From NCBI GenBank assembly GCA_005798445.1, contig SYJG01000062.1, forward strand, positions 1-44,747: a DNA stretch of 44,747 nt, given 5' to 3'. This stretch comes from Planctomyces sp. (lineage in GTDB: Bacteria; Planctomycetota; Planctomycetia; Planctomycetales; Planctomycetaceae). The translations under genes were made by a program, and so were the position numbers. How positions within the stretch are numbered: position 1 is the stretch's first letter; each line of letters opens with the position of its first letter. Shown here piece after piece: positions 1 through 44,747 of this stretch. The notes below the pieces were generated by a model. It was not told where the DNA came from. It saw nothing but the letters and a program-made list of their open reading frames with translations, and did not search any database.

Positions 1-461
1 ACTCGCTGCTGCTCGCCGCCGGAGAGTTCCGTCGGCCGGTGAGGCGCGCGAGGCGTCAATCCAACCGCATCGAGCGCGGCCAACGCTCGCTGTTGTCGAT
101 CTTTCGGAGTCTGTCCCGAAAAGACAAGCGGCAGCTCAACGTTCTGCAACGCGGTGCGTCTCAGGATCAGGTTGTATGACTGAAAAACTACTCCAACCGT
201 GCCGGAGCGATACGCCGCCATCTGTCCCGAATCCGACGAGTGCAACGGCAACCCCGCGACGACGAGCGATCCGGACGACGGCTGATCCAACCCCGCCAGC
301 AAATTGAGCAACGTCGATTTCCCAGATCCCGACTTCCCCAGCAACGCCGCCAACTCACCTCGCCGCAGCGTGAACGAGACATCGCACAGTGCTGTGACCG
401 GCGTCTTGCCGTTGTAAATCTTGGCAAGCTTCTCCGCTTGAATCAGGATGTCGTTCGTCAA
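1..461 (-). CDS. ABC transporter ATP-binding protein, LolD/MacB type (partial, C-terminus outside window)
   Basis: The first 153 residues of an ABC ATPase are visible; the rest lies beyond the left edge. Walker A GKSGSGKST is at residues 42-50, the Q-loop glutamine in VVFQSYNLI is near residue 94, and the signature LSGGEQQR is at 146-153. Walker B and the His switch are outside the window. The Q-loop context and short N-terminus fit the LolD/MacB/FtsE group, which powers lipoprotein release or MacB-type export; that subfamily call is family knowledge. The start is TTG at 461 (MTNDILIQAEKLAKIYNG) with GGAGAGG just upstream; no ATG fits. It starts 21 bp after the stop of the upstream DUF1501 gene, so the two are probably co-transcribed, although the functional link is unclear. 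Confidence 0.93.
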   Translation of the reverse strand, partial: MTNDILIQAEKLAKIYNGKTPVTALCDVSFTLRRGELAALLGKSGSGKSTLLNLLAGLDQPSSGSLVVAGLPLHSSDSGQMAAYRSGTVGVVFQSYNLILRRTALQNVELPLVFSGQTPKDRQQRALAALDAVGLTPRAPHRPTELSGGEQQR

Positions 462-482
462 TGGCCTCTCCGCAGTGGTTCT

Positions 483-1865
483 CTATGCCAGCTCGGTGAT
501 TCGAGTCGAGTCGTCCAGGAGGTGCATCGGTCGGCCGCTGGGGTGCTGATAGGTGGAGTGGTCGGGATCGATGCCCAGGAAATGATAGAGCGTCGCGAAG
601 ACGTTCTGCGGGGTGTAGGCCTTGCTCGTCGGACGTTCGGCGCGGGCGTCGGTTTGGCCGATGACCTGACCGGTGCGGAAGCCCCCTCCAGAAAAGAGAG
701 CGAAGCCAGTTCGCGGCCAGTGGTCCCGTCCGCCGGCGAAGTTGATGCGCGGAGTGCGGCCGAACTCGCCCCACACGACGACCGCTACGTCCTTGTCCAG
801 GCCGCGCTGATAGAGGTCGGTGATCAGCGCGTAGATCGAGCGGTCATATACGGGGAGCTTCTCGCGCAGCCTCTCGAAGACGTTGCCTTCGGGCGAGGCG
901 GCGTTGACTTTGCCGTGATCGTCCCAGCCTCCTTCGGTCAGCGTGATGAACGGCACACCCGCCTCGGCCAGTCGTCGAGCCAGCAGGAACCGCGAGGCAT
1001 GCCAAGTGTGGCCTGCTTGGTAATACAGCTTGAATTTCGTGTCGGCTCCGTAGAGCGCCCGCGTCTCTGGCGACTCCTGTTCGATGTCGAAGGCGTTGCG
1101 GACTGCGGCTGACGTCAGCATGTCAACGGCCTTCGCGTTGTAGTAATCGACCGCCTCCAACTGGTTCGTGGCATCCAGATCGCGGCGCAGTTGGTCAAAT
1201 GTGCGACGCAACGACTGACGGTCGCCGAAACGGCTCAGTCCGACTTCTTTCCTCAACTCCAGGTTCCCGACCACTTCCCCTTTCGGCTCAAACGGAGCAT
1301 GCGCCGGGCCGAGGTACATCGGCACTTCCGCCGCAGCGACGTTGTAGAAGTCGCTCCCGCCGAGACTGATGTAGTTCGGCAACAGCGAACGCTCGTCGCT
1401 GCGCAACTTGCTGATGATCGAACCGACCGCCGGACGAATCGGCGGCGAAAGGAACGGTGCGTTCGGAGCCGCCGGAAACGCCGTGTAAACCTCCTGCATC
1501 TGGTGATCGCCCTGAGTGAACGTCAGGTTGCGAACCACCGCCAGCTTGTCGGCGATCTTCGTCTGCAACGGCATCAGCTCGCAGATGTCAAGACCGGGAA
1601 GATTCGTGGCGATCGGCCGGAACTCACCCCGGTATTCGGCGGGAGCGTCCGGCTTCATGTCGTACATGTCGATGTGACTTGGGCCACCAGGGAGGCAGAT
1701 GAGAATGATCGACTTCGGAATGTTCGGTGACGCGCCCACCTCAGCCCGCAGCCGCAACAGGTCCGCCAGACCGAAGCCGCCGAATCCCAACGCTCCCGCT
1801 TTGAGAAAATTGCGGCGGCTCACGCCATCACAGAACGAGGTTCGCGATCCGGAGAGAGTCAACAT
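483..1865 (-). CDS. DUF1501 family exported protein (Tat leader)
   Basis: A 460-aa DUF1501 protein, a family with an alkaline-phosphatase/sulfatase-like fold that is abundant in planctomycetes and has no settled reaction. Visible are a twin-arginine leader (SRRNFLKAGALGFGGFGLAD, residues 16-35), the N-terminal block LICLPGGPSHIDMYDMKP, the block VVVWGEFGRTPRINFAGGRD, and the C-terminal FLGIDPDHSTYQHPSGRPMH. The ATG at 1865 was chosen because it puts the leader at the N-terminus and has AGGA at good spacing; the longer open frame to 1958 would overlap the upstream gene. It lies 61 bp downstream of a second DUF1501 gene on the same strand, and the ABC ATPase follows. Export by Tat to the periplasm is inferred from the leader. 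Confidence 0.93.
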   Translation of the reverse strand: MLTLSGSRTSFCDGVSRRNFLKAGALGFGGFGLADLLRLRAEVGASPNIPKSIILICLPGGPSHIDMYDMKPDAPAEYRGEFRPIATNLPGLDICELMPLQTKIADKLAVVRNLTFTQGDHQMQEVYTAFPAAPNAPFLSPPIRPAVGSIISKLRSDERSLLPNYISLGGSDFYNVAAAEVPMYLGPAHAPFEPKGEVVGNLELRKEVGLSRFGDRQSLRRTFDQLRRDLDATNQLEAVDYYNAKAVDMLTSAAVRNAFDIEQESPETRALYGADTKFKLYYQAGHTWHASRFLLARRLAEAGVPFITLTEGGWDDHGKVNAASPEGNVFERLREKLPVYDRSIYALITDLYQRGLDKDVAVVVWGEFGRTPRINFAGGRDHWPRTGFALFSGGGFRTGQVIGQTDARAERPTSKAYTPQNVFATLYHFLGIDPDHSTYQHPSGRPMHLLDDSTRITELA

Positions 1866-1926
1866 GACAAAGTCCTGGCGGGACGAAGAACCTTTGGCGT
1901 TGCTGTCATCGGCTGACAGACGCCTC

Positions 1927-3387
1927 TCACGCGAGGATCTCCTTGACCACGTTGCCATGCACGTCGGTCAGGCGGAAATCTCGGCCTTGGAAACGGTAGG
2001 TCAGCTTTTCGTGGTCGAGGCCCAGGCAATGCAGCAGCGTGGCGTTGAGGTCGTGGACGTGCATTGGCTTCTCGGTGATGTTGTACGAGAAATCGTCGGT
2101 CTCGCCGTGGACGAGTCCCTTCTTCATGCCGCCGCCGGCAAACCACATCGTGAAGTTGCGCGGGTGATGGTCGCGGCCGTAGTTGTCTTTGGTCAGCGTT
2201 CCCTGGCTGTAGACGGTACGGCCAAACTCGCCACCCCAGACGACCAGCGTATCGTCGAGCATTCCGCGCTGCTTCAAGTCTTTGACCAGCGCGGCAGCGG
2301 GACGATCGGCGGCCTTCGTCAGTTGGCGGATGCTGCCGGGGAGGGCACCGTGATGGTCCCAGCCGCGCAGGAAGACTTGCGTGTAGCGGACGCCACGCTC
2401 GGCCATACGTCGCGCGAGCAGGCAGTTGTAGGCGAACGTGCCAGGGTCGGTGACTTCCGGGCCGTACATGTCGAGCACATGCTTCGGCTCGTTCGAGATG
2501 TCGGTCAGCTCCGGCACCGAAGTCTGCATCCGAAACGCCATTTCGTATTGCGCGATGCGCGTGTTGATTTCCGGATCGCCCACTTCCACGAACCGCTTTT
2601 GATTCAGCTTGGCCAAACCGTCGAGCATCTTGCGTCGCGTTGTCGGATCGACGCCCGCCGGGTTCGAGAGATACAGCACCGGATCGCCCTGCGATCGCAA
2701 TCCGACTCCTTGATGCTTCGTCGGCAGGAAGCCTGAACCCCACAGCCGCGAGAACAACGCTTGCGTCGCCGAACCGGGCGCGATGCGCGACGTGAGCACG
2801 ACGAAGCTCGGCAGGTTCTGATTCGGACTGCCGATGCCGTAAGAAATCCAAGCTCCCGCGCTCGGCCGGCCGGGAAGTTCGCTGCCGGTTTGAATGAACG
2901 TGATCGCCGGGTCGTGGTTGATCGCGTCGGTGTGCATCGACTTCACGATCGTGATGTCGTCCACAATCGAACCGATCTCCGGCAGCAACTCGCTGACGAG
3001 TGCTCCGCTTTCGCCATGCGGCCGGAACTTGAACAGCGTCGGCGCGATCGGGAATCGAGTCTGTCCCGAAGTCATCGTTGTAATCCGTTGCCCGTTGCGG
3101 ACCGACTCCGGCAAGTCTTTGTCGAAGTACTCCTCCATCTTTGGCTTGTAGTCGAAGAGGTCCATCTGCGACGGTCCATCGGCCATGAACAGCCAGATGA
3201 CTCGCTTGGCCGTCGGAGCATGATGAAGTGCCGGTAGGATGCCGGCTGACTCGTTGACGGCTGGTTCGGCCAACAGCGACTGCGGCCTCATCGTCGAGGC
3301 CAACGCCGCTCCGCCGAGTCCGGCGGCGCACTTGCCGAAGAAGTAACGTCGAGTTTCACGTAGTTGATATTCTTGAATCGGGTTCAT
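1927..3387 (-). CDS. DUF1501 family exported protein (Tat leader)
   Basis: A 486-aa DUF1501 protein. The leader is Tat-like ([20 protein letters not shown]) although the usual RRxFL is RRYFF. Diagnostic blocks seen are [73 protein letters not shown] and the C-terminal [20 protein letters not shown] with the His/Asp residues typical of the family. The start ATG at 3387 has AAGGGACC upstream. It belongs to the long subfamily that normally sits beside a DUF1549/DUF1553 gene; here that partner (4899-8174) is on the same strand but separated by a toxin-antitoxin and nucleotidyltransferase block. The catalytic role is not known; exported hydrolase-like function is inferred. Confidence 0.94.
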
Positions 3388-3427
3388 GGTTTGGTCCCTT
3401 GTGGGTGATTTGTTGGGAATTGGCAGA

Positions 3428-3492
3428 CTCCGTGTCCTCCGTGCCTCTGTGTTTCATTTTCTAAAAAACACAGAGACACAGAGGACACGGAG
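3428..3492. repeat. Long palindrome, 27-nt arms (CTCCGTGTCCTC type)
   Basis: Arms at 3428-3454 and 3466-3492 surround an 11-nt loop. They differ at two positions, which are C-A mismatches in a plus-strand transcript but G-U wobbles in a minus-strand transcript, so the full 27-bp stem forms only in minus-strand RNA. That is the direction of both flanking genes. It sits between the stop of the nucleotidyltransferase gene and the start of the DUF1501 gene. It could act as a terminator or processing site; there is no U-tract directly after it. Confidence 0.85.
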
Positions 3493-3500
3493 AGATTGGG

Positions 3501-4091
3501 TCATCCGTCTGGCGTGTCGATCAACTGTTGCAGTCGTTCGGCATGTTGCGGGCACAACCGCGAGCACCAGGATTGGTCGATCAGGCCGATGCCGAGCAAG
3601 TCTCGCAAATGTGTTCGGTCTTTGTCGCGGTACGAATTCAGTTTCATCACTACGAGCGCATCGAGCGACACAACTAGGTAATCGTTTGCGGGAACCGCTT
3701 CAGTCACATCGGCGGTGGGTAGCGGATACGAGTCTTTGACCTTCTCATTCGCAAACAGCAGATGCAGGCCACGGCTGGGTTTGCCGTCTGGGCCGTCGAT
3801 GAAAACGTGAACGCCGTTTACGAAGGCGTACTCAAAGCCGACACCTTCCAGAGCCTGCTTGATCGCCTCGAAATCCGAACGGCGAACCAGGATATCCACG
3901 TCGTTCGTATTGCGAACCGCGTCCTCATCAACGCGAGCGACCCAGGCTGCGACGGCGTTGCCTCCGGCGACGGCATAGGGAATGCCGGCCTGTTCCAACG
4001 CGGCGGCGGCACGACATGCACGTTCCTTAACGGCTTCGACAGCGTTGATCATCCTTTGCCAAGAGAAATCGTGAAGTACCAACGACGACAT
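3501..4091 (-). CDS. Nucleotidyltransferase-fold protein
   Basis: A 196-aa protein with the signature of small nucleotidyltransferases: AVAGGNAVAAW at residues 40-50, then NTNDVDILVRR at 61-71, which carries the two acidic metal ligands D64 and D66. The C-terminal half (SLDALVVMKLNSYRDKDRTH) also fits this group, where a Lys/Arg-rich helix follows. Some relatives are MNT- or AbiEii-type toxins and others are uncharacterised chromosomal proteins. Start ATG at 4091 has GAGG at good spacing and lies 3 bp after the stop of the upstream 80-aa gene, implying a two-gene unit. It follows a MazF pair on the same strand, which hints at a conflict or stress role, but no target can be read from the sequence. 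Confidence 0.8.
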   Translation of the reverse strand: MSSLVLHDFSWQRMINAVEAVKERACRAAAALEQAGIPYAVAGGNAVAAWVARVDEDAVRNTNDVDILVRRSDFEAIKQALEGVGFEYAFVNGVHVFIDGPDGKPSRGLHLLFANEKVKDSYPLPTADVTEAVPANDYLVVSLDALVVMKLNSYRDKDRTHLRDLLGIGLIDQSWCSRLCPQHAERLQQLIDTPDG

Positions 4092-4094
4092 GAT

Positions 4095-4337
4095 TCAACC
4101 TCGCTCCCGTCGTGGCTTCTTGGTTCCGTTTGTCGTGAAGCTGTTGACGCTTTCGTGGTCAAACCACGTCGGCGTGCCATCGGCCGAGACGAAGATCGCC
4201 GTTCCCGCTCGCACGATCAGGGCTTCGGGATGATCGACTTCGACGCGATCTCCGTTCAACAGTTCGACAACGAACGGACGGAACGGCGCTCGCCGATGGA
4301 GTTGTTGCAGAACACGTTCAAATGTGGCGCGAACCAT
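4095..4337 (-). CDS. Small conserved-type hypothetical protein (80 aa)
   Basis: Unrecognised by function. The protein is soluble, with no signal peptide or membrane segment. Its core, FRPFVVELLNGDRVEVDHPE, followed by a short beta-rich stretch ending in DGTPTWFDHESVNSF, looks like a small beta-sheet domain. The gene has AAGGA upstream of ATG 4337, starts 14 bp after the stop of mazF and ends 3 bp before the nucleotidyltransferase, so it is translated as part of the same unit. It might be a partner or regulator of the nucleotidyltransferase; this is inference from spacing alone. Confidence 0.72.
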   Translation of the reverse strand: MVRATFERVLQQLHRRAPFRPFVVELLNGDRVEVDHPEALIVRAGTAIFVSADGTPTWFDHESVNSFTTNGTKKPRRERG

Positions 4338-4351
4338 GATTGATCCTTCGA

Positions 4352-4696
4352 TCAGACGAGATCCAAGATCGTCTTCAATGCCGCATCAACTTCGTTCATT
4401 CGTTCCTGGGAAAGTAGACCAATCCGAGACTGCAATCGTTGTTTATCGACGACTCGGATTTGCTCGCAGAGGATGACTCCGTCGTGAGTCGTCCCTCCGT
4501 CGCTTGCCGTGATCGCGACATGGCTTTTCAACTGTCGGTGACGAATTCTGGTCGTCAGCGGGACGATGATCGTATGCGGGCTGACGGCGTTGGCCTTATC
4601 CATTTGCACGACAAGAACTGGACGGCGGCCCGATTGTTCGGTCCCTTTCGTCGGAGCCAGGTCGGCCCACCAGAGTTCGCCGCGCGTGATCACCAT
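4352..4696 (-). CDS. mazF: MazF/PemK-type mRNA interferase toxin
   Basis: A 114-aa protein of full MazF length. The motifs are in place: TRGELWWADLAPTKGTEQSG at residues 4-23, RRPVLVVQ at 24-31 with the conserved Arg, and IIVPLTTR with the Thr used in RNA cleavage. The family cuts single-stranded mRNA at short sequence motifs; the motif recognised here cannot be read. The start codon overlaps the end of the upstream antitoxin gene by 7 bp (ATGGTGA), the usual arrangement for translational coupling in toxin-antitoxin pairs. It lies inside a minus-strand gene run downstream of a DUF1549/DUF1553 gene. The toxin appears intact. Confidence 0.92.
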   Translation of the reverse strand: MVITRGELWWADLAPTKGTEQSGRRPVLVVQMDKANAVSPHTIIVPLTTRIRHRQLKSHVAITASDGGTTHDGVILCEQIRVVDKQRLQSRIGLLSQERMNEVDAALKTILDLV

Positions 4697-4893
4697 TGAA
4701 TGGCCCCCTGCGCGAGCAACTCCTCGTAGTCGGCCAGTGTTTCTGAATAGTCACCCAATTCGGCCAGCGAATCCGTTTCGTCAGGAACCATGATTGTCAC
4801 CATGACTCGGACGGGATGGCTCGGCAGCTCCGATGCTGGCAATGACAGGTGACTGTCGGGATGCAGAACAGATTCCAAAGTTCGGTAGGTCAT
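4690..4893 (-). CDS. Probable antitoxin of the MazF-type toxin
   Basis: A 67-aa protein directly upstream of, and overlapping, mazF. The N-terminal half (MTYRTLESVLHPDSHLSLPA) could be a short DNA-binding beta-element, and the C-terminal half is strongly acidic (DETDSLAELGDYSETLADYE), as expected for the flexible toxin-binding tail of MazE-like antitoxins. No clear AbrB or RHH match was recognised, so the identity rests mainly on position, size and charge. Start ATG at 4893 lies 5 bp after the stop of the DUF1549/DUF1553 gene, with AAAGAG overlapping that gene's last codons, so its translation may be coupled to it. Confidence 0.8.
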   Translation of the reverse strand: MTYRTLESVLHPDSHLSLPASELPSHPVRVMVTIMVPDETDSLAELGDYSETLADYEELLAQGAIQW

Positions 4894-4898
4894 ATTGG

Positions 4899-7800
4899 TT
4901 ACTCTTTCGTCAGCGTCTCGTCCAAATTCAGCAGAAGGTTTCCGACCATCGTCATCGCGGCGTACTCGCTGGGGTTGAGCGATTCGTCACGCTTGGATTC
5001 GCCGATGCTGAGGAGTTTGACCGCCTCTTCGGCCTTGCCTTGGTAGTGAGCGTGATGTTCTTGGAAGAGGGCGACGAGGACTTCCAGTTCAGCAGGCGAT
5101 GGCTTGCGGCCGGTGACGAGGCGGAAGCCGTGGGTTAGGCGGTCGGGGTACGTAGAGCCTCCTTCGAGCAACATGCGGCGGGCGAAGTGTCGCGAGGCTT
5201 CGACGTATTGTTCGTCGTTCATTGTTGCGAGTGCTTGCAGCGGCGTGTTCGTTCGCGGGCGTCGCACGGAGCAGACTTCCCGCGAGGGGGCGTCGAACGT
5301 GGTCATCTGGGGCGGGGGCGAGGTTCGTTTCCAAAACGTGTACATGCTGCGGCGATACAGAGCCTCGCCGGCATCTCGTTTGAACGTGCTCGTCGTGCTG
5401 CCGACGAACGCGACCGCTTCCCACAGGCCGTTCGGCTGGTATGGCCTGACGCTTTTGCCTCCGACTTTCTCGACCAGCAGGCCACTGGCGAACAGCGCGG
5501 AGTCCCGAATCACTTCGGCATCAAAACGGAATCGCGAGCCGCGCGCGAGCAGCATGTTTTCGGGATCGCGTTGGTAAAGAGTGGGGAGCGGGGAGTTCGG
5601 AGTGGGGAGTGCGGCCGACGACTGTTTGTAGGTGTTCGACGTCACGATCAGTCGCAGGATGTGTCGCATGTCCCAGTTGCCGACGCTGATCGCGCTCGGC
5701 GCGGGTCTCCCGACCCCGCCGTTCGTTGGACCGGATGTCTCCACCGCGTTCGGGAGACCTGAGGTCGCGGCAGCGGCGGGGTCAGGAGACCCGCGCCGAG
5801 CGCTCTCTTCGAGGGCCGTGAGGAATGTCGGCACCTGAAACTCTGTCGCCAGCCAGTCGAGCAATTCGGGATGCGTCGGCCAATCCCCTTGGACGCCAAA
5901 GTCCTCGGACGTCTTCACGAGACCGCGCCCGAAAAATTGTTGCCAGAAACGATTGACCGTGACGCGCGAGCTCAGCGGATGAGCTGGATCGACCAACCAT
6001 TTCGCCAAGCCAAGCCGATTGACCGGGGCGCCTTCCGGGAGCTTACCGCCGAGAGCGGCCGGGACGCCGTGCGTGACCTTGTCTCCCTTCTTGTTGTACG
6101 CGCCGCGAATCAGGATGTTCGTCTCGCGAAGCTGTGGCATGTCGGCCATCACCATCGTCGAGGGGATGGCCGCGTCGAGATCGGTTCGCTGTTTGTTGAG
6201 CGTTTCGATTTTGGCGTTGAGCGGCGCGAGCACCGGTTGCGACTTCGCGTAGACGTTGGTGAGGAAGTATTCGCGAATCTGTTTCTTCTGGTCGTCGTTC
6301 CGTTTGTCGGCTTCGAGCTTGATCGCGTCGCGGATCGGCTGCGGGACTTTCGATTGGGCTTGAGCCTTCTCGTAAGCCTCCCAGGCGAGCAGCGATTCAA
6401 AGCCGGCTCCGTCTTGAGGAGTGCGAGTGACGATGCCCGCCTTGTCCCAATACATCGTGCCGCCGAACTGCGTGAAAGCCCAGCCGTTCACGAGCTTGCC
6501 GGCTGGCAAACCGACGTGAGCGGCATCGACTTCCAACCGCACCCATTCGCCGAGTTTCGGCAAGTCGCCGAGCCGACGATGTCCGGGCACGTCACCCGCT
6601 CCGAAGGCGATCTTGTCTTCGCCCCAAAAGGCTCGATGTTCCCACTCGCCGTCGTTCCATTGCAGCATGACCGTTTGCGGCGGGTTCGCCGGGTCGAGGT
6701 AGCAGTACGCGAAGAGCTTGTCCCCTTCGCCGACTTTCAGCGGAGTGGTCGCTCCGGTGAAGAAGTGCTGAGACATCGCGGCCCCGGAGCGTTTGGTGGA
6801 CTTCTCGCCGGAGAAGACAGGTGCCGGCTTCGACACGAACTCCCACGGCGAGTCCCCTTGAAGCTGTGCTCCCGATGGAGCGGCGTCGTCGATCCACACG
6901 AATTCTTTCGGTTCACCAGCGGGTTTGCCTTCGACTGGCGCGGGTTCGGTGTATTCGATCTTGGCGACCTCATCGCTGATCTGTTTGCGGACCGTGACTA
7001 GTTCGTCGTCAATCGCTTTGAACTTCGCGGTGTGTTCATTCGACGGCAGCTTGATGACCGGCGGCGGCAGCAGCGCGTTGCCGTCCATCGCCGCGTCGGC
7101 GGTTGAGCCGTAGAAGGCGTAAAGCTGATAGAACTCCTTCTGCGTGATCGGATCAAACTTGTGGTCGTGGCAGACCGCGCACCCGACGGTCAGTCCGAGC
7201 CATACTGTTCCGATCGCCTCGGTGCGATCAACCGCGTACCGGACTTGAACCTCCTCATTGATCGAGCCCCCCTCGCTGGTCGTCACGTTGCAGCGGTTGA
7301 AACCCGACGCAATGCGTTGCTCCATCGTCGCGTTCGGCAACAGGTCGCCCGCGAGTTGCTCGACCGTGAATTGATCGAACGGCACGTTGCGATTGAACGC
7401 CCCGATGACCCAATCGCGGTACGGCCACAGCGAGCGTTCGTTGTCGAGGTGCAACCCGTGCGTGTCGCCGTAGCGCGCCGCGTCGAGCCAGTAGCGCCCC
7501 TGATGCTCACCGTGCCGCGCCGAGTTGAACAGCCGCTCGACGAGCTTGTCGTACGCTTCCGTCGAGTTGTCCGCGACGAACGCATCGACCTCCGCCGGAG
7601 TCGGCGGCAGACCGGTCAGATCGAACGTCAGACGGCGAATCAGAGTGACCTTGTCAGCTTGCGGCGACGGCTTCAGTCCGGTCTTGTCCAACTTTGCGAG
7701 CACGAAGCGATCAATCGGGTTCTTGACCCACGACTCATCGGCCACCTTGGGCAACTCCGGTCGAACCGCCGCGACGAATGACCAATGCGGCTTGTACTCG

Positions 7801-8174
7801 GCCCCTTCGTCGATCCAGCGTTTGAGTTTTTCAACTTGTTCCGCCGAAACCTTCTTGCCGGAACTCGGCGGCGGCATCTTGAGGTCGGCGTTGTCGGTCG
7901 TCAGTCGAGCGATGATTTCGCTTTCCGACCACTTGCCCGCGACGATGCCGCTCTTGCCAGATTCCAGCTTCGCAATGGCTCCGTCGCGTTGATCGAGCCG
8001 CAAGCCGGCCTGCCGCTGCTTTTCATCCGGGCCGTGACACTTGAAGCAATTGTTCGACAGGATCGACCGCACATCGCGGCCAAAGTCGAGTTTCTCAACA
8101 TTTGCGGCGGACGCCACCGAACAGAGACCAACGGATCCGAGCACAACAATGAACCGAGCAAACCAGCGCAACAT
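4899..8174 (-). CDS. PSCyt1-DUF1549-DUF1553 giant exported protein
   Basis: A 1091-aa protein. Order seen: signal peptide (residues 1-23, ending CSVASA), planctomycete cytochrome c-like domain with [13 protein letters not shown] (CxxCH at 43-47), DUF1549 ([18 protein letters not shown] to a second motif [14 protein letters not shown]), an inserted beta-rich region, then DUF1553 ([20 protein letters not shown] to [18 protein letters not shown]). The family is probably periplasmic and may bind heme, with unknown substrate. Start ATG 8174 was chosen for the signal peptide and GAGGA upstream. Two oddities interrupt DUF1553: about 50 extra residues ([15 protein letters not shown] region) encoded by a palindrome at 5693-5802, and [10 protein letters not shown] encoded by a G-rich simple repeat at 5580-5611. 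The frame stays open through both. Confidence 0.93.
5580..5611. repeat. Low-complexity GTGGGGAG-type repeat inside coding sequence
   Basis: Imperfect units of GTGGGGAGCGGGGAGTTCGG lie in frame in the DUF1553 domain and encode [10 protein letters not shown] just after the motif TSNTYKQS. The length keeps the reading frame. Confidence 0.8.
5693..5802. repeat. Palindromic element inside the DUF1553 coding region
   Basis: Arms of 29 nt at 5693-5721 and 5774-5802 match at 28 positions (CGCTCGGCGCGGGTCTCC and its complement). The spacer holds further inverted copies of GGTCTCCCGA. It is read through in frame and yields a Pro/Ala/Gly/Ser-rich segment absent from the usual domain pattern. Confidence 0.9.
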
Positions 8175-8327
8175 CGGGATGTCCTCATGCAAGGTAGGCA
8201 AGTCTCGCGACCGATCAGACATCGGCTGCGGAAGGTGCCAGATTCTAGCCGAGGACAACAACCAACCGAAAGTGGCTTGTGCGACCCTATTGCTGAAGTC
8301 CGCCATCGGGCCTGCCCCGGTGGCGGT

Positions 8328-11300
8328 TTACAAGTCGAGAACGATCTCTGCGAAGAAGACGAGGTCGAGGTCGATCAAGTGGCGGCGGATGGTGTCGTTG
8401 CCGGCGTCGCCACTGAGGCGGTCGATGGCTCCGTCGGTAGTGGCGGGTCCGGCGATGAGTTCGTCGTCACCCACGCCTCCGGTGAGCGTGTCGGCTCCGG
8501 TGCCGCCGTTGAGTGAGTCGCTGCCGTTGCCGCCGTCGAGAGTGTCGTTGGCGGTGCCTCCGAGGAGCGTGTCGTTGCCATCTTTGCCGAGTAGTTTGAT
8601 CGCAGTCGTGACGGCGCTGGCGTCGAGCGTGTCGTCGAAGCGGGAGCCTTGGACGAGTTCGAGGTTTGCGTTTGTCAGGTCGAGCGTCACTGCGGCGGTG
8701 GCTTCGTCGGCGAAGGCGGAGTCGTTGCCGGTGCCGCCGTCGAGCGTGTCACCTTGCGAGAAGAAGAGTTTGTCGTCGCCCTCGCCGGCTTGGTAGTTCG
8801 TGCCACGACGGAGCGTGTCTTTGCCGGAGCCGCCGATCAATGTGCTGTTGCCTCCGCCGCCGGTGAGTTGGTCGTCGCCGTTGCCGCCGTCGAGTTGTGA
8901 GTTGAGCGTGACGTTCGGGTCGATGGTCACGTTGTCGTTGCCGCCGAGCGAATTGACGACCAGCGAAGTTACGGACGAGAGTGGCACGCGGGCGATCTCT
9001 TTGCCGCCGATGAGGGCCGACAGTGTGGCGTTCGTGGACGAGACGCGGATCGTGTCGGCGTTTGTCGTGCCGGTGACAGTTAGCCTCTCATCGTCGAGTA
9101 CGACGCGGTCGCCGAGGACCGTGATTGTGACGGTTGCGTCTTTCGAGTTTAGCGCGCCGTCGGATGCTCGGTAGGTGAACGAGTCGAGGCCGGTGAAGCC
9201 GAGCTTCGGCATGTAGGTCAGCGAGCCATTGGCGTTTAGCGTGAGCGTGCCGCTCTTCGGGGTGCTGCGAACGGCGGCGGTGATCACGTTGCCGTCGGGG
9301 TCGCTGTCGTTGGCGAGGACTCCGAGTTCGGCAGAGACGTTCAGCGCGGCATCACGCGTCGTGACGAACAGGTCGTTGACGGCCAGTGGTGCGTCGGCGA
9401 CTGGGGTGACGGTGATCGTGACGGTGGCGGTGTCGCTCAGCGCACCGTCGCTGGCTTGGTAGGTGAACGTGTCGGTGCCATTGAAGTTGAGGTTCGGCTG
9501 GTAAGTGAATGAGCCGTCGGCCTTCAGTGTCAGAACGCCGTGCTCGGTGGTTTCGACGACGGTGATCGTCAGCGGTAAGCCGTCTGGATCGGTGTCGTTG
9601 GCACGCACTCCTTGAGCGACGGAGACTGTCAGCTTCTTGTCTTCCTGGGCCGTGTAAGCGTTGTCGTTGGCGATCGGGGTGCCGAGTTCAACGGTCTCGA
9701 AGTTCGAATGATTGACCGGGGCGAGGCCGGTCACGGCGACAACCGCACCGTCGTTTGACGTGGCTCGACCGCGGTTGCCGATGAGCACGCGGTCGTCTCC
9801 ACCGCCACCATCAACGGTGCGTGTGACGGTGGCCAGCGGATCGACCGTCAGCGAGTCGGCGAAGGCTGAGCCGACGAAGTTCTCGATCACGCCGGTGAAC
9901 TTGACCGTGTGGACGCCGAAGACCGTTTGCGTGACGCCGCTCTTGTCGAGATCGAGGGTCACACCAGCCGAAGCATCGGAGAAGTCGAGCGTGTCGAGAC
10001 CGTTCGGATCGGTGAGCGTGTCCGCGCTGCCGGGGGTCAGCACGAACGTCGTGTTGCCTGGGTGGCCGGTGAGCGAGTCGTTGCCGAGTCCGTCGATCAG
10101 CGTGACCGCGACGGCCGCCGCGACCTTCGAGGCGTTGAGGGTGTCGTTGCCGATGCCTCCGTCGAGCACGATGCTCGTGGCATTCGCGGCGAGCACGTTG
10201 CCGGTTGCGAGCGTGTCGTTGCCCGCTCCGCCGAGCAGCGTCGAGTTGCCTCCGCCGGCCGTGAGCCTGTCGTTGCCGTCGCCGCCGTAGAGGACCGTCG
10301 GCTTGAGGACGAGCGGATCGACGGTCACGGTGTCGTTGCCGCCGCTCGCGTTGACGCGCAGCGATTGCACGTCGGCGAGTGCGAACAACGACGAGCGGCC
10401 ATTGAGCGTGACTTGCAGGTTCGTGCCGACCGGCTTGATCGAGATCGAGTCGTTCGTGTTGGCCGCGTGGACTCGGAGTTCGCCGTTGACGATCAGCCCC
10501 GCCGCGTTGTCGTCGAGCACCTGAACGGTGACGGTCGTGGGTTGCGAATCGACGGAGCCATCGTTGGCTTTGTAGGTGAACGTGTCGGTCCCGGCAAAGT
10601 TGTTGTTCGGCGAGTACACGAAGCCGCCGTCCGTGTTGAGCGTCAATTGGCCGTTGTCAGGCGGATCGACAACGGCGGCCGTCAGTGGGTCGAGATTGGC
10701 GTCGGTATCGTTCGCGAGCACTCCGCGCACGGCCGTGACCGTTGTCGCTGTGTTGCGTCGCGTGACAAACGTGTCCGCGACCGCGACCGGCGCGGCGTTC
10801 GGGTTGACGGTGATCGTGACGGTGCCTTCATCGCTGCCGCCGCGACTGTCGCCAATCGTGTAGGTGAACGTGGCCTCGCCGCTAAAACCAGCGGCGGGCG
10901 TGAAGCGCAAGCGGCCGTCGTCGGTTTCCTCGACCGTGCCGATGTTGAGCGCGGGTTGCGTGAAGGTTTGCAGCGTGATCGTGTCGCCGTTGGGGTCGTC
11001 GTCATTGTCGAGCACGTCGATGGTGACAGCGACGCGCTGGTCGGTGGTCGCTTCGTCGTCGCTGGCGACTGGCGGTTGATTGGGGTCTCCGGAGAGCGGC
11101 GCGAGCGGTTCGGTCAGCGTGATGTTGGCGGAGAACTCGGACGTGTTGCCCTCCGAATCGGTCGCGGTCGCCGTGATGATTCGGCCGGGCGGAAGGCCCA
11201 GCGTATTGGGGAGCACGGCCACGAAGTTCGCGGTGCCGAAAGCGTCGGTCGTCACGCGGACTGAGCCGAAGAAGTCGGTCCCTTCGCCCTGCCCGCTGAC

Positions 11301-12530
11301 GTCCGGTTCGCCAGGGACGTCCGGTGACACGAGATAAAAATCGAGCGTGTAGCGTTGGCCGAGCCGCGAGATCAGCGTGCCGCGAATTTCGATGTTCGCA
11401 CCGAGGCCCAGTTCGGCACCGGCGGCGGAGAGGATCGGGAAGTTCTGCAAATCGTTTCCGCCGGCATCCAGGTCGGGCGGAGAGGCGAGGTCGTTGTTGG
11501 TGACGCCGACGGGGCCGAGATCGATGCCCAGTCCAAAATGGTCGCCGAAGCGATTCCGTTGGATCACGTTGGCCGTCCCCGATTGGATCGCGACGCCGGA
11601 GAGCAAGTTGGAGCGAATCAGGTTTCCCTCGCCGGGCGATGTGCCGCCAATCGTGTTCTCCGAGGCGTCACCGGCGATGCGCAGTCCGTCCAACCGATTC
11701 GGGAGCGGGGAGTTGTCGTCGAGGATTTGCACGCCGATCCGGTTGGCCGAGACGCGATTGTTCCGAGCGTTCGGCCCGCTGATGAAGACGCCGCTTTGGC
11801 GATTGCCGGAGATCAGGTTCCCGAAGCCGGCGGCTCGGCGCGGGTTGGTCGCGGTGCCGCCGATGTCGTTGTTCGCGGCGTTCACGATCAAGACGCCCTC
11901 TTGCTGGTTCGGGAGGGCCGCCGTGCCGGTCAGGTTCGTGCCGATGAAGTTGCCGAAGACGAGGTTCTCGGTTGCGCTTGGACCTTCGATCCGAATCCCG
12001 GCCCGCGTGTTGCCGGAGAGAATGTTGCGGCTGGCGAAGCTCAGGCCGCCGATCGTGTTGCCGGGAGCATTCTCAATACCGATGCCGTTGTTATTCGACG
12101 CGGCGGTGAGGACTTCAGTGAAGCCGTCGCGGACGACGCCGATCAAGTTGCCGAGGATTGTGTTGCGCGTGGCATCGACGCCGACGAGATGAATGCCGTC
12201 GCCGAGGTTGCCGGCGATCGCGTTCTCGCGGAAGACATTGCCGGTCGGATCGTGCGGGCCGCCGATCGTGTTGTTACGGGCGAAGTCGATTAGCACTCCG
12301 TGGCTGCCGTTGTTGAGAATCGCGTTGCCGATGAGCGTGTTGTTGAACGCTCCGGGTCCGAGCAAATGCACGCCGGCTCCGGCGTTATCTTGAATATTGT
12401 TCCCACCTTTCAGACCGAAATCATTCGGTCCGTTCGTGTCGCCGATGAAGTTGCCCGGCGCGTCCTGCACGAGCACTCCGCCGCGCCGATTGCCGGCGAA
12501 CGAGCCGGCGATTCCGGGAAGCGTGGCCAA
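8328..12530 (-). CDS. Giant surface protein, downstream part: beta-helix, cadherin-like and RTX repeats
   Basis: About 1400 codons in the same frame as the upstream part at 12534-16898, separated from it only by a TGA codon (12534-12536). The first 330 residues continue the NosD-like beta-helix repeats (GNFIGTNLTGTAAL, GVLIVNAANNDIGG). Then come four Ig/cadherin-like domains (for example NFNGTDTFTYQASDGALSD) alternating with two copies of a module ending in RTX-type calcium-binding nonapeptides (GGAGNDTL, GGSGKDTL), and a final RTX block (GGNGSDSLNGGTGADTLTGG). Such proteins are secreted and bind calcium; an adhesive or structural cell-surface role is inferred. The TTG at 12530 is not a convincing natural start because it has no ribosome site and falls inside a repeat. 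The C-terminus (VFFAEIVLDL) has no recognised sorting motif. Confidence 0.85.
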   Translation of the reverse strand: MATLPGIAGSFAGNRRGGVLVQDAPGNFIGDTNGPNDFGLKGGNNIQDNAGAGVHLLGPGAFNNTLIGNAILNNGSHGVLIDFARNNTIGGPHDPTGNVFRENAIAGNLGDGIHLVGVDATRNTILGNLIGVVRDGFTEVLTAASNNNGIGIENAPGNTIGGLSFASRNILSGNTRAGIRIEGPSATENLVFGNFIGTNLTGTAALPNQQEGVLIVNAANNDIGGTATNPRRAAGFGNLISGNRQSGVFISGPNARNNRVSANRIGVQILDDNSPLPNRLDGLRIAGDASENTIGGTSPGEGNLIRSNLLSGVAIQSGTANVIQRNRFGDHFGLGIDLGPVGVTNNDLASPPDLDAGGNDLQNFPILSAAGAELGLGANIEIRGTLISRLGQRYTLDFYLVSPDVPGEPDVSGQGEGTDFFGSVRVTTDAFGTANFVAVLPNTLGLPPGRIITATATDSEGNTSEFSANITLTEPLAPLSGDPNQPPVASDDEATTDQRVAVTIDVLDNDDDPNGDTITLQTFTQPALNIGTVEETDDGRLRFTPAAGFSGEATFTYTIGDSRGGSDEGTVTITVNPNAAPVAVADTFVTRRNTATTVTAVRGVLANDTDANLDPLTAAVVDPPDNGQLTLNTDGGFVYSPNNNFAGTDTFTYKANDGSVDSQPTTVTVQVLDDNAAGLIVNGELRVHAANTNDSISIKPVGTNLQVTLNGRSSLFALADVQSLRVNASGGNDTVTVDPLVLKPTVLYGGDGNDRLTAGGGNSTLLGGAGNDTLATGNVLAANATSIVLDGGIGNDTLNASKVAAAVAVTLIDGLGNDSLTGHPGNTTFVLTPGSADTLTDPNGLDTLDFSDASAGVTLDLDKSGVTQTVFGVHTVKFTGVIENFVGSAFADSLTVDPLATVTRTVDGGGGDDRVLIGNRGRATSNDGAVVAVTGLAPVNHSNFETVELGTPIANDNAYTAQEDKKLTVSVAQGVRANDTDPDGLPLTITVVETTEHGVLTLKADGSFTYQPNLNFNGTDTFTYQASDGALSDTATVTITVTPVADAPLAVNDLFVTTRDAALNVSAELGVLANDSDPDGNVITAAVRSTPKSGTLTLNANGSLTYMPKLGFTGLDSFTYRASDGALNSKDATVTITVLGDRVVLDDERLTVTGTTNADTIRVSSTNATLSALIGGKEIARVPLSSVTSLVVNSLGGNDNVTIDPNVTLNSQLDGGNGDDQLTGGGGNSTLIGGSGKDTLRRGTNYQAGEGDDKLFFSQGDTLDGGTGNDSAFADEATAAVTLDLTNANLELVQGSRFDDTLDASAVTTAIKLLGKDGNDTLLGGTANDTLDGGNGSDSLNGGTGADTLTGGVGDDELIAGPATTDGAIDRLSGDAGNDTIRRHLIDLDLVFFAEIVLDL

Positions 12531-12533
12531 GAC

Positions 12534-15500
12534 TCATTCGAGCGCTCCGTTCGGGCCGATGAAGTTTCGCTGGAGGTTGTTGTTCGTCGCCTGCGCCCCT
12601 TTGAGCTGCACGCCGAACTCGCCGTTGCCCGTGATGACGTTGCCGCCGGTGGGCAGGGACACGCCGATTTGCGTGTTCGGCGCGTTGTCCACCAGCACGC
12701 CATTGAGCAGGTTGCCGAAGGCGAGCTGACCGTCGAGCGCGGTGCCGATGAAGTTCTGGAAGATGCGATTCGTCGAAGCCTGTGCTCCCACGATGGCGAT
12801 GCCGTTGCCGAGATTCGTCGCGATGAAGTTGCGCTCTCCGTCGCCAGTGTCTCCCAGGAAATTGTTCGGGGCGTTCTCGATGCGGATGCCGTCCAGCAGG
12901 TTGCCGAGCGGGGCCGTGAGGTTGCCCGGCAGTTGTTCGATGCCGATGTGGTTGTTGAAGACGAGATTCCCGGCCGCGCTGGCCCCGGTGATCAGCAGGC
13001 CGTGACCGAGATTACCGCCGATCGTGTTCGGGTCTTCGTCCGCCAGGCCGATGCGATTGTTGGGCGCGTTGGTGATGGTCACGCCGTTGCCACTGTTCGG
13101 GAACAGCGTGCCGATGCGATTGTCGAAGAGCCGATTGTTCTGCGAACTCGCTCCGGTGATCTGCACTCCGTGGCGGCGATTGCCCACGATCGTGCTGTCG
13201 GAAATGACGTTGTTCGATGCGTCGAGAAGGTGAATGCCGTCCAATCCGTTGGGGACGGTGGCCGTGAGTGCGGCGTTGGCACCGATGATGAGTTGCGTGA
13301 ACTCATTGTTGCCGGAGGAAGTGTCGATGAGGCCGTGCCCGCCGAAGCCACCGATGGCCAGCCCGCGCACGACGCAGTTGCCGGCGGCGAGTTGCAGGCC
13401 GTGCTCGTTGGCGTTCGTGTTGCGGCCGCGCAGTTCGACGCGCGCGGCGTTCGGCTGGGTCGTGGCGTCGATTTGCACGGGGTTCACGATGACCGGCAGC
13501 GGGGTATTCACCGTGATGCGCGGGACACCGCCGCCCGGAATGTCGAACGTGATCCGATCGCGATTCGCGTCGCGGTTGGCGAATTGCAACACGGCCCGCA
13601 GCGTGCGCTGTTCGCCCGCCTGGCTGGCATCCACGTCGATGATGCTGTCGTTCACGTTGAGATCGGGCAGATCGCGAGCGTCATTCACGACGAGTCCGGG
13701 ACTCGCGGTCGAGAACTCGGACGTGCCAAAGACCTCAGAAATGCCAGCAATCTTGATCGCGGTCGCCGTGAATTCGCCGCCGACGGGACCGTTGATCGTG
13801 AACGTGAACGGCATCGTCGCGGAAGTCTGAATGATCTCGGTCGAGCCGAGGTAGAGCTTCCCTTCCAGCTCGCCCGCTGGGCCGACCTCGCCGGCGAGGT
13901 AGAAATCGAGGCGGTAACGGATGAAGCCTTGGGCGTTGGACAGGGTGGTCAACGATCCGCTCAGCGTGGTCGTGCCGGCGACGGGATCGAACGTGGCGGC
14001 GGTGATCACCGGGAAGTTCTGGATGCGATCGTTTTCGGCCGTATCATCGTTGGGTGTGATGCCATCGAGTGTATTGCCGTTGAGGACATTGAAGCGGTCA
14101 ATACCCGGGCCGCGGTTGTCGGAGATGGAGTTGCCGACGGCGTTGAACCCGGCCGATTGGGGCAGGGTGGAGGCCAGCACAAGTCGGTCGATGTGGGCCG
14201 CGAAGACTTCGGGAAAGCTCGCGAGCCGACGCTGCACCTCCGCCACAAACTCCTCTTCGGAGGCGAACTGAAGGCCGACCATGGTTCCCAGATTCACTTG
14301 CAAAGAGAAATTGCCCTGGATGGCCGCGAGCGGAAGTCTGAACCGTCCCGTGGTTCCGTTCGCCACCGCGATGCCGGCACCGTCGTTGAAACGAATGACG
14401 TTGCCCTGGCCGGGATTCTGGCCGCCGATGATACCGCCAAAACCGTTGCGATTTCTTTCGCCTGAGGCGAAAACCCCGTGGCCTTGGTTGCCAAGGTCTC
14501 GGCCGCTGGCGTCGGTGCCGATGAAGTTGCCCTGAATCGTGAGGTTTGACGGCACCCCGTCAGAGGGGTTCGCGGTAATCAGGATTCCCGGCCCATCGTT
14601 GCCGCCAATGATGTTGGCGTCGCCGGGATTCGTGCCGCCGACTTGCGTATTCGTTGAACCACTCACATGCAGGCCCGCCACCCGATTGCCTGCCAGGCCG
14701 CCATCCGCTTCGACACCGATGCGATTCCCGCGAATGACGTTGCCGAACGCCTGATCGACCACGCCGACCTCGTTGGCCACGATGGTGTTGTCGATCAGGT
14801 TCGTGCCCCGGCCCAAGAACGCGCCGGTTTCATTCCCACGCAACTCGTTGCCTTGCAGCGTGACACCATTTCGCCCGACGGTAACGCCGTTGCTGAACCC
14901 CTGCACGAGATTGCCGTCGCTCTCTTCGGGACCGCCGATGACCATTGGCAGATCGTCCCCAAAAGCGGATTCCTCGAGCAGAATCCCGTGCGCGCCGTTG
15001 AAGGTGGTACTTCCGGCTTCCAATCCGATGCGATTGCCGCGGAAGGTGGCCGGCTGAGTCACGAGCACTCCGACGCCGCCCTCGAAGATCGTCTGAGCAT
15101 CCTCGATCCCGGGATTGGTCGCGACGACGTTGCCGAGAAACTGGACCGCAGGACTCACGATTTCGACGGTGATCAGTGCGGCCCCCTGGACGTTCTGCCC
15201 CGTCCGGTCCGTGCCGATGAAGTTGTTGTGAATGACGATGTCGGTGCCGCCTTCCACGCGCAACAGGCTGCCTGCCGCTTGGCTCGGTTGGGCACGAGTG
15301 TTGATGATCAATCCTTCGATCAAAACCCCCGTGGCGTTCACGTCGAAGACTGTCCCGAACGGCGGCACAAAATCCGGAAAGCCTGGAACTGTTCCCGACC
15401 CCTGCGCGAACGTGACCTCGACGCCCGGCAAACCTGTTGCGCCTTGAGTGCCGATGATGTCCATCGACTGTCGGATGAACATCGTATTGTTGACGAACAC

Positions 15501-16898
15501 CTGCGAGATGTTGTCGGCAAACGTGATGCGGTGCCGGCCGGGGGTATTCCGAATCTCCTGGAGCACGCCGAGCAACGTGACGATGCCGCTCGCAGGCACC
15601 GGAGGCACCGGATCGATCGGAAATCCCGGTGACGGTACGCCTGGAAAGAAGTCTGGATCGACGATTCCGTCACCGGGGATGCGGTCCCCCAGAAAATGGT
15701 TGGGGTCGGTGGCCGATCGGCCGTTGTGATTGACCACGAAGTGCCCGCCGAAGGTCTGGTCATCGGCGGCGTCTTCCGCGGTCACCACCGTGACGATGAT
15801 CTTGATCGAATCGCGAACGTCGTGTCGCAATTCCAATTGCCTCTCCGGCGAGAGTCCGCTGAAGGTGCTCGCGTCGTAGAACGCTTCCAAGGTGAGCTCC
15901 TTGGTGGTGCCGAGCGGGACGTCGGAGCCTGGTTCCAATGTCACTCGCAAATTTGTCGGCCCAGCGTTCGTGACGGCAAAGGTCGCCCCCGCACCACCCG
16001 ACGAGATTCCCGCAGGCAGATTGACGGTCCAGCCTGCGTCCGCCGATTCCTGCGCTGCGATGCGATACTCGGTCGGAATTTGCGTGAAGAAGAGCGACTG
16101 TAGTCGCCGCGGGTCGTCCTCTTGCAGTTGAATGTCGAACGATACGCTGCCGCCGTGCGCGACGTTCACATGCACGATCTGATCGTCAGACGGTGTCGAT
16201 TGATACTGATCATTGCCTCGGACGTTGGCACCGAATCCTGCCGGCCTGACTCGCAGGTCCGGCGTGCCGGCCACGAACGTCCCGAACAGCTCAATCTTCT
16301 CGGTGAATGTTGAGCCGTTACTCACAGTGACGACCGGCAGATCGAAAAACACCTGCGCCTCGTCGTCGTCCACCCGCCCTTTTTCCCCATTGGGGCCGGA
16401 CGTAAAGACGTCGGGATAGTCGAATGTCCGATCGGGCAGCTCGAAGGGCATGAAACGATCGGTCGGCGTGTTGGCGGGAAACGCTCCATCGACAACGGGT
16501 TCATCGCCGACGACGAAAGTCTCGATGCGGTCATCGAGCCTGCCGTTTCCGTTGCGGTCTTCGCCAGAATCCAATTGGCCGTCTTCGTCCTTGTCTTCAG
16601 GACCAAAGACAGGTCCGCTGGCCCCGTCGAACAAGCGGCTTTCTTGCAAGAAGCGGAAATCAAACTGTGCCCGGATCGACGTCGCTGCCTGTTCGTCCGG
16701 GGCCGAAGTCTCAAAGAACGTCGGATTGCCACCCAAAAACGCCACAGAGTCTCCCACATACAACGCCAACAGCGTGCGGTCTTCGAGCCGCTCGACCGAG
16801 TTGCGTCGTGTTCGGAGAACGTGACGACCGTGCGATCTCAGCCCCCGATACGAAAACCAACGAGACCACAAACGCCGCGCGAGCTGCTGCGAGAACAT
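12534..16898 (-). CDS. Giant surface protein, upstream part: export motif and beta-helix repeats
   Basis: 1454 residues ending at an in-frame TGA. The N-terminus has the basic leader and RLEDRTLLA motif (residues 37-45) that opens large planctomycete surface proteins (LEPR-XLL type). Residues about 102-123 (DKDEDGQLDSG, then DRNGNGRLDD) look like a dockerin or thrombospondin-3 type calcium site. Most of the rest is right-handed beta-helix repeat of NosD/PbH1 type, with units such as NFIGTDRTGQN and GNRIGVEADGG. The ATG at 16898 has GGGGGA upstream. Translation without the TGA would give about 2855 residues in one frame, so the two parts were almost certainly one gene. A secreted or surface location is inferred from the motif and repeats. 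Confidence 0.88.
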   Translation of the reverse strand: MFSQQLARRLWSRWFSYRGLRSHGRHVLRTRRNSVERLEDRTLLALYVGDSVAFLGGNPTFFETSAPDEQAATSIRAQFDFRFLQESRLFDGASGPVFGPEDKDEDGQLDSGEDRNGNGRLDDRIETFVVGDEPVVDGAFPANTPTDRFMPFELPDRTFDYPDVFTSGPNGEKGRVDDDEAQVFFDLPVVTVSNGSTFTEKIELFGTFVAGTPDLRVRPAGFGANVRGNDQYQSTPSDDQIVHVNVAHGGSVSFDIQLQEDDPRRLQSLFFTQIPTEYRIAAQESADAGWTVNLPAGISSGGAGATFAVTNAGPTNLRVTLEPGSDVPLGTTKELTLEAFYDASTFSGLSPERQLELRHDVRDSIKIIVTVVTAEDAADDQTFGGHFVVNHNGRSATDPNHFLGDRIPGDGIVDPDFFPGVPSPGFPIDPVPPVPASGIVTLLGVLQEIRNTPGRHRITFADNISQVFVNNTMFIRQSMDIIGTQGATGLPGVEVTFAQGSGTVPGFPDFVPPFGTVFDVNATGVLIEGLIINTRAQPSQAAGSLLRVEGGTDIVIHNNFIGTDRTGQNVQGAALITVEIVSPAVQFLGNVVATNPGIEDAQTIFEGGVGVLVTQPATFRGNRIGLEAGSTTFNGAHGILLEESAFGDDLPMVIGGPEESDGNLVQGFSNGVTVGRNGVTLQGNELRGNETGAFLGRGTNLIDNTIVANEVGVVDQAFGNVIRGNRIGVEADGGLAGNRVAGLHVSGSTNTQVGGTNPGDANIIGGNDGPGILITANPSDGVPSNLTIQGNFIGTDASGRDLGNQGHGVFASGERNRNGFGGIIGGQNPGQGNVIRFNDGAGIAVANGTTGRFRLPLAAIQGNFSLQVNLGTMVGLQFASEEEFVAEVQRRLASFPEVFAAHIDRLVLASTLPQSAGFNAVGNSISDNRGPGIDRFNVLNGNTLDGITPNDDTAENDRIQNFPVITAATFDPVAGTTTLSGSLTTLSNAQGFIRYRLDFYLAGEVGPAGELEGKLYLGSTEIIQTSATMPFTFTINGPVGGEFTATAIKIAGISEVFGTSEFSTASPGLVVNDARDLPDLNVNDSIIDVDASQAGEQRTLRAVLQFANRDANRDRITFDIPGGGVPRITVNTPLPVIVNPVQIDATTQPNAARVELRGRNTNANEHGLQLAAGNCVVRGLAIGGFGGHGLIDTSSGNNEFTQLIIGANAALTATVPNGLDGIHLLDASNNVISDSTIVGNRRHGVQITGASSQNNRLFDNRIGTLFPNSGNGVTITNAPNNRIGLADEDPNTIGGNLGHGLLITGASAAGNLVFNNHIGIEQLPGNLTAPLGNLLDGIRIENAPNNFLGDTGDGERNFIATNLGNGIAIVGAQASTNRIFQNFIGTALDGQLAFGNLLNGVLVDNAPNTQIGVSLPTGGNVITGNGEFGVQLKGAQATNNNLQRNFIGPNGALE

Positions 16899-17008
16899 GA
16901 TACATCCCCCGGATTCGGATGGAGACCAGAAAGGTCAGACTATCCAGGTATGCGCCCAACAGAAAGCATCTTGCCAGAATTCCAAGATTTGCGGCAAAGC
17001 CTGCTCCG

Positions 17009-17060
17009 TCCCGCCACCGGCCCTGCCGAGTCCCGCCACCGGGCAGGTCCGGTGGCGGGA
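17009..17060. repeat. Palindrome with CCCGCCACCGG words
   Basis: TCCCGCCACCGGCCCTGCC at 17009-17027 is complementary to 17041-17060 with one bulge, and a second direct copy of TCCCGCCACCGG lies between the arms at 17031. It is in the short gap between the sigma-factor fragment and the giant surface-protein gene. Confidence 0.8.
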
Positions 17061-17072
17061 TTTGGAAGACGC

Positions 17073-17477
17073 TCACTCGAATAGCCGATCAAGCTCCAAG
17101 TGAAGCCGCTGCAACACGCGGGACTTGGCGGAGTACACGCTCCCAGTTTGCAGCCCCAACTCGGTCGCGACCCCTTGCACCGAGCGTCCGACGACCGCGT
17201 ATTCCGAAAACGCTCGCCAGATCGAATCGGGAAACTCCTCGCGGATCAATTCCAAACCGCGTTGGACGAGGAACCGACGATCCTCAGCCTCTTCCTCGGC
17301 TGACAGCTCTGGCAACGACGGATCGCTGACTTCACGAAAGCGTGAACAGGCGGCGGGGCTCGCACTGAGGTTGCGTTTGGCGAGCGGTTGGGCGTCAACC
17401 CACCGAGTCCACGGTCGTTTGGTCTGTTTCAAATCCTCGGTGGGCTGACGCCCAGCCGCTCGCCGATTGCACAACAA
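17073..17477 (-). pseudogene. ECF sigma factor fragment (region 4 only)
   Basis: The last 80 or so codons encode a typical planctomycete ECF sigma C-terminus: an acidic linker (SLPELSAEEEAEDRR), the helix LIREEFPDSIWRAFSEYAV, and a region 4 helix-turn-helix (GVATELGLQTGSVYSAKSRV). Region 2, which binds the -10 element and core polymerase, is missing. In its place the open frame runs through a palindrome (17379-17464) and begins only at a weak TTG with no credible ribosome site. The upstream LRR gene terminator leaves no room for the missing half. It is most likely a truncated relic with its break at the repeat. A short stand-alone region 4 protein made from an internal start cannot be excluded. 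Confidence 0.82.
17379..17464. repeat. Palindromic element, GGCGAGCGG...GGCGTCAGCCC family
   Basis: Arms of 29 nt at 17379-17407 and 17436-17464 match at 27 positions; loop 28 nt. It shares the words GGCGAGCGG and GGCGTCAGCCC with the element at 42423-42494. It forms the 5' end of the sigma-factor fragment. Confidence 0.9.
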
Positions 17478-17510
17478 AAGCAGCCCGACTGTTGAGTGAC
17501 AGGCGGGCTG
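17472..17510 (-). terminator. Rho-independent terminator after the LRR gene
   Basis: In the minus-strand transcript CAGCCCGCCTGT pairs with ACAGTCGGGCTG (one mismatch) and is followed by CTTTTGTTG. It begins 13 bp after the stop of the LRR gene. Confidence 0.78.
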
Positions 17511-17523
17511 CGAAGCGAATCCG

Positions 17524-18360
17524 TTACTTCTTGTCTTCCTTCTTCTCTTCGGGCTTCTTCTCGTCCTTTTTCTCGTCGGCTTTCTTCTTGTCTTCCTCGG
17601 CTTTTTTCTTGTCCTCTTCTTCCTTCTTTTTCTTTTCTTCCTCTTCCTTTTTCTTCTTTTCTTCTTCCTCTTTCTTCTTCTTTTCCTCTTCGACCTTTTT
17701 CTTGGCTTCTTCTTCCTTGGCTTTGGCCTCGGCTTCGGCTTTGCGTTTGGCTTCGATCTCCGCTCGCTTCTTGTCGAGGGCGATGTCCGGCACCAGTTGA
17801 GCCGTTGTGTTCGCGGCCTTGAACTTGGCTTGGCCTTCCTCGGTCACTTTCGTCTGCCAGACGTAGATTCGCTTGAGCTTCTTCGAGCCAGCCAGTGATT
17901 GCACTCCGGCGTCGGTCACTTCGGTGCCGTAGAGGTTCAGGTATTCGAGGTTCTCCAACGCGGCGAGATGAGCGAGGCCGGCGTCGGTGATCTTCGTCCG
18001 TTCCAGGTGCAGTCGAACCAGGCTCTTCAAGTCCTTGAGTTGCTCAAGTCCCTTGTCGGTGACTTCGGTACCGCGCAGATTGAGCGAGTAAATGATGTTG
18101 CCCAGCGGTTTGACCGATGCGACTTGCTCGTCGCCGATCTTGCCATCGGCCAGATGAAACGCGATGTCCAGCCGGGTGTCGTTCTGAGCGACCTGCAAGA
18201 CTGCTCCGCCCGCCTTTTTGACGGCCGCGATGGCATCCAACTCAGCCTGAGTCGCCTTGGGGGTTTCTTTGGGTTTTTCTTCTTTGGGTTTGTCCTCGGC
18301 CAACAGCATGTTCGAGGACACGGCGGCCAACAATGTGAAGATCAATGACAAGCGTCGCAT
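17524..18360 (-). CDS. Exported leucine-rich-repeat protein with Lys/Glu-rich tail
   Basis: A 278-aa protein. Residues 1-21 are a signal peptide (FTLLAAVSSNMLLA). A Lys/Glu/Pro linker follows, then about four leucine-rich repeats of the ribonuclease-inhibitor-like bacterial type with the recurring TEVTDKGLEQL, TKITDAGLAHL, TEVTDAGVQSL pattern. The last 80 residues are almost wholly K, E, D and A, built from repeated KKKKEEEE units encoded by a CTT/TTC-rich tract at about 17525-17720. Such tails may form long charged helices; their job is unknown. Start ATG 18360 has a strong GGAGGAG. The gene has its own terminator. Exported scaffold or protein-binding function is inferred from the repeats only. 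Confidence 0.88.
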   Translation of the reverse strand: MRRLSLIFTLLAAVSSNMLLAEDKPKEEKPKETPKATQAELDAIAAVKKAGGAVLQVAQNDTRLDIAFHLADGKIGDEQVASVKPLGNIIYSLNLRGTEVTDKGLEQLKDLKSLVRLHLERTKITDAGLAHLAALENLEYLNLYGTEVTDAGVQSLAGSKKLKRIYVWQTKVTEEGQAKFKAANTTAQLVPDIALDKKRAEIEAKRKAEAEAKAKEEEAKKKVEEEKKKKEEEEKKKKEEEEKKKKEEEDKKKAEEDKKKADEKKDEKKPEEKKEDKK

Positions 18361-18423
18361 GAGAATCTCCTCCGTTCAGAACCAAGAAAACATGAGGTCC
18401 GTGAGACGGGGCGGATTCTAGTC

Positions 18424-19544
<1,121 letters not shown>

Positions 19545-19547
19545 CTC

Positions 19548-19603
19548 GTGGGGCACGTTTTTAACGTGCCCGGCACTTCTGGCACGTTGGAAACGTGCCC
19601 CAC
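19548..19603. repeat. Twin hairpin repeat with GGCACGTT arms
   Basis: Two perfect 8-bp hairpins, 19552-19570 (GGCACGTT TTT AACGTGCC) and 19581-19599 (GGCACGTT GGA AACGTGCC), whose outer arms 19548-19560 and 19591-19603 also pair with each other over 13 bp. It starts 3 bp after the HIT stop codon. It could terminate transcription or act as a mobile palindrome. Confidence 0.88.
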
Positions 19604-19618
19604 AAAAAGGAACACTCG

Positions 19619-20659
19619 ATGGGAACTCGCAAACTCGTGTTGGCTGCGTCCGTTTTGATCGCGATCGGTGCCTTGCTCTCGGCGAACTTTCAGACCGAGC
19701 CTGCTTCTGGCCAAAAGATGGTCGCGGCCGCGAAAGCATTTCTCGGTACGCTGACTCCCGAGCAAAAGAAATTGGCGAGCTTCGCATTCGACGACAAGGA
19801 GCGGCTCAATTGGCACTTCATTCCCCGTCCGCGAAACGGCTTGCCGATCCGACAACTTGAGGGTGACTCGCTCAAGGCGGCTCACGCACTGTTGCAATCG
19901 GGCTTGAGCACCGTCGGCTACGATCAGGCGCTCAACGTGATGAGCCTCGAAGAGGTGCTGTACCTGCTCGAAGGGGGCGTCCGAGAAGAACGCCGTGAGC
20001 GTCGCGATCCGAAGAAGTACTACTTCAGTTTCTTCGGCACCCCCGCCGAGACCGGCACTTGGGGTTGGCGGATCGAAGGCCATCACATGTCGCTGAACTA
20101 CACGATCAAGGAGGGCAAGGTCGCGTCGAGCACTCCCGAATTCTTCGGGGCGAACCCAGGCACAATCGACTCCGGCGTCGGACGACAAATCCGCGTGCTC
20201 GGTCCGGAGGAGGACATTGCTCGCTCAATCCTGAAGTTGTGCAACGAAGACCAGAAGAAGCTGGCCTGGATCGACACGAAGGCTCCGGACGACCTGCGAA
20301 CCGGAGGCGCGACCGGCACGAATCCTGTCGCCTTCCAGCCGGAAACGGCGGCTCCCGTGGGACTCCCCGCGTCGAAAATGAGCGGCGACCAAAAGAAGCT
20401 GCTGGCCGAATTGCTCAGCGAGTATCTGAAGAACATGCCCAGCGATGTCGAAAAAGAACGCCGCGCCGCGATCGAAAAGGCCGGCCTCGACAGCATCCAC
20501 TTCGCGTGGTGGGGTGACGCCGATCAACACAAGCGACACTACTACCGCGTTCAAGGCCCCACATTCTTGATCGAGTACAACAACACACAAAACAACGCCA
20601 ACCACGTCCACAGCATGTGGCGAAACTTGGGCGGCGACTTCGCGATTCCCATCAAGTAG
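19619..20659 (+). CDS. DUF3500 family exported protein
   Basis: A 346-aa protein matching the DUF3500 pattern. A signal peptide or membrane anchor covers residues 1-28 (KLVLAASVLIAIGALLSANF). The family blocks are LTPEQKKLASFAFDDKERLN, NWHFIPRPRNGLPIRQL, GTWGWRIEGHHMSLNY and the C-terminal HYYRVQGPTFLIEYNNTQNN followed by ANHVHSMWR. The reaction is not known; its His-rich, conserved core suggests an exported enzyme. Start ATG 19619 has AAGGA at good spacing directly after the twin-hairpin repeat. The next gene, DUF1080-ThuA, starts 71 bp downstream on the same strand and may be co-transcribed. Confidence 0.9.
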   Translation: MGTRKLVLAASVLIAIGALLSANFQTEPASGQKMVAAAKAFLGTLTPEQKKLASFAFDDKERLNWHFIPRPRNGLPIRQLEGDSLKAAHALLQSGLSTVGYDQALNVMSLEEVLYLLEGGVREERRERRDPKKYYFSFFGTPAETGTWGWRIEGHHMSLNYTIKEGKVASSTPEFFGANPGTIDSGVGRQIRVLGPEEDIARSILKLCNEDQKKLAWIDTKAPDDLRTGGATGTNPVAFQPETAAPVGLPASKMSGDQKKLLAELLSEYLKNMPSDVEKERRAAIEKAGLDSIHFAWWGDADQHKRHYYRVQGPTFLIEYNNTQNNANHVHSMWRNLGGDFAIPIK

Positions 20660-20730
20660 CCCAGGCCCTTGTGGCCTGGAGCGTTGATTTTCAAACGACA
20701 TTCCTTGATCCCCAACCCCAGAGGTTCAAC

Positions 20731-22449
20731 ATGATTTCTCGCAGAGGCTGGTTGAGTTTTGCGTTCGCCGGATTGGCGGCGATTGGTCTGTGGTCCGGCG
20801 TGTCGGTCGGAGCGGACGACGATGGCTGGCAATCGATTTTCGATGGCAAGACGCTCGACGGTTGGGACGGCAATCCTGACTTCTGGCGCGTTGAAGATGG
20901 CTGCATCACCGGCCAAACAACCGCCGACAAGCCGACCAAAGGGAACACCTTCATCATCTGGCGTAAGGGTGAGACGGCCAACTTCGAGCTGAAGCTCGAA
21001 TACAAAATCGTTGGCGGCAACAGCGGCATTCAGTATCGCAGCTTTGAAGTGCCAAATGAGAAGTGGGTCATCGGTGGCTATCAGGCCGACTTCGAGGCGG
21101 GCGACACCTACTCCGGCATCAACTACGGCGAGCGGTTCCGCGGCATTCTGGCTGGACGTGGCGAGAAGACCGTCATTGGCACCGATCACAAGCCGAAGGT
21201 CGTCGAAAAGATCGGCGACACGAAAGAGATTCAGACCAAGATCAAGAAAGAAGACTGGAACACCTACCACGTCTCCGCAAAAGGGTTCACGTTCACGCAC
21301 AAGATCAACGATGTGACCACCTCGATTTGCACGGACGAGGACACCGAACAGCGCAGAGCCAAGGGGGTGCTCGCGTTGCAACTTCACGCCGGCCCGCCGA
21401 TGAAGGTTCAGTTCCGCAACATCAAGATCAAGCCGCTCAAGAGCGACGTCGTGTCCGGCTCGAAGGGAGAGGACAAGGTCTCGTCGTCTGCAAAAAAAAA
21501 GGCTCTTCTTTTAGCGGGTAATCCGAGCCACGGCTTTGGAGCTCACGACCATCTGTCGGGCTGCTCGCTTCTGGCGAAACTGCTCAATGCCAGCGGCCTC
21601 GTGGAAGCGAAAGTCCATTCGCTCAAGAACGACGGTTGGCCGAAGCCGGAAGAGATCGCCGCCGCCAACACGATTGTCATCTACTCCGATGGTGGTGGCG
21701 GTCATCCCTTCAACGGACACCTCGATGAACTCGCGGCCCGCACCGCGAAGGGGACCGGCATCGTCTGCATTCACTACGGCGTCGAGACGACCATCGGCAA
21801 GCCGGGCCAGGCGTTTCTCGATTGGACCGGCGGCTACTTCGAGCCAAACTACTCGGTCAATCCGCACTGGCAAGCGTACTACCGCTCGTTGCCGAAGCAC
21901 CCGACGACCAATGGCGTGAAGCCGTTCAGCACTCATGACGAGTGGTACTACAACATGCGCTTCCGCGAAAAGATGGAAGGAGTCACTCCGATTCTCACCG
22001 ACCTGCCCCCGGCGACGACGTTGGTGGTGCTCGACAAGGATGGCAAGATCGTCATGGAAGAGAAGGACGGTAAGAAAGTCCCGAAGCTCAGCCGCCCGGA
22101 GAACGCTCACAACAACAACCCGCACGCTCGCAAAGCGGTCCTCGAAGACAAGGCCCCGCAGCACACCGCCTGGGCCACGCAACGCGCGGACGGCGGTCGA
22201 GGTTTTGGTTGCTCTGGCGGACACGATCATTGGAACTGGGGCAATCCTCAATTCCGCAAGCTGATGCTCAACGCGATCGTCTGGACTTCCGGCACCGACG
22301 TCCCCGTAGACGGAGTCCCCGTCGGCAAGGTGACGCTCGAAGACTTGCTACAAAACCACGACGAGCCAATTCCCGCCGACTTTGACTCTAAGCACCGCCC
22401 GCGCATCCAAGCGCTGCTCGATGAGTGGAACACTCAATCGGCCAAGTGA
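20731..22449 (+). CDS. DUF1080 (3-keto-disaccharide hydrolase-like) fused to ThuA-like domain
   Basis: A 572-aa exported protein. The leader MISRRGWLSFAFAGLAAIGL carries an RR pair and may use Tat. Residues about 33-235 are DUF1080 (GWQSIFDGKTLDGWDGNPDF, SGIQYRSFEVPN, HAGPPMKVQFRNIKIK), a jelly-roll glycoside-hydrolase-like fold that acts on 3-keto sugars in some relatives. After a Lys/Ser linker, residues about 250-545 are a ThuA-like domain (NPSHGFGAHDHLSGC, GTGIVCIHYGVE, FSTHDEWYYNMRF, GGHDHWNWGNPQFR), a class I glutamine amidotransferase-like fold tied to sugar metabolism. The fusion suggests joint action on oxidised sugars in the periplasm; this is inference. ATG 20731 has AGAGG upstream. 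A 9-A run at 21491-21499 in the linker codes KKK and is a possible slippage site. Confidence 0.92.
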   Translation: MISRRGWLSFAFAGLAAIGLWSGVSVGADDDGWQSIFDGKTLDGWDGNPDFWRVEDGCITGQTTADKPTKGNTFIIWRKGETANFELKLEYKIVGGNSGIQYRSFEVPNEKWVIGGYQADFEAGDTYSGINYGERFRGILAGRGEKTVIGTDHKPKVVEKIGDTKEIQTKIKKEDWNTYHVSAKGFTFTHKINDVTTSICTDEDTEQRRAKGVLALQLHAGPPMKVQFRNIKIKPLKSDVVSGSKGEDKVSSSAKKKALLLAGNPSHGFGAHDHLSGCSLLAKLLNASGLVEAKVHSLKNDGWPKPEEIAAANTIVIYSDGGGGHPFNGHLDELAARTAKGTGIVCIHYGVETTIGKPGQAFLDWTGGYFEPNYSVNPHWQAYYRSLPKHPTTNGVKPFSTHDEWYYNMRFREKMEGVTPILTDLPPATTLVVLDKDGKIVMEEKDGKKVPKLSRPENAHNNNPHARKAVLEDKAPQHTAWATQRADGGRGFGCSGGHDHWNWGNPQFRKLMLNAIVWTSGTDVPVDGVPVGKVTLEDLLQNHDEPIPADFDSKHRPRIQALLDEWNTQSAK

Positions 22450-22465
22450 TCGAAGGCTCATTGGC

Positions 22466-22501
22466 AACGCCGATTTCTCATGAGATCCGGCGTTCGCTTT
22501 T
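22466..22501 (+). terminator. Possible terminator after the DUF1080-ThuA gene
   Basis: AACGCCG at 22466-22472 pairs perfectly with CGGCGTT at 22488-22494; the inner TCTCATGAGA is self-complementary; CGCTTTT follows. It lies 17 bp after the stop. The rest of the 280-bp gap to the next gene shows no gene; it should hold the promoter of the beta-roll protein. Confidence 0.5.
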
Positions 22502-22729
22502 GAGGCGACTCCAACGGTCGCTGGTTCAGAGTACTCGGTCTTTGGGTTTCGACTGCCGTCGTTGAAGCTGCAATCGTGCCTGGATTTTGAAACACAATGC
22601 GCCTGATTGACTTGCCTTGAATTTCGTGTCGCCCCCTCTATAACCCCGGCAGGCTTTTCCGTATTTTGCCCGACACCCCTGTCGAGCACGGAGTCAAGCG
22701 GCCTATTCTTCAGCAAAAAGGATGCTTCC

Positions 22730-25252
22730 ATGTTGCGCAATTTTCGCCAAGTTCGACGTCACCGACGCTTGTTGCCGAAACACCAAGTCGCCGAGGTCCA
22801 AATACTGGAGTCGAGATCGCTCCCGACCGGAACCGTCACCGTTGCGTTTGCATCGAATGTGCTGACTCTGACAGGTGACGGCAAGGGGAATGAATTGGAT
22901 GTGCAAGTCGTGACAACGGACAACGTTGTCAAGATCAACGTAACTGGTATCGAGGGGACGCGGATCAAGGTCGGAGCGGTGATTAGCGAATCCGAGGAGC
23001 CTGTGATCTTCACCCCAACGGCTGCGTTCGGAATCGTGGCCAACTTGGCGGGTGGATCAGATCTCCTGACGGTCAATGTCGAAGGAGGGCTCGGAACTCG
23101 GTCGCTGACAAAACTGGATGTCAACACCGGAGACGAGGACGATCATGTGGATGTCACGATCGGAGCGGGGACAACGCTCAACTTCACGGACGTGATTTCG
23201 ATCAAGACCGGCGAAGGCCATGATCACGTCATGGCTGGTCTCAACGGGGTTGTCACGACAACGAAATCGTTGACCATCGACACGGGATTGGACAGCGACT
23301 TCATCGAAATCAATGTTGGAGAACAGGGTGCGTTGACGGTGACGGGTGCGGTCGCCTTCAACACCAGTGATGGCCACGACACACTGGATTTCCTTGCTGA
23401 GGGAGCCGTCACGTTCAACGGCACGCTTGGGATCAATACCGGTGAAGATGACGATGAGCTGAACCTGAACTTCGCTCAGGGACTCTCGGTCAAAGGGCTG
23501 GCGACGATCACCACGCTCGATGGCGACGACGAAGTGAATTTTCTCAATGTCGGGTCCACGCTCAATTTTCAAGCGGGCTTGACGGTCAACCTGGGCAGCG
23601 GCGACGACAAACTGCTCTTCAATCACGAGTTTGTTGAAGCCGATGGCGAAGAGGTGGTGTTCGATGAGTTTTTCAGCCTGGAAGGGGGGACGCTGAGTGC
23701 GGCCGGGACCGGTCTGACGGTCATCGCAGGCAGCGGTAATGACACCGTGTTGATCAGCGAAAAGTTGAACCTCACAGGAGGAGCCAACATCACAACGGGT
23801 GATGGCATCGATGAGATCTCGATTTTGACCGGCCTCGGCACTGCGGCAGAAGGACCGATCGCGAATACCATCGGCAAGCTGACGGTCGATACGGGTGATG
23901 ATGCGGATCGGGTGCATCTCGAGGCGATCCCTGGAACGACGCTGTCCGTCACGGCGGTCGCAACCTTGAGCACAGGAAAAGGGAATGATCTTGTCGTTCT
24001 CCTTAACGATGAGACCACTGTGAGCTTTGCCGGTGGGTTGTCCATCGACACGGGAGCAACACCGGTAACCTCAAGCGGATTCGATGTGGTGGCGCTCGGA
24101 GGTGGTCGGTTGAACGTTACGGGAGCACTGAAAATCGCCACCGGCGGTGCGTCAGACAGCGTCACGATCATTGAGTCGCTCTTCGTGACGGGTGATGTCA
24201 ACATTTTGACCGGAACTGCCAACGATGACGTCTTTGTGCGGTTGGAGCCCAGCTTGACTCCGCCAGCGGAAGGAGTGGCCGCGAATTCGTTGGGGTCGGT
24301 GACCATCAACAGCGGCACCGGTTCGGACTTCGTCGAGTTGTACACCGCCGAAGGTGGATCAACGCGGATCGGCGGCACGGTCAGCATCACAACGGAGACG
24401 GGCCTGGATGACGTCTGGTTAGATACGGATGCCAATCTCACCATCGTCAAGGACTTGATCCTCAACACCGGAGCCGGTGATGACCACGTCTTTGTGGAAG
24501 CGATCCAAGGCTCGATTCGAGTCAATGGAAGCCAGACCGTGACCTTGGGTGACGATGATGATTGCTTCGTCCAAGGGCAGTCTGCCGCCTTGGATGACTT
24601 CCGTGATGAGGAAAGCGAATTCGTCGGAGAGGGCAATCCCGATGCGACGATTCAGATCGACCTCAACCTGACGATTAACGGGAACAGCGGGGACGACTTT
24701 ATCGGCCTGGACCTGATTCAAATCGGCAAGGACAAGCCCACGCCGGCTTCGGCACTCCCTGCTAGCGTGACCACGATCAACTCCGGCGTTGGCGACGACG
24801 TCATTGCGGTAGACGATGTCATCCTTCGAGATCTCAAAATCCTGGCGGACGCTGGTAACGACATCGTGACCGCCAACGATGTCACGGTTCGAGGCACAAC
24901 GAATATCGACCTCGGAGCTGGTGGGGATGAATTCGCCGTTTTTGGTGCCACCTCGCTGGGGGATAACGTGACTTTGCTTGGCGGAGCCGGTGACGACGAC
25001 TTTTCGATTGGTATCGACGTGACGTTGGCAGCCGGAAAGAAAGTCAAACTCGATGGTGGAGCCGACGACGATATCGTGGCCAACGAATCAACCGACATTG
25101 ACGAAGCCGACCTCAATCCGCTTCCGCCGCTCGGGATCGAAAATCTCGAAGGCGTCTTCGACATCATCGAATTCCAAGAGATTGTGCACAATCTCTTCAG
25201 CAGTTGTTTGCTGAACTTTGAGTTCTCTGACTTTGGGTTCGGTGAGTCTTAA
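22730..25252 (+). CDS. Large repetitive surface protein (beta-roll type) with LESRSLP export motif
   Basis: An 840-aa protein. The N-terminus is basic (LRNFRQVRRHRRLLPKH) and followed by VQILESRSLPTGTV at residues 24-37, a variant of the export motif of planctomycete surface proteins. The body is made of about 20 imperfect repeats of 30-40 residues centred on TINTGxGDDxVxV, for example SIKTGEGHDHVMAGL, TLDGDDEVNFL and TVDTGDDADRVHLE. The Asp/Gly turns resemble calcium-binding beta-roll proteins but are not canonical RTX nonapeptides. The protein is strongly acidic. ATG 22730 has AAGGA upstream. A strong terminator follows, so it is likely a single-gene unit. A structural or adhesive exported protein is inferred; it is not a close relative of the giant protein at 8328-16898. 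Confidence 0.88.
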   Translation: MLRNFRQVRRHRRLLPKHQVAEVQILESRSLPTGTVTVAFASNVLTLTGDGKGNELDVQVVTTDNVVKINVTGIEGTRIKVGAVISESEEPVIFTPTAAFGIVANLAGGSDLLTVNVEGGLGTRSLTKLDVNTGDEDDHVDVTIGAGTTLNFTDVISIKTGEGHDHVMAGLNGVVTTTKSLTIDTGLDSDFIEINVGEQGALTVTGAVAFNTSDGHDTLDFLAEGAVTFNGTLGINTGEDDDELNLNFAQGLSVKGLATITTLDGDDEVNFLNVGSTLNFQAGLTVNLGSGDDKLLFNHEFVEADGEEVVFDEFFSLEGGTLSAAGTGLTVIAGSGNDTVLISEKLNLTGGANITTGDGIDEISILTGLGTAAEGPIANTIGKLTVDTGDDADRVHLEAIPGTTLSVTAVATLSTGKGNDLVVLLNDETTVSFAGGLSIDTGATPVTSSGFDVVALGGGRLNVTGALKIATGGASDSVTIIESLFVTGDVNILTGTANDDVFVRLEPSLTPPAEGVAANSLGSVTINSGTGSDFVELYTAEGGSTRIGGTVSITTETGLDDVWLDTDANLTIVKDLILNTGAGDDHVFVEAIQGSIRVNGSQTVTLGDDDDCFVQGQSAALDDFRDEESEFVGEGNPDATIQIDLNLTINGNSGDDFIGLDLIQIGKDKPTPASALPASVTTINSGVGDDVIAVDDVILRDLKILADAGNDIVTANDVTVRGTTNIDLGAGGDEFAVFGATSLGDNVTLLGGAGDDDFSIGIDVTLAAGKKVKLDGGADDDIVANESTDIDEADLNPLPPLGIENLEGVFDIIEFQEIVHNLFSSCLLNFEFSDFGFGES

Positions 25253-25309
25253 CGCTCTTGCAAAACCAGACTCTCGACCGTGAACGGTGAAGAGTTGAAA
25301 ACACGATAG

Positions 25310-25346
25310 AACAGCTCGGAGCGACTGCTCCGAGCTGTTTTACTTT
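25310..25346 (+). terminator. Rho-independent terminator
   Basis: Perfect 13-bp stem (AACAGCTCGGAGC with its complement), 4-nt loop GACT, followed by TTACTTT. It lies 57 bp after the stop of the beta-roll surface protein gene and is the cleanest terminator in the window. Confidence 0.93.
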
Positions 25347-25453
25347 GCGAAGCAGGCAATTCCAGCCAACCACTCGCTAGGACTTGCGAAGCAGCCGCGG
25401 GTTGAGTCTCCTGTGTCACCAATCGCATCGTTTCCCGTTGGTTTCCTCATCAA

Positions 25454-26101
25454 ATGACGGTACCAGGATCAATCGTGTCGATTCACGAAGTCCCGCATCC
25501 ACTCATTCAACATCATCTCGCCAAGCTGCGAGACAAGACGACTCCGCCGGATGAATTTCGCAGACTCATTCAACGGCTGGCCTCGCTATTGGCTTACGAG
25601 GCGACGCGCGACCTGAGCACTCGGTCGTTGGAAATTGAAACGCCGCTGACATGCATGGCCGGGCAGCAGTTGTCACAGCGCATCGGACTCGTGCCGATCC
25701 TGCGAGCCGGACTCGGCATGGTCGATCCGGTGCTCGATTTGTTACCGGACGCGGAGGTCTGGCATCTGGGGCTGTTTCGCGACGAAGCGACCGCTCGGCC
25801 TGTTGAGTATTACAGCAAGCTCCCAGAGCACAGTCCCGTCGATGTCGCTCTGGTGCTCGACCCAATGCTCGCGACCGGCGGTTCGGCAATCGCCGCGTTG
25901 CAAGCCTTGCAACGGTGGGGAGTGCCGAAACTGAAAGTCCTCTCCGTCATCGCCGCGCCGGAAGGAATCAACAACGTCGCCGTGGCTTGTCCGCAAGCTC
26001 AAATCTTCCTCTGCGCGATCGACCGCGAATTGAACGCACGCAAATTCATCGTCCCCGGTCTTGGCGACGCCGGTGACCGAAGTTTCAACACGTTGCCATG
26101 A
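25454..26101 (+). CDS. upp: Uracil phosphoribosyltransferase
   Basis: A 215-aa protein of standard length. It converts uracil and PRPP to UMP in pyrimidine salvage, in the cytoplasm. The PRPP-binding loop VLDPMLATGGSA is at residues 134-145, ILRAGLGM at 82-89, and the uracil-binding C-terminal block FIVPGLGDAGDRSFNT at 198-213. All expected motifs are intact. The ATG at 25454 is the only start giving the usual N-terminus (MTVPGSIVSIHEVPHPLIQH), although no clear Shine-Dalgarno sequence precedes it. It is preceded by the terminator at 25310 and followed at once by a composite palindromic repeat, so it is probably a single-gene unit. Confidence 0.96.
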   Translation: MTVPGSIVSIHEVPHPLIQHHLAKLRDKTTPPDEFRRLIQRLASLLAYEATRDLSTRSLEIETPLTCMAGQQLSQRIGLVPILRAGLGMVDPVLDLLPDAEVWHLGLFRDEATARPVEYYSKLPEHSPVDVALVLDPMLATGGSAIAALQALQRWGVPKLKVLSVIAAPEGINNVAVACPQAQIFLCAIDRELNARKFIVPGLGDAGDRSFNTLP

Positions 26102-26103
26102 CC

Positions 26104-26216
26104 TTGGAGTGCGGTGGCCCAAGCCGCCGCGTTTTCAAAACGCGACCTTCAAACGAAGGTCTTCGAACTGTCATCAGAGTCTTTTGAAAAGCTGCGACTT
26201 GGGTCGCAGCACTCCA
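26104..26216. repeat. Composite palindromic element with three internal hairpins
   Basis: The ends TTGGAGTGC (26104) and GCACTCCAA (ending 26216) pair, with imperfect pairing extending about 37 nt. Inside are a hairpin at 26111-26130, a perfect one at 26144-26161 (GACCTTC AAAC GAAGGTC) and one at 26191-26210 (GCTGCGAC, GTCGCAGC). It fills the gap between upp and the next gene and starts 2 bp after the upp stop. Confidence 0.85.
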
Positions 26217-26227
26217 AAAGGGGCATC

Positions 26228-27478
26228 ATGCTGACTCGCTGGATTTGTCTTGGAGCTTGGTTGGTCACTTCGGTTGCGACGGCGGATGACGCCGCAAGCA
26301 AAGTCTTCGAGCAGCGCATTCTGCCAATCTTCAAGTCCGATCAGCCGAGCAGTTGCGTGCAGTGCCACTTGGCGGGGGTCGATCTGAAGAACTACATCAA
26401 GCCCTCGAGCGACGCGACGTTTCAGTCGCTGCGGGATCAAGGCTTGGTCAATCTCGATCAGCCAGAGCAGTCGAAGATTCTCAAGCTGATCAACATGAAG
26501 GACACAGACAACGCCGGCGTGAATCTGCTGCACGCGAAGTCGCGTGAAGCGGAGTTCACTGCGTTCGCCGAGTGGCTCAAGGCCTGTTGTCGAGACCCCA
26601 AGCTACGCAACGCACCGAAGTTGGCGGCCAGCGAACTGGCCAAGCCGACTCGACCGGACGAAGTGATTCGGTTCGCTCGGACGGATCGACTGCTGGAATC
26701 CTTCGAGCAAAACATTTGGGGCCAGCGGCATCGCTGCATGGGCTGCCATGCGGAAGGCTCAGACCAAAATCGTAATCTCGTCAAAGAGAACGGCGAACAA
26801 GTCTCGTGGATGAAAAGCTCCGCGGCCGAAACGATGACGTACCTCATCCGCACCAAGAATATGATCGACGTAGAGAGCCCCGAGAAAAGTTTGTTGCTGC
26901 TCAAGCCGCTCAAGGAGGTCGATCACGGTGGTGGTAAGAAGTTTTTGAAAGGAGATCTGGGCTACAAGGGTTTCCGCACGTGGCTGGAGGACTATGCGAA
27001 GGTCTCCCGCGACGAATACGCCAAGGCCGCCGATCTGCCGAAATCTGATCCGCGACGACTCAAGGAATTCACCAGCGAGTTGTGGTTCAAGCTCACCAAC
27101 ACGGCACCGGGCTGGGGCGACAAGTTGTTGCAAGTGACCATCCACCGCTGGGACGACCGCGCGAAGAAATGGGAAGACGCGCCAATCGCGATTTCAGATC
27201 GACAGGTGGCCGCGAAGCCTCGCCTCTGGCAGCACACGCTGACGCTGCTCGCAGCCGACGATTCCCCGCGTGCCAAAGAATGGCAACGCGGTTCGGGCCA
27301 ATTGCCCGCCGGCCGCTACCTCGTCAAAGTGCATGTCGATCGCTCGGACCGCACGCTCTCCGACTGGCGAGCCCCGTTGCTCACCGAAGACTTTGTCGGC
27401 CAAGCCGAGTTCCAAGCCAACTGGCGCGCCGGCTACGGGGCAATGACTGCCGTGGATGCCGAGAAGCTCAAGAAATAG
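26228..27478 (+). CDS. Exported protein with two CxxCH motifs (cytochrome c-like)
   Basis: A 416-aa protein. Residues 1-19 form a signal peptide (ICLGAWLVTSVATA). Two putative heme c sites are present, SSCVQCHLAG (C43 to H47) and HRCMGCHAEG (C170 to H174), each in a separate segment that resembles the PSCyt1-type cytochrome domains of planctomycetes. The region after residue 280 is beta-rich, with no cysteine pairs or clear family match. The protein probably works in the periplasm; whether it really binds heme cannot be told. ATG 26228 has AAAAGGGG upstream. It stands alone on the plus strand, 11 bp after a composite palindrome, and faces the convergent Nudix gene. Confidence 0.87.
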   Translation: MLTRWICLGAWLVTSVATADDAASKVFEQRILPIFKSDQPSSCVQCHLAGVDLKNYIKPSSDATFQSLRDQGLVNLDQPEQSKILKLINMKDTDNAGVNLLHAKSREAEFTAFAEWLKACCRDPKLRNAPKLAASELAKPTRPDEVIRFARTDRLLESFEQNIWGQRHRCMGCHAEGSDQNRNLVKENGEQVSWMKSSAAETMTYLIRTKNMIDVESPEKSLLLLKPLKEVDHGGGKKFLKGDLGYKGFRTWLEDYAKVSRDEYAKAADLPKSDPRRLKEFTSELWFKLTNTAPGWGDKLLQVTIHRWDDRAKKWEDAPIAISDRQVAAKPRLWQHTLTLLAADDSPRAKEWQRGSGQLPAGRYLVKVHVDRSDRTLSDWRAPLLTEDFVGQAEFQANWRAGYGAMTAVDAEKLKK

Positions 27479-27577
27479 CGGCCGAGCGCCCCGTCCAGCA
27501 TCCGGAGTCGCTGCGGAGACATTCGGTTTCGAAAGGTCGTGATGCGGAGGCGGTCCGCACAGCGGTCGGTTCGTCTG

Positions 27578-28054
27578 CTATTGATTTGGTGTCGAGACAA
27601 CCAAATGTCGCACCCGCCGATACTCTCCCGTGGCGATCACATCTCTGACCACCCACGGGCGCAAGTCGAAGTCGGCAAGACGCTCGAGCGGCAGCCAGTG
27701 CTGGGCGAGTCCCGGCTCGGCGCTTTCGATTTGCACGCGATCGATCTCGACTTCCATGTAGTGCTCCAGGCTCTGTATCAGGCACCCGGCAACCAGAAAG
27801 CGATTCTCCACCACAAACCGGTATTCTGCCCGCACGACTCGGGCAGTCGTCTCCTCCTCGAATTCCTGCCGCAGCCGTGACTCGAAGGTATCACCGATCT
27901 CGTACTCCCCGCCGATGAACGCGAAGCACGCATAGGGATCGTCGGTCGGTCGCTGTACAAGCAGCCGCTGATCGCGAATCACGATAGCTGCGACCCGGAC
28001 ACGGACGAGGTTACGGGCAGCGACCGCACGGAAGTATTCAGCTTCGCGAGACAT
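27578..28054 (-). CDS. Nudix-fold hydrolase-like protein with degenerate Nudix box
   Basis: A 158-aa protein with the Nudix fold pattern: VRVAAIVIRDQRLLVQRP at residues 18-35 and a Nudix box at 48-70, IGGEYEIGDTFESRLRQEFE then EETT. Compared with the consensus, the first Glu of the GE pair is Asp, the Arg of REXXEE is Gln, and the final Gly is Thr; the EE metal ligands remain. Activity on a nucleoside diphosphate derivative is possible but not assured. ATG 28054 has GGAGG at good spacing. It starts 32 bp after the stop of the SPFH gene on the same strand, so the two probably form an operon. Longer upstream frames overlap that gene and were rejected. Confidence 0.85.
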   Translation of the reverse strand: MSREAEYFRAVAARNLVRVRVAAIVIRDQRLLVQRPTDDPYACFAFIGGEYEIGDTFESRLRQEFEEETTARVVRAEYRFVVENRFLVAGCLIQSLEHYMEVEIDRVQIESAEPGLAQHWLPLERLADFDLRPWVVRDVIATGEYRRVRHLVVSTPNQ

Positions 28055-28086
28055 CGATCCTCCGTCCTCGAACCAATCGCTCGCGG

Positions 28087-28845
28087 TCAATTTTTCTGGG
28101 ACGCCTGCACTTGCAAGACTGGCTGAGCGTGTTCGCCGCTGCACAGCACGACCAGCAAGTTTGAGATCAGCACTTCCTTCTGGGCAGGAGAGACTTCCAG
28201 GCCGGCTGCTCTCAATTGTTCGACGGCGTCATGGACGATCGTGACGGCACCTTCGACGATTGTTTTGCGAGCGTCGATCAAGGCCAGCGCCTGTTGCCGC
28301 ATCAGCATTGCCTGAGCGATCTCCGGAGCGTAGGTCAAATCGTTCAGCTTCACATTGAGCACGCGGATGCCGGCAGCATCGACGGCCTGCTGCAACTCAG
28401 CGATGTAGGCTTTCGTGACTTCATCACTCTCGTTCTTCAAGCAGGCTTCAGACTTGTCAGGCGACTCGTAGGGAAAGCGCGAACTGACACGTTTGATGAC
28501 CGCGCCGGCTTGATCGGAAAGAAACGTGTGAAAGTTTTCGACATCCAGCGCGGCCTTCCGAGTGTCTTGAACGCGGTACACGACCACCGCACTAATGTTG
28601 ATCGGACTGCCGTTGCGCTCGACGACCGTGGAAGTCGCCATGTGCATGGTCAGATCTCGTGTCGGAATCCTCCGCAGCGAACGGCCGACGGGATGAATCC
28701 AGCGAATACCTTCGGTACGGAGCGTACCGATGTACTGGCCGAACCGTAGGACGACCATTTCCTCTCGCGGGTTCACCACAAAGAACCCGAACAGCAAGAT
28801 CGGAGGAAAGAAGATCGAGACGGCGACCACCAATGCGAGTTCCAT
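28087..28845 (-). CDS. SPFH/band 7 (prohibitin-like) membrane protein
   Basis: A 252-aa protein. One membrane segment is at residues 4-24 (ALVVAVSIFFPPILLFGFFV), followed by NPREEMVVLRFGQYIGTL and the SPFH core: RWIHPVGRSLRRIPTRDL, INISAVVVYRVQDTRKAAL, then a helical region with Ala-rich coiled segments (MLMRQQALALIDARKTIVEG). Family members assemble as membrane-anchored rings and help protease or lipid-domain functions. ATG 28845 has GAGG upstream. The downstream Nudix gene is 32 bp away. No NfeD partner was found next to it, so its client is unknown. Confidence 0.92.
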   Translation of the reverse strand: MELALVVAVSIFFPPILLFGFFVVNPREEMVVLRFGQYIGTLRTEGIRWIHPVGRSLRRIPTRDLTMHMATSTVVERNGSPINISAVVVYRVQDTRKAALDVENFHTFLSDQAGAVIKRVSSRFPYESPDKSEACLKNESDEVTKAYIAELQQAVDAAGIRVLNVKLNDLTYAPEIAQAMLMRQQALALIDARKTIVEGAVTIVHDAVEQLRAAGLEVSPAQKEVLISNLLVVLCSGEHAQPVLQVQASQKN

Positions 28846-28881
28846 GACGGCACCTCATGTTGGATTCCTAGGAAACATGTC

Positions 28882-28900
28882 CAAGTCGAGAATCGACTTG
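28882..28900. repeat. Small perfect hairpin (CAAGTCGA GAA TCGACTTG)
   Basis: An 8-bp perfect stem with a 3-nt loop between the esterase stop and the SPFH start. No U-tract follows on the minus strand, so a terminator is possible but unproven. Confidence 0.55.
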
Positions 28901-28964
28901 TGGGGCCGACATCGAACAAGTTCGGCCGAAGATTCTTCAATGGGGATTCGTCGGTCGTCCCGGT

Positions 28965-29903
28965 TTATTTTGGGGAAGTTGTCTTGAGAAACCCTCGATT
29001 CCGCAACCAGTCGGTGCAGGCGGTCGTCCAAGCGGAACACGCGGCGCTGGTCGGTCGCACGCCGAAGCCGTGGCCGCCGGACGCGTAGATGTGCAAGTCG
29101 CTATGAATGCCGGCTCGCTTCAATGCCAAATAGAACGTGACGCTATGTTCCACGTCGCTGATGGCATCGTCTGAGGCGTGAATGAACAACAGCGGTGGCG
29201 CGTCGGCGGGTAGCTTCACAGTGGGAGAGAGTGGGCCGACCTCCTTGAACTTGAAGTACCCCGAGTAGACCGGGATGCCGAAGTCGGGCCGGCAACTGAT
29301 TTCGTCAATCGCGTCAATCGGTTCATAAGTCCGCTTCTCGAAGTTGGTCGCGGTCGCTCCGACCAAATGCCCGCCCGCCGAGAACCCAATCATGCCGATC
29401 CGCTGCGGGTCGATGCCCCACTCCTTTGCTTTGCTGCGCACCAGACTGACTGCCCGCTGAGCATCCTTGACCGGCCCGATCGGCGGCACACCCTTCTCGT
29501 CACCGGGACGGCGCGGACAGCGGTACTTCAAGATGATGCCGGTCATGCCCAGCGAATTCAGCCACTCGGCGATTTCTTCCCCTTCGACATCCCAGCCGAG
29601 ATTGTGGTATCCGCCACCCGGACAAATCAGCATTGCCGTGCCCGTGTTCTTGTCGTTCGGCGGCCGATACACCGTCAGCGTCGGCTTTGTGACATTGGTT
29701 TTCCACTTGGTTGGCTTCCCAGCAACTTCATAGGGCACGCCCTTGACGATGAGTTGGATGAACTTCTCTTCGCCAATGGTGTCGGCATTGTCGTCGGCCG
29801 GTTTGCCCGGCCACACATCGATCACCAGCGGCTCATCGGCCGCGATCGGTGAGGTCATCGACAAGGCAATCAATAGCGAGACGGTTAATGCGATGGACTT
29901 CAT
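28965..29903 (-). CDS. Exported alpha/beta hydrolase (esterase, acetyl-xylan-esterase-like)
   Basis: A 312-aa protein. Residues 1-22 are a signal peptide (ALTVSLLIALSMTSPIAA). The alpha/beta hydrolase signature is complete: oxyanion-hole loop AMLICPGGGYHNLG at 90-103, nucleophile elbow IGFSAGGHL with Ser175, acid residue in FIHASDDAIS and catalytic His in YASGGHGFG. This pattern is that of the BD-FAE or acetyl-xylan-esterase-like group, which removes acyl groups from plant or algal polysaccharides; the substrate here is inferred. ATG 29903 is preceded by GGGAG. It stands as a single gene between repeat-rich gaps, next to a beta-helix protein and an oxidoreductase that may also act on carbohydrates. 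Confidence 0.92.
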   Translation of the reverse strand: MKSIALTVSLLIALSMTSPIAADEPLVIDVWPGKPADDNADTIGEEKFIQLIVKGVPYEVAGKPTKWKTNVTKPTLTVYRPPNDKNTGTAMLICPGGGYHNLGWDVEGEEIAEWLNSLGMTGIILKYRCPRRPGDEKGVPPIGPVKDAQRAVSLVRSKAKEWGIDPQRIGMIGFSAGGHLVGATATNFEKRTYEPIDAIDEISCRPDFGIPVYSGYFKFKEVGPLSPTVKLPADAPPLLFIHASDDAISDVEHSVTFYLALKRAGIHSDLHIYASGGHGFGVRPTSAACSAWTTACTDWLRNRGFLKTTSPK

Positions 29904-29931
29904 GGAGAGGCTCCCGGCAATTTAGAAACGG

Positions 29932-30049
29932 GGACGCAATAACTTCCCGAAGTCCAATTAGCACGACGCGCAAGCGAGTGGTCGTAGGCGGGACCACTCG
30001 CTTGCGCGTCGTGCTAACTTCCCGTTGGTTGGGGAAGTTATTGCGCTCC
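29932..30049. repeat. Nested palindromic element (outer and perfect inner arms)
   Basis: Outer arms GGACGCAATAACTTCCC (29932-29948) and its complement (30032-30049, one extra base) enclose a perfect 26-bp inverted repeat at 29958-29983 and 29992-30017 (begins TTAGCACGACGCGCAAGCGA) with an 8-nt loop. It lies upstream of the esterase start. Confidence 0.92.
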
Positions 30050-30065
30050 AGTTCCTTATTCGGAG

Positions 30066-30126
30066 AATGGGCACTCTTGCCCGTCCTGTCTTCACGCCAT
30101 TTTCGGGACGGGCAAGCGTGCCCATT
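30066..30126. repeat. Palindrome AATGGGCAC...GCCCGTCC
   Basis: Arms of 23 nt at 30066-30088 and 30104-30126, with 2 mismatches. It directly abuts the stop codon of the beta-helix gene, so it may form the 3' end of that transcript. Confidence 0.88.
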
Positions 30127-31623
30127 TTACTCCGGCAACACGACGAAGGCGGCGAATTGGGGTTCGGTGACTGGTAGCTCCGCGTTTGGCATTCCGACCG
30201 GTGGCAGAGGCGTCACTGGTTTCATGGGGACTCGCACGGGGCGGCCATCGTAAACGCCTGACGCCAGCGATGCACCGAAGAAATCCTTGACGCTGACGAT
30301 CCGAAACTTCTGTCCCGAAGTCAACACGCGCGACAAATCGACATCCACTTCCGGCAGCTTCGCAGGATTGAGCACGGCCAGATGAGCGCGTCCCGGCTCA
30401 TGAGCGTTCGGCCGCACGATGACTTGCAGCTTGGACGGAGCACCTTTCGTGAACGTGCTCTTGGTATCGAGGCCGGTCGTCGCTCGCCATTCTTTGAAAC
30501 TCAGACCTCGACTCTTGGAGCTTTCGACGACGGAGCACTCACCCCAGCGGCCATCAGTGATGTAGTAATCGTTCTCGTTCCAGCGCAATCCGCCGAGCAG
30601 CAGTCGTTCGGCCCCCTCCAGCGACACGACTGTCGATGATGCAACGACCGTGTTGTGCATGACCGTCGCCTTGCGGAAGTCGCGGAGCACCAGACCCTCT
30701 GAGAAATTGCCGGTGCAAACGACATCCTCGCTGGTCGTGCCCCACGGATAACCCAGCCGCATCCCGCCACCGACGATCACATTGTCGCGCACCGCGATGC
30801 GCTCGGCCGGCGAGGCTCCGCCAACCATGATGCCGGCAGCATGGTCACCTTTTCGTGTGAGGCAGCCGTTCTCGAAGGCGATGTTGCCGTCGATCTCGAA
30901 GCCTTTCAGCGACGCCTTCTCCGAACCATAAACGTGAATGCCGTACGCGAACTGGTGGAAGATGACGTTGTCGATGATCCGCTTGGTGCCTCGAGCATTC
31001 TGCGCGTAGATCGCATGTCCGTGCCCGCGATCCGGTCCGCGCCAGCCATTGTTGTAAATCAGGCAGCCGGAGATTTCGCCTCCTTCGCCTTCGGCCCAGA
31101 ATCCGAAGCCGCTGCCGCAGTCATGCACCACCAGATTCACGACCGAGACACGATCCCCGCGCACATCGACGTTGCCGCGCCGAATGTCCGCCGGCCACGA
31201 ACCGGCGATCTTGGTCTCTCGCAGAGGATGGCTGCACGTCACCTCGAAATCACGATAGACGGTATCCGCGCCGAGCATCAAGAACAGTCCGTTGTCCCGT
31301 TCATCCCCGTCGCGCGGCTGCGTGTCGATGGTCACTCGCCCGCCACGCTCGCCGCGAACGATCACCGGAGTTCCCGGCCGCCCGCTCAATCGCGACACGA
31401 ACCCGCCGCGGTACATCCCCGCATGAATCCAAACGGTGTCGCCAGGCTTCACGACTTCGGTGGCAGCCAGAGCCGTCGCCAAATCCCAAGGCTCTGAGAC
31501 CGATCCCTTCCCCTGCGGAGAACCATTCGGTGTCGCATGAAACTCCGCCGCGACGAGTTCTACGACAGTCACGGCCAAGATCAGCCAACTCATGCAAACA
31601 GCCCGGCATCGCGATGACATCAT
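30127..31623 (-). CDS. Exported right-handed beta-helix protein (pectate-lyase-like fold)
   Basis: A 498-aa protein. A signal peptide covers about residues 1-26 (CMSWLILAVTVVELVAAEF). FHATPNGSPQGKGSVSEPWD and LATALAATEVVKPGDTVWIH are the standard opening of DUF1565-type and other parallel beta-helix proteins. Repeating coils follow (GGEISGCLIYNNGWRG, RIIDNVIFHQFAYGIHVYGS, NVIVGGGMRLGYPW). The C-terminus is a beta-rich domain (GRAHLAVLNPAKLPEVDVDL). Members cleave or bind polysaccharides; catalytic residues could not be assigned. It is followed, 51 bp upstream in sequence on the same strand, by the Gfo/Idh/MocA gene, so the two may be an operon. The first of two ATG codons at 31623 was taken; the next codon also fits. 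Confidence 0.88.
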   Translation of the reverse strand: MMSSRCRAVCMSWLILAVTVVELVAAEFHATPNGSPQGKGSVSEPWDLATALAATEVVKPGDTVWIHAGMYRGGFVSRLSGRPGTPVIVRGERGGRVTIDTQPRDGDERDNGLFLMLGADTVYRDFEVTCSHPLRETKIAGSWPADIRRGNVDVRGDRVSVVNLVVHDCGSGFGFWAEGEGGEISGCLIYNNGWRGPDRGHGHAIYAQNARGTKRIIDNVIFHQFAYGIHVYGSEKASLKGFEIDGNIAFENGCLTRKGDHAAGIMVGGASPAERIAVRDNVIVGGGMRLGYPWGTTSEDVVCTGNFSEGLVLRDFRKATVMHNTVVASSTVVSLEGAERLLLGGLRWNENDYYITDGRWGECSVVESSKSRGLSFKEWRATTGLDTKSTFTKGAPSKLQVIVRPNAHEPGRAHLAVLNPAKLPEVDVDLSRVLTSGQKFRIVSVKDFFGASLASGVYDGRPVRVPMKPVTPLPPVGMPNAELPVTEPQFAAFVVLPE

Positions 31624-31674
31624 TGACGCTCCGTTTTCGGACTGCCAGCGGCTGGGGCGTTCACCGACTTGATC

Positions 31675-32976
31675 TCACACGACCTTCGGAAGTTCGAACC
31701 CATTGCGATGCTCGCGGCCGAGGAGTTTGTTGGCGGCGGGATCGTCGAACGATTCGGTTTCAGGGTCCAGTCGCAGCTTCTTGCCGGTGCGCCAAGCGAT
31801 GTTGCCGGCGTGGCACATCAGCGAACTGACGTGCCCCGAATAGAGTTCCTGGTTGAGCGATTCGCGTTTGCGGCTGCGAACGGCGTCGAGAAAGTTGCGA
31901 ATGTGGACCTGCTGGGCTTTTTCCAGACTGCTGCCGCCTTCTTTGATGACTTTGCCCGCCGCGTCGTAGGCGATCCACTTCGAGTTGGTCAGCAGCATCC
32001 AACCGGTCTCGCCGTAGATGGCCGCACCTTCCGTCGCATTAAACAGTTTCGGCCGAGACCACAGACGCATCTCGTATTGGATGATCTTGTCCGGGTACTC
32101 GTAGTTGACGAGCATCGTGTCGGGCCACTCTTGGTCGTCCTCTTTGAAGAAGAACTTGCCGCCGGCACACGAGACCGACTGCGGCATACCGTCCAGGCCC
32201 ATGACGGCGCGGCAGTAGTCGATGCGGTGGACGCCGTCGTTGCCCAGGTCGCCGGTGCCGTAATCGAACAGCCATCGCCAAGCGCCGCCGACGATCGATG
32301 CGTTGAACGGCCGCTCGGCCACCGGACCTTGCCAGATGTTGTAATCCAGGCCGCTGGGAGGCGAGCCGTTCGGGGCCAACCGAACTTCGCGGTTGCGGTC
32401 CGTTTCCCAAGCTTTGCCGTAGATCACTTTGCCCAGCCCACCGCTCCGGATGAACTCGGTGGCTTCGTGGAGGAACGCCGCGCTGCGAATCTGCGTCCCC
32501 ACCTGCACCATGCGATCGTGTTTGCGAGCGGCGGCAACAGCCGTCTTGCCTTCCACGATGTTGTGGCTCGCTGGCTTTTCGACATAAACGTCCTTGCCGG
32601 CCAAGCAACCATGAATCGTCAGCAGCGCGTGCCAATGATCCGGCGTGGCGACCATGAAGACGTCGATCGACTTGTCGTCGAGCAACTCGCGAAAATCATT
32701 GACCAGCTTTGGCGCAACTCCGGTCTTCTGCTTCATCTCCTCGCCGCGCTGTTTGCGGACCGGCTCGTTGACGTCGCAGAGGTGCGTGATGACGCAATCC
32801 GGTTCCGCCGCGAAGCTGTGCATCACCGAATTGCCTCGGCCACGGACGCCAATACAAGCGACGCTGATTTTTTCGTTTGCCGCCACAGCGCGGCCCGTCG
32901 ATGCGGCACTCACGCCGATGCCGACACCCAGAGCCGCCGTCTGTTGCAGAAACTTGCGACGCGAATTTCGAGACAT
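31675..32976 (-). CDS. Tat-exported Gfo/Idh/MocA family oxidoreductase
   Basis: A 433-aa protein. The leader MSRNSRRKFLQQTAALGVGI has a clear Tat motif RRKFLQ. The NAD(P)-binding core follows: SVACIGVRGRGNSVM, then DVFMVATPDHWHALLTIHGC and the key catalytic lysine motif VYVEKPASHNIVEG. The C-terminal domain carries GDLGNDGVHRIDYCRAVMGL, including the His usually involved in proton transfer. The family oxidises or reduces sugars and sugar derivatives with NAD(P). Tat export of a folded, cofactor-loaded enzyme is common in planctomycetes. ATG 32976 was chosen since GAGGGG precedes it. The selenoprotein candidate lies 33 bp upstream on the same strand, and the beta-helix gene follows. Confidence 0.94.
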   Translation of the reverse strand: MSRNSRRKFLQQTAALGVGIGVSAASTGRAVAANEKISVACIGVRGRGNSVMHSFAAEPDCVITHLCDVNEPVRKQRGEEMKQKTGVAPKLVNDFRELLDDKSIDVFMVATPDHWHALLTIHGCLAGKDVYVEKPASHNIVEGKTAVAAARKHDRMVQVGTQIRSAAFLHEATEFIRSGGLGKVIYGKAWETDRNREVRLAPNGSPPSGLDYNIWQGPVAERPFNASIVGGAWRWLFDYGTGDLGNDGVHRIDYCRAVMGLDGMPQSVSCAGGKFFFKEDDQEWPDTMLVNYEYPDKIIQYEMRLWSRPKLFNATEGAAIYGETGWMLLTNSKWIAYDAAGKVIKEGGSSLEKAQQVHIRNFLDAVRSRKRESLNQELYSGHVSSLMCHAGNIAWRTGKKLRLDPETESFDDPAANKLLGREHRNGFELPKVV

Positions 32977-33009
32977 GCTGTTTCCCCTCATAATAATGCC
33001 ACGGGACTT

Positions 33010-34356
33010 TCACTCTCCCGTCGCGAAGTAGGCCGGATTGGGCGTGTCGTATACGACCGACGCACGCGGCGGAACGCGGTCCGCCGGAGCTTTGCCCGAG
33101 ACCAGCTCCATCGAGATGCCGACCGGATACCGGCCGGGACGATAATTGAAGTGGTGATCACCCCAAGGTGTGCCGTAGGCGTCCCCGAGCGCGATGACGT
33201 CGAAGCGAGTGAAGGCGTTTGCCCGGCGATCCCAGGTCAGATCGCCGAGGACGATCGGCTCGAAGCCCTGGACCGATCGGCCTTCGCGTTTCCCTTTGCG
33301 ATCTTCTTTGTCCGCTGTGGCGAAGTCTGCGCCCAGAGCAGCCGAACCTTCCAGGCGGAGGTGGACAAGCTCGGCGGAAACATCAGTCACGGTCAACGTC
33401 AGCGAACGCGAGCGCACGTCTCGCTTGTCGCAAATGCCGCACTCGCCGTAAGCCATGCCCAGGATCAAGTGAGCCCGCGTCATGCGATCGGCCACGGCTT
33501 CGAGCAGCGGATAAGTGTCGCCCGGTTTCGGATCAGGCCGCACGATCGACTGCCACTCGGCTTCCTTGATCCACATGGAGTCCGGCTGCGCTTCCCAACG
33601 TTCGCCGTAATGAGTGAGCCAGTCTTCCGGCTCTTTCAACGCGGGATAATCGCTCCGTCGAGCTTTGCGCAGGCGACCATTCTCCTCGCGCGTCAGCAAG
33701 CGGTGATAGGTGCGCAGGATCAAGGCGTTTGCCGGAGGCGCGATCGAAGTCACGTTGGCAGCCACAGGAACGGTCGCGTCGATCTTGTCCGCGCCGGGCT
33801 GGCGCTCATCGTCAGTCAACGATTGCCATTTCTTCAAGATGCCCTGCAGATCGCGGCGGTTATGTTCCGTTCCGCCGGCCGCGTAGAACGAACCGAGTCG
33901 AACGCCGCTGGCGGTCAAGCATTCGATGTTGCCTCCCGCGCCCGCGAGCTTGATGCCAGTCTCGCGCAGAAACTCCCCTTCCGCATCCTTGCGATTCATG
34001 GCGACATGACCGGACACGGCCACGGCGACGAATTGCTCCTTGATGATCTTGGTCATCTCGTCGGTCCACATCGCGGTCCCACGGACCGCACGGCCGCCGC
34101 TTCAACAACCACCGACAGGCGGTGCTCCGCCGCCCGACCACAACAGAATCGGTTTCCCCTCCGCCGCGGCTCGCCGACGTGCGTCTTGCAGACTCGTCAA
34201 CCACTCGACTTCGCGCCATCTCGATTCGCCAACGTGAGGACGAATGAGTTCGCGCAGCGAGCCAAACTGATCGGCCGCGAGACTGTCCTGCGCGTGCAGC
34301 GCTGAGGCCGCTGTGCAAAGAAGAATGGCCGCGAACCAAGTCTTGCGTACTGACAT
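33010..34356 (-). CDS. Exported thioredoxin-like protein with in-frame Cys-UGA: candidate selenoprotein
   Basis: Reads as one 448-codon frame broken by a single TGA (34102-34104). Upstream: GGAGG at 34356, a signal peptide (TWFAAILLCTAASALHA), then a thioredoxin-like start (VEWLTSLQDARRRAAAEGKP, ILLWSGGGAPPVGGC) ending at Cys84. Codon 85 is TGA. The frame then goes on, with no shift, as SGGRAVRGTAMWTDEMTKII, KEQFVAVAV and a further 330 residues ending PNPAYFATGE. The layout AxxxGKPILLW...C...FVAVAV is that of thioredoxin_7-like folds, so the UGA falls at the redox site. A 7-bp hairpin follows at SECIS spacing. Alternatives are a nonsense mutation, or a second protein begun at ATG 34071, which lacks a ribosome site. 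Selenocysteine is inferred. Confidence 0.72.
34073..34089 (-). promoter_or_regulatory. SECIS-like hairpin after the in-frame UGA
   Basis: In the minus-strand transcript GCGGUCC, loop GUG, GGACCGC form a perfect 7-bp stem. Counting the U of UGA as 1, the loop is G23-U24-G25. In E. coli fdhF the SelB-contacting loop bases are also G23 and U24. The bulged U17 of fdhF is not present (C17, paired). Confidence 0.55.
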
Positions 34357-34415
34357 GCTCGTTTCCTCCGATTTCGCGAAAGATCGTGTTAGGTTCCTGG
34401 CGGTGATCGCCGAAA

Positions 34416-34575
34416 GGTGTGGCAAAACATCCTGGCGAACGTAGCCGTCTCGCTCCCGCGAGGCGGAGCAATGACCACAGACGTCCGTGATTGAGTTGAT
34501 GCACAAGTTCAATTGCTCTGCCTCGTGGAACGAGGCAGCTACATTCGTTCGGTCGCCAGCAACTTTTGCCATACC
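34416..34575. repeat. Composite inverted-repeat element, copy 1 of 3
   Basis: A 160-bp element. Its ends GGTGTGGCAAAA and TTTTGCCATACC pair, followed inward by CTGGCGAACG and CGGTCGCCAG. Inside are hairpin A at 34445-34466 (CCGTCTCG CTCCCG CGAGGCGG) and hairpin B at 34518-34538 (CTGCCTCG TGGAA CGAGGCAG). It fills most of the 325-bp divergent gap between the candidate selenoprotein gene and the nagA-like gene; no other gene is visible there. Confidence 0.92.
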
Positions 34576-34681
34576 CTCGCCGAGCGCTCAGCCTTGTGCC
34601 CATCGACCGAGGCATTGAAACTGCAAAGCAGCGACTTTTCCATGCCTCGCCGCTTCGCCCGCCTTGTCCTGGGAGTCATCC

Positions 34682-35881
34682 ATGCCGACGCCTGTTGTGT
34701 TCCGAGGTCCGATTGTGCTTCCCAACCGCATCGAACGCGGCACGATTGTTGTCCGAGACGGGCGGATCTCCGAGGTGCTCGAAGCCGGTGCGTCACTGCC
34801 GCCGGATGCGACTGTCGTTGATGCGGGCGACGGCTATCTCTCGCCGGGATTCGTCGATCTGCATGTGCATGGCGGATTGGGTGGCGATTTCATGGACGGG
34901 ACGGCCGAATCGTTTCAGCTCGCGTTGAAAGCACACGCGCGACACGGGACGACTCGAATGGCGATCACGACGACCGTCGCAAAACACGAGCAGATTCTCG
35001 CAACGCTCGATCAGACTCGGCAGTATCGCCGCACTCCGGAGCCGAACGGAGCACGAGTGATGGGTGCTCACTTTTATGGACCGTACTTTCGGTACGAAGC
35101 GCGCGGAGCACATCCGGGCGCGGAGGTTCGGCCGGCTGTCCAACAGGAGTTCGATCAGTACCTCGAATACGCCGACGATCTCGTGACGGCGACGGTCGCA
35201 CCGGAAATCGGCGGAGCGAAAGAGTTCGCGCTCGCCTGCAAGGCCAAAGGAGTGCGGACGAACGTCGGTCACTCGTGGGCGACGTTCGATCAAATGACCG
35301 AGGCCGTGGAAGTGTGGGGCGTGCGGCACATCGACCATCTGTTCTGCGCGATGTCGGATAAGACTCGGCTGCGACAATTCCAGATGTACCCGATGCAAGG
35401 GGGAGTGCTCGAAGCAACGCTGTACTTCGACGAGTTGACGACCGAAGTCATCGCCGACGGCCGGCATCTCGACGCGGGGCTGCTGAAATTGGCTCTCAAA
35501 ATCAAAGGCCCGGATCGGCTCGCACTGGTGACCGATTGCAGCCGAGCGCTCGACATGCCGGACGGCCGCTACTTGATCGGCCCGCGCGACGGTGGCGAGC
35601 CGTTCGTCAAAAAGGACGAGGTCGGCATGTTGCCCGACCTGTCCGCGCTGGCATCGAGCGTTCACGGAATGGACCACATGATTCGAACGTTTGCCGAACT
35701 CACCGGCCGCCCGCTATGGGAGGTCATTCGCATGGCCTCGCTCACACCGGCTCACATTGCGGGACGAGAGCGCGAATTCGGCAGCCTCGAAAAGGGCAAG
35801 CAAGCCGACGTGGTGGTTTTTGATCGCGACTTGAATGTGCAGCGAGTGTTTATCGACGGCGTTGAACTGCAGTTGAAATGA
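34682..35881 (+). CDS. NagA-like amidohydrolase (N-acetylglucosamine-6-phosphate deacetylase family), atypical metal site
   Basis: A 399-aa protein. Metal-dependent amidohydrolase features: GFVDLHVHGGLGGDFMDG with H61 and H63, TNVGHSWATF with H197, HIDHLFCAM with H219 (the NagA THLFNAM position), and catalytic Asp285 in LVTDCSRALDMPDG. NagA removes acetate from GlcNAc-6-phosphate in amino-sugar use. The usual metal ligand Glu in HxEGP is replaced: the sequence is GAHFYGPYF, with Tyr132. The activity may therefore be changed or use one metal. ATG 34682 has GGGAG upstream; an upstream in-frame ATG is less well placed. A nitrilase-family gene follows 46 bp downstream, probably in one operon. Confidence 0.85.
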   Translation: MPTPVVFRGPIVLPNRIERGTIVVRDGRISEVLEAGASLPPDATVVDAGDGYLSPGFVDLHVHGGLGGDFMDGTAESFQLALKAHARHGTTRMAITTTVAKHEQILATLDQTRQYRRTPEPNGARVMGAHFYGPYFRYEARGAHPGAEVRPAVQQEFDQYLEYADDLVTATVAPEIGGAKEFALACKAKGVRTNVGHSWATFDQMTEAVEVWGVRHIDHLFCAMSDKTRLRQFQMYPMQGGVLEATLYFDELTTEVIADGRHLDAGLLKLALKIKGPDRLALVTDCSRALDMPDGRYLIGPRDGGEPFVKKDEVGMLPDLSALASSVHGMDHMIRTFAELTGRPLWEVIRMASLTPAHIAGREREFGSLEKGKQADVVVFDRDLNVQRVFIDGVELQLK

Positions 35882-35927
35882 CTTTACCCCACTGGGCCTG
35901 CCGGGGTGAGGTTCAGGAGAATGTCTC

Positions 35928-36767
35928 ATGACGACACTGCGAATCGCATTGGCTCAGTGCCGACAGACCGACGACTTCGAGACGAACGCGCGCACGATTT
36001 TCCGTTTCCTCGAAGAGGCCGCGGCACAACGGGCGCAGATCGTCTGCTTTCCGGAGACGCAAACCGTCGGCTATCGAGTGGACATCGCTCGGCCCGACAC
36101 GCCGGTTGAGCAGCAGCGGCTTGAAGAGTTGCACCGTCGAGTTGCTCAGCGATGTGGTGAGTTGAACATGGCCTGCATCCTGGGAACCGAAACACCGCTC
36201 GAGTCGAATCCGTCCGGTAGGCCGTACAACTCGGCGTTGGTCATCGCACCGAACGGTGACATCCTCGGTGTCCATCACAAGAATCGGCTCACGCCGCTGG
36301 ATGCCATTGCGTACTCGCCGGGGACGTCCTTCGAGACATTCGACCTGTGCGGCGTTCGAGTCGGAATCGTCATTTGCTTCGAGGGATTTCGCTTTGCCGA
36401 CACGACTCGTGAGTGCGTCCGGCAAGGTGCTCAGCTCATCTTTCATCCTCAGAACAACACGACCCGGCCGAACGATTGGAAGATTCCGATTCATCACTCG
36501 ATGATCGTGACTCGCGCCGCCGAGAACACCGTCTGGTTCGCGTCCTGCAACATGGCTCACGAGCAGCATCAGAATTGCAGCTCGATGATCGTCGCACCCG
36601 ACGGACGCATTCACGCTCAAGCGGCATTGAAGCGTCAAGAAATGCTCGTCGCTGATCTCGACATCGACCTCGCCACGCAAGCCATGTTCAAGTTCGACAC
36701 CGACGGCTGCGCCAAGGTTCTCTTTGCCGACACGGTCGCGCGAGACGAGTACCGAGTTCCTCAATGA
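35928..36767 (+). CDS. Carbon-nitrogen hydrolase (nitrilase superfamily)
   Basis: A 279-aa cytoplasmic enzyme of normal length. The catalytic triad is visible: Glu43 in IVCFPETQTVGYR, Lys118 in GVHHKNRLTPLD, and Cys150 in GIVICFEGFRFAD. The family hydrolyses nitriles or amides, or transfers acyl groups; the substrate cannot be read. The C-terminal IVAPDGRIHAQAALKRQEML and ADLDIDLA also match the family. ATG 35928 has CAGGAGA upstream. It follows the nagA-like gene by 46 bp, which suggests a shared transcript and a possible role in amide or amino-sugar degradation. It ends 22 bp from the convergent membrane-protein gene. Confidence 0.94.
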   Translation: MTTLRIALAQCRQTDDFETNARTIFRFLEEAAAQRAQIVCFPETQTVGYRVDIARPDTPVEQQRLEELHRRVAQRCGELNMACILGTETPLESNPSGRPYNSALVIAPNGDILGVHHKNRLTPLDAIAYSPGTSFETFDLCGVRVGIVICFEGFRFADTTRECVRQGAQLIFHPQNNTTRPNDWKIPIHHSMIVTRAAENTVWFASCNMAHEQHQNCSSMIVAPDGRIHAQAALKRQEMLVADLDIDLATQAMFKFDTDGCAKVLFADTVARDEYRVPQ

Positions 36768-36789
36768 CGAATGATTCCGTGGCGGGGCG

Positions 36790-37515
36790 TTAGTTGGCGA
36801 GCGTCCCGGTTGGTGCTCCGGCCGTTGTCTCTCGCCGCTGGCTCGCGATGGAACTCAGCCGCACCCAGCGGAAATGCCACAGCGTGATGAGCTTGGTCAC
36901 AGCACTCACGGTCGATAACAACATCAACGGCCAGCCGGTGCTCGTGCCCATCGAAAGCGCGAAGGCGATCGTCGAAATGTCTTTCCAAAAGAAGAACTGG
37001 TGCAGCCGAGCTGAGATTCCGCCGGTGCGGCCGGTCTGGCGGATTATCAACACCTGGTGCAGATACCCTTGAGCCAAGATCACCGTGACGATCACGATCA
37101 ATGATTGCGAAACGGTACGTCCCCACTCGGTCGCGCCCGGAATCGTGACGAGTCCCAGCGGTGCTCCCACGAGCAAGATCGCGCACGCGGCAAACGCCAA
37201 ACTCGCCACGCGGTCGCGGCGATCTCGCACGATTTCGAACAGCACGGCCAGGGTGAGCAGCGACGCTGCCAACCTCGGCCAGACGAGGTAGTGGTTGAAC
37301 CGTTCCAGGCACATGCCGTACAGGAAGAACGAGAAGAACGCCAAAAAGCTGCTGACGAATTGATTGACCGACAACACCGCCGTCGGTCGTTCGAGGGTTT
37401 CACCAGCCGCCGCCGATTCCTTCCGCCGCCAGACGAACCCCAACTGCGACCACAGCCCGCCGATGGTCAACAGAAAAATCGCCGAGCTGATCAGTCCCGT
37501 GACGTGGTAACTCAT
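36790..37515 (-). CDS. Polytopic membrane protein, function unknown
   Basis: A 241-aa protein from ATG 37515 (a GTG at 37545 would add 10 residues; neither has a good ribosome site). About seven hydrophobic segments are visible: LISSAIFLLTIGGLWSQLGF, VNQFVSSFLAFFSFFLYGM, PRLAASLLTLAVLFEIV, ASLAFAACAILLVGAPLGLV, SQSLIVIVTVILAQGYL, STIAFALSMGTSTGWPLM and LLSTVSAVTKLITLW. The pattern (SFFLYGMCLERFNHYLVWPR) is reminiscent of small transporter-like or PQ-loop proteins but no family was firmly recognised. It is convergent with the nitrilase-family gene at 36767. The gene downstream of it on its strand starts elsewhere, so it appears to be a single gene. Confidence 0.85.
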   Translation of the reverse strand: MSYHVTGLISSAIFLLTIGGLWSQLGFVWRRKESAAAGETLERPTAVLSVNQFVSSFLAFFSFFLYGMCLERFNHYLVWPRLAASLLTLAVLFEIVRDRRDRVASLAFAACAILLVGAPLGLVTIPGATEWGRTVSQSLIVIVTVILAQGYLHQVLIIRQTGRTGGISARLHQFFFWKDISTIAFALSMGTSTGWPLMLLSTVSAVTKLITLWHFRWVRLSSIASQRRETTAGAPTGTLAN

Positions 37516-37572
37516 GATGCTCGTGGTCTGACAGATTTCCGCCACTCTGTGAAGCCCGTGTCACGCGAACGA

Positions 37573-38472
37573 TCAGCGTCTCCAGCCAGCGGCTTTCAAA
37601 ACATCGGCAACGTCGATCGGACCTTCGTTGCTGAGCAGGCGACAGAGTTGCCGGTCATTCAGAACATCGGCGACCGTTCGTGGCTGGCCATCAACGAAGA
37701 CTTGCTGCGACATCAAGCGAATGCCGTGGCTGTAATCGACGTGCCATTCCGAATGGCCGACGTACAGCGGCTGGATCGGCTTGCCGCTGGGGTAGTGCCA
37801 GCCGTAGATCGCGACGCGGTGCGGCTTCTCCTTCAGACGATTGCTCAGCACGACGTCCTTTTTGTGGCCGACCACCAGTTGTTCGCGCGTCTTGCCAAGC
37901 AATTGCTGCTCGATGATTTGATGATGCTGCCAGAACGTTGCGACGGCATCGCGGTCTTTGGTGAGTGGCTTCGGGTCGAGCTTCACTTCGGCGGCGGCGA
38001 AAAGGTCATCGGAGACTTTCGTCGTGAGCAGCGTGGCAGCGAACTGGTCGGCGATTGTCGTTGCAGTGTGCGGCGTCATCGGAGCGCGGAAGAAGTCGTC
38101 GTCAGAGCCGACCGCCAGAACATCGGGCATCACAAAAATGATCGCGACAGATTTGGCTCCGGAGTCATCGCTCGCCTCCACTTGGATCGGCTTCAACCGT
38201 CGCAGAAAATCGGGAACGTTGCCCACCGTCACCTCGCGCAGAACTGCCGCTTCACGCTGCCCGCGAGGCAGCTCGGCGATCAGCCGCTGAAATTGTGCTC
38301 CGCCCACCGCATTCAGCGGTCGCGACGGGATCGTCAGCCGTACTTTGGAAGCCTCCTTGGGGATCACCGCAGGCTCATCGCCCAACAATGTCGATACCGT
38401 TGCGACCGCGAGCAACAAATACGCGACTCCAGCAAAACGTCTCCAGCGAAGAGAAGTTGCTTGGTCGAACAA
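37573..38472 (-). CDS. Exported protein of unknown function
   Basis: About 299 residues from the TTG at 38472, which gives a natural signal peptide (FAGVAYLLLAVATVSTLLG). No good ribosome site is seen, and the frame is open further upstream into repeat copy 2, so the true start is uncertain. The body has recurring conserved-looking blocks: RLIAELPRGQREAAVLREVT, VAIYGWHYPSGKPIQPLYVG and HVDYSHGIRLMSQQVFVDGQ. The last block looks like a small exported hydrolase domain, but no family name can be given. Its 5' end lies 15 bp from repeat copy 2, which may have replaced the original promoter or start. Confidence 0.75.
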   Translation of the reverse strand: MFDQATSLRWRRFAGVAYLLLAVATVSTLLGDEPAVIPKEASKVRLTIPSRPLNAVGGAQFQRLIAELPRGQREAAVLREVTVGNVPDFLRRLKPIQVEASDDSGAKSVAIIFVMPDVLAVGSDDDFFRAPMTPHTATTIADQFAATLLTTKVSDDLFAAAEVKLDPKPLTKDRDAVATFWQHHQIIEQQLLGKTREQLVVGHKKDVVLSNRLKEKPHRVAIYGWHYPSGKPIQPLYVGHSEWHVDYSHGIRLMSQQVFVDGQPRTVADVLNDRQLCRLLSNEGPIDVADVLKAAGWRR

Positions 38473-38487
38473 CGGGGAGAAGACCTT

Positions 38488-38633
38488 CCTGGCGAACGTA
38501 GCCGTCTCGCTCCCGCGAGGCGGAGCAACGACCGCAGACGCTCGATGATCGAGTTGATGCACAAGGTCAAATGCTCTGCCTCGTGGAACGAGACAGCTAC
38601 GATCGTTCGGTCGCGAGCAACTCGTGTCACACC
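38488..38633. repeat. Composite inverted-repeat element, copy 2 of 3
   Basis: Same order of hairpins as copy 1: hairpin A at 38502-38523 (CCGTCTCG CTCCCG CGAGGCGG) and hairpin B with one changed base (CTGCCTCG TGGAA CGAGACAG). The right end reads GCAACTCGTGTCACACC. The left outer end is degenerate. It lies in the 167-bp gap between two minus-strand genes, 6 bp from the stop of the DUF1501 gene. Confidence 0.9.
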
Positions 38634-38639
38634 GGTCGA

Positions 38640-40124
38640 TCACGCCAGCACCTCGTGGAGCACTTCGCCATGCACGTTGGTCAGCCGGCGCTGGATGCCG
38701 TTGTGGTAGAACGTCAACCGTGTGTGGTCGATGCCGAGCAGGTGCAGGATCGTGGCGTGGAAGTCGTGGACTTCGACTTTCTTCTCGCCGACTTTCCAGC
38801 CGATGTCGTCGGACTCGCCGTAGGCGACGCCGTGCTTGAGACCCGCTCCGGCGAGCCACACGCTGAAGACGTCGGGATTGTGATCGCGACCCGCTCCGAC
38901 TTTGCCGTCGGAGCTTTCCGAATACGGCGTGCGACCAAACTCGGTGTTGAAGATCACCAGCGTGTCGTCGAGCATTCCGCGCTGCCGGAGATCACGCAGC
39001 AACGCGGCGACCGGTTGGTCGATCTTGCCCGACTCGCGGCGATGATTGTTCGGGATGCTGCCGTGAGCGTCCCAATGGACCTCGGTCCCGAACGCCGCTC
39101 CGCTCCAGAGTTGCACGAAACGGACGCCGTGTTCGAGCAGTCGGCGGGACATCAAACAGGCTCGCGCGAAGTCGGCGCACTCCTTCTGATCGACGCCGTA
39201 CATCGCCTGTGTGGCGGCGGTTTCTTGGTTCAAGTCGGTCGCTCGCGGAATCGTCATCTGCATGCGAGCGGCGAGTTCGTAGCTCCGCATCCGGCTTTCG
39301 AGTGCGTCGTCGTGGCCGCGTTCGTCGAGATGCCGGCGATTGAGTTCCGCGACTGCCGCAAACCGCGCGGCCTGTGTGGCATCATCGAGCTTCGTCGCCG
39401 GTTGTAGATTCCGCACCGCCGGGCCGCTCGTGTTGAGCACGACTCCTTGGTGCCGCGCAGGAAGAAATCCGCTTGACCAATTGTTGGCTCGGCCAGTCGG
39501 CCACGAGCGTACATCGGGCAGCACGACGAACGTCGGCAAGTTGTCCGACTCACCACCGAGGCCGTAGGAAACCCACGCTCCCGCCGCCGGAAAGCCGAGC
39601 GTGCGAAAGCCGCTGTTCGCCTCGTAAGTCGCCGGAGTGTGATTGCCAGTCCCCGACCACATCGACTTGATCACGGTCAGTTCGTCTGCGACCTCGGCCA
39701 GGTGCGGAAACAAATCGGAGACCCACAGTCCACTCTCGCCGCGCTGCCGGAACTTGAAGTGCGGCCGATGCAGCAACCCGACCTTCCCCATGAACCCCTG
39801 CGGCTTCTCGTCACCAGGGACCGACTTGCCGTGCAGCTTTTCCAAATTCGGCTTGTAATCAAACGACTCAAGCTGACTCAGTCCCCCCTGCAAGAAAATC
39901 TGAATCGCCCGCTTCGCTTTTGGAAGATGATGAAATCCGTCGAGGCTACCACTCTGCCCAATGTTCGCGGCATTAGCGCAGAGTGCATTGTCTCTGTGAA
40001 GCATCGCTGACAACGCCAATGCACCGAAGCCTTGACCAGCTTCGGTGAGAAAGAGACGACGGTTCGCGATTCGTGAAATCTGTGGTGACAACATTGGTTC
40101 TCGTTGTTGAACAGCCGTTTGCAT
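38640..40124 (-). CDS. DUF1501 family exported protein
   Basis: A 494-aa DUF1501 protein of the long type. The leader (NRRLFLTEAGQGFGALALSA) has an RRLFL Tat-like motif. Diagnostic blocks: IQIFLQGGLSQLESFDYKPN, WVSYGLGGESDNLPTFVVLP, LVIFNTEFGRTPYSES and the C-terminal HDFHATILHLLGIDHTRL. ATG 40124 overlaps the stop of the upstream gene as TAATG, so translation is probably coupled to it; a second ATG at 40094 would keep the leader. This gene pairs with the DUF1549/DUF1553 gene upstream, as usual in planctomycetes, with a 134-aa gene between them. Its stop codon lies 6 bp before a repeat element. Confidence 0.94.
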   Translation of the reverse strand: MQTAVQQREPMLSPQISRIANRRLFLTEAGQGFGALALSAMLHRDNALCANAANIGQSGSLDGFHHLPKAKRAIQIFLQGGLSQLESFDYKPNLEKLHGKSVPGDEKPQGFMGKVGLLHRPHFKFRQRGESGLWVSDLFPHLAEVADELTVIKSMWSGTGNHTPATYEANSGFRTLGFPAAGAWVSYGLGGESDNLPTFVVLPDVRSWPTGRANNWSSGFLPARHQGVVLNTSGPAVRNLQPATKLDDATQAARFAAVAELNRRHLDERGHDDALESRMRSYELAARMQMTIPRATDLNQETAATQAMYGVDQKECADFARACLMSRRLLEHGVRFVQLWSGAAFGTEVHWDAHGSIPNNHRRESGKIDQPVAALLRDLRQRGMLDDTLVIFNTEFGRTPYSESSDGKVGAGRDHNPDVFSVWLAGAGLKHGVAYGESDDIGWKVGEKKVEVHDFHATILHLLGIDHTRLTFYHNGIQRRLTNVHGEVLHEVLA

Positions 40125-40528
40125 TAGTTGCTCGTCCCGCTATCGGGATACCAATACCGGAGCGACGGCGAGTTGAAGTCAATTCGATTTCCGAAGTAGC
40201 AGTCGATGATCGCATCGGCCGCTGCCTCAAGTGAATCAAACGTGCCCTGAAAGAAAACAGGACCAGGACCAGGAGCCGCTGGGACTGACATATCGACCCA
40301 CCACCTGATTGGCCTGCGTTTACGAACGATGCTGGCGTCGGGTGCGTTCGTCAAAAATGAAACGTCGCCAATTCCAGCGGGCCTTCCGTCCTCATGATCC
40401 GGGAATCGAGTTCCGCTCACTGACGCTGGGCGTGCGACTGTGAGGGATGATCGCTCCGCATCAACTCCGACAATGAGACCACGCTGAATCAATTGAGGGG
40501 GCACGGGGATTGTGTAATTCGATGACAT
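40124..40528 (-). CDS. Hypothetical protein (134 aa), between the DUF1553 and DUF1501 genes
   Basis: No family recognised. The protein has no signal peptide or membrane segment. The N-terminus MSSNYTIPVPPQLIQRGLIV and the core ASIVRKRRPIRWWVDMSVPA followed by FQGTFDSLEAAADAIIDCYF suggest a small mixed alpha/beta domain, with one cysteine at the end of a helix. The ribosome site is weak. It sits between the stop of the DUF1549/DUF1553 gene (18 bp) and the DUF1501 gene, overlapping the latter as TAATG. This placement inside an otherwise standard pair suggests co-expression, but no role can be given. Confidence 0.72.
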   Translation of the reverse strand: MSSNYTIPVPPQLIQRGLIVGVDAERSSLTVARPASVSGTRFPDHEDGRPAGIGDVSFLTNAPDASIVRKRRPIRWWVDMSVPAAPGPGPVFFQGTFDSLEAAADAIIDCYFGNRIDFNSPSLRYWYPDSGTSN

Positions 40529-40546
40529 ACAGCACCGATCGCAAAA

Positions 40547-43480
40547 TTAGTCCACAAATAGAAACTCGTTGGCATTGAACAGCACGACGCAGAATTGAGT
40601 CAGCCCATGTTGTGTTACGAAGCGTTCGCCGAACTTCAATTCCTCGGCGACGGGCTGTCGAGCCAACACCAGCGAGTACGCTCGACGGACTTGTGGGGCG
40701 ACGTCGTCGCCTGCATCACTGCGGAGTCGTTCGGCGAATCGGGTGGCATAGTGTTCGATGAAAGCGTCGTTGAGCAGCGACAGCGCTTGCAGCGGAGTGC
40801 TCGTGACCGATCGGCGCGGCGTTGGGACTGACGGGTCGGGGCAGTCGAGCGTGTCGAGCAGCGGACTCGTGCCGGCTCGGACCCAGGTGCGGTAAAGGCT
40901 GCGGCGATTGAACTCAGGGCCGATCGCGTCGAAGACGGTGTAGGTCTCGTTGTTGCCGGCGCTCGAAATCGTGAAGTCGCGGAAGCCAGGACCGCCGAGC
41001 TTCGGATCGAGGTCTCCGGAGATCGCGAGGACCGCGTCACGAAACGTCTCGGCATCCAGCCGCTGTGCGGGACGGTGCCAGAGAAGGCGGTTGTCGGCGT
41101 CGAGGGATTTTTGATTTTCGATTTTTGATTTTTGATTGTCTGACTTCTGACCGCTGACCTCTGGCTTCTGACTCGCTCCCTGCTGATACGTCGCACTCGT
41201 GACGATCAGCTTCTGAATCCGCTTCAGGCTCCAGGCGGGACCGTCTGTCGGTCGCACGAGTTGGCTGGCGAGCCAGTCGAGCAATTCTGGATGCGACGGC
41301 TGGCCTCCTTGAAAACCGAAGTCGCTCGGCGTGCGGACCAAGCCTTCGCCGAAGTGGTAGCCCCAGAGGCGATTGACGATGACTCGCGGAGTCAGCGGGT
41401 TGTTTGGATCGGCGATCCATTCGGCGAGCGCCTTTCGGCGGTCGGCTTCGAGCGACGTTTCCGACAGCTTCCAATCGGCGACGGCACCGGTGACCGCCGC
41501 GATGCCGCGCGGGACGACGACCTCGCCCGGCTGTTTGAAGTCGCCGCGAGCGAGCACTCGCCACGCTCCCGGTTGCTGCGGGACCGTCGTGTGAGCGGGG
41601 CCGCCGCGCAGCAATCGAATGACCGCTTCACGTCGTGAGACTTCTGTCGCAACGTCGCCATCCCGTCCCGTGTGACGGCTACGTATTCCCTCGACTTCCG
41701 CTTCCAGAGCGGAGATGCGGCGTTCGACTTCGGGCTTCGCAGCTTCGAGCAGGCTTTTTCGTTCGTCGCCGTGGAACGTGCCGCCGAGGGCCGCGCTGAT
41801 TTGATAGAACTCGCGCTGTGTGATCGGGTCGAACTTGTGGTCGTGGCAGCGGCTGCAATTGATTGTCAGGCCGAGAAACGTTTGGCCGACCGCTCCGACG
41901 AGTCCTTCCAGTTCCTCCTCGCGAGCGAACGCCCGCATGTCGGGCGTGCCGTTGTTATACGCCGTCAGGTCATACGGCCCGACGGTGAGGAACCCGCTGG
42001 CGATCACCGCGAGCGGGTTCTCTGGAGTCAGCACGTCGCCGGCGATCTGCCAGCGGATGAAGTCGTCGTAAGGCAGGTCCGAATTGAATGCCTCGACCAC
42101 GAAGTCGCGGTACTTCCAGAGGTTCGGCCGGAGTTTGTTCCGCTCGAAGCCTTGGCTCTCGCCGAAGCGGACGATGTCGAGCCAGTGTCGCGCCCAACGC
42201 TCGCCGTAGTGCGGCGAGTCGAGCAGGCGATCGACGAGCTTCTCGTAGGCTTTCGGGTTGCGGTCGTTGAGGAAGTCTTCGACTTCACTCGGTGTCGGTG
42301 GCAGACCGATGAGGTCGAACGTCAGCCGGCGGATCAGTGTGCGGCGGTCGGCTTCGGGGGACGGCGTGAGGCCGGCTTTGTTGAGGCGTTCGAGGATGAA
42401 GTGGTCGATCACCGACTCATTCGGCGAGCGGGGCGGCGTCAGCCCCCCGGTTCTTCCGTCGCCTGGCCGGGGGGCTAACGCCGCCCCGCTCGCCTGTTGT
42501 CGCTGGAAGACCGGCGGCTCGACGACTCTCAGTGGTTGCAGCGACCACCAGTTGTAGCCCGCTCGGCGATCGCTGGTGAACAGGAACGGATCGATCGGGT
42601 CGGAGTCCCACTTCGCGCCAGACTTGATCCACTCGCGCAGTCGCTGGCGATCGGCGGTGGAAAGCGGTTCGCGCCCTTTCGGCGGCATCTCACCGGCGTC
42701 GATCCGCTTCAGCAGCAGGCTGTCGAGATCGTTTGTCTTGATCGCTGCTCCACTGTCGCCACCGGCCAACGCGTGCTCGCGACGAGTCAGATCGAGTCCC
42801 CCTTTGCGATCCGATTCGTTGTGACACTCCAAACAATTCCGGGCGAGGATCAACGCCACATCCGCTTCGAGCGACGACTTCGCCACCATCGGCGTGAATC
42901 CCGGCAGCGGATTGTCCTTCGGCGTGAGCGTCCCGCGCCAGATTTCGACGCCCGACAAGTTCGCGTGTCCGCCGATCGCAGCGAGTTCAATCGTTCCATC
43001 AGCAACGTCGAGCACCCACGGCCCCAAGCGATCCCAATGTCCGCCGTTGCCGCTGTTGTATTTTTCGAGGACTCGCCGTCCGTTGAGCAGCACGTTGAAC
43101 GTCTGCGGATCGTTGTCCTCCCAGACGTAGAGATAGACGCTGAACGATCCCGTCGGCACGCCGGTGACTTGCAACCAAGCCTTCCCATCGCGTCCGTATC
43201 GCGACGACCGAATCATCCGCGACCGAGCGTCATCCGTCGCCGGGATCAACCGCACCGACTGATTCTCGAACGCCGACAGTCCGTCGGTCACGACTCCACG
43301 AGCGTCGTCTGCCTCCCACGCCTGTCCGTCGATCATCAACGCCGGGCCGTTGAGATTGATGCCCCGAAAGAACGTCGGGGAGTCCTCGGCGTTGGCCGGT
43401 CGCAAAAACATCGACGCGAGAAGCAACAGACCACTCAACGCGGCGACAACCGATATTCGATTTGGTCGAGGGTGATTCAT
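40547..43480 (-). CDS. Malectin-like/PSCyt1-DUF1549-DUF1553 giant exported protein
   Basis: A 977-aa protein. Signal peptide 1-31 (ALSGLLLLASMFLRPANA), then a malectin- or carbohydrate-binding-like domain (FRGINLNGPALMIDGQAWEA, SVYLYVWEDNDPQTFNVLLN), PSCyt1 with RNCLECHNESDRKGG, DUF1549 ([40 protein letters not shown]) and DUF1553 (LAEWIADPNNPLTPRVIVNR, TSTPLQALSLLNDAFIEHYA). It likely acts in the periplasm with possible heme groups. Starts are uncertain: GTG 43501, ATG 43498 and ATG 43480 all fit; 43480 gives the best leader. Two in-frame insertions are seen: a 72-nt palindrome (42423-42494) ahead of DUF1549, and the repeat NQKSKIENQKS (41105-41174) in DUF1553. Confidence 0.92.
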   Translation of the reverse strand: MNHPRPNRISVVAALSGLLLLASMFLRPANAEDSPTFFRGINLNGPALMIDGQAWEADDARGVVTDGLSAFENQSVRLIPATDDARSRMIRSSRYGRDGKAWLQVTGVPTGSFSVYLYVWEDNDPQTFNVLLNGRRVLEKYNSGNGGHWDRLGPWVLDVADGTIELAAIGGHANLSGVEIWRGTLTPKDNPLPGFTPMVAKSSLEADVALILARNCLECHNESDRKGGLDLTRREHALAGGDSGAAIKTNDLDSLLLKRIDAGEMPPKGREPLSTADRQRLREWIKSGAKWDSDPIDPFLFTSDRRAGYNWWSLQPLRVVEPPVFQRQQASGAALAPRPGDGRTGGLTPPRSPNESVIDHFILERLNKAGLTPSPEADRRTLIRRLTFDLIGLPPTPSEVEDFLNDRNPKAYEKLVDRLLDSPHYGERWARHWLDIVRFGESQGFERNKLRPNLWKYRDFVVEAFNSDLPYDDFIRWQIAGDVLTPENPLAVIASGFLTVGPYDLTAYNNGTPDMRAFAREEELEGLVGAVGQTFLGLTINCSRCHDHKFDPITQREFYQISAALGGTFHGDERKSLLEAAKPEVERRISALEAEVEGIRSRHTGRDGDVATEVSRREAVIRLLRGGPAHTTVPQQPGAWRVLARGDFKQPGEVVVPRGIAAVTGAVADWKLSETSLEADRRKALAEWIADPNNPLTPRVIVNRLWGYHFGEGLVRTPSDFGFQGGQPSHPELLDWLASQLVRPTDGPAWSLKRIQKLIVTSATYQQGASQKPEVSGQKSDNQKSKIENQKSLDADNRLLWHRPAQRLDAETFRDAVLAISGDLDPKLGGPGFRDFTISSAGNNETYTVFDAIGPEFNRRSLYRTWVRAGTSPLLDTLDCPDPSVPTPRRSVTSTPLQALSLLNDAFIEHYATRFAERLRSDAGDDVAPQVRRAYSLVLARQPVAEELKFGERFVTQHGLTQFCVVLFNANEFLFVD
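41105..41174. repeat. Low-complexity in-frame repeat (TTTTTGATT and CTGACTTCTGAC words)
   Basis: A-T-rich units TTTTTGATT and then CTGACTTCTGACCGCTGACC encode the segment KPEVSGQKSDNQKSKIENQK in the DUF1553 domain. It sits after TSATYQQ, the same position where the paralogue at 4899-8174 carries its own simple repeat. Confidence 0.88.
42423..42494. repeat. Palindromic element inside the DUF1549/DUF1553 coding region
   Basis: Arms of 28 nt at 42423-42450 and 42467-42494 with one mismatch; loop 16 nt. Its words GGCGAGCGG and GGCGTCAGCCC match the palindrome at 17379-17464. The full element is 72 nt, exactly 24 codons, so the frame is kept. Confidence 0.92.
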
Positions 43481-43513
43481 GGGGCGGATGACTCTCATCA
43501 CGGTCGCGACGAT

Positions 43514-43783
43514 TTGTAACCCGAAGCGTCAGCGAGGGCGAGCGCTTCACGAGCCGTCGATCACGATGGTCAGGCAGGTATCCCTGGCGAACGTAGCCGC
43601 CTCACTCCCGTGAGGCGGAGCTTTCAACGTTGACGATCCAATCACGAACTCACGCACAAGGCCAATTGCTCTGCCTCGTGGAACGAGGCAGCTACGTTCA
43701 CGCGTTCGCCAGCAGCACTCGCCACACCCGAACGCTGAGTCGTCGTCTGAAACGCTCGCCCTCTCTGACGCTTCGGGTTACAA
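43514..43783. repeat. Outer palindrome (TTGTAACCCGAAGCGTCAG family) enclosing repeat copy 3
   Basis: Arms of 36 nt at 43514-43549 and 43748-43783 match at 34 positions. Their long spacer contains copy 3 of the composite element. It fills the 358-bp divergent gap between the DUF1549/DUF1553 gene and the fumarase gene, where no gene is seen. Confidence 0.9.
43583..43728. repeat. Composite inverted-repeat element, copy 3 of 3
   Basis: Hairpin A at 43597-43618 (CCGCCTCA CTCCCG TGAGGCGG) differs from copy 1 by paired changes that keep the stem. Hairpin B at 43671-43691 is identical to copy 1. The right end reads CGCCAGCAGCACTCGCCACACC with small changes. Confidence 0.92.
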
Positions 43784-43838
43784 GTCAGCGATCGGTTATC
43801 TCGCCGACTATGATCTGAATTCCTCTGGAATCCCCACC

Positions 43839-44747
43839 ATGCCGACCGCTCCGTTTCATTTTCAAGAACTCTTTGAACTCGGCCCTGATGACACCGAGTA
43901 CCGGCTGCTGACGAAGGAGCACGTCTCCATCCAATCGTTCAACGGCCGCGACGTGCTGTGTGTCGATCCGCAGGCCCTGACGCTGCTCTGCTCGCAGGCG
44001 TTTCACGACATCAACTTTTTCCTGCGGCCGAAGCATCTCAAGCAGGTTGCGGCGATTCTCGATGACCCGGAAGCGTCCGATAATGACCGCATGGTCGCTC
44101 TGACGATGCTCAAGAATGCCGACGTGTCGAGCGCCGGCGTGTTGCCCTTCTGCCAGGACACCGGCACGGCGATCGTCATGGGGAAGAAGGGGCACGCGGT
44201 CTGGTCGAGCGGCGATGAGGAGGCTCTCGCTCACGGCGTCTACAACGCCTACACCGAGAACAATCTGCGGTACTCGCAGAACGCCGCGCTCAACATGTGG
44301 GACGAGAAGAACACGAACACGAATCTGCCCGCACAGATCGATCTCTCGGCGGTTGATGGCGACGAATACAAACTGCTGTTCATCGCTAAAGGAGGCGGCT
44401 CGGCCAACAAATCGTTCCTGTTTCAGGAAACGCGAGCGGTCCTCAATCCGAAGTCGCTGGTGCCGTACCTGACCGACAAGATGGTGACGCTCGGCACGGC
44501 CGCTTGCCCGCCGTATCACCTCGTGTTCGTCATCGGCGGCACGTCGGTCGAGGCAACGATGAAGACAGTGAAGCTCGCCTCCACAAAATATCTCGACAAC
44601 CTGCCGACGACCGGCAACGCACACGGCCGAGCGTTCCGTGATGTCGAACTCGAAGCGCAGATGCTTGAGCAAGCTCGCCAGTGCGGCATCGGGGCGCAGT
44701 TCGGCGGGAAGTATTTCGCTGTCGATGTTCGCATCATCCGCCTGCCG
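43839..44747 (+). CDS. Fumarate hydratase, class I (partial, N-terminal 303 residues)
   Basis: Runs off the right edge after 303 residues. The sequence matches the FumA/FumB type almost end to end, with [20 protein letters not shown] near the start, the iron-sulfur cysteine C105 in [47 protein letters not shown], the second cysteine C223 in [19 protein letters not shown], and [18 protein letters not shown] at the edge. The third cluster cysteine lies outside the window. Class I fumarases use an oxygen-sensitive 4Fe-4S cluster to interconvert fumarate and malate in the citric acid cycle. ATG 43839 has GGAA upstream. A composite repeat and an outer palindrome fill the gap before it, so its promoter may lie in or next to repeat DNA. 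Confidence 0.97.

Follow-up and report, generated by a model that had tools for sequence, protein, structure and literature searches.

An adjacent pair of cysteine and selenocysteine (Sec) is known from mammalian thioredoxin reductase, in which the motif GCUG is located in the C-terminal tail of the flavoenzyme. The gene described here has the same adjacent arrangement, but the pair would lie in the thioredoxin-like domain of an exported protein.

Among the catalogued families, two come closest to this gene. VPGUxxT (NF041383, NF041382) comprises thioredoxin-like selenoproteins, as the present protein is predicted to be, and matches it weakly and locally over the N-terminal domain; its motif, however, is VPGU (cut-offs 275 and 350 bits), whereas the family reported here has GGCU or PLGCTU. 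The protein itself passes no NCBIfam cut-off, the nearest model being VPGUxxT (NF041383) with 12.3 bits against 275, and the best score among seven relatives is 17.5 bits, again with VPGUxxT, against cut-offs of 275 to 350. Trx7/PDZ (NF041199) shares a Cys-Sec motif and probably a Thioredoxin_7-type domain, and relatives match it weakly (up to 13.3 bits, below its cut-off of 300 bits), while no match is listed for the protein itself; the Trx7/PDZ motif is CxxU in the available part of a recent selenoprotein inventory (PMC13188914), and the PDZ match is absent from the family reported here. Thioredox_DsbH (PF03190) and Thioredoxin_7 (PF13899) probably belong to the same fold class and are likewise matched weakly by relatives, but they contain CxxC, whereas the present family has CxU or CU and an extra C-terminal domain. 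That planctomycetes can possess Sec genes and selenoproteins is already known, as the accessible part of PMC4807772 reports.

The gene is located on the minus strand of contig SYJG01000062.1 of a Planctomyces sp. assembly (GCA_005798445.1); the window, by which we mean the whole stretch of DNA that was analysed, has a length of 44,747 nucleotides. Its features are as follows.

33010..34356, minus strand: whole gene, 448 residues with UGA85 taken as Sec; under purifying selection before and after the TGA
34365..34369, minus strand: GGAGG ribosome-binding site, 8 nt upstream of the ATG at 34356 (by eye)
34291..34356, minus strand: predicted signal peptide MSVRKTWFAAILLCTAASALHA, residues 1-22 (by eye; the N-terminus is hydrophobic in the listed relatives too)
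34105..34107, minus strand: codon of Cys84, the putative partner of Sec (133 of the 136 gene records have Cys one or two positions before Sec)
34102..34104, minus strand: TGA, codon 85, probably read as selenocysteine; conserved in relatives
34073..34089, minus strand: candidate SECIS hairpin GCGGUC-CGUGG-GACCGC, its loop beginning 18 nt past the UGA (place, covariation and codon choice)
33817..34275, minus strand: thioredoxin-like domain, approximately residues 28-180 (models and PDB comparison; weak Pfam matches in relatives)
33013..33723, minus strand: beta-rich C-terminal domain, approximately residues 212-448 (model)

The reading frame and its surroundings

The original prediction described a frame that opens with a signal peptide and a strong ribosome-binding site, reaches Cys84, encounters the TGA and continues in frame for about 360 codons. 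By eye, both the signal peptide and the ribosome site are present, the coordinates are right, and 363 sense codons follow the TGA before the frame ends at a TGA stop (33012-33010, minus strand). The two nearest relatives are 88 and 77% identical to the protein. Selection to keep the downstream frame, a point raised with the original prediction, is evident: 3' of the TGA, dN/dS amounts to 0.076-0.201 in nine of nine related gene pairs, a set in which some genes are used in several pairs, some dS values exceed 1 and the two nearest genes are included. In seven of these nine pairs dN/dS is lower after the TGA than before it, and in all nine more than half of the substitutions occur at third codon positions.

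An open frame of 878 amino acids on the plus strand (31669-34305) overlaps this gene and the one after it; we take it as a shadow frame, given that substitutions follow the minus-strand codons. The next gene, a Gfo/Idh/MocA oxidoreductase (31675-32991, minus strand), begins 18 nt past the end of the selenoprotein gene. Among 30 loci with flanks of up to 1.5 kb, it is found close by in one other genome only (G114, 94.5% identical), and it was dropped as a clue to function. A phage collection yielded no match.

Conservation of the UGA codon

The protein translated through the UGA was searched against 170 genomes of the same taxonomic family and gave matches in 28 of them. From these, 30 loci were fetched and 28 translated, two (L041 and L046) being skipped because the match stops short of the UGA. 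A single TGA stands at the column in 26 of the 28; of the other two, L034 has Cys, and L048 is a different, short thioredoxin, which was left out of later analyses as unrelated, together with L044, which is cut at a contig end. The gene's own branch comprises eight genes (L022-L028 and L050), all of which have the TGA.

A second search was blind to the codon in question, as its query started after the TGA. In 80 of 80 loci, the best 80 of 112 relatives, the codon preceding the matched region is TGA; all 80 fall on the sister branch, which has Cys-x-Sec, and none on the window gene's own branch. The alignment of homologues proposed with the original prediction has given TGA in 26 of 28 and in 80 of 80 loci. 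By label, which is not always reliable for such genomes, 24 of the 80 loci belong to Verrucomicrobiota (one of them to Kiritimatiellia) and most others to Planctomycetota. A profile search across the phylum gave matches at E<=0.001 in 151 of 392 sampled genomes, the weak ones among which may be non-members. Judged from these comparisons, the gene is no lone case but one branch of a large family of Planctomycetota and Verrucomicrobiota. A second family member, L051, occurs in the same genome (C37:7231-8352, plus strand); it belongs to the PLGCT-Sec type, contains a single TGA and has the hairpin described below.

The cysteine partner and the branches of the family

The CxxC motif of the thioredoxin superfamily, or its forms CxxU and UxxC, is not found in the family; instead, Cys occupies position -2 or -1 relative to Sec. 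Of 136 UGA gene records, 121 have Cys at -2 and 12 have it at -1, whereas three have it at neither position and none at both; these records exclude L080, which equals L051, and L094, which begins on the contig side of the UGA. The majority form is therefore Cys-x-Sec, and the gene in the window belongs to a branch with adjacent Cys-Sec. The eight genes of this branch (GGC-U, GAC-U and GMC-U) cluster in a single supported group (98/99) among the Cys-x-Sec rows of a tree whose root is unsure and in which L118, L120 and L198 are labelled CxU though Cys is missing from their pair. With the same reservation about the root, a remote set of L045 and L049 (ASGHC-U) is placed far off. L045, L047 and L049 are UGA genes with the motif ASGHC-Sec-ATA and the hairpin CAGGUC-CGUGG-GACCUC, and they are perhaps another selenoprotein family.

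Cys forms are very rare. Only one, L034, was encountered among the sequences read; it is full-length and has the motif HPLGCSC, shows by eye no SECIS-like hairpin of the family type, and comes from a genome (G141) in which neither SelB nor tRNA-Sec exceeds its cut-off. Eight stop-free relatives that were fetched (L110-L117) lack both Cys and Sec at the pair and are relatives that have lost it as a whole; having been picked for the absence of a stop, their share represents no frequency. In two genomes (G274 and G323), a gene devoid of Cys and Sec at the pair shares a contig with a UGA form.

A SECIS-type hairpin downstream of the UGA

The original prediction made no mention of an RNA element, and the hairpin adds evidence at the RNA level. 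According to the available part of PMC13188914, the bacterial SECIS model comprises an apical loop of 3-9 nt on an upper stem of 4-16 bp, with G in the first or second loop position, mostly followed by G or U, and flanks able to pair; the distance from UGA to loop is 16-37 nt and the minimum free energy (MFE) -7.5 kcal/mol or lower. The hairpin in the window falls within each of these ranges: it can be drawn with 6 bp and a 5-nt loop, or with at least 7 bp and the loop GUG; the loop C-GUG-G has its G where the model places it; the spacing is 18 nt, or 19 if the C-G pair closes; and the MFE is -20.9 kcal/mol for 46 nt.

Family-wide, the place of the hairpin is fixed. The 136 records reduce to 118 distinct sequence windows, because some genes were entered twice. 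In 99 of these 118, a stem of 4 bp or more occurs at the exact place, compared with 784 of 35,376 control windows taken from family genes, and the loop CGTG is present in 93 of the 118, all of them among those 99. A hairpin of strict form anywhere 15-40 nt along is found in 106 of the 118 (682 of 35,376 controls) and is lacking in 12. When the register is slid, the hairpin remains in 0-6 of the 136 records, against 117 of 136 unslid.

Both the pairing and the choice of codons point to the RNA. In 23 aligned sequences, both partners vary in five of the six stem pairs. The alignment scores 0.694 for covariation; shuffling lowers this to 0.210, with none of 500 shuffles as high as the real value, and a slid register yields no more than 0.111. 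This set consists of 22 of 35 diverse windows, 13 with another or no hairpin having been dropped, and of L024; as it was chosen for the CGTG-type hairpin, which favours structure, the codon test weighs more. Among distinct windows from the first search and named loci, 83 of the 85 genes with Arg in the loop encode it by CGT (15.1 expected from the same genes), 68 of 73 encode the Ser of the hairpin by TCG (17.9 expected) and 72 of 74 encode its Asp by GAC (39.1 expected). Protein coding by itself does not explain this bias.

Folding stability behaves differently. After the UGA it is not unusual across the family, with 7 of 25 sequences falling into the lowest tenth and 11 into the lowest quarter, and the fold in the window reaches a z of only -1.7 to -2.0. 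The argument for a SECIS element is carried by fixed place, covariation and codon choice, and not by stability. An Rfam search of 33900-34300 gave three sub-threshold matches, with no SECIS family among them.

Selenocysteine machinery in the genome and among relatives

The search for Sec genes in the same genome, suggested with the original prediction, was answered fully for the proteins and in part for the tRNA. Genes for selA (518.6 bits), selB (340.4 bits) and selD (296 bits) are present, each above its curated cut-off, and the SelB protein shows winged-helix and beta-barrel SelB domains. A search for tRNA-Sec (RF01852) found none above the cut-off in this assembly; ARAGORN identified eight of the ten near matches listed as tRNAs for Ser, Leu, Phe and Cys. 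When the tRNA-Sec from another genome of the genus served as a DNA query, nucleotides 1-46 of 93 were recovered, 100% identical to that copy, on another contig (C190; L077 2577-2622, minus strand), followed by unrelated sequence; the 3' half has no match anywhere in the assembly, while the 5' flank matches two relatives. We read this half gene as an assembly break or the scar of a mobile element. The assembly is a draft of metagenome type, with 553 contigs and 5.34% contamination. It also contains two tmRNA matches over the cut-off (C338:7918-8273 and C292:7450-7804), possibly a sign of contamination. Among same-genus relatives, 9 of 11 have a tRNA-Sec of at least 55 bits, and ARAGORN called four such loci tRNA-SeC with anticodon tca, two of them from this genus beside the query.

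Among the 170 genomes of the taxonomic family, the UGA form was counted as strong at E<=1e-20 with the TGA (n=22), and tRNA-Sec was scored at a threshold of 55 bits, which 59 genomes reach, the cut-off of 47 bits being reached by 68. SelB exceeds its cut-off in 20 of the 22 genomes with a strong UGA form and in 43 of the 148 others (Fisher 3e-8), tRNA-Sec reaches 55 bits in 17 of 22 and 42 of 148 (Fisher 2e-5), and either of the two is present in 22 of 22 and 47 of 148 (Fisher 2e-10), p-values that overstate independence because the genomes are related. In the two strong-UGA genomes with no SelB over the cut-off, partial matches to SelB score 196 and 208 bits.

Protein fold and likely role

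In the model that places the thioredoxin-like part at roughly residues 28-180, the loop around Cys84 and TGA85 (residues 78-95) has a pLDDT below 50. A model of the N-terminal domain has a pLDDT of 67.7 and, compared with the PDB, gives a list led by thioredoxin-fold chains, including a Thermus thioredoxin, a Thioredox_DsbH protein, AGR3, an ER thioredoxin-like protein and DsbH, with a best E of about 1e-3 and none below 0.001. The protein itself matches no Pfam family at E<=10; weak matches of relatives are to Thioredox_DsbH (38 of 54, best E 9e-4) and Thioredoxin_7 (27 of 54, best E 1.8e-3). The C-terminal domain, beta-rich and conserved, has no confident PDB match, and neither the whole model nor a sequence profile gave anything useful in PDB comparison.

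Taken together with the models, the product is most likely an exported thioredoxin-like thiol oxidoreductase. Export is suggested by the N-terminal sequence; given the signal peptide and the Cys-Sec pair, an envelope thiol-disulfide or peroxide-reducing enzyme would be the likeliest role, a redox function to which both the fold and the residue pair point.

Weighing the alternative explanations

The conservation of the TGA, the selection downstream of it, the SECIS-type hairpin and the presence of selA, selB and selD all support the central claim of the original prediction, and we strongly infer that the UGA at codon 85 inserts selenocysteine. The contig stems from the draft assembly described above, which could favour a pseudogene, a sequencing error or a chance nonsense mutation at codon 85; this reading is refuted by the TGA conserved across two phyla, in relatives from many genomes, and conflicts with the purifying selection downstream, so that practically no probability remains for it. 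A frame interrupted by TGA could also encode two proteins, an 84-residue product ending there and a second one restarting at the ATG at 34071, which opens a frame of 353 amino acids. The original prediction had seen no ribosome site before this ATG, and none is clear by eye. The Met is present in the three closest genes only; F, L, Y or W takes its place in the next five genes (L025-L028 and L050), so that restart is not a family trait; the hairpin is situated exactly between the TGA and this ATG, and the domain model spans the TGA. We have rejected the restart, which we consider highly improbable. The frame, still open past the TGA, would equally suit a UGA that specifies some other amino acid, by a changed code or by Sec-free read-through. 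The gene itself, however, stops at a TGA, the translated relatives all contain just one internal TGA, at the same place, and the hairpin and the link to SelB and tRNA-Sec favour Sec; a changed genetic code was rejected on these grounds, and the chance of any such amino acid is as slight as that of a restart.

More weight belongs to the possibility that the protein is a selenoprotein but no redox enzyme, its Cys-Sec pair serving in metal or mercury binding or in structure. Several families with a CU motif in the inventory are linked to metals or mercury (SaoL, HgcA and MbdU; Table 1 of PMC13188914, in its available part), and the C-terminal domain resembles no known structure confidently; the thioredoxin fold class and the majority form Cys-x-Sec, however, are better suited to redox exchange, and we regard a non-redox role as unlikely, though clearly less so than the preceding readings. 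The preferred reading is that of an exported selenoprotein with a redox-active pair. SelB bound to the hairpin would bring Sec-tRNA to codon 85, the protein would be destined for the cell envelope, and Cys84 and Sec85 would alternate between the selenol-thiol and the selenenyl-sulfide state, the cycling of the pair providing thiol-disulfide or peroxide-reducing oxidoreductase activity. As a whole explanation, we assign it a probability of about 0.85.

Novelty and implications

The 2026 inventory of 119 families (Table 1 of PMC13188914, in its available part) contains no fitting entry when compared by name, motif and domain identifier rather than by sequence, and its accessible text mentions neither planctomycetes nor Verrucomicrobiota. 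No description of the family was found in the available parts of PMC13188914, PMC12013277, PMC2398784 and PMC1088965 or in the open-licence literature searched. The accessible part of PMC4807772 does not describe it either, though its supplementary selenoprotein table for two planctomycetes might list a member. What appears to be new is a thioredoxin-like selenoprotein family with an unusual residue pair and very few Cys forms, absent from the catalogues searched.

Ordinary gene-finding programs stop at the UGA in genes of this kind, and a widespread family of two environmental phyla may thus be missing from databases or truncated in them. With very few Cys forms, it also escapes searches that require Cys counterparts; in the Sargasso Sea study, a TGA frame was kept only with at least two Cys homologues, according to the available part of the text (PMC1088965). 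Tentatively, and with somewhat more doubt than conviction, we suggest that the family is almost Sec-obligate and keeps the Sec trait alive in both phyla, and that the branch in the window is a separate envelope catalytic type with an adjacent pair. A Sec-obligate family would have hardly any Cys counterparts and mostly Sec forms, with some members having lost the whole pair.

The change from Cys-x-Sec to adjacent Cys-Sec can be followed within this one family. In most members, the constant spacing of 18 nt and the CGUG loop are combined with varying stems, which provides a natural data set for the rules of SECIS elements. One member, L185, lies in a complete genome (CP036526, Planctomycetes bacterium K23_9), which makes the family testable.
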